64,000 nucleotides of DNA from Byssothecium circinans (lineage: Eukaryota; Ascomycota; Dothideomycetes; Pleosporales; Massarinaceae). Location: contig ML976985.1 in assembly GCA_010015675.1 (NCBI GenBank), forward strand, positions 1,038,619-1,102,618, written 5' to 3'. The notes under the pieces were generated by a model. It was given only the letters and a program-made list of their open reading frames with translations. It was not told the origin of the DNA and did no database searches. The position numbers were made by a program, and so were the translations under genes. Below, one piece after another: positions 1 through 64,000 of the stretch; position 1 is the first letter of the stretch, and each line of letters starts with the position of its first letter.

Positions 1-393
1 GCGGTGGCCTTCTCGCCAGACGGGAAGCTGGTCGCGTCCGCGTCTCGCGACTCCACGGTGCGGCTCTGGGAGGCGGAGACGGGGGCGCACCGCAGCACGC
101 TCGAGGGCCACAGCGGCTCGGTCAGCGCGGTGGCCTTCTCGCCAGACGGGAAATATATTCAAACAGATCGAGGTGATATTGCTCTATCTTCCCCTATTAT
201 CCCATCGCCCTCAGTCCCACTTCCGCAGCCGTCTCATATCTTCATAGAAGACCAGTGGATCTCTGTAGATCAGCAGCGGTTGCTCTGGCTTCCTCCAGAG
301 TATCGGCCGACTTGCTCTGCAGTCAACAGACACATGGTCTGTTTAGGCCATTCTTCAGGTCGTACGACGCTTCTGAACTTTGATGTACCGTAG
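1..393 (+). CDS. C-terminal end of a NACHT-WD40 (NLR/HET-like) protein, 5' partial
   Basis: The reading frame is open from base 1, so the start lies outside the window. It encodes one full WD40 unit (AFSPDGK to LWE to GH) and the first residues of a second one. It ends with a short tail containing WLPPEYRP, typical of the C-terminus of fungal HET-D/E-like STAND proteins. The opening 25 bases recur exactly at 127, so the repeat period is 126 bp (42 residues). Such near-identical, GC-rich units are the hallmark of the high-identity WD40 arrays used for recognition in fungal non-self responses. The tail after 150 is clearly less GC-rich. Role in heterokaryon incompatibility or immunity is inferred from family; the NACHT and effector domains are not visible. 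Confidence 0.8.
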   Translation, partial: AVAFSPDGKLVASASRDSTVRLWEAETGAHRSTLEGHSGSVSAVAFSPDGKYIQTDRGDIALSSPIIPSPSVPLPQPSHIFIEDQWISVDQQRLLWLPPEYRPTCSAVNRHMVCLGHSSGRTTLLNFDVP

Positions 394-1314
394 AGTTTTG
401 TCGACTTCTTTTCTTCTTCCTTCTTTTCTATTATCTCTATTTCACAGAGGGGGCCGGGGAGTAGCAAGTATTTATACCTCATGAGTAAATTATAGCTCTA
501 GAAAGTTCTAGAAAGCACTCCTTCTGCTCTTCTTCTGTAATACGAGCCAGGATAAGATGCTGCAACGCGCGCCATGTTTGGAAATGGAAGCTGGCAGGTG
601 AAGCCAAGACGTCTGATTGAGTGTAGCGCGCTACTGAGCTATGATTTCATTACGCATGACAAAGCTATGCATCATCACGCGCCAAGCCAGGCAAGAATTC
701 CCACCCCCGCACGGAGAAACTCCCGGATTTCTCATTAAAAAGGGTGCTCGGCCTATGAAGCACCCTAGTGATGAATATGTCCTCAAGCATCCGTCCCATA
801 TCTCTAAAAGTCCCAGAAATGCCTTGCTCTACGATGGAGCAGGGGGTGATAGCGTAAACGCAATTCATCATCGCAAACAAAATCTCTAAGAGCAACGCCC
901 AACATCTGTAATTTTCAATTCTATATCCGCTGGTGTATATCGAAATGGCTGGTCTAACTGTAAATTGCATGTGCATTCCTCCAAAATCGTTTGGCCCGAC
1001 ATGAGGTGGTGAAGAAGACGATGTTGTTCCGCTACAGGGGTTGTTCCGGTACGCTTGGATGGACGTTATAGTTTGTGCTTTAGCTTTGTGCGGTTCTAGT
1101 AGAGGTTTTTGACGGGGATTTTGGCAGAGGGAGTGATCGCTATTATTGATTGACTCTTATTTATTTTACGGGCTTTGATTGCTGCTGTGAGGGAACTGTG
1201 TGGTTTGTTTTGCTGTTTGGATTTCGGATTGAAAATGCCGAGTATATGTACGGATTCCACAGAGTCAGTTAAGCATTCCTCAACATCCTATCCCCCATCG
1301 CTCTCTATCCTGAA
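394..1314. other. Intergenic, no gene recognised
   Basis: Short overlapping frames on both strands have no recognisable product, and no tRNA or repeat was seen. It probably contains the 3' ends of the two flanking convergent genes. Confidence 0.6.
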
Positions 1315-2990
1315 TTAGATATTGAACTTCCACCTCGGATGCGTATCCCCCTTCTTCAAATCCTCCACACTATCATGGAACCCCGCTGTCTCCGGATGTG
1401 CCGCGAGAAACTCCTCCTTCGCCCGATTCTCCCTCGCTAATACCCACCACAACGCCCCAACGACAAACACATTCCCAACAAGATACCCCAGCGCCACCGC
1501 ATGTCCTAGTATATATCTCGGCGCCGTAGCCGGGCGGTACAACTGCGTTCCGATAACAGCGCCTAGGTTTCCGATGGAGATCTGCATAGCGTTGGCCGTG
1601 GCGCGTTTCGTTTGGCCTGAGACGTTGACAGCGGGCCAAGAGAGTACGAGGGCGACGGAGGGATAGATGCCCATGGCGGCAAGGAAAGTTCCGAGGTAAG
1701 AGACCCCGGGCTTTTTTGAGGGGTTTTCGTTGGTAAGGAGGATGATGTAGCCGATGATGGCGAGGGCGGAGGTTATGATGGTGAAGAGGGCGCGGCGCTT
1801 GTATTTCTCGGCGAGGATGGCCCAACCGACTGTGAGGATTGTGGCGGCGGCGTAGGGGGGGATGGTGAGGAGTTGGGATTGCGCTGCTGTGTAGCCCATG
1901 TCTTTGATGATGGTTGGCTGGGGGTGTTAGTCGTGGCTTTTTGTTTTGTGTGCGAAGGGGGGGTTTACCAGGAACAAAGAGAGTGTGTAGAGTGGCAGAC
2001 TCATGGTGTGGAAGCCAGCACCATACAGCCAGATCTTCGGGTCTTTCAGAGCGTCTAAAACTGCATTCCAGGTGAACTTTTCATCGTTGGTGGAGTCGCT
2101 GTCGGCTCTCAGGCGGGCCTGGATGAAAGAACGTTCTTCTTTGGAGAGCCAGCTTACGCTCTCCGGGTAGTTGGAGATGAACCAGTATGCGACGACAGCG
2201 ATGACAATGGTGAGGAGACCTTCCTACATACTGTTAGCCCATATAATGATTGGACAAAGTGGTGCTTTACGAGAATGAAGATCCAACGCCAACCAGCATA
2301 ACCCCCTACTCCTCTCATATACGCAATTCCGTAGGCAAGGATTCCACCGAAGGCCCCAGCTAGCGAGGCACAGCTAAAGAATAGCGAGATTCTGTATTGA
2401 CGTTCCTCGCGCTTATACCACATTGACAGGTAATAGACAACACCAGGGAACAGACCAGACTCGGCGACGCCCAGGCTGATATAAGTTAGTGGCTGTTTCG
2501 GAAGTGTCCGTGATAGAACTCACAAGAAACGCACGGCGAAGAAGCCTGCCAGATTTTGCGTGACACCCATGAGCGTTGCAACGACGCCCCAGACGATGGT
2601 CAGGGTAGGAAGCCAGAACTTTGGCGTCGTCCGCTTGAGGATGATGTTGCAAGGGACTTCGAAAAGCACGTATCCGATGAAGTAGAGCGTCAGTCCAGTG
2701 AGATATTGATTGCCCGTCATCTTCAGGTCAGTCGTAAGACCTTCAATTCTTGCATTTGCGACTGGTTCAAGTCAGCTACAGATCCTACTACGACAGAGGG
2801 GAAGCCTACCATTGCTACGGTCCAAGAACGATAAGAGGTACAAGATGGACACGGCGGGTAGAAGCCTCAAGTCAAGCTTCCTCAAAAGCTTCTTCTCATT
2901 CACAGCAGTAGTCTCCAAGATGTCGAGGTCGTCATTCGAAGACGTCGAGGCGTCCGGCCTCTCAACCTCAGCATTCTTTTCCGAGGCCAT
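1315..2990 (-). CDS. MFS transporter, allantoate permease (Dal5/Tna1-like) family
   Basis: Five exons (2990-2810, 2761-2524, 2475-2271, 2223-1969, 1917-1315) join in frame to a 493-residue protein, the usual length for anion:cation symporters. All introns are GT-AG and about 50 bp. The family signature LDRSNVANARIEGL spans the first splice junction, and FFLGVAESGLFPGV spans the second. Long hydrophobic stretches fit 12 transmembrane helices, with cytosolic N and C ends. Known members import allantoate, nicotinate, pantothenate or dipeptides across the plasma membrane. The substrate here cannot be told from sequence. The start codon is the only ATG giving the acidic N-terminal tail before the first helix. 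Confidence 0.9.
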
Positions 2991-4044
2991 GGTTCCGGAA
3001 GAAGATCAAGGCGAATGGTCGACGGTACGATGTATGCATGTCGAAGGGAAGGGCGAGGCCTGCTTAAAAGCCCATCAATCACTGCGACACGGCAGAAAAT
3101 GATGCCATACTGTGGACATCCCAGTGATTTGGAGGCACCAAGCCATGCCGTCACAAAATTTGGGGACAGGCAGCACTGTTATTGGACTAGAGAGTGTTTC
3201 TGCCGTGGGGAGCGTATCGGGCCGGTGAGTTGCCGCGATTTGGAGCGGGAACGGTTCTGTGTTGCTTGTCTTGAAGAAAGCCATTTTGCGAAATCCTGGG
3301 GTAGGATCACGACATCGCATTAGCTGTGCGCTAACTTGAAGACGAGTCTGGTGTGGAGGGCGATGAGCTTTTGTGGGTGGGGGACAGTTGTGAGGGTGAC
3401 ATCATCATGGCCCTCGTTCTCAAAAACGAAGAGTGTGGATGACCTGTTCCAAATCGATTGAGTAGTTTATGTTAAAGTAGTGTTGGTCGTCGTGAGGTTG
3501 TTCCATGTTTGACGGATCGCGGAAGCTTGAGCACGGACCGGCCATCGCAGCTTCCCAGAACGGAGAAGGTACCTACGGTACTCAAACCTTCCTTCGCAGC
3601 TTTGACCCTTCTTCACCCTTCACGATTGTTACAACTATACGGCAGCACGAGGAGTCATCGACTGTGATGGGAAGAGTTGGATTCTTCAGATATTGACGCT
3701 ACCGCAGGGCTATCTAGCACTGTAGAGCCTGTGCGCATCAATGGGTATCTACCGTGCCCTCAAGAAAGAAGAGCAATATCATGCAGGACAATGACTGTCC
3801 GTGAACGCCTCCAGAACGCCAGCCCAAATAACGTCCACCAAAGCGATGCCCGTTGAACGTCGACGATGGAAGACATGGAACCGTGAGCTCAACCACGCCG
3901 AAAGATCAGCTCAAGCTGCATACCGTTATGCTCGAGACTGAAGAAAGCTTGACTGGCGTGAGAAAGAGTCCTGGAGAGAAGGTCAGTGGGTTGAATGAAG
4001 GAGGAGGGAGCGGCAGGACTCACCAAGGGCGTGTGTGGCGGGAG
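2991..4044. other. Intergenic, promoter side of the MFS gene
   Basis: No coding signal was recognised on either strand. It holds the upstream region of the MFS permease and the 3' flank of the basic nuclear protein gene. Confidence 0.55.
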
Positions 4045-4747
4045 TTAGACCTCTTCAGCCATCTCGTCGTCCTCATCAGCGACGTCGGCCTTGACTTTCT
4101 TGTCGTCGCCAGACTCATCCTTGACGCTGCCCGGCTCCTCTATAGAGAGTTAGTTCCACGATTGGAAAGTTAATTCAGTGAACGTACCAGCCTCATCCGA
4201 ACCGGTGTCCTCATCGACAATCTTCTTGCTCTTGGCCTGGCGACCCTTCTTCTTGGGAGTTCCCTCGCCCTCGATGTCTTGCTTCTTGGCTGCACGCTTG
4301 CGGGGGGTCTCCTTGGCGGCATCGGTGTTGGTAGCCTTCTTGCGACCGCCACCCTTCTTGGGAGTCAGGCCAGCGGTGTCAGTGGAGCTCGCAAGCTTGG
4401 CCTTGATCTTCGCCCATGCGTTGGACGCAGAGCGAGGATTGGACATGCCCGCGTAGGAGGCGAGCTTCTCGTAGTCGATCTGGACGGTTAACATGAATGT
4501 TGGAATGGGGAGGTGTGGCCAGCGCATGTGTGGCCGGCGACATGTGTGGACGAACACATGGCAAAAGTATCGCAACGCTCTCAACAGTTCAGGGTGGGGA
4601 AGGGATGTACAAGAAACAAAGAGGAAAGAAGGGGAATGTATCGCCTACCTCCGGGGGTCCTGACTTCAAGGACTGCATGGCCCAGGCCAGCATCTGCATC
4701 TCACGCTCAGTGAAGTTGAGACCAACCTCACCAGTTACGTCGGACAT
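4045..4747 (-). CDS. Conserved fungal basic nuclear protein with Lys-rich tail
   Basis: Three exons (4747-4649, 4479-4188, 4139-4045) give 161 residues. The N-terminal ~75 residues form a compact block (NFTEREMQMLAWAMQSLKS, then IDYEKLASYAGMSNPRSA) that I know from many filamentous fungal genomes as an unnamed Myb/SANT-like or DNA-binding-like module. The middle is Lys/Arg/Pro rich (several PKKK and PRKR motifs) and the C-terminus is strongly acidic. The composition resembles histone H1- or HMG-like chromatin proteins, so nuclear location is likely; no specific function is inferred. It is transcribed divergently from CAP2. Confidence 0.8.
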
Positions 4748-5806
4748 TTTGGATGAGAGATGAAGTGGTAGTTGCTTGAAAGGTGTTGTGTGTAGGCAAT
4801 GGAGCACAAGATGGTTGTCGGAGGGCGTGAGTGTGCTTGTGTGCGAGGGAATGTGTAAAGGTGTGCGGGGCCCGATATTTATATGCGGTGGAATGGCGCT
4901 AGCTGCGATGCTTGTGTAAGTGAAGGTAAAAATGAGCAAAACACAGCCGCCCACGCTGCTAGTGAGCATATTCTACCTTCACTTGGACTCTGGCACAAGC
5001 AGCTGCGGCAATTTGGGCTCTGAAAGCGGCGGTGACGGCCATGATAGGCGATCCAAGAACCGGTAAGAATGCGCCGATACGTCATGATGGCGGGTGCAAA
5101 TTGCGTTTGGGGATTTCTGATGTTAGGGAAAGCCTTCGATATTGGTGGTCACCTAGGCAATGCATGCGAAGGCATGGTTCACGCGTGTTTTCCTCTACCC
5201 TGTGACTCATAGAGAAAGCAGCGCTTCTAATACGCACGCCACTGGCATAGTACTTCGGGTCACTTCGAGTCTTGTTTTTTGGCACCCTGGCGAAATTGGG
5301 AAGTCTCTAGAATCTACTTCTCACAGGCTTGGCATCACAGCGAGAAATGCAGCAGAAATCTGAGATTGAGATTCTCATGAGATGTCCGCATTTGTCACCG
5401 TGATATTCAGTATTTGCTCTTGTGAATGTATTGACCCCCACCTGTAGGGTCTTTGTCGGTCTTGGACTGATATCGCTTTATACTAGGCTTCTTTGCTCAA
5501 AGCAAACGGCAGGCAGCGCGTGAGTTGGAAGCTGCGACGCGATTGCGGAAGTTCAGGAGGTAGAATCGACAGACTTGTTCCAATTCCTGGACTCATTCAC
5601 TGGGACATCGATCAACACACATCTTCATCAAAATTGTGTCAACTTCTAGCATCTAGAGTTGAGCTGTCGTTCAGTGTCAACCGAGCTAACCAGAAATGGA
5701 AGAAGCTGCACCAACTGACTCGCGGACGTTGGTGGGGCTCGGGACATCATCGTCACCGTCTTGTGCCTCCTCCTCCTCTCCCATATCCACATACTACATC
5801 GGCAGA
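4748..5806. other. Divergent intergenic region
   Basis: About 1 kb between the divergent basic protein gene and CAP2. No convincing ORF, RNA or repeat is visible. A pyrimidine-rich stretch precedes the CAP2 start. Confidence 0.55.
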
Positions 5807-6811
5807 ATGGCGGATCCCATAGACAGCGCGCTGTGAGCGACCACCGCTTTCCAAGCCTCGTTTACATTTCTAACGCGTTCCAGCGACCTCCTGCGGCGAT
5901 TGAACCCCAAAGACGTCAAGCGCAACGTCGACCACATCATCGAGCTGAACCCTTCGCTGGAAGAAGACCTCCTCGAATCCGTCGATATCCCGCTAAGCGT
6001 CAAAAAATGCCCCAAGACGAAGCGCGACTTCCTATGTTGCGACTACAACCGCGACGGCGACAGCTGGCGAAGCCCATGGAGCAATGAGTTCGAGCCGCCA
6101 ATCCAGGAGGGTGTGACACCGAGCGACAGGGTTAGGAAGATGGAGATCAAGGCGAACGAAGCATTTGATGTATACAGGGAGTTGTGAGTTCTAGCAAGAG
6201 AAAGGGCGCGGCGGAAGCACGGCTGACACGCTCAGGTACTTTGAGGGTGGCATATCGAGCGTCTACCTGTGGGACATGGACGACGGCTTCGCAGGCTGCG
6301 TGCTGCTCAAAAAAGGTACGACCACACATTAATGCCCCTCGCAAATGATATGCTGACCTGTGCAGCCGTCAATCCCTCCTCGCAGAGCTCGGGCAGCTGG
6401 GACAGCATCCACGTCTTCGACGCCCAGGACCGCGCCCGCACCGCACACTACAAGCTGACGTCCACTGTCATCCTCTCGCTCGGCACCAACTCCGATGCGC
6501 TCGGTGCTCTTGACCTATCCGGCAACATGGTGCGGCAGGTCGAGCAGGACATGGCCGTCGAAGACGACGGCTCGCACGTAGCCAACATCGGCAAGATGGT
6601 CGAGGACATGGAGCTGAAGATGCGCAACCTACTCCAAGAAGTGTATTTCGGCAAGGCAAAGGATGTCGTGGGCGATCTGCGAAGTATGGATACTAGAAAA
6701 AAACGTGGCAGACGATTTTCGCTGACAGAGTTTCTAGGTATCCCGCCGCTCAGTCAGACGAATAGGGATCGCGCGACGCAGAGGGAGATGATTAGTAGTA
6801 TTGGGAGGTGA
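5807..6811 (+). CDS. CAP2: F-actin capping protein subunit beta
   Basis: Four exons (5807-5832, 5884-6183, 6236-6315, 6366-6811) encode 283 residues, in the 270-290 range of the family. Recognisable conserved segments are [10 protein letters not shown], the block [40 protein letters not shown] and the C-terminal [19 protein letters not shown]. The protein pairs with the alpha subunit to cap barbed ends of actin filaments at cortical patches. The first exon carries only 26 coding bases (MADPIDSA plus two bases), a common arrangement for this gene in fungi. The Arg-rich C-terminal end is slightly extended. Confidence 0.95.
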
Positions 6812-8346
6812 GGGAAACATGTATGAGTACACCTCAGACGAATGAAAAAAATCGGCGGCGAGTCGGTCGACTGAACTCGGACTCTTCGGAAATGCGATGA
6901 GGAATACCATGGTGCTTGCTTTTTCTTCGTGCACCGTTCACGGCATGTACGGCGTTTCATTGAACCTGTCATCTGGAGCTATGGAACTTTTGACACCTAA
7001 CTGTAGCACCTTTGCTGCTTCCCACATGGGCGCCGGCAGCGTCACTTCCTCTTCGCTCATCGACATTCCCTGGCCAGTGTTTTGTTTACTGATCACCAAC
7101 ACAGCTATGGGAAGGTAAATTGGATGCTAGCGTGGTCATGTCTCTCCAGCTATGAGCACCTCAGCCCGATGCCGAGTGTCCTACAACACACCACCACGTC
7201 GATTCGCTAGGCTACATTAATACGGATCAAAGTCATTCATACAATACTCACATCCTTCCTGCAGTCCCCAGCAGCACACCAAAGTAAGCAATGTCTGCCT
7301 TTTGGAGCTACATGCAAAGACTACGTTGGGCGGTTGCGCGGTGGCATTATTGTTACACTAGTTACAGAGAGGCTTATCTGTTTCATCAAAAAGAGTCGCG
7401 GAAATGGGCTCGTCCCATTGACGCCTTTACCTAAGACGAGGAGTCCACACAAGCCCTAGGGTGAGAGTTTGTACGGGGATATGTTCAAACTCTGGTGAAG
7501 CTTTCCACAGTTTAAGCTGAGAATTGTATTCCATTTTGCACCCCACTCCGACTTTCTGGCACTCCGTCGCGTGCAATAACGTAGATATAGGATCTCGGCA
7601 AAGTAGCACTTTCCCGGCCGTTTCATCTATACACGAACCCAATCTCGGGCCCCCAACCTATCCTCCACCAAATCTGCACAATCAACCCAGTCGCGCGGCA
7701 AACGTTGGCTACGCATCACCTGCTGATTGAATATATAACGGCTATATTAAGGAAACCTCACATTGCCAACGCGCAGGATGCCTCTCTGAGAATTGACTGC
7801 CACGGCGCCTGTTAAAAGGTGCTCAGGCCGCCCGCGCTCTAGAGTACATTGATATTCACAATTTGCGGTGCCGAGTTTGAACGCGGTTTTATATGGGTTC
7901 TGGATCCGATGCTGAGAAAGAGGGGCAGATACTGCCCATGCCCCGAATACGAGCGATCGTTAGATCGATCACGCATGGTCTTTCTTGAGTGAAGGTGTAT
8001 GTTTTGGAACGGACAATATGCGGATGGTTTTGTGGGGCGGCGGATCTTTCACTGTCATCTTGCAGTGGTGGTATAAGGATAACTCTGTTCCTGGCTAGAT
8101 CTAGTCTCGACTTCGGTGCTTGGTGAACTGGCTTTCGACACTGGCAGAGAAAGATTTTATAGGTGGTGTTATGGAAAAATAACTGCAGACTTAGGTCCTC
8201 CGAGCACGACATACGTTAGAAACTACGCACTCTCGGTCGCTGAGCCGTCTCCAGCGGACGCTCCTTGTCTCTCGTTCTCCTGAGGAGGAGTACCACGCAG
8301 GGCACTTGGCAGTTTGTCCACGACAACCATCATCCATCAAGCCAGT
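6812..8346. other. Intergenic, no gene recognised
   Basis: About 1.5 kb with only short incoherent frames. It contains the CAP2 3' flank and the promoter of the metallopeptidase gene. I see no repeat or RNA gene. Confidence 0.5.
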
Positions 8347-10272
8347 ATGAAGCACCTACACGCAACCTTCCTCTTCAGTCTCATTTCAACCACTCTATCT
8401 CAACCCCCCAACCCCACCCCCACCCCAACAACAACCACCTCGATCATCCCCAGCACAACCCCAACTCTACTCGCCCCCACTCCAACCGGCGCCTTCCGCA
8501 CAGATCCCAAAAAGAAATCCAAAAACATCCACAACTTCTTCAAAGCCTACGGCTGGCTGCGCCAAAACGAAACCATCCCGGACTGGAAGCTCCCCGACGC
8601 AGTCCGCAAGATCCAGAAGACGCTTCGGCAGCCTCCAACCGGTGTTTATGACGAGAAGTTGAATGAGGTGGTGAGTAGGCCGCGATGTGGGACGGAACAG
8701 ATTTATAATGGTGGAGAGGGGGGGTTGGACGGTCAGGTGAATGGAAGATATGTGCTTTGGGGTCCGAAATGGGATCATTCGCCGCTTACGTATCGGTTTG
8801 TTAATTATACGGGGGATTTGGAGATTGGGCAGCAGGAGGCTATTGTCAGGTACGTCGGTCCACCCATTCTTTCTTCTATCCCCCCTTCCGCACACATATC
8901 ACCCATTACTCCTAGGCCATCCACTCTCACCTACAACTATCCCTATGGACCATACTAAGACAGATAACAAAGCAACGCCTTCGCAAAATGGACATCCCAC
9001 GCCCCCCTCACCATCGTCCCCGCACCCGCCAACACCCGCGCCGACATCCACATCCTCTTCACCCCCATGGGCGCCTCGGAAACGCAATACGCCTTCACCA
9101 ACATGATCGCCGACGGCCTCTCCCTCTCCCCGGGGTTAATAAACATCACCTTCAACGATGACTACACCTGGACCGACGACCGGCTCTTCAACTTCACCGC
9201 CCTCCACGAGATCGGACACGCGCTAGGCCTCAGCCACAGTAAAGTCGAGGATGCAGTCATGTTTGCGTACTATGGCGGGTTGATCAGGGAGATTTCGCCC
9301 GATGATGAAGCGGCTGTGCATGTGGTTTATGGATGGAGGGAGCCGAGGTGGAGGAGCATTGGCGGCGGCGGTGGGGATGCGGGAGTTAGGGGACTGGTAA
9401 TGGTGTCTTCAACGTCGACTTCTTCGGTATGGGATAAGCCAGCCAGAGGAGATGGGATATACCAACTCCGCTCGACAGGAAAGGTGTTATACTACAGTCC
9501 CAGTAGTGGGACCGGGACTGGGACTGGGACTGGGACGTGGCTCAGCATCGACAACAACAAAGACACGGTGCAAATCACGGGCGCGAACGGGTTTCTCTAC
9601 CAACGCCACGTCGACGGGAGTATTTACAAGTATCGTGGCACAGGGTCGGAATGGCAATACATCGGCGCCGCAAACGAGAACGTCATGGACATCGTCGCAG
9701 CAGCGGATCAAATCTACCTCCTCGGCCGAGACGGGCTCATCGCGCGCTGGACAGGAGGAACAGGAACCAGCCAGCAGCAGCAATGGACCACCATCCACCC
9801 AGCCTCCTCTCCAGCACCCATCCAAATCGTAATCACCGACTCCCAAACCCTCTGGCTGCTCCTCGCGTCAGGCTCCCTCCTGCGCTCCTCGCCCCCGTAC
9901 TCTTCCCTCCAGCTCGTCGACACCAACCCGCTCAACGCCGCCATCGCCGTCGGCGCGGAGAACTTCTACAAGTTGCAGAGTGACGGCCAGGTCGTGTGGT
10001 TGGACCCCGTGCAGTACTTCTGGAGCACGATCGAGGAGGCCGGGAGTGTGGGCGTGTATGCTGTCGGCGCGTTTGTGTATTCGAGACATGGGGATGGGAG
10101 TCTTTGGAGGTATACGGGGACGCCGGGGGTGTGGGAGATGCTGGATAAGGGGGCGGGAGGGCAGGGAGAGGGAGAGGGGAAGGAGGGGGGAAGGGTGGTG
10201 GGGGATCGGACGGGGGGTGTTTGGGCGAGGAGGGATGCGGGTGCGGGGGAGGTTTGGGAGTTGGTTTCTTAG
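8347..10272 (+). CDS. Secreted matrixin-type (M10) zinc metallopeptidase with C-terminal propeller-like domain
   Basis: Two exons (8347-8849, 8973-10272) give 600 residues. The chosen ATG starts a signal peptide (MKHLHATFLFSLISTTLSQ), followed by a Pro/Thr-rich linker. Residues ~60-110 resemble the peptidoglycan-binding-like prodomain of matrixins and end in PRCG (Cys114), the cysteine-switch position. The catalytic site is HEIGHALGLSHS at 246-257, with a Met-turn candidate at Met264. From ~330 to the end lies a tandem of short beta-rich units (such as GSIYKYRGTGSEWQYIG and GSLWRYTGTPGVWEML) reminiscent of tectonin or PQQ-like propeller blades, not a typical hemopexin domain. The last ~50 residues are Gly-rich. 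It probably degrades extracellular protein; the substrate is unknown. The acceptor at 8972 (AAAG) is the only one keeping both halves in frame. Confidence 0.85.
9508..9537 (+). repeat. GGGACT hexanucleotide repeat inside the metallopeptidase gene
   Basis: Four to five consecutive near-perfect hexamers encode a Gly-Thr run between the catalytic and propeller-like parts. Expansion or contraction would stay in frame. Confidence 0.85.
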
Positions 10273-10617
10273 GGGCTTTGGGGGTGGAGCGTCTTTTCCT
10301 TGAGAGATTTTGTTTGAGTTTTATTTTTTGGACTTGAGGTTGGATTTGGAGATGGGATGAGTGAGGAAGTCACGTGGAAGTGACGCCGCCCGCTTAGCGT
10401 CCCCGCTCATGCTTAAGCGAGCCCGCTCGCCGCTGACGCGATGGTTTACTTTCTTCCTTTGTAAGTTGTCAGCTCGTACAGGCACTGATGCTGGCGGGGA
10501 CGAGCGGACTCGGTCGGATTGGATGTGTAATCCTAACTGTCCGATCTCAGGTGAGTTGGCGGTGCCGGTATGAGATGACAATAGCAGGACCACGGACGGA
10601 GTTAAGCAGCTGGTATG

Positions 10618-10626
10618 TATATAAAG
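10618..10626 (+). promoter_or_regulatory. TATA box upstream of the SDR gene
   Basis: TATATAAAG lies about 168 bp upstream of the SDR start codon and is followed by a long CT-rich leader, a typical fungal core promoter layout. Confidence 0.6.
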
Positions 10627-10731
10627 AGGAAGAACGATGTTAGGACGTCTTTCTTGCAGTTCAGTATCAACACAGAGCATAATCTTCTCAGCTAACTCAA
10701 CACCATCACATTTCTCAATTCTCAATTTTCA

Positions 10732-10755
10732 TCTCTCTCTCTCTCTCTCTCTCTC
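10732..10755 (+). repeat. (TC)n tract in the SDR 5' leader
   Basis: About twelve TC units sit about 40 bp before the ATG. CT-rich leaders are common near fungal transcription starts. Confidence 0.8.
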
Positions 10756-10793
10756 AGTCCAACCAACCTCTAACACCCAACCCACTCCTCAAA

Positions 10794-11603
10794 ATGGCCC
10801 ACCCCAACCGCCTCGCCAACACGCGCATCCTCATCTTCGGCGGCACATCCGGCATCGGCTTCGGCGTCGCCTCCCTCGCCCTCTCCAACGGCGCCACCGT
10901 CATAATCTCCGGCTCCAGGCAACCCAAAGTCGATTCCAAAGTTCAAGAACTAGCGTCCTTGTACCCGGACCTGCCCGCCTCTCGGGTCCTAGGCTACGCC
11001 TGCGACCTCTCCGACATCGCCGGCATAGACGCGAACATCAAAGACATCCTCGACAAAGCGACGGAGAACGGGACCAAGACGCTAGATCATATTGTGCATA
11101 CTGCGGGTGATGCGTTGAAGCTTCCCACACTGCAGGACGTCACCGTCGAGAACGCACTGGCGGGCTTCCATGTACGCTTCCTCACTGGCGTCATGGTGGG
11201 GAAACATCTCGCCACCGACCCGGGGTACTACATGCCCGTGTCCCCCACCTCCTCGCTGACCCTCACCTCGGGCACCAACAGCGAGAAACCGCGTCCAGGG
11301 TGGTCCCTCGGCGCGTCCTGGGGGTCAGCAGTCGAAGGGCTGTCTCGCGGCCTGGCCGTCGATTTGAAACCTATTCGTGTGAACGTTGTGGCGCCGGGGG
11401 CGATTGAGACGCCGCTGTTGGAAAAGTTTGTGCAGGCTGTGGGGGAGGAGAAGGCGGAGGAGATGAGGAGGGAGGGGAGCTTGGTGGGGAGGTGGGGGAG
11501 TGTGGGGGATTGTGCGGAGGCGTATGCGTGGGGGATGAGGGATTGGTTTGTTACGGGCGTGCGGATTGAGTCGAATGGGGGGAGGATGTTGATGGGGCCG
11601 TAG
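10794..11603 (+). CDS. Short-chain dehydrogenase/reductase-like protein lacking YxxxK
   Basis: Intronless, 269 residues, one Rossmann domain. The cofactor motif GGTSGIG is at 16-22, an NAG-like HTAG at 102-105, and VNVVAPGAIETPL near 197-208 marks the end of the fold. Where classical SDRs have YxxxK, this protein reads LGASW (172-176), so both catalytic Tyr and Lys are absent. An RPGW motif precedes it. Similar PGW/DW-type SDRs exist in fungi, so this looks like a family trait and not a single mutation. It may bind NAD(P) but act by a different mechanism or as a non-catalytic protein. Confidence 0.85.
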   Translation: MAHPNRLANTRILIFGGTSGIGFGVASLALSNGATVIISGSRQPKVDSKVQELASLYPDLPASRVLGYACDLSDIAGIDANIKDILDKATENGTKTLDHIVHTAGDALKLPTLQDVTVENALAGFHVRFLTGVMVGKHLATDPGYYMPVSPTSSLTLTSGTNSEKPRPGWSLGASWGSAVEGLSRGLAVDLKPIRVNVVAPGAIETPLLEKFVQAVGEEKAEEMRREGSLVGRWGSVGDCAEAYAWGMRDWFVTGVRIESNGGRMLMGP

Positions 11604-11791
11604 ATGTTTTTCGGTTTTCGGTTTTTTGGGTAGGGGAGAGAGAGGGTTGGTGGTTGGTATTTGGTATTTAGTATTTTAGTAAAGGAAGGAGGGTCGATAG
11701 CGGTTGTTGCTTTTAGCGTTGAAAGACGATCTTTTTCCATCCCGGTTTGGTCTTCTTGTTGACAGTGAGTGTTGTGATGAGGAGCCGAGCT

Positions 11792-13639
11792 TTAAGACAT
11801 CGTCCCCCCAAGTCTCGCCACCTCTTCAGCAACGAAGCCCCATTTCGAGCAATCAGCCAATAACCCCTTGAATCCAGCCTCCCTCAACTTCAAAATCTCC
11901 TCGTCGCTTCTTTCTTGATCCCTCTTCATCGCGATCTTGAACTTCAGCCCCAGCACGGTGAATACATCGCTCATGCGCTCGAAAACCAGCTCAAAGACTT
12001 CGATATCTCCCCTGCAGCTCTCATCACCTGTAGTCCGCCAATGAATTACCAGAACGCAACCCGCGATGTAGATGGAGGAAGCAATATGCGCGCTGAGTAG
12101 AAGATCGATGGAGATCCGCGCTGTGTCTTTCACTATTTGTGCTGTGTTTTCGGCCGCGACGACGGCCCGGGCAAAGTAGTCTTTTGCAGTACTTGGGTCT
12201 GCGATACCGGCGCTGCGGTAGTGGAGGAGTATCGCAGTGGTGTTCAGTATGAGATTGAGCCAAACGGCATGGTCGCGGTCTTCGGTTGAGGCTTCTAGTA
12301 CTGAAGTTGCAGATCTCGGGATACTGAGACGAAGCTTCACGAGCGAAGCGTCGAGATCGTCACATTCTTGTGCGTATTCTAGCGTGTCCGGGGAGTTGTG
12401 GAGAGAGTGGATAAGCTCAGTGACGCGGCCTAGGAGGACGTGTACGATGACCAGGTAGTGGAATGGGTTGAGCGGTGACTTTGCAGCTGATGTTGAGGAA
12501 ATTAGCGTGTTTAATTTGGGCGTGAATGGCGTATTGATGAGTGTGCTAGGATCGGTCTCTTCGGTCATGGCTTGGAATACCGCTTCTGTGGTCGGGATGT
12601 CGATTTTGAAATGTCGTTCATCAACCGCGGTCGGCCATCCGGTTGGCCAGCTACCATTTCGATCCATCATAAACAACACCCACAGCGTACGTCTGCATTC
12701 CTCCTTCTCAATTGCCGTCTTCGGCGTCCATTCAAACTGTGTGTAATATCCTTGTCTCTCCTCCATTCCATCTTTACGGTTCAGTGCCATGACGACTGAG
12801 TTGCTGGAGTCTGCTCGGTTCATCCCAAGTGATGCGGCTTGTCTCCACGCTTTCCCCACATACAGCCAACACGCTGAGAAGTCACCTCTTGTGTATGCGT
12901 GGAAGACGAGACAGAGCGCTGCTTGAATTGTTCGTAGCGGGGGTTGAGGCACGCGTCCTGTGAATTCGTAGAGAAACTTAGCTTGGTCGTACCACGCGTT
13001 CTGGCGGGTTTTGACGGCGGGATCGGGATGGAAGGACGATGCGATCGTGCAGATCGCATATAGAAGAAGCTCTGATTCTGCGTGAATAGTCCCGTTCTGG
13101 AATTGGGAAAAGAACGTGTTTTTTTGGAAGAATGGAAAGCGGTGTTGGAAGTGCTCGAAGAAAATGTTGATTAGCTCATTGAGCGTTTCGCCGACTGGAA
13201 GCATGGCTTCTCCCATGATATCTTCAGTATTCGGGACTCGTAAGGGCAGAAATGGATCGACTGTGGGATAGCTATTCAAGAGTGGCACTTCCCAGGATCC
13301 TGATAAATCGACGTTGTTGTCGGTGAAGTACTCCATGTTGAAAGCATTCTGGCTCGCGATTTCTGGAGGAAGGAACGGTTGTCGACCAAAAAGTGTGGAT
13401 GTATATTGTAGAGATTCATCGTCATTTACTCTATGAGAAGATGCAATGTATTCGCACTTCAATCCCCATTTCCGGCATAGGCTAATTACATGTCGGCCGT
13501 TCTCCCTAGATCTGATCAGTGAGGCGTGGGAGCACGATTTTGGGATTTGTCATACATCGCAGCGTTTCTTTCGGCTACGGCAGCTGTTGCAGGCGCGCTT
13601 TCTTTTTGGTATCGAGGCCGAGACGGTCAAAGACTGCAT
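11792..13639 (-). pseudogene. Zn2Cys6 fungal transcription factor, frameshifted in the zinc cluster
   Basis: Exon 1 (13639-13556) encodes a basic stretch and the first half of a Zn2Cys6 cluster (ACNSCRSRKKRCD). After a 50-bp GT-AG intron, exon 2 starts at 13505 and reads GERPTC. Four extra bases (AATT at 13487-13484) then break the frame. Beyond them the other half, SLCRKWGLKCEY, is intact and runs into an open frame of over 550 codons with a fungal_trans-type middle homology region (HFQHRFPFFQKNTFF, CRRTLWVLFMMDRNGS). Removing the 4 bp would give a regular C6 cluster, so this is a recent break. A shortened product from a later ATG could still be made without DNA binding. A sequencing error is possible but less likely for four bases. 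Confidence 0.8.
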
Positions 13640-13983
13640 GTCGATGTTTGCTATGTGCTAGAGATATTGGATACACGGTAAATGCGAGGTGTGACGTGGA
13701 AGAGTAAGCGGATTTAGCTCGGACGTAAGATGGAAGTGTGATTGGTTGAATCACCGTCCCCCTTATCCGGAGGAGTTTATACGGATTCCGATGTTGGAAA
13801 CAATAGCGGAGTATCTGTTTCTCCTGAAATATATACACTCTTATATATCTTACATACCACTTATTGCAAACCCGGACCCTGGGCTTCCACGGGTCATCGA
13901 GGGTTATCTACTCAAATTAGATCCCCATCCATCCGAAGTATCCGACAAAGTCCGTGATCATAAACATCCACATATAGAGATCT
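13640..13983. other. Intergenic
   Basis: Short region between the broken regulator (its promoter) and the 3' end of MSH1. No gene or repeat was recognised. Confidence 0.55.
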
Positions 13984-16900
13984 CTACGCAGTCGCTTCCT
14001 GTCGCTGTGTCCGCAAATCCCCGCCAGCCTTCACACTGTGCGAGATCTGCGGCTTCAAGCTCCCCAACACCTCCGCAGCAACTTTTATAGCATCTTCCGG
14101 CAATCCCGCAACCCTCGCCACCTTCAACGCATGGCTCTGTCGATTAACTCCCTTCCTCAAGCGATGCACGTACGAAAACTTGCCATCTCCTTCCTCCATC
14201 ACATCATTACAATAACAACCCAGCTTCTCAAACCCTGCAGTCATATCCGTCAGTGCGTGGAAGTGCGTGGCAAACAATGTCCTGCACTGATTGACATGAT
14301 ATAGATGATGGAGGCAGGCGTAGCCGACCGCAACGCCATCCTCAGGCGTTGTTCCGCGTCCTACTTCATCCATGATGACAAAAGAGCGAGGCGTAGCTTC
14401 TTTGAGGATATGTGCTGTCTCTAGCATTTCGACCATGAAGGTGGATTGGTCTTGGTAGAGATTGTCTGCGGACCCGACGCGACTGAAGACTTTGTCCACG
14501 AGGCCGATCTCGGCGTATGAGGCTGGGACAAAGGATCCGGTTTGTGCGAGGATGGAGATCAGTGCGTTCTGGCGGAGGTAAGTACTCTTGCCTGCCATGT
14601 TCGGGCCGGTGATTAGCCAGATGCGTTCATCATCGCCGAGGAGACAGTCGTTTGGCGCGAACTTGCGAGCCTGGTCGTTGAGTCCTGCTTCTACAACTGG
14701 ATGTCGTCCGCCGACAATGTTGTGTGAGGTTCCAGCGTTGAGGATAGGTCGGACGAACTTCTTCTCGACCGCGAGGACTGCGAAAGCGCAGGCTACATCT
14801 AGTTCGTCTAGAATGGCAGCATTGCGTCGAAGTTTGACTAGATTGCGCACAACATCTTCCCGTAACTCGCCGAGCACTCGCTGCTCTTCATTGCGGATAC
14901 GAAACCGGGTTTCGTCGAGTTGTGCTCCCAGTTGTGTCCATTCGGGTACCTGAAAAGATTTCGTCGACTTGCTACTGCTTAGGCTTTTTGGGTAGTGAGC
15001 AGTGACACGGGATACGTCTTTGCCTTTGACGTGAGCAATATGGGCGAGATTGGGCGTCCATTTGAGCACCAAGCTCTCCGTTCTCATATTCTGACGTAGA
15101 TCTTGCTCAAGAGTTGATTTCTCCTCAGACATGGCGTCAAGCTTGTCGTGCAGTCGCTTCAGGGTCTCGCTTGCGCTTCTCTTCATTATCCAAACATCGT
15201 CTCGACCATCGGTAGCGCTCTTGAAGCTTCCCGTGATGAGTCGAGGTTTCGGCTGTATGCGCTTGGGCATTTGCTGGAGATCTTCCTCGCCGGCCTCTCT
15301 GCCTAGGACGTCTTGCGCGAGTTCTTCCATTTCCGCAGCTTCATCGTCTTCAAGGCGATGATATTCCGATAACCCTTCTTCATCGATGGCATCTTGGATT
15401 CGTTTGGCTAGTTCTAATGGGTGGTCTAGCAAAAAGCGCCGCTGTAATGCTGGCACGCACTGCCTTCTTCTCTTTTCAGTCATCTCGTTCTCAGTGTTGA
15501 TGGGAATTCCGTGCCTAGAATGGGAGTGTTCTTTCAGCAGCTTGAGTATGTCTGCCGTAGTAAGAATCGTTCGCGATAGCTCCATTAGATCGTCAGCATC
15601 CCCCCGGCCGACAGTAAACTTTGTGACGAGACGAAGTGAGTCGAACGTCATTCCTAACAATGTGATCACGTCTTGTCGGAGCTGTGGGTAGTCAATCATC
15701 TCCTCTACGAGATCTAGTCGATCGTTGATCGTTGACAAGGACATCGAAGGTGCAGCTTTCAATGTCAGTCATTGCGCAGTAATCTCATATTGCTAGACTT
15801 ACAGAGACGGTGCGTCAGAAGCCTGGTGCCGCTCTTCGTTACCGTCTTTTTCAACGAATGCAGCAGGCTTCCCTCGTAAGTGCCGTCGCGTATCGTGCTT
15901 CGGATCTCTAGCGCTCGCAGACTGTTCTTATCAATACTCATATGATCTTCGGCTTGGTGCCGGACAGGCGCCTGCAGTTGAGTCCTTGAGCCAAGCAACT
16001 GGTGTTTGACATAGTGTAACAGCGAGCCACCAGCTGCCACCTCACCTGGCGTGAAGTCCGCTGTGTCGAAATCCTCCACAACATCTTCTAGCATTGGGAT
16101 CCAGTCCGCAACAGTCAAAGGCTGTGGCGACGGCTCTTGAAACGTTACGATATGTCCGTCTTCTTGCAAGATGGAAACAATCCGCGAATGTTCTTTCTCT
16201 TCGAAGATGCTATCAAGTACAATCTCCCGAGGCTTGATGCGCGCCACCGCTGAGGGTAGTGAGGCAATGTCCGTGCTCTGGGTTAGGAAGTCCCCGCTGG
16301 ATAGGTCAATCCAAGCAAGTCCGACCTCAGTTCGGGGAAGATTGAGGACTGATGAAACGCTGGAGCTGCCCGGGCTGATCTTGACCGCATTCTCCTTTTT
16401 GAGCGCTTCCGGGTCGACGTGAATACTGAGCAGGTAGTTGTTCTCCCAAGGGTCCATGAAGTGCTCATCGATTAGCGTTCCGGGCGTGATGATACGTGAT
16501 ACCTTTCGTGTATATTGAGCATCCCCTTTGGCTCTCTTCGGAGCATCGTTCAAAAACTCATCGTTGATCGCAACATGCTTGTTCAGATCTTGAACCAAGA
16601 TCTTCAGGTAGCGATCGAGTTGGTAGACCGGAAAGCCAGCCTTGCGAGTCAGCTAAGTAGATTTAATCCCATGGAATACTGACCATGGAAACTGCCGGTC
16701 TCTTACTGCCTTTCATCGCTTTTCTCTTCGACTTTTTGATGTTCAACAAGGGCGCAAACTCATCAGCATGCTCAAAGTACAGCTACAATTATTAGTCTAG
16801 TCATTTCCCAGCTAGTTCACTTACCTCATAGAACCCTCCAACCCGCGTCAACAACACACAATGGCTGAATTTGATCATGCTATTGCGCACTTGCTGTAGG

Positions 16901-17178
16901 AGTGGAGGGTATTCCGGCTCATCATTGACAGGAGGTAATGGCGAGCTGGGAATTACACCTTGCGGGACTTGGTCGAGGTCTATAGCGGATTTCCTCTTTG
17001 CCCCTCGCACCTGTGTAACCGAATGCCATGGTGAATGTAGGTGAGCACGTGAAGCGAGGCGCGGTCGCGCCAAAAAAGGAGACGCGTAGCTGGAGTAAGC
17101 TCTGCACTGGAAGTTGGACACTCTTGATTTCTGAATTGTGTTGCGAACTGTGTACTGCGAGAACCTCGATAACATCAT
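13984..17178 (-). CDS. MSH1: Mitochondrial DNA mismatch repair protein, MutS homologue 1
   Basis: Four exons (17178-16825, 16782-16684, 16640-15803, 15755-13984) give 1020 residues. The N-terminus is Arg/Ser rich without acidic residues, as expected of a mitochondrial presequence. The MutS mismatch-binding part contains TRVGGFYE then LYFEHADEFAP. The ATPase part has Walker A GPNMAGKST at 814-822, then DEVGRGTTPEDG and THFHAL. MSH1 recognises mispairs and stabilises mitochondrial DNA. Intron 2 starts with GTCAGT and ends in AAG, a less usual pair, chosen because it joins SM to AGFPVYQLDRYLK as in homologues. The gene is divergent from HEM12. Confidence 0.93.
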
Positions 17179-17375
17179 CCTCCATTGATATTTTCAAAGT
17201 TATAAAGAATGGACATTAATGTTTGATGGAAGTCGCGATTCGATGTTTGATGGTGCAGCCCATGCTGATAATGCACTATCCGAATATAGTTAGCCCGTCT
17301 CGGGATGACGCGGGGCAGATGGATGGACCGGATCTACATTGAATGAAAGTCGTTTTTCTCTTCTTCATCACAAAC
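17179..17375. promoter_or_regulatory. Bidirectional promoter between MSH1 and HEM12
   Basis: Only 197 bp separate the two start codons, so the two divergent genes must share this promoter region. No specific operator could be assigned by eye. Confidence 0.7.
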
Positions 17376-18656
17376 ATGGCGCCTCAATTCGAACCTCTGA
17401 AAAATGACTTGATATTACGGACTGCGAGAGGTGCAGTAATCCTCCCCTTTTTGCGTGACACATGCTCACCAATTGAGCAGGAGAAAAGGTGGAACGGCCA
17501 CCCATGTGGGTGATGCGACAAGGTCAGTCAATTACTCTTCGAAGCATTCAGCATCTCACAGTTACAGCCGGACGATACCTGCCTGAATACCACGAAGCGA
17601 AAGGGAAGAATGACTTCTTCGAATGCTGTCGCTCGCCCGAAATCGCGTCCACACTTACACTCCAACCCATTGAACGGTATGCGGGACTCATCGATGCCGC
17701 CATCATCTTCTCGGATATCTTGGTCATACCGCAGGCAATGGGTATGGAAGTCATAATGGTCGACAAGAAGGGGCCACACTTCCCCGAGCCTTTGCAGACG
17801 CCAGAGGACAAGCAGTACCAAGAGGTTATGGAGAGGAAGGTTGATGTCAAGGAGTCATTGGACTACGTGTATAAGGCCATCACCCTAACGAGGCAAAAGC
17901 TGGCAGGTCGAGTGCCGTTGATAGGCTTTTGTGGAGCTCCGTGGACACTGTTGTGTTATATGGTGGAAGGCGGCGGGTCAAAGCTGTTCATACAAAGCAA
18001 GACATGGGTGTTCAAGTACACCGAGGAGAGCAAGGTGCTGCTACAAAAGATCTCAGAGATTTGTGTGGAGTACCTGGCTCTGCAAGTGCAAGCCGGCGCA
18101 CAGGTGAGCCTTTCAATTCGGTACCCGGGCCTTTCTAATCCGTGCAGATGCTCCAAGTCTTCGATTCGTGGGCCGGCGAGCTCTCTCCCTCCTCGTTCAG
18201 AACAATGGCTCTTCCTTATCTCACATACATTGCCGACAACGTTCCTAAACGGCTGGCTGAGCTCGGTCTCGAGCGCGTCCCAATGACAGTGTTTGCAAAG
18301 GGAGCGTGGTACGCACTGGAGGACCTGTGCAACACCAGCTACGACACCGTCGGCCTGGATTGGCTGTATGATCCAGCGGAGGCGTACAAGATTGCGCGCG
18401 CAAAAGGAAAGACACTGCAGGGTAATGCAGACCCGGGTGTATTGTACGGCGGTAGGGAGGTCATCACGGCTGTTGTCAAGGAGATGGTTGCTGGATTTGG
18501 CGGAGGCAAGCAGGGTTGGATTGCGAATCTTGGGCACGGTATGCCTCCTATGTCTCTTTCATGATTGCACTGACTCTTTTAGGAATCACACCGTTCGTGA
18601 AGCCGGACGATCTAAAATTCTTCTTCGAAGAGATTCACAAGTACAGCTCGGCATAA
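17376..18656 (+). CDS. HEM12: Uroporphyrinogen decarboxylase
   Basis: Five exons (17376-17430, 17481-17522, 17568-18103, 18148-18538, 18583-18656) give 365 residues, matching the family length. The signature [18 protein letters not shown] is split over two introns, and [16 protein letters not shown] is intact. The C-terminus has [14 protein letters not shown]. The enzyme removes four acetate carboxyls from uroporphyrinogen III to give coproporphyrinogen III in cytosolic haem synthesis. Its 3' end faces the cytosine deaminase gene. Confidence 0.96.
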
Positions 18657-18693
18657 AATGGTGTAAAGCAAATAAAAGAGGCTCGGTGAGAGT

Positions 18694-19308
18694 CTATTTC
18701 TCGTCTTCGCCAATGTCCTCGTACCTATCGATTGTCAACGTGAAAAGCCACAGCATCAATAATCAATAAGAGCCACATACCAGTCCTCGGGCTTCTCTTT
18801 GATGAACTTATTCATCAGCTCCTCGCACTCCTCGCTCTTCAACACAACGACCTCGACGCCCTTTTGCTTGAGATAATCCTCGCCGCCGACAAAGGTCTTG
18901 TCCTCGCCTACCACAGTTAGCGCTTCATCCTAACTTATCCATCGGCCTGATCGTACCAATAACAACACGCTTGACCTTGTACATTACACAAGCCCCCGTA
19001 CACATATCGCATGGACTCAGCGTTGTATACATAGTCGCATCACGATACACTTTGGCGGGAAGTCTACCCGCATTCTCAAGAGCCGAGATCTCAGCCTGTC
19101 ACTCGAGTCAGAATAAGAAAAGACAGTTCTTAGTGCATCACCAGCTTACATGTAAAGTTGAACTGCTTTTCTGAATCCGCATATTGTGACCCTGCCCGAG
19201 GATTTTGCCATCGGAACTGATCAAGCATGCACCGATCGGTACGCCACCTTCCGAAGCTCCTTTTTTCGCCTCCTCGAGAGCAGCTTTGAAGCCGGTGTCC
19301 GATTCCAT
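18694..19308 (-). CDS. FCY1: Cytosine deaminase-like protein (Fcy1 type)
   Basis: Four exons (19308-19150, 19095-18957, 18907-18781, 18724-18694) give 151 residues, close to yeast Fcy1 (158). The zinc site is complete: HAE opens exon 2 (split from the preceding Leu-His by intron 1) and SPCDMC follows. VPIGACLI and the C-terminal EDWYEDIGEDEK also match the family. It converts cytosine to uracil for pyrimidine salvage and would activate 5-fluorocytosine. The last exon encodes only nine residues. The stop lies 37 bp from the HEM12 stop on the other strand. Confidence 0.92.
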
Positions 19309-20416
19309 GGTATTTAACTATATGAATGGAGAATCAATGAAAGTTGAAACCGAGTGTAGTTGCACTTTCGATACCGGCTCGCCGATTGCGGCGATAGTAG
19401 GCGGAGACGTTTAGGCTCGCTGTGATTGGTCCATATCGGTCGCCGTCATCAGGATGACCTAGCTTCTATCATGGAGTTCTCTGCCTGCAATATCCTATGG
19501 TACTTTGCTTAACTATTGACACGACATGTATGGCTTGCTACACAACAAGCACACCAACAGCCAACATCGAAGTTACAGTCCAAGTCTTTAGCTTTCGAGG
19601 TCTGACCCGCAGTTTGCTATCACCGTGTTCTGCATCTAACAGGCGCTCGACGTGTCAAGCCAAGGACATGTTCGCCCAATATTGCCTGGAAGAGATCGTC
19701 CTTCGAAGTTTTTTCAAAGGTCCGGGCGCGCCACACCACAACAGCCACATGGTCAGTGCAGAACCCGACGATCTGCACTAAAGTGCCATTTGCTTGGCGG
19801 CCTGGACCCTCCAACGAAGTGGAAGCGCAGAACAAATTAAGTTTTCGAGATTTCCAGTAGGCTTCAAGCTGTTAAAATTACAGAGGTGGGCTCTTGTAGG
19901 TGTTTGCTAGGCAACGAGAGGCGCGGACGGCTGTTTTGGGCCAGCTGGGTGGCTTGTTCGCCGAAAGAAGCCCAAGGAAAGGTATGGAAGTTCTTAGATA
20001 CACACCGGAATTAGCGTATAAGTCTCCCAAAGCCTTCTTCTGTTTACCGCACACAACGCCTTCCACACAACGCACAGCTCAAGCTCTCGCTCACCCGGAA
20101 TCTTTGTCCCGTGCAGAGGCCTCTTCTAACCTTTGTGACGACAGTAAACCGTTCGTGAATAGTGGTACGCGCTTTCCCTGCAAACAGCTCCAGCCTTGGT
20201 AGAAGTTCCTCCGCAGCCCTCCCGTCGCCTTCAAATACCTTCACCAACACTGGCCAGCTCTCTATTTTCTAAGGTATAGCAAACCCCGGTTTCAGCACAC
20301 CGGCATCTATAAGGCCTCGAGTCGCAACCCCACTCCACCCGTAGCCTTTCCATCAGCCTCGCAGACTCGTCAGCACTTCCGAAACCCTTCAACACATCCA
20401 CTTCACAACCGCCATC
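19309..20416. other. Divergent intergenic region FCY1/YDJ1
   Basis: About 1.1 kb without a recognisable gene. It must contain the promoter of the Hsp40 gene. I looked for canonical GAAnnTTC heat-shock elements close to its start and found no convincing cluster. Confidence 0.5.
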
Positions 20417-21784
20417 ATGGTGCGGGAAACGAAGTTCTACGACATCTTGGGCGTGCCGCCGGATGCCTCAGAGGCACAGCTGAAGTCGGCATACAAGAAG
20501 GGCGCGCTGAAGCATCACCCAGGTAGGTCTCCTACTGAGGCAGTCGATGGACTTTACTGACTCAGCGTAGACAAGAACGCGCACAACCCCGATGCTGCGG
20601 AAAAGTTCAAAGACCTATCCCATGCCTACGAAGTCCTCTCAGATCCCGACAAGCGACAAGTCTACGACCAATATGGCGAGGAGGGGCTCGAGCAGGGCGG
20701 CGCCGGAGGAGGCGGCATGGCTGCTGAAGATCTGTTCGCGCAATTCTTCGGAGGCGGCGGTGGTCCATTTGGAGGCATGTTCGGCGGCGGTATGCAGGAG
20801 CGCGGCCCCAAGAAGGCGCGTACAATCTCGCATGTGCACAAGGTGTCTCTCGAGGATATCTACCGCGGCAAGGTCTCGAAGCTGGCTCTGCAGAAGTCGG
20901 TGATCTGCCCGAAGTGCGAGGGTCGCGGCGGAAAGGAGGGTGCTGTCAAGAAGTGTGCTGGATGTGACGGACGAGGAATGAAGCACATGATGAGGCAAAT
21001 GGGCCCCATGATCCAGCGCTTCCAGACCGTCTGTCCCGACTGCCAGGGCGAGGGCGAGATCATCCGTGACCGCGACCGATGCAAGCAGTGCAACGGCAAG
21101 AAGACGATCATCGAGCGAAAGGTCCTGCATGTGCATGTCGACCGCGGCGTCAAGTCCGGCCACCGAATCGAGTTCCGCGGCGAGGGTGACCAGCTGCCTG
21201 GAGTCGAGCCTGGAGATGTCGTGTTCGAGATTGAGCAGAAGCCGCATCCACGCTTCCAGCGCAAGGAGGACGATTTGTTCTACCAGGCGGAGATTGATCT
21301 TCTGACGGCGCTTGCTGGCGGACAGATCTTCATCGAGCATTTGGATGAGCGGTGGTTGACCGTTGACATCATCCCTGGAGAGTGCATTGCACCCGGTACG
21401 TATTTTTACCTTTAACGTTTTTCTTTCATACTAACAAAGACAGGCGCTGTCAAGGTCATCCGTGATCAAGGGATGCCTTCATTCAGGCATCACGATCACG
21501 GCAACCTCTACATCCAATTCGACGTCAAGTTCCCCGAGAGCATCCCCGGCCCCGACGGCGGTCCTATGACCCCCGACCAGATCAAGGCTCTCGAGTCTGT
21601 TCTCCCTCCACGCACAATCCCCGCCGCGATACCGCCGCCCGATGCGATGACTGAGGACTTCACACTTGAGGATGTTGACCCGACACGGGAATCTGGACGC
21701 GCTCGCGGCATGGGTGCAGGCATGGAGGATGATGATGACGACATGCATCCAGGTGCTGAGCGCGTACAGTGCGCGTCACAGTAA
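20417..21784 (+). CDS. YDJ1: Type I Hsp40 co-chaperone, farnesylated (Ydj1/Mas5)
   Basis: Three exons (20417-20522, 20571-21395, 21444-21784) give 423 residues. The J domain carries HPD at 34-36, with the first intron splitting the Asp codon. A Gly/Phe-rich linker follows, then four CxxCxGxG-type zinc repeats ([32 protein letters not shown]), two substrate-binding beta domains and the C-terminal CASQ farnesylation box. It stimulates Hsp70 ATPase and delivers clients in the cytosol and at ER and mitochondrial surfaces. Confidence 0.96.
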
Positions 21785-23143
21785 ACATTTGCCTCAAGCG
21801 AATGGGCGATGGGTGACGATTCATGACGACATGCATTGGATGCGGAATGAAACTGGGCACGACGACGGAGCTCAGGCGTAGACGTGGCACAGCGCTGCTT
21901 CGCTTCGACATGGATGCATTTTGGGGACAGTACACAAGACAGCCACCACTTCCTCAACAGTGGGCGGCATGGTCTGCATAATATTTCCTTTACTTTTTCT
22001 TTCTCGAGTGTCCTATCCTCCTCTGCTTTGCCTTGCTTAGACTGGTGGGGTGGGTTCTGCATTCTGCCACTTTTCCTAAGTCCCTTTTTCTAACTCGCCG
22101 GGTCATCCCGTCTTTCTGTGCATTGGTTATGTCTTCTGATTATTGGGCTTCTTCAATAAGAGGGCGTTTTCCACATGCTGGGGGCCTCTTTGGAAGCTAT
22201 GTACGCCCTCTCTCTCTCTCTTTCTCTCTGCCTCGTCTTCGAGGTGGGAGTAGAGTGGAGTGCAGTGGCGTGGGTTAGCGGCGTGCGTGGATAGAGAGTA
22301 AAATGCGAATGCGAATTGGTACTTCCAACTTTTTCTCCTGCCCTTTTGCAAACATGGTGACGGCCTGTGCAATCTCCAGTTATCATTTTTCCCCCTCGTT
22401 TGTACAGTACACTATACTGACAATAAGCTCTCTCTTTCTCTGAAGCTGCGGAACGCCGAATGCGGATTCGGAATCGCCGTTTCGGGCATGTCTTTTCGAC
22501 AATCGGATGTGCAAGAGCATGGTAGGTCTGAAAAGGGTGCTTGAGCTTGAACTGACCCCTTTGGGTTGCGGGTTTGGCCGATCGACGGGATGGCTGATGC
22601 TTATCAAGGGACCTGGTTGCGTGCGGTTTCTCTATTACCTAACTATACGGCGGGGAGATGGTGATGGCGGATAGGGATGATGGTGTAGAGCTGACCGGGG
22701 AAGCGTACGGCGTATGACTCCCTCGAGCTGGCAAGGTGATGGCTGGAAAGGAGGAGAACTTTTTGGCTTTGGCTCCAGAGCATGCGTGCAGGTGAAATTC
22801 CGTCGACTTTGGTTCTTCCTCGCTCTTCTGGCTTGAGTGGACTCGGGGCAGGCAGTTCCTGGCTATGGCTACTGATATGTCTCTTTGCTCCTGCTTGACG
22901 GATCTGGCAAACCAGCATGCTTTTGTGGCTGGGATAATGGAGTTGATAGCTCGAGCGTAGGTAATTTTATCATGTGACCTGCCTCAGATATGTGCTTACA
23001 TAATAGTGCAAATCCCAAACGCCAAAGTAGTTCTTAGCTAGTAATGGTTACGCCGCCTTCCTTCCAATCACTACGTTCCACACATTTCAACCTTAGGACC
23101 TATTAATATAGGGAAATCTGTTGCTAGGGGTGAAGACCTGACG
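21785..23143. other. Intergenic, contains a CT-rich simple repeat
   Basis: About 1.36 kb with no recognisable gene. A pyrimidine tract (CTCTCTCTCT type) lies near 22206-22230. Confidence 0.55.
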
Positions 23144-23980
23144 ATGGATGGGGATATACATGTCGTACCGTACTTCCCTGAGGGTGTAAAACATATCATC
23201 ACTACCGGAAGCAACCACTACATCGGTTTCGTTAACGAATCAACAATTCTAAAGTACCCACATTTTAAAGGAGGCTTGAGCGCTGTTCACGTCAAATCCA
23301 CAATACTTCAACGACTAGGCAAGCATCCCCGCATCGTCGAATTCAGAGGGGACCACGACGACGGGCTGCTTCTAGAATATGCGGTCAACGGCTCGTTGGA
23401 AGATTACATTCGAAGGAAAGGTATCACGATGAAAGAGAAGATTCGATTGGCAAAAGAAGCTGCCGAAGGTGTCGCCTACGTCCATCAGAACAACGTTATT
23501 ATCTGCGATATCCATGTCCGAAACATGCTCCTGGATGCTGGGCTTCACATAAAGCTCTGCGACTTTCAGGGCCGATTGCTAGGACCTGGCGGAGATGTCG
23601 TTCTCTCTGGAGGCGCTTCGGAAAATGCAGAGTCCTTCATGCCCCGCCGGGACAAAGACTTTGCGGACGTTGTGACGGACATTTTCGCTCTGGGTTCTAC
23701 GATATATCATATTTGTACCGGCCACCAGCCGTTCCCGCAGTATGACAGTATTGACGACGAAGCAAAATTTGAGAAACTTTACCGGGAGGGCAACTTCCCT
23801 GATCTGGATGCGAGGTTAGGTGGCGAGGTGGTTCGGAATTGCTGGAGAGGGAAATATAAGTCGGCGGGCGAAGTTGTTCGTGACCTTGACAGGTTGGAGA
23901 AGTTGCGGGAGACGGAGCACGGGTTTCATGGTGGGACTGGGGATCGTATGTTGTTACACGGATCTTCCGAAAGCAGCTAA
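23144..23980 (+). CDS. Small fungal protein kinase-like protein with DFQ in place of DFG
   Basis: Single exon, 278 residues, consisting almost only of a kinase fold. A loose glycine loop (TTGSNHYIGFV) and Lys37 (STILKY) form the N-lobe. The catalytic loop reads CDIHVRN (Asp122, Asn127) where HRDxKxxN is usual. The metal-binding DFG is DFQ (140-142), followed by GRLLGPGG. DxxALGSTIYHICTGHQPF matches subdomain IX. Related short kinases with DFQG occur in many Pezizomycotina and are unassigned. The catalytic Asp and Asn remain, so activity is possible but unproven. Confidence 0.75.
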   Translation: MDGDIHVVPYFPEGVKHIITTGSNHYIGFVNESTILKYPHFKGGLSAVHVKSTILQRLGKHPRIVEFRGDHDDGLLLEYAVNGSLEDYIRRKGITMKEKIRLAKEAAEGVAYVHQNNVIICDIHVRNMLLDAGLHIKLCDFQGRLLGPGGDVVLSGGASENAESFMPRRDKDFADVVTDIFALGSTIYHICTGHQPFPQYDSIDDEAKFEKLYREGNFPDLDARLGGEVVRNCWRGKYKSAGEVVRDLDRLEKLRETEHGFHGGTGDRMLLHGSSESS

Positions 23981-24437
23981 TGCCGTCTCCAATTTACAGT
24001 ATCTAGGGGGCGTGAGGCACCAAAGGGTGGGTGTACCGCCCCAGTGTATATTGATCTAATTACGAGAGTGGATGAGCAACGCTCGGGTGTGCCCAGGTAA
24101 GCCAGATAATGGTTTACTGCGGTTCCACATGTCTGCAGTGTCGTTGTACAACGGTGTGCAAATAGAGTTGAAACCTCCAAAACATATGCAGCGCATCTGT
24201 CCTGCTACACCGCATATGCCAATCGCCAACGGTACCTCTACCAGAACTGTGGAGTAGGTGATGATAGGCTCATGTTCCGAGGCCCCCAAATCTGTACAAC
24301 TGTACGACAACATGATTCCTTTTCGGGGCTGGTACATTGGGCTTCCAGAGTTACACTCATGGGGTCCGCAACGACCGATATCATGATATAAAGTCACCGG
24401 TGAAGTCTGACGAGAGCAGTGTTCACTATCGACGAGT
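23981..24437. other. Intergenic
   Basis: Short spacer between the kinase-like gene and the DUF3433 pseudogene; nothing recognised. Confidence 0.5.
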
Positions 24438-27400
24438 ATGGATCCTTCAGAGTCAACCGAGAACATTCTAACGGCTGGGCGACAGACGGCGGATGTCTCA
24501 CCCTTGTTGCAACCACAAAGAAGTCAGTATGGAGAGAGTATTTCAGACGAAAATGTCCTTGGGCCTACATGTAAGGCTCACGTTTTGAACTAGCTTAGAG
24601 TTTGATCACTGCTGATGCAATATTTTTTCCTAGATCATTCTGTCCACGAATGCCAAGTATCCAGGACATCAACTTCTACCATCTCGCTGCAGATTGAACC
24701 GCACGTTGAAGTGCCAGCTCCGTTGCCCCCATCCTCCGCGCACCCACAGACACTTTTGCAATCCAACATCGAACCTGCCAATTGGCTTCCCACCTCCTTG
24801 AGGAGAGTCCACCTTCTCTCTTTGGCGGTTCTTTCCTTGGCTTTGGGAATATGCTGCTTTACGCTAGTAAGCTATTCACAAATACACAATGGCCTCTCAA
24901 ACGTTAGTGAGTTGCCCCTGTGTGAATCCCATGGAAGACGTACTGTTGATACTGACCATATACCTTAATCAAGCTTAAGCAACGGTTTTGGATTCAACCA
25001 AAGATAGTTTCCCACGCTTATGGCTGTTCTATAAACTTTGCTGTGGACTCCGGTCGTGGTCGACGTCGTCAGAACTGAACCATGGGCGCTACTATATGTC
25101 TCAAGCGGATCAAATGCACAAGATTCTCTCCTCAAAGGAGACAGATATTGGTGGAATCATTTAGTTGATGCGGTGCGACATCAGAAGCATTCAGGTGGGG
25201 TTCGTTGGGCACTTCTAATCTCAGTGACTGCGAGCCTGGTGGCTTCTGTTATCATTAATCCGCCATCAGCAGGTTTATTCGACACTACAACACTTGTCAT
25301 GACCATGGAGAAACAGTTTGCAGGAGTCGTCCCATCAGCATTAGGGCACCAATCGGTGCGGATAGGGGACATCATGTATCTTCGCGCAGTTATCAATCTC
25401 CTCTTTAATGTTTCCACCTCTGCTTGGATACGAACGAGTATACTGTCGCACCATTCTAGCCATCGGATCTTGATGAAGCCCCGATGGGCGCTTTGTTGAG
25501 TCGCTCACCCCAGCTTTGGAGAGGAAAGAGAGACGTGATAGTTGCCTGACTTCAATGCCGGCCTTTCAAAACTGTCAATACTTGGAATGACCCTGGTTCT
25601 CCAGTGTCTTATCCGGTAGAGAATTTACCCTATCTAAAGACTGATGATGGATGCGGCGTGATTCCCCGGTCGAGGGATCATTTAGGTATTGGGAAGGATG
25701 GAGAGGCCCGTTGCAATAGTAAGAATTATAATCTTGCACACGTCATGCTTTTAGCTAACGTTACTCTCAGAAAACTACGTCACCGACGACATTTAAAAAT
25801 GCATGGCTCTAGGATACGGAGAGTACTTCGTATTTTGCACGACAAAGAACGGATCCTCCAGTGGGCTATTGCACAGGAATCAATACCACTCGGGTCAGGC
25901 GTGCAGTGCATCGTACCTCACGTCCAACATTCCCGTGAATGTATCCACGACCTCCTCCGGAACTATGATCATGATAGATCAAGCAGACCTCATCAAAGGA
26001 CAACAGCCATTGCATAGCTCTTATCTCAATATCAGCGAATTCGAAAGCCAATTCATTCGCCAGACCGGATCTAATCATCTACGGCCCAGTGTTGAACTGG
26101 AATCTAACGCAAATCCCATACTTGAAGGACCATCACTTGTATTAGCTGCTAGTAGCAACCGCAGTATTGAAGAGCTAGTGCAGATGGACCCAGCGGAACT
26201 TACACGACTGGCCACAGCAGTCAAACAGCGGTTTCTGGGCGAAGTGTTCCTGTCTAGCTTCGCTGACCAGGCCACGAAGAACAAGACTGAACACTTCCAA
26301 GCTTCCCAGATCCAGCAACAGACCCGACTTACTCCGAACTTAGGGATCGGGATAACTATCGCCTCATGCTTCATGTTATTGGCTACTTCTGCCGTGACTT
26401 TGGTGTTACTTGTATCTTTGAGGAAGAGGCCTCTGCAACTCATTGGGGACCCTAATCATAGTTCCACGGCTGCTCTTTTACTGGCCGACGCGAGAGCTTC
26501 TGCACTATTCAAAACGTTGGACAGGGCTCATCCAAGCAACATGAGGAATATACTTCAAGACCAGTCCTTTTCGGTGAGAGATGGGAAGTTGGTACACACT
26601 GGGAATAGATCCATTGTTGCTGCAATACCGCCAACACCGAGCCAGGCAAAACGTAGGCGTTGCCGGTTTGTAGGTCGCAATAGGCGATCCAAGAGCCACG
26701 ATCTGGACTGGTGCCCATTTCCGCTCCATCGAATAACTGGATCAATGCTCGTACCGGCATCGCCTCGCGTGATAGTGGCGCTCCTCACAATCTACTCCAA
26801 GTCCCGGAAACGACCGCTATACCAATCTGCCTTCACTTACAAATCTGGCATCAGATTTGGAAACCTCAACATCATGACACTAGCGCCATACGGCATAGTT
26901 CCGACCCTCCTTGCCGTTCTGATTAAACTATGGTGGTCGGCAATCGATAGTGTTTATAGGCGGTTGGCCCCGCTTCTCACCATGGCAAAAGATCCTTCAC
27001 CGAAAGCTTCTAAGGGATCATCCTTAACGTATCTAACGTCACCAATTCTGTGGATAACGCTATTGGCATTGAGGAGACGACACTTGTTGCTCGCTCTCGT
27101 AACACTCGGTACATTGGCGTCTGAGGCCTTGCAAATCTCGATGTCCGCTCTTTGGACCCGCAAACCAGGGCTGTTGGATGTCGACACACTTCTAACAAAG
27201 GACTTTGAACTTCGCTCTGTAGCCCATGTCTTCAACGATTCCACGTACGTGGGCCATTATTCGCCGCCCATGGCCTTCCCCATGATTGCAGAACATCTTT
27301 ATGGTGGGTCGCACTACCAGACGTCTTGGGTGTACGGCAGCCTCGCTGAGTTGGCGTTCCAGGCTTCCCCTCCTATTTGGAGCAAGGACGGCTGGAACTT

Positions 27401-29468
27401 TCCACCGGTCGATACCAGTGGCCTTTCGAAGGTTGTACCGAGCCTGCCAAAGATCAATTTCGCGAAGGAACCAAATCCAGATCCAGCAACAACTCTTAAT
27501 GTCACTTTCGAAAGCACAGGTCTAAGAGGGCGCGTCGAGTGTGTTCCGATTGATGATGGGCCACGGTGGGTTGTCAAGATCGATAACTTCGATGCAGATT
27601 TTGAACGCAATGGTCTCAAGTATAAATCCAGTAGGAACTATTACCGGCCAAATATTAGCTCAGGTTTCGAATTATCCTCGGCGGTAAGGATTCTAGATTT
27701 CACCAAGCCCGACGAGTCTCAGCCGTCAACAGTAGCGATTGGCCAATGGCTTCATTTTAACTACAGCTCCGATGATCACGACCACCAAATCTACTCCCCC
27801 TCAGCGCCGCAGAACTTCACTGTACTCTGGATCAATGCCAGCTATCCTTATGTATACGAGACTTCCAAAACCGAAGTATCGCAACGTTTCATTTTTGCCG
27901 ACAGACCGCAGGTCCAGGCTTTAAACTGCCGTCCAATTTTCGAGACATCGAAGGCGCGCATCATCGTGAATGCTGGAAACGGTCACATAGAAGACTTCCG
28001 TCTTCTGGAGCCCGCGAAGCCATTTGAAGATGCATGGTCCGAGAGATTCCAGCGCCATTATAGTAGTCAGTCTATGTACCTCAAACCAGCTGTCATTGGT
28101 ATGCGGTATCACAACAGCACTGTCAGGTAAGCACGTCCAGAAACGAAAATTTCTTGCGCACTAACAAACATAGCTGGGGCTACCTCTTCCAACTCGCTCT
28201 GCTACAAGCATGCAACTTTTACGGTGGTCAGAGTGCGGGCTATTCTCCATTTGCACGATTCAAGGGCACCACCCCATTTAGCTTCATAGAGCAGGATCTA
28301 TACTCCGATCCTTACAGCTATGCTTCACTTGCACTTGTCGAGTACAACCGTACTGCTTTGCTGAATGCCACTACACTCACCGCAGTCACACAACGCGTTT
28401 TCTCGACTTTTTTTCAGTGGTTTGCTTCCTCAGAAAGCGGCTATACCGGCGATTACTGGGCGTATCAGCCGCTCGGCGCAAGGTTACCTGACGATCTGGA
28501 CAACGGCACTCTTGAGATCATGACGGCGACGTCCACTCAAACCTCTGTGATAACAATGAGAATTTCAGTGGCAAGCGAGTATGAGAGGACTTATACTGAA
28601 TCCAAGGGCGGTGAAACGAGGACAAGGACAGTAACAAACACTAGAATGACTTACACACCAACGCTGACTTCGCATAAAACGAGGAAAATAACAATAACGA
28701 CGGATACCATTAGAAACACCAGGAGCACTGCAAGTCTTAGCATTCTTTCTAGCCAGAGTGGGACAGGTAAGATTGTTGTGATAAGTTTTTGAACGAGGCA
28801 CTGACATGCTCTCAGCAACAAAGTCATCTGCAACCAACGCCGATTCTACAACTATCACATCAGCTCCAGTTGCAAAACAAGGCTCATCTACCGATGCCAC
28901 CGACGACCCCAGAAAGATCCGAGCCAAAGTTACCATCCGGACCGAAACCCTCGTCATATCGCCCTTAGCGCTCTTCCTCAGCGTCGGCATCCTCATCTTC
29001 CTCCCTCTCTCCGCGATATTTATTTTCGTCGTTCGGAACAGTCAACTCCCGTCTCCTGCCTCGCGACTTCGATTCACCAGCGAGTCTCCTAGCGGCTGTG
29101 TATACTAGCAAGAAACTCAGAGCTTGGGCTAAACGTCAGCGCGCAAGGCGAGATGGTGGGTTGGGAAAGGAGGGGGAAGGATTGCTTGAGGACGATGATG
29201 TTACGATTCGGTTGGGGGATTTGTTGGGGTGGATGAGGAACAGCATTGGGGGATTGAGATTGTTGAGGATTATCCGGTGCTGGTGGAAGACCGGACTCCT
29301 GGGGATGGTTCAGGTGTAGTTGTTGAAGGACAGGGATCGGTGGGGGATGCCCGAGAGGGAGATTCAGTAACAGGTCATCAAGGACAGTTGTCAGCGGTGA
29401 GCATTGACGAACAAGGATCGGTGTTGAGTGCTGAAGAACGAGATGCTGTGGCAGCTGCCCATGTGTAG
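24438..29468 (+). pseudogene. DUF3433-type multi-pass membrane protein gene, inactivated
   Basis: Pieces line up as one large DUF3433 protein. Exon 1 (24438-24570) and exon 2 (from 24634) encode a polar head and SLRRVHLLSLAVL, the first membrane segment. After an intron ending near 24973-24977 come FPTLMAVL and LLWTPVVVDVVRTEPWALL. A second DUF3433 block (SGIRFGNLNIMTLAPYGIVPTLLAV) lies in a 775-codon open stretch (25803-28130). Introns at 25719-25770, 28127-28173 and 28767-28815 still look functional. In-frame stops occur at 25005, 25032, 25457, 25547 and 25794. Frameshifts are near 25428, 29050 and 29230. A C-terminal membrane helix (VISPLALFLSVGILIFLPLSAIF) precedes the second shift. Family function is unknown. 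Confidence 0.85.
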
Positions 29469-31920
29469 GGTTCGAGGAGGGACGTACCAGAAGGCTAGCT
29501 GGAGCTTATCCGGGAATTCCTTGCTCGTCTGCATATGAGTAGTGATAATAATCAGCACCCAATCTTCCTACGTTTCATACCTGGAGAGCAGTACTACATG
29601 CATCAGAGTTCAGCCTAAACATGTACTTTTGAGAATACCATAACATTTTGGATATAACACTAAGACCGATAAAGATGGCGGCGGTTTGGAACTGTTCATT
29701 GATTTGAGTCTCCATGTAATCTTTCGATCCCGCTCTTCACATTGAAGTGCAGTCTTCTAGAAGTCTGGTTTGCTTGGATATATGAGATACGTCACCTGCA
29801 GCTCAAATACCCACACTTTGGCCTTTCCTTGGAGCAGTTCAGGTCTCGAGGGAAAGGAATTGGCCTATTTGCATCGACGAGCTCATGTAGCCCAGTCGTG
29901 TGGGAGGTCGCTCCAATATCTCACATCGTTGATGAAGACCATCACCACCAACGCTATTTTTCTACTAAAGAGACCCGCTGCTGACAAATGCGCCTCGGCA
30001 GCGTGCAGTGCTATATGAATTCCTCGCCACGTTCCGCTCTTCTCTTTACTCCACCGCCGTTTCGCACACTCAAAATGTGGAATCCTCAGAGTGTATGTCC
30101 TCAATGACATGCACATAGACTTCATGTTCGCCTGGCGGTTTGGAGGCGAGCCGGTATATTCGGGGTTTTGAAGATACGCCTTATGGAAGGGGAATTGTGA
30201 AAATACTTGATGTTTCGGCTTATTGTAGGAGGTGGTGGGGATAGTGTTGATGGTGGATATCACTTTACAAACGCGCAGTATCGTGTGCATTTCTAAGTGT
30301 GAATTAGGCGCACGACCGTCAGTCAGTCAACTAGCCAATCCTTCCTGCGCTTAGTAACAAGGCAGGAATCTCCCTGAAATATAAATTCAGCACTTGGCCA
30401 ACAATTGTCTTTCTTCACTCCACATCCAATATGGCTTTCCTAAAATGCATCACAGATTTCCTATGTGACTAAAAGTTAGCAACTCAAGGTCAAATGCTGG
30501 TGCACCCTCGGAGAACTTAAAATATCTTATATCTGAAACACTTGGAAAGTCTATACTGCGCTGTCTGTAAGATATCTCGAGAGTTTTCCTCCAAAAGAGT
30601 CGAATGAAACGAAATATGTAACAATACAGAGTTCATAGACTCCAATGATGATGATGAACTTTAGCTCCGCCTTGACCAACCCCGAAGCCAGCGGCGCATA
30701 TCTCCAAATCCTTCAATTCCAAAATTTGCATACCCTTTTTGTTGCAGTATTCCCTATAAATACCAACATCCCCCACTTCCCAGTCTACTCTCCACACCAC
30801 AGCACTTCGCTGCCCACGGCCTCTAAAATCTCGAAACAAAAGCCAGTACCGCAATGGAAAGTGGTGTGTTTGTCCCCTTCCTGGACTAAAACCATCGCTC
30901 ACTCATTTCCATGTTTTGCTGGAGCTTTTTCTATATGAAAAAATGCAGGAGACGATGTGGAGTGTATAGGTTGGGATACAAGATAGTTCGGGTAATGATG
31001 ACAAGCACTAATCATTAATTTGCATCACTGTGGAGCGTTTTGAGTCTCCGTGCGCTGCGTGCCGGAAGGTATATAACCTTCACCTTCTGTAGACTACTTC
31101 TCCACTACACGCTCAACCCTAGCTTGAGTATTCTCCAAGCTGTTTAAAAACGTTTGGAGTAGCCATATATGCTCTTGTAGAGTTTCCTTGTCTTGGACAT
31201 CGAGAGACTTTAAAAGTCCCGGTCCCGTTTTTCTCCATCCGACGACAGTTTTTCGAAGTGACAATGCATCAACACTGATGAATATCATCAACATCATCAC
31301 CACAGTCTGAAATCTCAAATCCCAAACGATGCCTTAAATACCCAACCTTTAACTCAGAAACTGAACTCCTCGACCGCTGCCTATAGATATATAACCTCAT
31401 CTCTGCCCACCTCTACTCTCCACACTCCTTACTCTCGGTAAAGAGCTGGATCAAAATAAAAAAAGAGAAAAATTACATCCAAAATGAGAATGGCTCCTTT
31501 GGGACTAGTGACTCGAGGAATGAACACATGAAGCGGACGCTGATATGAGCGAGGACGTCGCGTTTTAGGAAACCGGGAGGAATGTTTGCGGATATGATAA
31601 TGATGATGAGGATCAGCAGTCATGGTGCTCATGCTCCCACTTAACCTATCTCGCGAAGTCTTTGGCTTAGACTTCGGCGATTGTCTAAGTCTACATCTAA
31701 TGAAGGTATGTCACACTAGCTAGGGCTAAAAAAGAGAGACTTGTGTGTCTGCTCTCGGCTCCGCTCTTGACACGCACGCGTGCACACGCACAGCAGTCTA
31801 AAACACGACAGCCTACTTCATGGGCTGCAATAAAATTTCAACCCCAAAAGGGTATAGTTCCTGGTGTTCTCTCGTTGTCAGGAATGTTTGGAGTTCTCAA
31901 TAGCGATGGTTTTCACGCCC
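29469..31920. other. Gene-free stretch before the hAT element
   Basis: No frame here resembles a protein. TATA-like sites followed by pyrimidine-rich DNA occur near 30735 and 31070, and may be distant members of the modules further right. Confidence 0.5.
31913..31920. repeat. 8-bp target-site duplication, left copy
   Basis: TCACGCCC directly abuts the left end of the hAT-type element. The right copy at 32463-32470 is TCACGCCT (7 of 8 identical). Confidence 0.8.
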
Positions 31921-32462
31921 CAGACATGTCAACAAACAAGTCAAGCAAGTCTGGAGTCGCGACTTGACTTGCTTAGAGTTTATGAGGCGTTGACTTGACT
32001 TGCTTGACTTGGTGTTGCTTTTATAGTAGACTTGACTTGCTTGCTTGGTCGACTTGGTATAGTATATAGAGGTGATAAAAAGGAGGTGAAAATCTAGTCT
32101 AGTGTAGCCGGAGAGGTGCCGACAAGCGCTAGTCCTAATTAGGCTAAAAAAACACTCAACACCAAAAAACTATCGTGAGAAATATTATGTATACGCCTAA
32201 AAACGATATATTATTTTGTTACTAAGTGTTAGATAAAAGGTAGTTTAATACGAATTTATTGCTAAGTAGATATATAAACGTTATAGTATACTTAAACACT
32301 AAGTCTATCAAGTCTACCAAGCAAGTCTAGGTAAGAGACTTGACTTGCTTGATAAAAACTAGACAACTGACTTGGCTTACTTGGTGTCACCAAGTCACCA
32401 AGTCACCAAGTCACCAAGTCATCAAGCAAGTCTGCAAGTCGACTTGCTTGTTGACAACTCTG
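31921..32462. mobile_element. Non-autonomous hAT-type transposon (MITE-like, 542 bp)
   Basis: The ends form terminal inverted repeats: CAGACATGTCAACAAACAAG on the left and CAGAGTTGTCAACAAGCAAG as the reverse complement of the right end. They agree at 20 of the first 24 positions and start with CAG. An 8-bp target-site duplication flanks both ends. Subterminal zones are packed with CAAGTC/GACTTG motifs, as transposase-binding repeats of hAT elements often are. The AT-rich interior has no coding frame, so it would depend on a transposase made elsewhere. Confidence 0.85.
32386..32425 (+). repeat. GTCACCAA tandem repeat in the hAT right subterminal region
   Basis: Four perfect copies and a fifth with one change lie head to tail, next to the right inverted repeat. 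Confidence 0.85.
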
Positions 32463-32470
32463 TCACGCCT
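32463..32470. repeat. 8-bp target-site duplication, right copy
   Basis: TCACGCCT follows the last base of the element and differs from the left copy only in its final base. Confidence 0.8.
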
Positions 32471-32689
32471 ACATCTCTGTATCTCGATTCCTACCAGTCT
32501 CGAGCTACATGGAGACCGGAAGCTGCGTGCGTGATAAGCTATTTCCTCACACTTTACTGAGATCTGGAACTCATATGCTCGTGATCGTGAGCCCATGAAA
32601 ATATAGTCTGTCGATGATCGTCATCGTCGCCCGCATCACCTTCCCCCGCTCCAGACTTATCCAGTCAGATTCCTTGATCCCTGGAGCTC

Positions 32690-34040
32690 GTCAAAGTATA
32701 TAAATACCAATCCCACTCCCTTCCTCTCCTCCTCCCGCACACAGCACCAGTGTCCAAAAATCATTTGGGACGAGGTCAATGCGGTCTAGAAAAGTACCAT
32801 CCGCCTATTAATGAGTCTTTGTCGGGACGGGGCTGTTGGTGTGTCTAAAACAGTTTGAAACCGTTCCTATGTGTCTCCTCAATTTTAGAGCTTTAGGAGA
32901 TAGAGGGAGGGGTTTACGGGGCGGGAAAGGTGACGTCTTGGTGATGGTGGAGGAGGGTATGTCTGGCCTACCTTTACTTAACTGTTGCGAGCCCTTGGTG
33001 GTTATTTATCACGGAACTTATACGCTGCAGAACCACAACTTCATCATCGACCATGAGCTCCTGCATTTTTCGCAAACCTGTTCATGGCGGAGAGTCCTGC
33101 CACGAACACTCTCTCTAGTGGTGAACCCCTCTCCAAAAATTCCCCTCCTCCCTTGGAAGGCGGCGCACTAACAACTCACTCTCATCCCGCCCAAACCTCC
33201 GGGAGTGAAAAGGAATACGTATATAAGCTCGCCTCTTTCCCTCGTCTCTAACCTCTCTTCTTCACACTCAGCTCTCTTTCTAATTCAGAGAAACTAAAAA
33301 GCAGAGGATTCGTTAGCATGGGGTCCAAAAGTAGGGCACTCACTTTCGACGTTGCTCTCCAGGCAGAAGCTATTTTACAATTAAAAAGCGAAGACAAGAG
33401 AGACGATGCCGTGTTGTCTTAAGAAGAGTTTATTATTTTACCATTTTCTGTCGGACGCAGGTTAATCCGCTCCGCTTACGTAATCGTTTATCCTAAGACG
33501 TTCGAGTTCCGAGGCCGGTGCGCCTTATCCTTATCGTGTTTTTTCCTTGTGTTGATACCCTACTGTACTCAGTACTAGTGGCGATGATTGCTCCTTCTTT
33601 GGTTCTTTGATTATTTTACCATTCGTCAATTCACGGACCTCCTCGCCACCAACCTCCTAACGCGAAAAGAAAGGCCTATATAAACCCCCTCACTCCTCTC
33701 TAACCTCTATTCTTCGCACTTGACTACACTCTAAAGGCAATAAAGTTTAAAATCTCACACAACTCTTCATTGTAGCGTCTAAAAACAGATTGTCGAAAAT
33801 CCCATGTTGTTGCGTCGGGTTGGGAGGGAACCCTTTTTCTACTGAAAAGCGGTGGCCGGAGGATCCATGTCCGGTCGTTTTCGACAACGTTTCATCGCTT
33901 TATCATTTTATCCACGAGCTTCCTCTCCCTCAACCACCCATTACGATGAAAAACGCATATATAACCCTCGCGCCTCCTTCTTAATCTCCCTTCTTATTGC
34001 AACTACCTATACACTCTAAAGAGACTAAAATCTCGAGTGC
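32690..34040 (+). repeat. Repeated TATA plus CT-rich promoter-like modules
   Basis: Similar modules begin near 32695 (TATATAAATACC), 33218 (TATATAAGC), 33673 (TATATAAACC) and 33948 (TATATAACC). Three of them continue into CTCxCCTC and TCTAACCTCT-type pyrimidine DNA, a CAC/ACT motif and then an ACTCTAAAG or ACTAAA element. They look like fungal core promoters with leaders, all on the plus strand, but no conserved ORF follows. They may be decayed copies of a repeated transcription unit. Confidence 0.6.
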
Positions 34041-35215
34041 CTCTTCGTTATAATGTCTAAGAACCCGACGCTATCGTTCAATGTTGTCTCGTCGGGTTGG
34101 AAGGAGGTCTTTTTCCCCCACAAAAAACATGCGACCGAAGGGTTATGCCTGTCGTTTCGGGGAGAGTTTATCATTTTACTGTTTTCGAACAAGACACGAT
34201 GTGCTAGGCAGAGAAAAAAGTATACAAAAAGAGGCTAGACACTCAGTGGATGTCGTGCCGTTCACGGAACTTTTATTGTGTTGCTGAAAAGATATTATGG
34301 ACTAGAGTCAGGGAACTTTTGTTTTGAAAAAACATGGACCAGATGTCGATGTTGAGTTGAGCGGAGAGAGCTTGCGTACGTGGAGTCGAGGAACTATTAT
34401 ACTAAAAACTAAAGGCTAAAAAAATTATGTGCTGGCAATTTGAGAAAAATCCGCCACTTTACCATTTCTTTGGAGGGATATAATGTACTGGGCCGAAGAA
34501 CAGTTGGAATAAAGCATAATAGTTGAAGGACTATTGAAAGGATGTCGTATACGTACTGGGCTCCGAAAGTGTTATACTAAAAAAAGATAGACACACGACT
34601 GATGGAGTGTTGTCTTGAGAAGAGTTTACTACGTTATTGTTTTACACTTTAATTAAAAAGACAATATGTACTCGGCCAAGGAGGCGCTGTACTAAAAGAA
34701 TGGACGGAATAGCTATGCTGTTCCTTCCAGACAATATTTCCTATTTTATTATGTTGTCGTTCAATTACAAAGATATCGTATCACGTCTGATTGTATTGTG
34801 AACACTCTAAAAGGACACTAAGTACTCCTGGAGTCAAGAAATGGTTGCACTACCTAAAAAACTATTGGGCGAAAGAACTGATGTCCCGTTGTCTCGAGAA
34901 ACTTTACTATTTACCCGTCCATCGTCCTATCAAAAAGATACCACATACCCAAGCTTCGAAAGCCTCCTACTCAAACATAATGGACCAAGCGTTTTACTAG
35001 AAAACGATACACGCAGGGCCTGTGTCGTGCCTTGTGGAGAAAATTTTGATGTGAAAGTAAAAAAGAGTACAATGAACCCAAGCTACGAAATCGTCCCACT
35101 AAAACAACCATGGACGGATGAAGTGTTGCACTAAAAATCGACTCACCTTTGGCTCATGTTCTGCTGTCCCGAGAAAGGTTCTTATTCCACCAGTCCAGAA
35201 AAGAAAGCAAACAAC
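33400..35215 (+). repeat. Diverged tandem repeat block
   Basis: A recurrent core resembling TGTCGTGTTGTCTCGAGAA, followed by GAGTTTATTATTTTAC, then AAAAGACA.AATGTACT, and separated by CTAAAA, can be followed at about 33404, 33870, 34147, 34250, 34601, 34710, 34880, 35016 and 35150. Spacing is irregular (roughly 90-470 bp) and copies differ strongly. There is no coding frame through the block. I judged the copies by eye; the true unit length needs alignment. Confidence 0.55.
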
Positions 35216-36455
35216 ACGAGCGAAAAAGAGATACGATGGGGGTCTTCTCTCCTTCCCTCTACTAAAATCATTGTTATGCGGGTATCTCAGGGCAAATACC
35301 CGGAGAGATGATGCTGCTAATCATCATCTCCATCACCGTCCGACCCCAAACACAGGCCCCCCCAACACATTCCCTCCATGCCCTTCACAATACCCATCTT
35401 TTAGTTCCTAAGCCCAAGTCCAGCCCCATCCCTCCATGACTTTCACCCAACTCATCTTTTGGACTCCAGCCCAGCACCAACTCCGACCCCTCATGAAGCA
35501 TCTGATGTATCCCTTATACTTCCCCATTCACTCCCCCGTGAGGCCGAATGTGCGCGTGTGTGTGTGAGAGAATATAAAACGCGTTGGATAGGAGGTGTAT
35601 TCAACCCGCCTTTCCGCTAGCTCACAAGGTTCTAAGGTTTGCTTGCACATTCCATCCATCCATCCATCCATTCCTAAAGAATTTTTAATTTCTTCTCCTC
35701 CTTTTCTTTTCCCCATGATATTTATTCAAGACTCTTTCCATGGCTCCCTCCCGCTCCCTCAATTCCCCCCTCGCTCGCATTTTAAACTGGTAAGAACGAG
35801 TTAAGAGGGAAGAGCACATGTCCACAAAGTCTTTATTCGTTCTCCTCTCTCTCTCTTTCCTCGCCGCCCGTCACCATTTCCCTCACCCTCTCGTCTCTCC
35901 AAGATTGAAGTCCCCTGCCCTAAGCCCCAGCCCTAAGCCCCATCATGAACGGCCTGGCACGCACGGTCTGGCGCGCACGTACGCAAGCGCACGCCATAGC
36001 CCCCCCCCTCGCACCATCTTCTACTCTACACCACACCACCTTCCCTTCCACGTCCACCACATCTCGCCCAGCCCAGTCCAGCCCAGCCCATCATCAACCC
36101 CAGAACCCCAGAACCTCAAAACCACCGCTCCACTCAAGACAAGTATAAAGCACACTCATCCATTCATTCGTTCATACATGGCACATCATGCATCTATCCC
36201 ATACAATCCACACAATCCATTCATTCATTCCACTCGCTACAAATCAAGCAAGCAAGCAAGCAGGCAGGCAAGTTTTGGTATCCCGTATCCCGTATCCCGC
36301 CCCGCATAGGTATCATAAAAAGACGCAGCAAACATGCCCCCATTCCAACCCCGCTCACCTCCTCATCACCTCCTACATCTCCACCCCTCCCCGTCGGGGC
36401 ACTTTTATCTATCCACCCCATCTATTCCCTCCTCTCTAAATCTATCTCGCTCCCC
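35216..36455. other. Gene-free, simple-sequence-rich stretch
   Basis: C-rich, low-complexity DNA with (CATC)n near 35655-35672 and (AAGC)n near 36243-36270. It includes the 3' flank of the next regulator. No ORF was judged real. Confidence 0.55.
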
Positions 36456-38949
36456 CTATCCTTCCACAACGCCCCCCTCACCCGCACCCGCACCACTCTC
36501 CCCTCTCCCTCTCCCCTCAAACCCCTCAAACCCCAACCCCAACCCCTCTCTACTCCCCCTCCTCCTCATCTCAACGTCACCACCGGCCCCACTAGCCGTA
36601 TCCAACATCTGCACATCCCCCGGACTACTCCGCCCAGACGCATACTCACCCTGCCGTCCCATTTGCCCCGACTGCTGTCCCGACTGCCGTCCCGACTGCC
36701 GCCCCAACGCCCCCCTACCCGCACCCCCATCCCTCCTCTCCGGCACGCCCGCCCTACTAACCCCCTCCCCAATCCTCGGCTTCTCCCCCAACCCCTCCAG
36801 CATCCCCCTCGACGCATCCAACATCCTCACCGCATACCCCAAGAACTCCGCCCTCTTCGCCGAAACCGACAGCGTCCACCGATACTCAGCGAGTCTCTTC
36901 TGATAGAACTCGGCCTCTTCCTGCGCGGGGGCCGTGGCCCAGAGCAGCGAGCCAAACGTGCCGATGAGCGTGAAGTTGATCTTGGATGCGAAGAACCAGA
37001 AGGCCTGCAGATGCTGGGGTTTGAGGCGGTTGACGAAATCCATGGCGGAGATGAGGCGCGTTTTGGCTGCGTTGCGGCACATGAAGAAGCCGTAGGGGTC
37101 GTGGGATGGGTCGTCGAGGGACTGCACGATGCGTCGGTGCAGTGTGATTTCCGTGGCGAAGTAGGCGAGGTGTAAGTAGCCTGTATTCTGCTGTTGAGCA
37201 TGTGGTTCAGGTAAGGAAGGGTGGGGGGCTGGACGTACCTAGGGAAGAGAGCTTGCTTTTGGTGGGGGCGTTCATCTTGACGACGGCGGGGAGTCGCTCG
37301 TGCCACTGCCGCAGTTTGATCTGCACTGGCTTTGCTCGCGCGATGATGAGATCTGTTGACTTCTTGCCCGCGTTCGCAAAGTCTTGGATCGCGACTTGGG
37401 TGTAGAAAGTGTCCATGACCTCGGCCATAATCTGTGTCAGGGCAATCATCTGCGCGAAGAGAATCTGCCCGCGCTCATTCTCCTCCACCTCTTCCTCGCT
37501 CTCTTCCTGCCGGTGGTCAAAGCCATCGCCCTCTTCGTTGAAATCATCGTCATTGATCGGTTTCACCGCCCAATTCGGCCCGAAAATATGGGAGGGTCGA
37601 CCGTGGATGAGCGAACTCCACTTGTCCTGCATGTACAAGGCCCACGCGATGCGCTTCCGCAACCCGCGTTCCCACAATGGTATCGACCAGTTCGAACAGT
37701 CGAGATGCAGACCCAGCTCTTGAGCAATGGCCACCAACTGCGTCGTCAGACTCCACGAATCAGCTTCCGGACGCTGCAGCAACAGCAAACCCGCTTGCAC
37801 GGTCGACAGCTTCGGCCTCTCCATGGCTCTCGACAGCGAGTTCATGGCAATTGCCTCTAATCTAGACGCATCAGGCTTGGGATGTTGAACCAGTCTCTGG
37901 TCATACGACCACCAGTTCAGCGCGAGTATATACATGCCTGCCATCAGCGGCGGCGCAAAAGTGCGGTCACCATTTCGACAACGCTCGACAAAGAGCCGCT
38001 TCTGAATGATGGGGAAGCTCGGATGCACGATCCGAAAGTACAAGTCCAGCAACGCCGGCCCATGCGGATGCACAATCTGCTCGACGTGGTTCAGACTCTC
38101 GGCCTCGTCAGCATAGTCTTGTGTATTCTCATCAGGCAGCATGATGAAACATTCATGGTCATTGACTCTGCGGAGCGTGCCAAGGTCAAACGTCGACTCG
38201 TTGCGCGTATCAAACGGCGACAGGCCAATGAGTAACGAGTCAAAAGGTGAACTGGGGCCGATATATCTACTGTGCTGTCGTCGCTGCAGCCCCAGCGTCT
38301 CTCCCAGATGGGGGATGTGGGCGCTGGCCAATGGGGGTTGAGACGGAGGCGGGCTTGGCGCAGTGGCAGTTATCGTGGGTGTCGGCAGCGCTAGCGGAGG
38401 CGGCTCTGTATCGACACTTCTGCTCGCAGCGATTAGCCCGATAAGATAAGAAACGGTATAAAGGAAAGACATCTCCGCGCGACTTCAACCACGCAGATTG
38501 TCAGTTGGTCCAAAGGGGCTAGCGTCCAGGTACCATCCCAAGCGAGGGCCAGACCAGACGGTGGAGATGACGTAGAGGCACGCGACATACCTCTTCTTCG
38601 AATTGCTCGGCGAGTCCTTCTTCGCGTCGTCGACGACCTTGCGCTTCCGCGGCAGCGGGCTCTGCACAAAGGTACACTCCTGCTTGTGGAACTCGCACAG
38701 CACGCAGAGCACTTGGCCCTCGTGGATGACACAGCGGCTCTTCCTCCTCCTGCAGGCGTCACACGGGCGCTCCCGGCGCGTGCGGATGTTGGCGACGGGG
38801 CCGACGGTTGACGATATGGGCTTGCCCGACACGACGTTCTCTTTGCCCGGCGAGGGCGAGGGCTTCGTCTGCTTCTTGGGACGGGCGGCGGCGATGGGGA
38901 CGGGTGCGGGACGCGGCATAGCAGGCTGGATGGCCACAGCGGTCGTCAT
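36456..38949 (-). CDS. Zn2Cys6 transcription factor with fungal_trans domain
   Basis: Three exons (38949-38591, 38419-37239, 37180-36456) give 754 residues. The zinc cluster is RPCDACRRRKSRCVIHEGQ followed by CVLCEFHKQECTFVQSP. After it come a PRKRKV basic segment and a Pro-rich linker. The fungal-specific middle region includes LLDLYFRIVHPSFPIIQK and RKRIAWALYMQDKWSSLIHG. The CTFVQSPxPRKRK style recalls regulators annotated as Dal81/TamA-like (nitrogen metabolism), but I would not name it on that alone. The C-terminus has RQSG/QQSG repeats and a Gly/Glu-rich tail. The start is the first ATG in frame, in good context (AACATGA). Confidence 0.88.
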
Positions 38950-40667
38950 GTTTTGCACGATTTGCACGAGATAAGGATGCAGCAGCGCTGTCGGTTTGGG
39001 GCCGTATCGGGATATCGGTGGGCTTATCGCGTGGGCAGGTCGATATGTGTATGGATATCTACGTTGGGACACGTTTGGTCTTGGGTGGACTGGACTGGAC
39101 CGGACCGGTATCGTATCAGGGGCCTAAATTGCCCGTAATGGCAGCGAGCAGGATGAGGTGGTTGATGGAACGTGTCGTCATTGAAGGGTGCCGTGAGTGC
39201 TGTTGCATTCAGACAGTCTTCTGCGGAGGCTGCGGAGGGCAAAGGGCAGCGGGCAGTCCTGACCACGGCGGAGCAGCGATCTGGGACCCTGGGCGGGGCG
39301 CTTCTTGTCGCAGGGTGGACAATGGGGGGAGTCTCTGCCAGCACGATCCGGGGAAACACACACATGGATATATGGTGCATCCATGCGAGCCTCAGCGTCT
39401 TTTGAGTTTGAAGCTTCGTCCCTCTCCCTCTCCGCGACATGTGCCTGGCGGTCCGTGCTCTATCCGTTTGTCATTAGCCCCGAGCGTCGCATCCAGCAGC
39501 GATAAGGAGGTCTAACCACCAATAGGGCGCCCTGCACCCCACCCAGCCCCCAGTGTGCGCGTAAAATTATTAGACCATCTACGGAGCCCTTAGAGATAGC
39601 TGGGAGGATCGCTATCAATCCGCTGCTGCCATGCCTCGCTCCAGCCAAGCAGTGAATTGCTGTTAGGTACGAGTTTGCCATAGCCGCCATGGCGCTGCAC
39701 GTCACAGATGAAGTTGACGGACGTTGAGCCCAAATCTCTGCCAGCCAGATCGCAGCCGTTGATAAGGCGACGTCATTATCCATGCTCGACCTCTCCACAG
39801 TGGCAGTTATCTCCCCACAGCGGGCACGATGCGATGCAGATGCAGCAAGATCCGGTGTCCGGACTCCGGAGTCTGGCGGTGAAGTCGCGACGGTACCACC
39901 ATCTCCGCCAATCCCTACCGCCGTTATGTAATCTACATCTTACGGTGGTACATTATTCACCCGCTTCCACCGGCGCCGCATCTACCGAGATACGCTAACG
40001 ATAACGGTTCTGCTTACATACTCCAAGCCCCCCTCCGCTACACCTTCCCCCAAGCCCTTCACCTCCTTTCTGCTTCCCCTCTCTACCTACGTACCAGTAC
40101 ATGTACACACAAACTCTAAAACTATAAACCCCAGCACGCATCCCCAAAACCCCGGAATCGATGTGTCAAGCCTTCGGAACGTCGCCTTGCCATGCTGACA
40201 TAAGGCCTGGGTGCTGGGTTTTGGGTTGGCTAAGTGTTAGGTGCTGCGCTCACGCCTCCGCTGGCTCTCACTGGTTATGAAGGAGACAGGCATGCGATGG
40301 CCTCGGTGACTTGTGGTATTTTTGCGCTTTGAATTTTTTTTTTGGCCTGTAGGGCTGTGTGGGAACGTTGCATGTTTGACCGGATAGGTAGTGTGCCATG
40401 GTTTGCAGTTGGGTAAGTAGGTAGCGCTTGCCTGGCAAGTGGAAGGGAGAGGAGAGGAGAAGTCGAGGGAGGTGAAACTACACATGCAGTATATCATGTT
40501 TTGGGTGCGAGGACGAGGATGACATTGCAGATAGGAGACTGACGAGACGTACGAGCGTCGGACGTAAAGTTCAAACTGGGAACACACAGAAAGTACCACC
40601 AAGGTAAAAATAAAAAAATAAAAATAAAGAGACAACCTACATACTAAAAAAATAAATAAGCCGTCAA
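38950..40667. other. Intergenic
   Basis: About 1.7 kb between the regulator's promoter and the 3' end of the C2H2 gene. Only short unsupported frames are present. An A/T-rich stretch with AAATAAA motifs near 40600-40660 may be the polyadenylation region of the C2H2 gene on the other strand. Confidence 0.5.
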
Positions 40668-43567
40668 TCAATGCAGACAATAAACATCAACCCCATTCGT
40701 CATCCGCACCACAACCCCCGCCGTCAAACTACTATGCAGCACCAACCCCCCGAAAACCCCTCCCCCATCAACCTTCCTGAACAACCTTTGGGAATTCTTA
40801 CTCAGCTCGCCCTCCCCGCCGTCGCGAATATACAGTCGATTCCGCGCGCTCGCGTCCAGACGGCGGCGGTAGAACTTCGGACACGCGTTCACTGCATCGA
40901 GGGGGCGCGAGGAGACGGGGAATCCGGGTTTGTGTTGAGGCGGGAGATCTTTGGTTGCGTGTTTAGGATGGGAGTGTGGCGACGGCGACGCGTTGGTGCC
41001 GTAGGCGAGGTCGATGGTCGCGGCGCGGGTGAAGAAGTTGTTGGAGTCGCGGAGCTCGATGTCGGTATCCTGCTGCTGCTGCTGTTCAGGCATGGTTTGT
41101 GCAGAGGCCTTGCGACCGAGTCTGCGCCTGGGTGCTGTTTTAGGCGTTTCAGAGGAGAGGTCCATGAAGTTCATCTTTGGCATCGGAGGTGCTGGTTTCC
41201 CCTTCTCCTTCTTCTTGCCGCTCTGTTTGACGGTGCCTGAATTAGGATCTGTATATGCCCGTCGTATAGGAGCTGCATCTACTGCTTCAAAGACGGATGG
41301 CTTGACTTTCTTGCAGGACTTGAGAAGCAGTGTCCAGCCTGCCCATAATGTTACGTCGTGATTCGTACTGTGCGAGTCCTGAAGGTGCTGGCGAAAGCGT
41401 TGACCGGAGAAGTAGAGACGTTGGTTGCAGTTTCTGAAGTTGTGTTGAGTGACGTGGTCCTTTAGGATTGTGCCCTTGACTTTCCCGTTGCCACGGACGA
41501 GGGTGGTATTGCAGTAGCAACAGACTGCTTCGAGCTGATCTTTGCGTCTGGAAGGATATATTGTATATTGCATGCCAGGCAGAAAGCTACAAGACCACAT
41601 CGTACAGATTGGGTGGAGAGATTGGGCTGTAGCAAGGTTGGGGAATGTACGGGCACAGTAAGCACATTGATGTGCAGAGTCACTGCGAGAATGTTAGCAG
41701 ATTGATAGCCACGAGAGGGCTGATACCTCGGAAAGCATGACTAAAAGTTGAAACTGGCTTGTACAATAAAGCAACTTACGGGCTATAACTCGCATCCCTT
41801 CGTGCAACAGCTTTATGACTAGTTCTCGCCGTCCACCACGACATCATATCGAGGCCTTCCATAAAGTGCCTAGCAACGTGATCGGTCCTCTCCTTGTAGG
41901 TTGAAAACGTAAGCCCACAGAACCCGCAGTGCAGCGCCTGATGACCCTGCTTCAACGGCAACGGATGGCGCCAGGCTTCCAGCAGCTCTGTCAAGCGTAA
42001 CGGTTTCTCGCTAGGACTGACCTTGTGCTCATGGTTGATATGCTGCAGGAAGAAATCCTTGCGAGAGAAGGTACGTTCGGACAGCGGCTTGGATTGACAG
42101 GAAAGGTAATTGTGGTCGGCAAGATGTGATGGGCTGGGATCTCTCTTCGCACAGAAAGGGCAGCGATCAAGAAATTCGCCGGCTCGCGGGCAACAGACCC
42201 AGAGTTCTTCGGGCATGTGGATGGTTTGCTCATGCCTCATCCATTCAGTACGGCTGTGGAATCGCTTTTGGCAAAAGGTGCAGTAGAATCGTGAACGTTT
42301 ACTCGGTTTGCGCTCTACCGGTGTGTTCGTGATGGCCTTCCTCTTGTGGACGGACTTGCGAGCCTGCTCGTCCAAAGCACCATTGGACTTCGTCCTACGG
42401 GGTATTCTGCTTTGGTGTCCTTTGCTTTGGTGTCCTTCGACCAGTGTACCGCTCGTACTCGGCCGATCAGGCAAGTCATCCGTTGTACTTGGTGCCACGC
42501 GTGACTTTAGCCGTTGGATGCTTTTAGCGCCCAAGACGTCACCGCCGAGTATCCATGCGAGTTTTGGTTCCGCTGCCATTCGTTCATGAGCCATTTCATC
42601 AGTGATTTGTGGTATCAACAGGTCAGCATTATCTCTCTCTGCTCTGTAGTGTCGAAGCTGTTCCTCCAGCACTTTCGCCTTGGCCTGGATCCTTGCAATC
42701 TCTGCTTCAGCTCTAGCTTTGTAATCGATCATCTTGTCTGGCGAGTACCCGGGAGCGACCATCTCCATCTGCTCGGCCCAGGTCTTCTCTGTGTCGACTG
42801 TACGGGCCGTCATGGGCCGCTCTGGAGACCATAATCTTGCATGGCTCAATTCGTCAAGTTTGGGTCTATAGTGAAACACAAAATTAGCGAATTTCATTCA
42901 TGCTACCAATCAAGAGCGTGGTTCCAAAAGATAACAGCACATGGGGCGAATTACTACATACGGTTGTGGCATATGCGAATGCGTATGACTCTGCTGATGA
43001 TGATGTCCATTTCGACTTTTTGATGTTGCACTGTAGGAAGTGCCCGTGCTATCCGGTGCACTTCCCGACGTATAAAACGTGCGACGACCTTCCGAGTTGG
43101 CATCATACGAGCTTTCTCTAGAGTGAGGTCGTCGTTTCGTAGTGATACTGTTAGGCAGCCGTGCGATGCGACTTCTGTTCGAGTTGTGATCCTTCAGTGC
43201 TGCATCGATCGCTGGGACAGAAGCCGGCTCGTCTTCTAGAGGCGCACTAAGGTAGCGCTCGATTGACACTAAAGGCAAACAGAAAGTTAGTGATGTTCAC
43301 TTGGTGGAATGAGAATACATTATGTGTGAAACCGGCATGCTTACTTCGATTGGCGGTTTGAGAGGCTGCGATCTTGGCTGCACTACTGTCAAAGCGGCTT
43401 GGGATTGCTGGCAAGGGCCGTCTCGGGCCTTCGGAGTATTCTGAGGACTCATATCTCTGGGTCGATAGGATCGCTTCTGAAGCTTTTTAGCGCATGAAAA
43501 ACACCTAGTTTGCTGACCTACCTGAGCGAGACTTTCGAAGGCGATGGGAATGGAACCAACTCTTCAT
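40668..43567 (-). CDS. Large fungal multi-C2H2 zinc finger protein
   Basis: Five exons (43567-43522, 43476-43345, 43268-42962, 42865-41780, 41682-40668) join in frame to 861 residues. The N-terminal part (SIERYLSAPLEDEPASVPAI) matches the segment that usually follows a homeodomain in fungal homeobox-C2H2 proteins, yet no homeodomain is present. A Glu/Arg-rich coiled-coil candidate (ARAEAEIARIQAKAKVLEEQ) precedes the fingers. Finger-like pairs include YCTFCQKRFHSRTEWMRH, RCPFCAKRD, HCGFCGLTFSTYKERTDH, QCAYCARTF and VCCYCNTTL. The last intron (donor after YSP) removes a stop, so the gene should not be ended at 41776. Probably nuclear; targets unknown. Confidence 0.8.
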
Positions 43568-45309
43568 TGTGGCGTGCTGTTGTTGACGAATGTCCAGCTA
43601 AGCTGTACGGAGTAAGCTCAAGATTCTGCTCAGTTTTGTATGGCGATGCGCCCAAGTTGGGCGAAGCGAGATGAGTGAGCGTTTAATAGATGTCAATTCA
43701 AAACAAAATCTCGTCCTCTGCCATAGTAGCTGGAATCGGACTCATATGTAGACTTCTCGGTCCTGTCCTTTCCCAGCCTCCAACACGAACGGCAACAGAT
43801 GAGACACCTTTAGCCTACAACGGGCCAGTATCACTCTCATCGAAATCCGGTACCGAACCAACCTCTTCCGACTGTGGGGAGATGTGCTATCCATTGAATG
43901 AGGGTCAATGTCTGGATCGCGCATGAGTGATGCACGGTTCGAGGTGTGCCTGAAACTCATCATGCCTGGTTTGCAGTCAGTCTGGGGTAGCTGCAGCTCG
44001 TCATGCAGGGGAGTTGTGCCAAGACGATAGATGTACGAGAGGAACAGCCGGAGAGACGGGCGCTCATGCTTTGGAGCTATGATGATCATCCGTGGATAGA
44101 CAATGGGATAGCATCGCCGATAGTGAAGGGTTGGAAATCGTTGAAAGCAAGCCAGAGGAGAGTAACGATGAAATCATAAGTTTGACAATAGGATGTTTTG
44201 AGTAACAGTAAGCAGAAACGATCGCCTGCCAGGCATGTTGCTATAGTCGACAAGCGAATACGTGTCGCGTATTATGCGATCGATACACGGTGAAGAGGAG
44301 CGACTCTGATAAATTAGCTATTCATTCGTAAAAATGAAGTCGAAGTTCGGCAAGCTGTTGAGGGTTTCCCGACCTCATCTTGGGTCGATAGCGGAGTGTG
44401 CGCTCCGTTCAAGCCGTGAATCAAGTCCTCCCGAAGAACAGCTAGGGTTAAAGATGGCTTGTAGGAACAGGACTAGCCTCAGCAGATGCAGTGTGCCTCC
44501 AATATTGGCGTGGAGAATGCTGGAAGTTTGGTGACATTTATCCAGATGAGACGCAAGTGACGATGCAAGAGGGACGACGCGAACCAGAAGACGTCGGAAC
44601 GTTTGCGGGGAGGCGCGCTAACCGAGATAGGAAGGGACCGTGCTTCAGATGGTTCTTCCCTTGCAGTGCGTTCATGCTTTGGGTTTTCTAGAAGCCAGCC
44701 ATCTTCCATGGCCCGATGGTAGAAGCATGATGGTGTCATTGTTGGGGATTTCATGCGGGTGAAGGTAGTGGCTTTACGGAGGTTGACTGCACGCCTATGC
44801 TATGACGGATAGTCTGAAAATATTCTTGAAATATTCCAATGGATGTGAGAACGGCTCCAGTATTCGTGGGAGATGTTGTTGGCGATCTCCACTCACGTCA
44901 GCATCGTCCGATAATTACCAGGTGTAGGTAAACGAGTGTCATCCAATGCCATGCTATTGCTCATAGGTCGTATCTTGCTTATATACAGTACGGAGCATCG
45001 CCGCTCGTGCAAAGCGGCCGCTGTAAGCTCCAAATAGTCATGCAGTCCGTTCCAAGTCATTCATTCCGCTGTCATCATGCCGTCGTTACATAGTTTAACC
45101 ATATTCGCTCAAAATCGACAAGAAGGACGGGTGGCCGCCGTAGCCAAATAGCGCGTAGTGTGTCGTCTGGCCGTCCGCGCTCGCTGCGCTGCGGTGGAGG
45201 CTCCGACAAGAGGGGAGTGCGTGCTGGCCGGCTCAATGCATGGGGGGTTGGTAGTTGATCGGTCGCCTGTGCGGTTAGCTGGTGGGACATCGCGGATGCA
45301 GTGCAGGGC
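43568..45309. other. Intergenic, no gene recognised
   Basis: About 1.7 kb with a few sub-100-codon frames that have no coding character. It contains the C2H2 gene promoter and the CKS1 3' flank. Confidence 0.5.
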
Positions 45310-45733
45310 TTACTTGAAGAGCAGGATGTGCGGCTCTGGCTCGTGGACCTCGTAGTGTTCCCAGCCCAGACTCTATCTTCATTAGCACGGCCCGGCACAA
45401 CTCCACTGTTGACAGGACCTACCTGTGTGATACCCAATGCCCGCCACTCGTCCTCCCACAGCAGCTTCAGCGTGCCCCGCGTGCCGTCAAAGTACTCCTT
45501 CGGTATCGCCTTGAGCATCTGCTTCGGCAGCTGGACGTGGCGGTACTCGTATTCATCGTCTGAGTATCTGAACAGTATCAGCAGAGAGCACGCGACCAGC
45601 CATGCTACAAAACCCACCGAGCCGAATAGTGAATGTCCGGGATGAAGTCTTCGAGCTTCTCGCGCTCCATGTCGGACAGCGGGCGCGGCTTCTTGTTACG
45701 ACGCGTCATATCTATGTCCATGTCGGCGGGCAT
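45310..45733 (-). CDS. CKS1: Cyclin-dependent kinase regulatory subunit
   Basis: Three exons (45733-45618, 45567-45423, 45372-45310) give 107 residues. The whole CKS fold is present: [20 protein letters not shown] with the phosphate-binding Arg residues, then [20 protein letters not shown] and the C-terminal [11 protein letters not shown] strand. It docks on Cdc28/Cdc2 and recognises phosphothreonine on substrates to promote multisite phosphorylation and SCF-mediated turnover. It lacks the poly-Gln C-terminal extension of the budding yeast protein. Confidence 0.96.
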
Positions 45734-46318
45734 GGTGTTATGCTATTGCTGTGGTGTGGGGGACTCGTGTGCTTATGTAGCAGTGCGGTGCAGTGCAGCG
45801 CAGCGGGGCTCGCGCAGTCCAAGGTTGTTGGTTGTTGGTGGTGGGAGCAAGGCAGCAGCTAAGGCGGGCAGGCGGAGGCGGAGACGGAGGTGGCTGGCAA
45901 AGGAAGCTGCGGCTGGCTATGCTAGAGGGATTGAGGCTTTTTGGCGCTGCCAGGAATCAGGAACGAGTGGAGTGGAGGTTTGGTTGTTGCGGAGCCTGCA
46001 TGTGTGCTTGTGCGCTTGTGCGCTTGTGCTTGTGCTTGTGCTTGTGCTTGTGCTTGTGCTTGTGCTTGTGCTTGTGCTTGGCCTGGTGGAAAACAAAAAG
46101 GCGGGTTCGTGTTTACAGCGGGGGTCGACCCACGCAAACGGCGCCGGCTTTCTCCGGTCTATCAGATGCTGATGCTCAATGCTCACACCCAGGCCACCTC
46201 ACTCCCACTCCATCCTGTCTGGCTTCAAACAACATCATCCAACTTTGATGCCCCGTCTCTCCTCCGCGATAGTGCATTTGTCCGAGTCACGAGTTGCTCG
46301 GCCCTCCAGCTCGCCATC
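45734..46318. promoter_or_regulatory. Shared promoter of CKS1 and the first F-box gene
   Basis: 585 bp between two divergent start codons, containing a hexanucleotide microsatellite. A frame through this region is open in phase with the F-box gene but reads through the repeat, so it is not taken as coding. Confidence 0.6.
46023..46080 (+). repeat. (CTTGTG)n hexanucleotide microsatellite
   Basis: More than nine uninterrupted CTTGTG units, with interrupted copies just before. It lies in the CKS1/F-box intergenic region. Confidence 0.95.
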
Positions 46319-47893
46319 ATGGAGTCGTTTCCCGACGAAATATTGCTCGTCATCTTCGACATGGTGGCTCCACCCATCACATCATTGACTTCCCCCCATC
46401 TCCATCAGGATGCATACTATTTTGCACTCCTCTGTCGCGTTAGCCATCGCTTTCGGCGCATTGGGACGCCTCTCCTGTACCGATCCATTGAGCGACCACC
46501 CAACGCAGAAGAGCCCATGTGTAAATTCCTGAGAACTGTCCAACAGGTACCTACACTGAAGGACCATATCAAATACATTCGCCTCTCTGAGCCCCCCAAC
46601 TTCCATCACTATCTTGAGTCTGCCCCTCTCCAGGAAATCCTGCATTCTCTGCCCCTTCGGACGATACGCTCGCTAGCCACTCAGCTACATCTACCTGATC
46701 CAGACGAGATTTGTAGCCGCTATATACGTGTTGGCGACGATATCCTCCTAGCGCTAGCCACCTTCATGGCCCCGAAACTCGAAAAGCTTGTAGTAGACTT
46801 CCCCAGTTATGCACATTACGAATATTCCCGTTCCGAGTACGCACCTCCTCTGATTGAAGCCATCTGCCGCATGGCTCTAGGGGAGACGCTCGGCCATGTT
46901 CATAATTTCAAATCACTCCGTGTACTGCATATCAATAACACGGGCGGAGCTGGTTTACCCATAACGTGGACGCTGCCACTACTTCTCCTACCGCAGCTAC
47001 GAGATCTATCATTGTACAGTTGGGACGAAGGGATAACTCACCAAGTGTACGGCCATGTGTGGACCTGGCCACGGAGAACATCGCCTATCCGCCGGCTGTC
47101 TTTGATACGTCCTAGTGTACGACCGCTCTTCATTTCAGATTTTATAGAGGCCTGTGAAGCACTGACATCCTTCGAGTGTACTGAACCTCAAGGACGCTTT
47201 CTTGAGTGGTTCTCATATATCTCCGATGCGCTCAAGGCGCACTCCGAAAGCTTGGAAACCCTTTCCGTTACGACGTCTTGGATCGCTCATGGCCGCAATT
47301 TTCACCTGACTGGCAACGACAGTTGGGGTAGGCTTCCTTGCATCGCGAACCTAGCTAACCTCAAGAATCTGAGGGTTCCATTCTACTTCTTCTTCAGCAA
47401 CGAGCCCATCGGCGCGTCTATACCGTCAGCTCTAGAATCTCTCACCTTTGACTTCCGTACCAATGGACGACCACAAGACGCCAATCCTCTCTTCGCCGGT
47501 ATCTTGGATGCTTGTTCCCACAAACCACTTTCAAGCCTCAAGAACATCCGTGTCTTCATACTCTTACGCCACTATAAATTTCCTCTGCCGATTGACTGCA
47601 CCAAATTCATAACAGTGTTTAAAGCCCAAGGAATACGCCTAGATGTGATGGTGTCCTGCCTAAGCGGACGCGGTGAGTTTGCATGACCCGACACTATGAT
47701 CTCCTTCACTTACCATGGCCCAGTTCCTCCTGGGAAAGACACGATGCAAAAATTCGAAGAGATATTCCCGGAACATTGTGCTATAATACACAATCCCTCG
47801 ACTTGGGCCCCTGCGCTAAAGGCTTCAACGTGGGCCGATCACAGGTCGAAAGAGGAGATTCAGAGGGACATGGCGAACGGCTACTTGATGTGA
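46319..47893 (+). CDS. F-box protein, tandem copy 1
   Basis: Starts at ATG 46319 with an N-terminal F-box (FPDEILLVIFDMVAPPI to RVSHRFRRIGTPLLYRSI). It is followed by leucine-rich beta/alpha units (LPLLLLPQLRDLSLY, LSLIRPSVRPLFISDF). I splice 46319-47672 to 47724-47893 (GTGAGT donor, CAG acceptor, 51 bp). This removes a stop at 47684 and adds 56 residues, giving 507. The alternative without splicing is 455 residues ending GRGEFA. The intron is supported by a same-phase intron at the matching place in the downstream paralogue. It should bind Skp1 in an SCF ligase; the target is unknown. Confidence 0.8.
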
Positions 47894-48502
47894 TGAATGA
47901 TGAACGCCGCACTGTGGACTCGTATGCGAAGGCCTACAAGCCTCAGATCATCCGCCGTTCGCAACGTCTACTGACCTTTCATGCCTCTCGCTTGCATCTG
48001 GAGGTAGGGCCTTGGTACAAAATCACATCTTAGGATGTCGACGTATTCTTAAGACGTTTGCAGAGGCAACAGCTTTAGTGAGGCGTCCAGATGACTCGGG
48101 AATAGAGTTCCAATTGAGCCAGCAATCAAGCTAACTTGGTCTTGGCGAACGGCGTTTGCGGTCAGCACCATTTTTTCGATTGCAATCTTTTTCCCTGACT
48201 GCCATTTGTCAATTGACATCTTTGCTACCTCCTCCCAGGGCCTTTCTTATCGCTTCTCTTGGTGCCCAGTCAACTGCTTTAACTGCGGCGTACTACCAAA
48301 ACCAGAACGACAGGCTTACCTAACCTTGTCAAACGCACCTACCTGGGAACCTCGGTGCTTTACTTGGATCTTACCTTTACAAATGTTCCCCCACCACCGC
48401 GTTACTTTCCTCCCAGTCTTCACAGCTCCATAATCGCCCGCCGCCTAGCCAACTACAAACATCGACGACCTCAGACACTGTACACCATCACCCGCCGACG
48501 CC
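47894..48502. other. Spacer between tandem F-box genes
   Basis: About 0.6 kb holding the 3' flank of copy 1 and the promoter of copy 2; no further gene seen. Confidence 0.55.
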
Positions 48503-50026
48503 ATGGATCAATTATCCGATGAGCTACTGCTCTACGTGTTCAACGAGGTTGCGCCGCCCATCGACACATTCGTCCCGTCCGCTCAGGTTGGCCTTGCTGC
48601 GGTCTGTCTGGTGTCTCGCCAATTCTATCGAGTCGCAAATCCTCTTCTCTATCAAAGCATCATATTACCTCCCGAGTCCAAGCACCACCGCGTCACATTT
48701 CTTCTTCGGACCTTGAAAGAGACGCCTGTGCTTAAGAAATTTGTTCAGCGCATCCACCACAAGATAGGATGTTCGATGCCCGAGGATGGTCCGTCCCAGC
48801 AGATTGAGCACCATCAAAACTACAGTCAACTCCTGACCGCGTTCCTTGCATTCCAATGCCCTTCTCTGTCACACCTCTGGATTCGCATGCCCACTCAATA
48901 TTTGTCTTTACATTGCGCAATACCACTCCTTCTAAAGGGTATTTGCCGCAGCGCTCTTGGGTCCCCGCTCGGTCTTACCCATTCCTTCGCCAATCTTCGT
49001 ACGCTACACGTGGATCTACAGATGACCAAACCATGGCCTGCGAAATACACTTTCCCGCTTTTTCTTCTGCCAACAATCCAGGAACTTACCTTGACTGGCT
49101 TGTATCCTGATCGAAGTCATCCGCAATCTGAAGATACTGGCAAGCTTGTCTATGGACATGAGTGGACATGGCCCGTTCGGTCTTGCACCATTGAGAAACT
49201 GTCTCTCTTGGACCTGGTCGTTCCATCGGAGGTTGTGTCCAATATGATCTCATGCTGCAAGTCCCTGCAGAAATTCAATTGTGAGGCACCCTGGAGTGGG
49301 CAGTATGAGGACCCTGGATGGTTCAATCAAATTTCCGAGGCTCTCTTGTGTCACGCAGATTCCCTAGAAGATGTGTCACTGGGCCTTAGTGTCATAAACA
49401 GGAGAGAGCACTGTACCTGGCATAGGTTTCTAGACCTCCAACGTCTAACCCTCGTCAAGCGTCTCCGGATCAACTATAACCTCGCTACTAATGTGACCAC
49501 AACCTTCAACGCTGGAGGTATCCTTCCGCCAAACGTCGAGTTCATCCATTTTGAAATCTGGCAGACAGTTCCGGAGAAGATTGGCGATTTTTTGCAGGGT
49601 TTGCTCTCTGCATGTGCAACAAAATCCTTCCTCGCGCTGAAGAAAATTCGCCTCCGATTTCGAAGCTGCGACCTCACTAGCCCGTTGCCCTTCAATTACG
49701 AAGAGCTCAAAGCTCTGTTCAATAATCAGGGCATTACCCTAGACCTCGTACTCATTTCTAGATTTGCAGCATACGACTGTAAGTGCCATACCTCGACAAT
49801 TGAATTCCTACCTTGCTTGGTTTCTTGTCTAACACGTTCAGTGTATCGGTACGATTCATTTCAGGAAGCCGAGCAAAAAGTGCGTGAACTTGGTCATGTT
49901 GGTTTGAAGCCTGATGTGATTCAGTACGACGAATACGTGTTACCTGTGTTGAAGACGTTCAACGATGTGAGAAGCGAGGACGAGAAGGTGGAGGAGGACG
50001 GACTCAGTATTTGGGACGGTCCCTGA
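48503..50026 (+). CDS. F-box protein, tandem copy 2
   Basis: N-terminal F-box (LSDELLLYVFNEVAPPI to SRQFYRVANPLLYQSI), then leucine-rich segments. It is clearly related to copy 1 over its length (for example VYGHVWTWP in copy 1 and VYGHEWTWP here). A GTAAGT to CAG intron at 49779-49841 (63 bp, with a CTAAC branch site) is a multiple of three and has no stop. Spliced product is 486 residues; unspliced is 507. Splicing joins AAYD to LYRYDSFQEAEQKV. Substrate adaptor role in SCF is inferred. Confidence 0.83.
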   Translation: MDQLSDELLLYVFNEVAPPIDTFVPSAQVGLAAVCLVSRQFYRVANPLLYQSIILPPESKHHRVTFLLRTLKETPVLKKFVQRIHHKIGCSMPEDGPSQQIEHHQNYSQLLTAFLAFQCPSLSHLWIRMPTQYLSLHCAIPLLLKGICRSALGSPLGLTHSFANLRTLHVDLQMTKPWPAKYTFPLFLLPTIQELTLTGLYPDRSHPQSEDTGKLVYGHEWTWPVRSCTIEKLSLLDLVVPSEVVSNMISCCKSLQKFNCEAPWSGQYEDPGWFNQISEALLCHADSLEDVSLGLSVINRREHCTWHRFLDLQRLTLVKRLRINYNLATNVTTTFNAGGILPPNVEFIHFEIWQTVPEKIGDFLQGLLSACATKSFLALKKIRLRFRSCDLTSPLPFNYEELKALFNNQGITLDLVLISRFAAYDCKCHTSTIEFLPCLVSCLTRSVYRYDSFQEAEQKVRELGHVGLKPDVIQYDEYVLPVLKTFNDVRSEDEKVEEDGLSIWDGP

Positions 50027-51615
50027 TAGGTAGGGTATGAGGCGGCATTGCATCTTTGATAGTGCCAATTCAGACGCTGTGTTGGGCCATGATACCGGCT
50101 GGCCATTGTGCGTTGCAAAGGGCTTAGATAGGTTCCTAGACAACTCCAAGACCATAGGAGAGGGCCAAGCGATTTCAGCGATTGGAAGGGTTCCGTGGTG
50201 AACTTTTGTTTCTAGGTATCTCCACTGAGGACTGTTAGGTAAGTGCGATTGGGATTCGGACGTTGTCGTCCTGTCGAACTTCTCCACGTCAGTTCCTGGT
50301 CTTCTTTAGCTCGAATTCTAGCTTCATTTTCTTCCCTCCTTGTCCATCCCTCCAGTCTTCCTAGTACTTTTTCTATTCTGGGGGTAGCTATATTCAAGTG
50401 CATCCTTCTATCTCCTTTACGAATTCACGCTGTCTATGTACTCAATTCCCCTCTCCACCGCTGGAGGCTGAATCAATACTGATGCTTCCTACCTTCAATT
50501 TTTGCAAGGGGCATCCGACCTTTTCACACACGGCTGTCCTCTTTCGTATCAGATTATCAAGAATGAGGAGGCAAAATATGTTTTTCATCGGGCGTGCGTT
50601 TACACACGTGGGCTTCATTGATAGGCTTCAACACCCACGTTCGGTACTACCTTGCATCGAGCTATGAGCAGGTGTTACACAATTTGGCTCGACAAGTCAG
50701 GGGAGTGCAACATTGGCGTACTACCCACGTGTGGGCCGTAATCTTTATCATTTTCCTGTTGTTACCGTCCATGAGCCTCTGAAATTGTTGCTTTTGAATG
50801 TGACATGTTGAGTAAGTGTAAGCTTCCTCACGACACAAATCTCTGCCGCGGCCTTTTCTTTTCTCTATTTCCAAGCCGAGGATACTCTTGAATGCACTAT
50901 ATGCTCGTTTATTCAGAGTGAGACGATCATGTGCTTTCTTTAAGACACGGTTAAGTGAATATATATTCGTTTCATTTATACTCGCGGAAACCTCGCTGAC
51001 CCAGACTGCACGCAGACAACTCTCATTCACATAATACCCGCAGAATACCGCGCGAGCAAACAAACGTCACACGAAAATCCTGCCTTGTCGGTACCTGCAT
51101 GCGTTGGAGCGTAGAAGCCCCAGCAGGTAGCACAAGCCCACCTAGGTTGCCGCACTACTTTTCGGTCCCCATCCGCCGCGCGTTGGCCCTCGACCCGTCG
51201 AGCCCGTGGGACTGTGAAGAGTAAAATTACACGGCCAAGAACAGCCTATCGCGGTACGGCCACGAGAGCGGGCAGAGTAGCACGGGCGATGCAGCAAACG
51301 ACGAGAGGGCCTACGACCAACGACCTCGAGCCCGCGCATGGGCACACGTCGCACGGCTGGTACCTAGGCAACAGGTAGAAATTGCTTCTATCGCCCTTTT
51401 CTTTCGCTCCAGCACACTAACACACACACACTCTCTCTCGTTTTCTCCACTGCTCAGCCGAGACAATCCCCCGACTTTCCTTCACATTCACTCTCATTCC
51501 GAGGTCGAGGACCTGTACACTCTTTAGTCTCTACACCAAGCAGTCTACTACCACCACTACTCCCCACACTCGTTCCCCCGCACCCTCATAACATCAATCG
51601 ATCAACAAATCAACC
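50027..51615. other. Intergenic, promoter side of the GPI protein gene
   Basis: About 1.6 kb with no recognisable gene. CA- and CT-rich runs near 51418-51440 precede the surface-protein start. Confidence 0.5.
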
Positions 51616-52846
51616 ATGAGGGTCGCAACCCTCCTCCCCGCCATCCTCTCCATGGCCAGCACCGCGCAAGCCCTCCGCTTCCGCGACGGCGTCTTCCCCA
51701 ACCACGCCCATGCCCACCACCACAACCACATCCACATCCAGCAGCAGCGAGACCAAGAGCGTGCCGTAGATCCCACCTCAGACCCAATCCGCGCCTCCGT
51801 CCTCAGCGTCCTCGCCACCGCCATCCCCCCCGCCGACCTCACCGCCCTCTCCGCCACTCCCAACCCGACCCTCGCTCCCGGCGCAAATCGCCCCGAGTGG
51901 TTCGACAAGCTGCCCGGCGACGTCAAGTCGCTCCTTCCCGTCCTGTATCCGCAAAACGATGTCCAGGCCGCAGGCACCATCTTCTCCTCCAAGGTCTCTA
52001 CTTGCAGCACGTCGACGTCCACTCTCACGTTGACTACGACGGCAAGCGAGGATGTACCGGAGGCTACGAGTACGTCGACGAAGTGTTCGACTTCTACCAC
52101 GACGGTTACCCGGACGGTGTCGCCGGTGGCTAGTAGCCAGTCGCCTGTGGAGTCGAGTGAGACAGGTACGACGGGTAAGACGGATTGCAGTACGTCGACG
52201 TCGACTACGACACGCACGACGACGTTGACGGTGCAACCGAGTGGAGGTACGGGTACGGGTACGGGATCTGCGACTGCGACTGCGACTGCACCTGCGACGG
52301 CGACGGAGGGAAGCAAGACGTGTACTACCCAGACGCTTACCACGACAATGACGAACACGTATACTATTACCTCCGGCTCGAACACTGCTGCATCATTATC
52401 ATCATCTTCTCCTTCTTCTTCTGAGGTAAATACTCCCTTCTCCCTTCTCCCTTCCATCCCGCCCACGTCTCCCGCCCCTAATCCAATCCTCCTCTCTAAC
52501 CCAACCCATAACACAGGCACCCGCCCCCCCACCGCCGTCCCTCCCGCCCATCTCCTCCTCCGCCAGCAGCAGCAACAGCAACACGGCCGCCCCCGTCATT
52601 CCGATTCCCAGCTCCGACCACGCACCGTCATCCACGCCATCGCCCTCGATCGAGCTACCGCCGTTCCCGCTCCCGAATACCACGGTGCCGGTTATGCATC
52701 GCCCGACGGGGAATGTAACGGCGACGGCGACGGCGCCGCCGGAGCAGTTTACTAACGCCGCTGTCGCCGTCGGTGGGAAGGGTGTTGGTGGTTTGGGGAT
52801 GGTGGGGGTTGTTGGTATCGTTGGGGGGTTGTTGGCGTTGGTTTGA
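51616..52846 (+). CDS. GPI-anchored Ser/Thr-rich cell-surface protein
   Basis: Two exons (51616-52425, 52517-52846) give 379 residues. A signal peptide (MRVATLLPAILSMASTAQA) is followed by a His-rich stretch (HAHAHHHNHIHI at ~30-41). A short unique region contains PEWFDKLPGDVKSLLPVLYP, and then come repeated CSTSTST/TTT cassettes rich in Ser and Thr. After a Pro-rich segment the protein ends with FTNAAVAVGGKG and a terminal hydrophobic stretch (MVGVVGIVGGLLALV), a classical GPI signal with Asn as likely omega site. It is probably a heavily O-glycosylated wall or plasma-membrane protein; function unknown. Confidence 0.85.
52245..52315 (+). repeat. Hexanucleotide repeats coding GT and AT runs
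   Basis: Short arrays of GGTACG and then GCGACT/GCGACG units encode Gly-Thr and Ala-Thr runs in the surface protein. Length changes in six-base steps would preserve the frame. Confidence 0.75.
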
Positions 52847-53647
52847 GGGACGTGTGATGGGGGAGGGGAAGGGAGGGCAAGGGAAGGAAAGGGAGCCTTG
52901 ATCACCCGCCTCCCTCTGCCTCTGCGTCTGCTTTGGGATGTATGTTTCTTCCACTTCAATCCTTCTTCCTTTCTTTGCGGGGAAGCATGTAGATGTAGAT
53001 GTGTGTGACGATGCGTACTGTACTGTACTGTACTGTATAACACCTTCTTTCTTTCCCAATGGCTGGCTTGTTTCTCGTTCCTCTGTTTCCTCTATTTCCT
53101 TTCTTCCTTCCTTCCCTGCAGCCTCGGGGCGAGATAGCGATGGCCCGGCCCAGCTCGGTCGGAGTACGAGTATCGGCGTTTCCACCGGCGTTTTCTCTCG
53201 GCACCCTTGGTGATTAAGCTTTAATCGACTCGAGTCCGGCTAAGGTTCTCTAGCTTAGGCCACAGGCCACAGGCGACGTCGGCATAGTTGCGGAGTGTTT
53301 ATGTACATGTACGTGTACGTGTACGAGTGGGTTATACTATACTATACCCCCCTTTCCAATGAAAAACTTTACACGGCCAAAACAACGGCGACGTGATAGG
53401 TTGCCTGGCTACTAGCTACTAGCTGCTTAGAGTGTGGAGTGTGGATATATTTGATGAGGTGGGTGGTCAGCAGAGATAGTGAAAGTGAAAGCGAAAGGGA
53501 AAGCGAAAGAAGTATACTATGGTTGAGCAGATGGAGATGCCCCTCCCCTGACTGCGTTCTGCTATCCCCTCTCTCACCCCTCCCCCCATCTCCCTCCCAT
53601 CCCCTTCCACCCCCCCTTCCCCACTCAACGTCTACACAAATCCCCCA
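52847..53647. other. Convergent intergenic region
   Basis: Holds the 3' ends of the GPI protein and the next gene. TGTAC-rich and GTACGT-rich simple sequences near 53015-53035 and 53300-53325; no gene. Confidence 0.55.
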
Positions 53648-54837
53648 TCACACCTCCCCCACCCACTCATAAGCCATCCGCGAAAGCACCACCTCCTCCC
53701 TATCCGTCCTCCGCACCGCATACCGCCTCACCAACCACCTCGCGCCCTCGACCTCGGCGAACCCCCATATCTGCCACACCGTCCACTTCGCCTTCTCGTT
53801 GACGACCCAGCTCTCCACGACGTCGCCGGCCAGGGTCTCGGGGAGCCAGCCGGTGGTGAGGAAACGGGCGTCGGACTGGGGGGTGTTAGGGGTTGTCTTG
53901 GTAGGAGGGGAAGTAAAGCAAGTGCAAGTGCAAGTGCAAGTGCAATGAACACCATTCCCAAACTTGGGGAAAAGGAAAGAAGCTCGGCAGTATATAAACT
54001 GAGATAAACAAAGGGGGAAAAAAGACGGAAGAGGGAAGTATAATTCAAGCAAAACGCACCTCAACATTTCCCCCCTTCTCCCTCGCGTCCTCCAACACCT
54101 TAGCGATGGTGCTAAACCGACTCTTCCCCATCACGTCGCCAAACAGCCAGTCCGAATGCGGCCGCGGCGTCCAGTCCAGCGTGCGGTGTTCAGACGTGCC
54201 CTTTATGCTGCCGGTGGCGGTCTGGTCGATGTCGATGTGGATGGTGCCGGATTCTTCGTCTGTTGTTTTATTTTGTCTGTTAGGAACGCAGGGAGGTGGT
54301 TCGTAGTGGTGGGGTTGAGCGGATTTGGGATATGGGGGTGGGGTGGGGGGAGTGGGATAAGAGAAGGAAGGAAGGAGGGGAGGAGAAAGACATGCACTGC
54401 CTAATACTCTGCGTAACCGTAGCCAACCCCACCGCCTTCCGCGTCAACCAACTCACGCCTTGCAGCGCGAGGACGGGCTCCGAAGGGTCGGAGAACTTGC
54501 GGTTCTGAGAGAGATAATCATCAGCATCATGTATCATATCAGTACGTACTTGGGTGGAAACTTCAGCTCGTTTTCTTCCCCCGACTTTCGTTACTTTCTT
54601 TCGTTTCTTCCCTTTTCCATTACCCCGTGGCCGTGGCTGTGGGAGGTAGAGAGAAAGAGAAGGAGGTAGGGGGGTTGGAGCGTGGTTCCATGGCTTGTAT
54701 GTACGATAACGATAACGGTGGGATGAGGAGGGAGATTGCAGACATAGACATAGACATAGACATAGACATAGACATAGACGTACCATAACCCACTTCCCAT
54801 TCAAATCCTTGATCGTTTTATTCGCCGGAGCAGCCAT
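53648..54837 (-). CDS. Conserved fungal protein (lipocalin-like), unnamed
   Basis: Four exons (54837-54784, 54504-54396, 54259-54060, 53875-53648) give 196 residues. Characteristic blocks are IKDLNGKWVMNRKFSDPSEP, LQGVSWLTRKAVGLATVT, IHIDIDQTATGSIKGT, EHRTLDWTPRPHSDWLFG and QIWGFAEVEG. I know this family as a widespread hypothetical in filamentous fungi; its beta-strand pattern suggests a small ligand-binding barrel, which is inference. Intron 2 only fits if the donor is GC (T then GCATGT), giving RQYEESG as in homologues. Introns 1 and 3 carry hexanucleotide repeats. Confidence 0.8.
53919..53945 (+). repeat. (CAAGTG)n microsatellite in intron 3
   Basis: Four to five CAAGTG units within the third intron of the lipocalin-like gene. 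Confidence 0.9.
54742..54779 (+). repeat. (ACATAG)n microsatellite in intron 1
   Basis: About six ACATAG units immediately downstream of the first donor site of the lipocalin-like gene. Confidence 0.9.
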
Positions 54838-55640
54838 ATTTGCACTCCCTCTCTTTCTCGCTGCTTTCCTTTCTTCGTAGTCGAGCACTTTTCCTCTCTT
54901 CGGTCAACACGGAGTCGAACGTCAAGCGCACGTCGTTCGGGTGCAATTCAGCGTGGGAGTAGATAAGGTGGGGGTAACCAACACCTAACCAAAGCTCGAC
55001 TTTCGCAGCACAAACACAAAACACCAAAACTAGAAACTGCGTAGCACAGGCAGGGGACGAGGAGACTTCACCATCAAACTTATACCCGCACCCCAGACAA
55101 GGGCAAACTCTTGGGCACTATCAGATGCAACGCGGACAGCGGACAGAACAGTGCCGATATGCCTAGGTAAAGTCCCATTCGGGATAGCTAGAATGGCTAA
55201 ATGACGTCGGGAAATGCGGGGCTGAAGGATCCCTGTAGAGTATTTGATGATCGGGGATGGGTGTGCCGAGCCGAGGCGAGGAACATATATCATCTGGAAG
55301 GAGCTCGTGAATTGATGTGTTTATCGCCTAGGTAGGGTGATGAGAATTGTGTGTGTGGGAGTTTTGAAATGTGGATACATGTGCGTGAGGCGGGGAAAGA
55401 GGCGTGCGGAAGGGTGGGTTTGTTAACTTTACTTCAGATTACCACCTATAAAGTATATTGAAGCTTCGCGTTAGGTGGGATTATGCTACATACATATGTA
55501 GCCTTTTCTAAAGACTACTGTACATGTGCTAGACCGCTCGTCGTTAGTAGTGCGTGTATGGTACCTGCATCTCTATCCGTACCTATTAGCATACTCTGCT
55601 ACCCAGCTTCCATCTTCCTCTACAAAGGTATTCTCACCCC
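54838..55640. other. Intergenic
   Basis: Contains the promoter of the lipocalin-like gene and the RFC2 3' flank; no gene or repeat recognised. Confidence 0.5.
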
Positions 55641-56969
55641 TCACCCCCTAACAAGCACCCCCGCAACCCCCAACCCCAAATCCAGCACCGCCAAATGCTC
55701 ATCCCCCCCATCCACCAACCTCTTATCCGTCTCACTAAACAGCGCCGCAATCCCACACTTCTGCACATCCCCCACACGCTCATCAAACATAACCCTCTCG
55801 TACAGCTGGCTCACCGTCTGTGCCGAGCTCCACCCATCCGCCACCATATCCTCGACCACCTTGGCGATCTTGCCGTACTGCACGGTTTTCGCCGTCGAGG
55901 TAGGGAAGATAGCGGAGGTGAGGAGGTCGAGTGTAGACGTGGGTATCACGCCAGCGATTTCGGCGATGTGGGATTTAGTTACCGTTGCAGAAGGGGGAGG
56001 GGTGTCGATGTCCATTTCATCCGCATCCTCGTCTTCGTCATCTTCCACAACGTTCCTCTTCCTAGGATTCTTCTCCTTCTCCTTCGCCGTGCCAGCACCG
56101 GCGCCAACAAGCCGAGCCGCACTCTGCAAAAATGTAATCGCCTTCCTCAGATCCCCCTCCGCAACCCTAACAAGCTCCCCACTAACCCCCTCCCCCAACC
56201 TCACTCCCTCCAACCGCGCAATATCCTCCACCCTCTTCACCGCATTCCCCTGATCCAAGCTCTTGAACCGGAATTTACTACACCGACTCGCCAGCGGATC
56301 GATAATCCGCGTAACGTAGTTACACACGAGGCAGAACCTCGTCATTTTAGAATACGTTTCCATAGTCCTTCGCAGCGCGGACTGTGCGTCCTGCGTCATG
56401 CTATCCGCCTCGTCCAGCACTATGATCTTGAACGGCGGACAGGGGTATTTGTCTCGGTATCGGACTTGCTTTGCGCCGCCTGGGGCGTCTTTGTCTTCGG
56501 TCATGATGGTGTGGGAGGGTGCGGAGGAGAGTTGTTGGCGCGCGAAATCTTTCACTTTGGCGCGGACGATGGAGATGCCGCGTTCGTCGGAGGCATTGAG
56601 TTCGAGGACCCGTGATTTCATGAGTTCGGGCCCGTAGAGCTGCTTGGCGAGGGCGAGGATCGTGGACGTTTTGCCCGTTCCTGGGGGGCCGTAGAAGAGC
56701 ATGTGCGGGAGGTTGGTGGATTGGAGCGTGCGCGAGAGGATTTGGATCGTGTTGTCTTGCGCTGTGACTTCTGAGAGCGTCTTGGGGCGGCTGTAATCAT
56801 TAGGTACTATGTTCGTGAAGCATCTTCACGATGCGCTCTTAGGTGTGGCTCACTATTTCTCGACCCATGGTTGTAGCCGATTGGGCTCCTGCTTTGTCGT
56901 GGGTGCTTTTGACGTGCTCACTTGTGCAGCAGCCTGCTGCCGTGCCTTGATGTTAAAAAAGTCGGACAT
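55641..56969 (-). CDS. RFC2: Replication factor C small subunit (Rfc2; human RFC4 type)
   Basis: Two exons (56969-56854, 56790-55641) give 421 residues. [20 protein letters not shown] opens the RFC core. Walker A is [10 protein letters not shown], Walker B is [10 protein letters not shown], and [19 protein letters not shown] carries the SRC motif. As part of the Rfc1-5 clamp loader it places PCNA at primer ends during replication and repair. The protein is about 65 residues longer than usual because of a Lys-rich then acidic insert ([27 protein letters not shown]) inside the C-terminal helical part. Confidence 0.94.
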
Positions 56970-57333
56970 GTTGTGGGGCGTGTTGGAGATGTGCAGCTGG
57001 AAGTGTGCGGCTCGTCGAAATGGTTTTGGCGGAGACGCGACGCGACGCTAGCTCACGCGTAAAGTGCTGGTGCGTCCATGCCCATCACCTCAGTTCATCA
57101 CTTACGTCATCAAAGTATTTCAACAGGTGAATGTTCCTGTTGTTCGATGAATTGCTATAGAGTATTACGATAGCATTGCATGCACCGTCTATGAGTGCAG
57201 TCATCGCACAAGCTATTGAATCCCGCACATTTGAGTCAGGCCCTTCATCTCCGTCCCATTATCACACTACCCCTCGTGCAAGCGTCTGAGTAAAAGGGAT
57301 GTTTGCTCTCCACCGAGAAGAGGCAACAGTAGA
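56970..57333. other. Spacer between NPL4 and RFC2
   Basis: About 360 bp between the NPL4 stop and the RFC2 start on the same (minus) strand; holds the RFC2 promoter. Confidence 0.6.
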
Positions 57334-59371
57334 CTACCGTTGTCCACTCAAGCTAACCTTTTTGACCCGCTTAGCTAATTGTACTGAGTCGGAGTCGGAC
57401 CCTGCTGATGCATCCCCGAGAAGGCGGCGCTCGGCTTGTTGCTGAGTGGTCCCTCTTGAGGAGAATGCAGGGCGTTTCGGGGGGCGCTCACCAGTTTCCT
57501 TGAGTATCGTCAAAAGCGTTCTCCAACTGTCCGTCTGTTGGAGTTGCAGGCCCTCGGAGAGATCTCGCTCGGATGCGACCTTGGCGAGAAGTGCTTGCTC
57601 GTCCTACAAATTGTTAGCGCATGTATCTCAGTGAAGGAACAAGCACAGACCTTAGGCAGTATACCCAAGCTGTGAATGAAGCACAAGAGGTGGAAATTTG
57701 ACACAGCATTGAGTCCGCTCGTCGTGTTGAGAGCAACACCATTCGCACGCGCATTCAACGCCTTGGCCAGTGCCGAATATTCCTGCGTCTCGCCAATGAT
57801 TTCGCGGTTCTCGATGGCAAACTTGGGTCCGGTGAACATGGGGTTCGGCTGGTTTGGGAAACCATGCGTCAAGGTGACGAGCAAGTAGTCGACTGGGAAA
57901 GCAGGCTTCGCGTTCTCCTGTACGTTAGCCCCATACTCGTTCTTCTTGCGGTAGAACACCTCTGGAATGTATCGTGTCCGGTTGCGAGCGTCGTTGTCAT
58001 CTTCTGACTGAACTAGCATGACGGATGGCTCTGCGGATGGCTCGATAATGTCCGCCTTGACCATCTCCATGGCGGTATTTGAAGCTTGGTATGATGAGAT
58101 TCCGATCGCGCCATCTACGTCTCCGCTCACTACGCAAGTGATGAAGTTGGACCCGAACTTGCCCGTCTCGCTCCACTTGGTCGGCCTGGGATACCTCGCC
58201 TGATATCGAGCGGCGAAAACAATCTCTAATGAGGAGAGAAAGTAGGAGTCGATGTGACGCTTGCAAATGACAGTGCCATCGCCAGCTCCAGCGTCTAGCA
58301 GATCCGTGAAGATGACACCAACCCGCTGCAGGCCACATTGCCGCGCCACCTCCTCAATTTGTGCCTCGTTCTCCCATTCACCCAGTGATATTCCATCCGA
58401 CTCGTTCACTTGCGGGGGTTCGTAGATGGCTTCGACGACAGCTTTCGTTCCCAACGGCACTTCGGTATACTCCTCGTATCGGCCGTAAAGGAAACCTAGC
58501 CGCTGACTGCCCGTCATCCTCCAGAAGTTGATCAGATCATCCACCACATCGACCGACGCAAACTCGACGTGATCCACCATCCTAAACTCTTGCGGCTGCA
58601 GCGAGATCGCACTAGGCTGGCATTTTGTGCAGATGCCTTCCGGAAAAGGTTTGTGCCCCGACGGGCAATCCGGCCTCACACGAAAGTACGGCTCGCTCAA
58701 CGGTGGCATGTACGACGTCCCGCTCTCTGGTTTGTTCTTTCCCGCATTAATCTTCCTCAGATACGAGTGAAATGATAGATGCTTGATCTTCTTGTCCTCC
58801 AGATACTCCAGTGCGTACGGCTCCAGCGGCATGCAGTAGTCGCACATACCCTTCGGCCCATGTCTGCACATCTTCTGGTCCAGCTTGCGCTTGATCTTGC
58901 CATCCTGCTTGTCCAGCCTATCATCCAACGGCGACTGCTTGACCGTCTCCCAAGGATTCTTAATCAACCTTGTCGGCGACCCGAGGGGCACGGTCGGAGC
59001 TTCGGAAGCGTCGACGGGCTTTCCATTTAGACGTGCGGCACCGGTGGGATGTGTAGCATGGCCGTTGGACTGGGCCGCCTGCTCTTGGAAGTCGAGAAAT
59101 AGTTGTGCGCCATGCCTAGGGATGTTGTTAGCTGTGCATATGCGGGACGGCGAGCTACTCACGTCAACCCGACTTGCTTGAACATCACGCCTTTGAGAGA
59201 GCTGATTTTCCTAGCATCGCCTCCATGCGGCTTGTTGCTGACGGTGATGCTCGAGATGTCGACATTGGAGGGTAATTTTTCTGCTATCTGGGGCACGACT
59301 TCGGGAAACGTCGTCGTAGGCTCGACGGTGAGGCGGAACTGGCCCTCTCGGCTGGCAAACCGCAGTATCAT
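57334..59371 (-). CDS. NPL4: Nuclear protein localization protein 4 (Cdc48 cofactor)
   Basis: Three exons (59371-59163, 59115-57651, 57603-57334) give 647 residues. The N-terminal ubiquitin-like domain ([18 protein letters not shown]) is followed by the zf-NPL4 finger ([12 protein letters not shown]) and the inactive MPN-like domain ([11 protein letters not shown]). [19 protein letters not shown] is diagnostic. With Ufd1 it recruits Cdc48/p97 to ubiquitinated proteins in ER-associated degradation. The last intron has the less common donor GTCTGT. The last exon is supported by family similarity ([20 protein letters not shown]) and removes the stop that ends the unspliced frame. Confidence 0.94.
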
Positions 59372-59818
59372 GGTGCCGTCTTTGTTGATTCGCGAGTATT
59401 CGCGTGTGTAGCTAGGAGCGAGAGTTAGGCAGCGAATACTTATAAAAGAGTTACAGCACGGCGAGGAGAAGGTAAGAGACAGCGGTGGAGGCAGAAGTTG
59501 AGGTGAGCTAGGCGTAGAAGGTGCTCGTTGCTTGATGACGCGGGAATGGCACTAGCCACCGCACTAGTCACTAGCCACACCTGCAGGGCTGTTTCCTCGG
59601 TGAGGACACTTTGCAACGTCAAAGCCGATAAACTTATTGAGGGACTCCGCGATCCGCAATTCCGCCTTCACTTTTCCTTTTCCCCATGCCACCGACGCTC
59701 CTTTGACCACTTACCCGCCTTTCAACTCCCCCAAAACTGCAGCGCCTTGTATAAAATACCACAGCTAGACGCGTAACACTGCGACTTCCCCCTACCATCC
59801 ACACCCACTCCCGCCAAA
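59372..59818. promoter_or_regulatory. Divergent promoter NPL4/SEC66
   Basis: 447 bp between two divergent starts; no specific element could be assigned. Confidence 0.5.
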
Positions 59819-60592
59819 ATGTGGCCCTTCGACGCTGTCGACTGGCTAATGCTCCTAATCCCCATCGCCTACCTATTCATCCTCATCGGCTCCCTTTACA
59901 CCTTCAGCAGCATCTACCGCAAGCGAACCGCCGCAAAGGCCGCCTCCCTAGAGCCATGGTTCCCACAGCACATGCAGCGCAACATCTACCTGTCACTAGT
60001 GCACATGGAGTCGCCCGAGTGTCCCGACAGCCTTCTCAAAGCCGCGCTGTTGCGCCGCGCGACCGAAGATATCACACGTATCATGGCGATCCGGAATGCG
60101 AAGCAGGCGCTGCAGGTCCTGCTGCAGAGGGGCAGCGTAGCGGATGATTTGTGGCAGCGGTTTCAGCGCGCGGAGAAGGAGATTGAGGAGGAGTTGAGAG
60201 ATGTTGTTAATGAGGTATGTACTTGTTCGCTCTGTCTTTTCTCCCGCAAGTTTTATTAACGTGTCCAGGCCAACGCACTTGCGCCCAACTGGGGCCAAAC
60301 CATCTTCCAATCCGCCTCGGAAATGCTGCAAAACGGTCAGATCCGCGAGCGCGTGTCTGAAATCCTCTCAACCACCCAGGCCGAGAGGGCGTGGTGGGAC
60401 AAGCGCAAAACCGAGATCAAGACGGATTTCATGAAGGAGCTGGACGAAGAGAAGGCGGCGCTTAGGAGTCCGATGACGGATGGCAGTGTTGCGGGAAGCG
60501 TGGCGGGAAGCGTTAGTGATGACACTGTGCTGGTAGAGGGTGGTGGTCCGGCGGAGAAGTCAAGCAAAAAAAAGAGGAAGGGAAAGCACTGA
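59819..60592 (+). CDS. SEC66: ER translocation complex subunit Sec66
   Basis: Two exons (59819-60214, 60269-60592) give 239 residues. A single N-terminal membrane helix (VDWLMLLIPIAYLFILIGSLY) with a very short lumenal end is followed by EPWFPQHMQRNIYLSLVHM and LLRRATEDITRIMAIRNAK, typical of Sec66/Sec71. It ends in a Lys-rich tail. In the Sec62/63 complex it supports post-translational import into the ER. Confidence 0.93.
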
Positions 60593-60973
60593 GATAATGG
60601 TTGGTGGTGAGGATGGCGCTGGTTAGGAGTATTTTTCTTCGAGTGATTGTCATTAAAGGAGGTGGATTGCTCAGACATTGCATTGCCGGCGTTCAGGTGT
60701 TGGGGCTCTGGTCAAGGGGCGCTAAATACTCAGATCCATTGCATGAATACTTTTTAGTCCTACCTCAGCCTTCCTCTTGCACTTCACAACCCACTTCGAC
60801 CTTTGACTTTTACGATTTCATTGAAGACAATTGCAATGCTACATAACGCCAGTACCGTATCAACCAGCTCGCCAAAGTGATGTTACACGCCCGCCACATT
60901 CTGATATAAGAATCTTGTCGTACATCGGATATACAAGCCTGCCCGTTCCTGTGCCCCTCCCTACATTCACCAT
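60593..60973. other. Convergent spacer SEC66/Vps3844-like
   Basis: 381 bp shared by two 3' ends; nothing else recognised. Confidence 0.6.
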
Positions 60974-62168
60974 TTACTTCCTCGCCGGACCACTAACACC
61001 AGCACCAATCACGCTCGGCAACTCCTCGCTACCCATCGAATAAAGTAGCCCAATACCCGACGCAATCAAGAAGACAAGTAGCACAGTCGTCCCTGTAAGC
61101 AACCAAAACGGTACCGAAACATCCTTCTTCTGGCAAGCGGGTCCGCCCCAGTAAATGGTCTTGGAGCTCGTCTCCATGCCCTTACCGTCACGATGCTTAA
61201 CCTCAGGCACGCACTGGCAAGCATAGCAGACGGGGATGCTCTTATCATTTTCTCTGTGAGGCGACTTGCAGGTGCCGTGGCCTGAGCAGCTGTTTGTTTC
61301 TGTCAAACAAGCGTCTTTCGACGCATAGCAGCGCTTGAGAATGCCAAGAGGGGCCTTGGTGTTGTTTCCTTCGGCTTGCGTGATGACGGGAAAGTCTTCA
61401 AGGTCGGAAACATTGGGACTAGGAGAGGTGGTGGGTTTAGAGGTAAGGGAGAGCGGTGCTTCTTTAGGTTCGCGGCGCGGCTGAAGGGTGGACGGAGAGT
61501 CGTATATTCCATAAGGGCGCGGTGAACGCTTGGCGTCTTTAGAGGAGAGCGGCATCAACACGACTGTGATAGAGCTTGTTGGTTGCTTTGCAGGGCATGC
61601 GTTGCCCATTCCCTTCGCGTCTTGTCTGGAGATTGTGAGCCACTCATTGGGCACAGTAACCCCACTGTGCGTCTCTGTGAACATCTTGTTCCTGGAAAGA
61701 GAGCGTGCTTGCTTCGTCATGTCGTCGAGGAGCTGGGTGTTATCCGACGCTGTGGGGGGATCCCGTATCGTGAAGCTGGTCCAGTCTTTGTAACAATAGG
61801 CGTATGCTATATCCGGTGTTAGCTGTGCTCCATCTCATCTTGTTGAACGTCGTACCTTCGAAGTCCTCCACATCGTTGATCCACAGCAGCTCATGGTCCT
61901 TCCTCCCCTCTCCGCCAAAGAGCTTCGGCTGCTTTCCACCAAATGCATTCAGCTGTTGAATTGAATCCTTATTTAGATGTTCCAGTGAATGGAATTTCGA
62001 TAAACCAAGCCGCCGCGCGAGGATCAATCGAGCTGTTACTGGATTCACCGACGATGGTGCCTGCGTCGTGGTTGCGGCTGTCGCATCATATATGTAGACA
62101 TGAGCTTCCTGTGCGGCCGAAGCTGCGCAGTACAGCGAGGAGAAAGCTAGACCCCAGGACAGCTTCAT
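60974..62168 (-). CDS. Vps3844-type (DUF3844) ER/secretory membrane protein
   Basis: Two exons (62168-61856, 61806-60974) give 381 residues. A signal peptide (MKLSWGLAFSSLYCAASAAQ) starts a lumenal domain, followed by a Cys-rich EGF-like block (NSCSGHGTC to VCYACQC) and the strongly conserved YWGGPACQKKDVSVPFWLL leading into a membrane helix. It ends with EELPSVIGAGVSGPARK. The family is named for a vacuolar sorting link in fungi; molecular role unclear. Type I topology with a short cytosolic tail is inferred. The start is the ATG giving the signal peptide, not the upstream in-frame extension. Confidence 0.9.
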
Positions 62169-62495
62169 GGTGGCGGTCGTTGGATGGGGTTGGTGAACGT
62201 AGACCAGGTAGCGATGATGTCGGAGGTCAATGAGGAAGAGCGGCGCGGCGTCTACCCTACGCGGAAGTTGCCGAGAAGGCGCCGCGGCATTCGAAAACCG
62301 CCATTGCAGACTGGAGGATGCCTTGCGCATTCACTTTCCACTCTCACTCCCCTGTGGCACGCCAATCGCTAATCTTCTCTAATAGATATTTCTTCTTCTT
62401 GTATCTCTCACCGCGACACATGTCTGCCCGCAGGATATATTTAGCCCGCCCACGGTAGCCTCATCTTCCTCCGTCCCTCCTCCCCGCCGCACCAC
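62169..62495. promoter_or_regulatory. Divergent promoter
   Basis: 327 bp between two divergent start codons; no element assigned. Confidence 0.5.
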
Positions 62496-63809
62496 ATGTC
62501 AAAAATAATACGGAGGAGTTTCTCCCTTTTTAGAGGGCCGAGCACGTCGTCGCTGGTACGGAGAGCCGCTCGCGATGGCCACGAAACGATACACATCCAG
62601 CGCGTCCACTTGCAGCGACGCTTCTTCACAAAACCGTGAGTTTGCCGCCTGGCCGCGCATGCCCTTGCTAAGCTATATAGACGCGTAGTAGGCACTGCTT
62701 TCGCGCTCGGAGGTACATATGCTTTTCTAGCATGGTTCGACGGTGTGCTTGAAAAGTTGGAGTTGGAGGAAGAGGAGGGCGCGGTTGCGGGACCAAAGAA
62801 ATCGGAATCAGACGAGGGTGCAAGGGAAGGAAGGGAAATCACGGACGCAGAGGAAGACGAGGTTGACGAAGAAGAGGAGGAAGAAGGCTTGATATTCTTC
62901 CCCACCGGCTTCTCGCGACCAAAACCGAAGACTTTCTACAAAGGTTCCGATCCCGAGTGGCAGGAATTCGTCAAGATCGCACCCGACCGCAAGCGCCTGG
63001 ACCGAATACGGGCGGAGCTGGTGTCTACGATTCGCCAGTTGGCTGTCAATAGCCCGCAATACACAATGCGGCTGGGCAAGATCAATCCTCAGAAGGGCAA
63101 CACTTGGATAGACGTCAGGTTCCCAGACGGTCCTCCTATCGAGTACGAGCGGCCGGGATATGAGCTCACAGACGAGCTCAACTTCCGGAAGACGACGCGA
63201 GATGTTCACGAACTGCACCACCAACGGATGAAGAACTTGCTCGTCCCGTCGGCTGTCGCCAATTCGCTGTACCAAGATTCGAAGAGGAAGGCGGCCGTCT
63301 GGTGGAAAGACACCAAAAAGTACATGGGCTGGCAAGACAAGCCTGAGACAAACACAGCACAAAAGCTGCTCACACAATTCCCAGCTCCCCCGGCGTCCGC
63401 GCCAACGACACCCGCGGCATCCACAACTGCATCGTCCGCCACCACACCTCTACCTGCACCATCAGCAACACCTGATGGCGATAAACAGGCCACACCATCC
63501 TCTTCATCGCCACTAGGCAATCCTGCCTACGAACGCTTCGGTCTCACGCTCCCCGACCCAACAAAAGTGCCCACACTCGATCTCTCCCACTTCCGTCACA
63601 CGTTTCGCCACAACCACCGACATTTCCACCTCTCGCCGCCTCGAGGCACGTTCATCGTATCGGGGTTGATTGAGATCGTGGGAGACCGGGCAAAGATGAC
63701 GCTGGATGTGACGGCCGCATATGATCCGAAGATGGGGAGATATGTCATGCTGAGAGCGAATTTGAGGCATGTAGTGGACTATCAGCAGAGGCCGAAGGGC
63801 GGGTCATGA
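62496..63809 (+). CDS. Probable mitochondrial membrane protein, conserved in filamentous fungi
   Basis: Two exons (62496-62635, 62681-63809) give 422 residues. The first 50 residues are rich in Arg, Ser and Phe (MSKIIRRSFSLFRGPSTSSL), like a mitochondrial presequence. A single hydrophobic helix (VVGTAFALGGTYAFLAWF) follows, then a highly acidic segment and a globular region (LDRIRAELVSTIRQLAVNS, GNTWIDVRFPDGPP). After an Ala/Pro/Thr-rich linker, the end contains PRGTFIVSGLIEIVG and a beta-rich domain. I recognise it as a conserved fungal hypothetical; no function is claimed. It ends 191 bp before the window edge. Confidence 0.8.
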
Positions 63810-64000
63810 GACTCGACATATGAGAAGACTTGATCAATGGAGTATCTACGGGGGTTCAATGGGATAGATTTGCATTAGTGGCGTTTGGTGGATGTATACA
63901 TACCCCCTTTTCGGCTTTCGTCGGGACCAGGGCGTTTGGGGTGTGGCTCTATCAAACCAGCGGGTAGGCGAGGCTCAAAGAAAGTAGACAGTAAAGCAGA

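What the first reader, a model, noticed from the sequence alone, without database searches (positions are those of the whole stretch)
13481..13490. TAATTA scar with 4-bp insertion inside a Zn2Cys6 zinc cluster
On the coding (minus) strand the cluster reads TGT, then AATT, then AGC CTA TGC. Without AATT it is a regular C-S-L-C pair and the C6 motif is complete. With it the frame is lost. The site is TA-AT-TA, i.e. a duplicated TA flanking two bases. That is what precise-but-scarred excision of a Tc1/pogo (Fot1/Pot2-like) element with ends beginning in A would leave. The rest of the gene stays open for over 550 codons, so the event looks recent.
Basis: partly seen in the sequence, partly recalled or inferred. 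Interest (0 to 1): 0.75.

Follow-up and report, generated by a model that had tools for sequence, protein, structure and literature searches.

The report
Transposon-like scar breaks fungal regulator gene
A fungal gene-regulator gene carries four extra letters, TAATTA where its relatives have no such insert, the kind of scar expected when a jumping gene of a type common in this genome cuts itself out, and this breaks the gene's DNA-binding part.

Summary
On the minus strand a Zn(II)2Cys6/Fungal_trans regulator gene (exon 1 13639-13556, intron 13555-13506, exon 2 from 13505) reads TGT-AATT-AGC inside the zinc cluster (13490-13481). The 24 of 107 homologues that show this segment lack the insert. 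With the conserved splice the frame stops after 35 codons, in the scar. Contig length equals that of a Byssothecium circinans record. One terminal A plus one T between two TAs gives TAATTA. Random 4-nt insertions give TAATTA in 0.04% of simulations. The gene evolved no faster than its intact sister, so the break is recent or tolerated. Not shown: an empty or filled site in another isolate, or the same scar elsewhere (negative, weak tests). New here: a second acceptor 4 nt downstream cancels the frame shift and would give a 597-aa protein lacking the fourth cysteine. The kind of event is known; this is a new instance.

The parts
13483..13488 (-). TAATTA scar: two TA copies flanking AT, four nt more than relatives, inside the zinc-cluster codons
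13482..13484 (-). in-frame stop codon TAG reached from exon 1 with the conserved splice (35-aa product)
13556..13639 (-). exon 1: 28 codons, first three zinc-cluster cysteines
   Evidence: resembles exon 1 of P0002 and P0003
13506..13555 (-). intron 1 (GT...TAG, 50 nt), position as in relatives
13502..13503 (-). AG of a second possible acceptor, 4 nt downstream of the conserved one; its use would give a 597-aa open frame with RCDNGRHVISLC at the cluster
   Evidence: use in the cell not shown
11792..13505 (-). exon 2; open from the scar to the stop (563 codons), Fungal_trans domain PF04082

Best explanation
A pogo/Fot-like DNA transposon with inverted repeats beginning in A once sat at a TA dinucleotide in the second half of the zinc cluster of this regulator gene. 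It left by cut-and-paste, and end joining kept one terminal nucleotide of each end (A and T) between the two copies of the TA target site, giving TAATTA. The four extra nucleotides shift the frame and put a stop codon in the scar, so the normally spliced message encodes 35 residues and no complete zinc cluster. Shown: the extra nucleotides, their absence in relatives that show the site, the stop, the TA duplication, and A-starting, recently copied, transposase-encoding pogo-like elements in the same genome. Inferred: the past insertion, the excision, and which family did it.
For: Sequence form TA-A-T-TA. 24 of 24 relatives that show the segment lack it. Fot-like families: 150 scored DDE_1 matches of 515 candidates; 20 of 25 elements with called ends start with A after TA, 16 of them TA|AGCT; a three-copy subfamily at 99.4-99.7% identity and a pair at 99.83%; the two A-type transposases scanned have HTH_psq, HTH_Tnp_Tc5 and DDE_1, the domain order that PMC3441728 gives for a cluster holding Fot1, Flipper and Nht1 (passage). 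Random expectation 0.044% for TAATTA. Four-nt gaps are rare in the repeats compared, 2 of 149. Passages: Tc1/mariner footprints of 2-4 bp (PMC7913693), 0-4 bp for the pogo-superfamily element Passer (PMC9976928), a TA-flanked footprint after end joining (PMC2874221).
Against: No second scar of this form was found: neither of the two 4-nt gaps in the repeat comparison is TA-NN-TA and a scar pattern inside A-type element ends had 0 hits. None of the 150 scored DDE_1 matches lies in the window; the nearest on C9 is about 297 kb away. The scar of Fot1 itself was not found in passages of ten papers opened; a two-nucleotide overhang from one end would predict TAAGTA or TACTTA instead, and Minos is printed as leaving 6 bp (PMC10992017). 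In A. nidulans a Fot1-like element jumped while its donor copy stayed (PMC4832277).
Confidence: 0.7

Rival explanations
1. An ordinary 4-nt insertion from error-prone end joining or replication, with no transposon, that happens to read TAATTA.
For: No footprint of the same form was found elsewhere; any frameshift in a dispensable gene can fix.
Against: Chance of this form is 0.044% (TAATTA) or 0.86% (any TA-NN-TA) among random 4-nt insertions; the insert is not a tandem copy of its neighbours; the outer nucleotides match the ends of 20 of 25 elements.
Confidence: 0.17
2. An assembly or sequencing error.
For: Only one assembly is available; P0001 comes from a contig of the same length, so it is not independent. 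How it was sequenced was not found.
Against: A four-nt mixed insertion outside a homopolymer that mimics a TA-flanked scar is not a usual error (general knowledge); the SDR-like ORF (10797-11603) and the MutS-like ORF (13984-15768) beside it are open over 268 and 594 aa.
Confidence: 0.08
3. The scar is real but the gene is not dead: a second acceptor 4 nt downstream (GGAG^AAC) cancels the shift and gives a 597-aa regulator with five of six cysteines, or a start codon made by the exon junction (GCGATGG) gives a 571-aa protein without the first half of the cluster. This concerns the outcome and can hold together with any of the origins.
For: Both frames are open in the sequence as it stands; the public model P0001 begins with the same residues as the junction-start reading; the first 95 residues of the shifted-splice form still score on Pfam Zn_clus (29.4 bits, cut-off 21; first 97 of the sister species 45.5); no rate increase.
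Against: The downstream acceptor is preceded by G and competes with a TAG acceptor 4 nt upstream (weak by general knowledge of splice sites). The lost cysteine is the fourth, which in GAL4 bridges both zinc ions (recalled). No RNA data.
Confidence: 0.15

Closest known systems
Excision footprints of Tc1/mariner/pogo transposons
   Same: TA copies flanking a few nucleotides that match the element's terminal bases; 0-4 bp are printed for the pogo-superfamily element Passer (PMC9976928, passages).
   Different: Here the element is inferred; no filled or empty site is available. The exact scar of fungal Fot1 was not found in the papers opened.
pacX18 of Aspergillus nidulans: endogenous Fot1-like insertion in a zinc binuclear cluster gene (PMC4832277, passages)
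   Same: A Fot-like element hitting a zinc-cluster regulator gene.
   Different: That is a present insertion, obtained in a selection, with the donor copy retained; here only a scar remains and it lies within the cluster.
Orthologue in Massarina eburnea (P0002)
   Same: Similar exon 1, same Fungal_trans domain, 68% identity over the ORF.
   Different: Contiguous six-cysteine cluster, PF00172 at 42 bits.

Membership tests
Zn(II)2Cys6 transcription factor (PF00172 + PF04082) | Six cysteines CX2CX6C...CX2CX6C in one reading frame | tested here: not met
   Conserved splice stops after 35 aa; the 39 open single-intron forms of the scan hold at most five cysteines. Intact relatives have six.
Zn(II)2Cys6 transcription factor (PF00172 + PF04082) | Fungal_trans middle homology region | tested here: met
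   PF04082 85.1 bits, residues 127-337 of the ORF
Tc1/pogo excision footprint | TA target duplication flanking the extra nucleotides | tested here: met
   TA-AT-TA; relatives' proteins leave no room for the extra four nt
Tc1/pogo excision footprint | Retained nucleotides match terminal bases of an element family in the genome | tested here: met
   20 of 25 elements with called ends begin with A
Tc1/pogo excision footprint | Filled or empty site in another isolate or copy | not testable with these tools
   one assembly only; single-copy site
Tc1/pogo excision footprint | Same scar type recurs in repeats of this genome | tested here: inconclusive
   0 of 2 four-nt gaps in 34 of the 55 loci then held, 219,110 bases; 0 pattern hits; low power
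pogo/Fot-like elements (source candidates) | Transposase with DDE_1 and Tc5-type HTH, terminal inverted repeats, TA duplication | tested here: met
   (three transposases scanned)

The most novel reading that the evidence does not exclude
The scar and a tandem splice acceptor exactly cancel each other: the transposon left four nucleotides, and splicing at the acceptor four nucleotides further on leaves out four others, so a fraction of messages encodes a full-length regulator with a remodelled zinc cluster (five cysteines, a nearby histidine) that is kept by selection. A footprint would then have changed a regulator's DNA-binding module instead of destroying it.
Probability: 0.1. Interest if true: 0.6.

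Novelty: new member of a known kind. Interest (0 to 1): 0.35.

Why it matters
It is a readable case of a gene whose DNA-binding domain was broken, probably by the departure of a transposon and not by its presence, in a genome that still carries near-identical copies of suitable elements. Such scars are only a few bases long and escape repeat annotation; here the public gene model begins without the first half of the cluster. The acceptor four nucleotides on makes a specific, cheap RNA test of whether splicing can absorb a footprint.

Tried and rejected
Intron reading of the extra nucleotides: rejected, relatives have the intron upstream and the cysteine pair close together. Other single-intron forms: 39 open forms in the scan (GT or GC donors, introns of 30 nt or more, segment 13760-13300), at most five cysteines. 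A pogo end at window 48821 (12-mer match): rejected, it lies inside an ORF and the full end was not found within 8 mismatches in the window. Miniature derivatives: the short end matches belong to longer copies, some truncated; one search scored 40 of 190 candidates, so small ones may be missed. The element around L015 as a test bed for empty sites: 5 matches, namely itself, two partial ones on the same contig and two short ones elsewhere, not followed further. Scar pattern within A-type ends: 0 hits. Literature on the exact Fot1 scar: searches, passages of ten papers opened, none gives it; other listed papers were not opened. Sequencing method of the assembly: not found (listing only).

Full report
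What is there. The window lies at G000:C9:1038619-1102618 of a 48.4-Mb, 109-contig genome. Contig C9 is 1,417,624 bases, the same as the contig of P0001, named by its source as Byssothecium circinans CC80DRAFT_440853, partial; the species is in Massarinaceae, Pleosporales. On the minus strand an ORF of 585 aa (13549-11792) carries the Fungal_trans domain and no zinc-cluster hit. Upstream, exon 1 (13639-13556) encodes MQSLTVSASIPKRKRACNSCRSRKKRCD, close to the start of Massarina eburnea P0002 and Lentithecium P0003. Between them lies a 50-nt intron ending in CTAG. The conserved splice reads on through the fourth cysteine codon TGT, then AAT, then the stop TAG: 35 aa.

Relatives. Of 107 homologues, 24 show the second half of the cluster, and all 24 have the fourth cysteine followed by two residues and the fifth cysteine (serine in Bimuria P0011), with no insert. 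Of the other 83, P0001 is this gene's own record, P0037 (Alternaria) reads otherwise just before RWNLKCEY and P0046 (Setomelanomma) lacks the second half; these two are gene models and could not be resolved. Five relatives scanned have PF00172 above cut-off, and P0002 aligns with GAL4 over the cluster among solved structures. So the four extra nucleotides are seen only in this genome's copy. P0001 starts MENGRHVISLCRKWG, which equals a reading that starts at an ATG created by the same exon junction.

Is the form of the insert telling? The site is TA-AT-TA. A simulation of 2 million random 4-nt insertions in the window gave TA-NN-TA in 0.86% and TAATTA in 0.044%. None of four placements tested is a tandem copy of the adjacent four bases.

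Candidate elements. A DDE_1 search scored 150 matches of 515 candidates in the genome; counts are lower bounds. Ends were set for 25 of 30 fetched loci: 20 start with A directly after TA (16 TA|AGCT, then TA|AGCG, TA|ACGT, TA|AGTC) and 5 with C (TA|CAGTCAACT) (L022 and L008 at one end only). Left out: L006, L007, L024, L025 and L029, where no clear pair of ends was found. L010, L014 and L016 are 99.4-99.7% identical, and a search with their end found six ends, those of these three copies; L010 and L014 have no stop within the DDE_1 match, L016 has one. L013 and L018 are 99.83% identical with 528-aa frames. Transposases of L018 and L014 have HTH_psq, HTH_Tnp_Tc5 and DDE_1, the organization that PMC3441728 reports for the cluster with Fot1, Flipper and Nht1 (passage). 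One terminal base from each A-type end between the TA copies gives TAATTA. Passages give 2-4 bp for Tc1/mariner (PMC7913693), 0-4 bp for the pogo-superfamily element Passer (PMC9976928), 6 bp for Minos (PMC10992017) and a TA-flanked footprint after end joining (PMC2874221). That Fot1 itself leaves a 4-bp scar of this kind is recalled, not checked.

Looking for the same scar elsewhere. Self-comparison of 34 loci (219,110 bases) gave 149 short gaps, not all independent, 2 of them of 4 nt, neither TA-NN-TA. By eye, element L017 sits at the TA of another A-type end, but a pattern for a scar at that TA had 0 hits in the genome. These tests have little power and count mildly against.

Age. On a tree of 13 of the 107 homologues (named species with complete models, plus the window's own ORF for Byssothecium), using the part after the scar, the Byssothecium branch (0.252) is as long as that of Massarina (0.250); 61 of 64 positions invariant in the other 12 are kept, within the range of the other species (61 of 62 to 61 of 73). 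Byssothecium is somewhat less similar than Massarina to the two Periconia sequences and more similar to Lentithecium and several others. The break is recent, or the rest of the protein is still constrained.

Consequences. A scan of single introns gave 39 open forms from the exon-1 start into the downstream frame, none with more than five cysteines. The one with five uses the conserved donor and an acceptor 4 nt downstream (GGAG^AAC), cancelling the shift: 597 aa, cluster of the same length, RCDNGRHVISLC, the fourth cysteine replaced; Pfam scores its first 95 residues 29.4 bits against 45.5 for the sister's first 97. By recall the fourth cysteine bridges both zinc ions in GAL4, so DNA binding is unlikely to be normal, and an acceptor preceded by G is usually weak. 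I therefore take loss of the regulator as most likely, and splice tolerance as the bold alternative.

Verdict. The transposon-scar reading is the best explanation (0.7), with plain insertion (0.17) and assembly error (0.08) as rivals on origin. The kind of event is known; this is a new instance.

Noticed in passing
L017, element 900-2670 and flanks: By eye the L017 element sits at a TA inside the end of another A-type element; the six bases on its right (gcctat) equal those on the right of the scar's TA. One of 18 target sites printed, possibly chance.
   Followed up: partly
L002-L005: A separate pogo-like family with ends TA|CAGTCAACTCC, four copies 99.7-99.9% identical, 521-aa open frames; the one scanned (L002) also has an HTH_ABP1_N (fission yeast centromere protein) domain.
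   Followed up: partly
P0011 (Bimuria novae-zelandiae homologue): The fifth zinc-cluster cysteine reads serine (CALSRKWN), a second lineage with an altered cluster in the same regulator.
   Followed up: no
L015 316-3053: The A-type element L015 lies between 68-bp inverted repeats starting TAACGCTG, suggesting a further A-starting element of about 0.95 kb without the insert.
   Followed up: partly
window 45935-47686 and 48449-50026: Two neighbouring same-strand ORFs with similar stretches (MESFPDEILLVIFDMVAPPI and MDQLSDELLLYVFNEVAPPI) that look like a diverged tandem pair; domains not tested.
   Followed up: no
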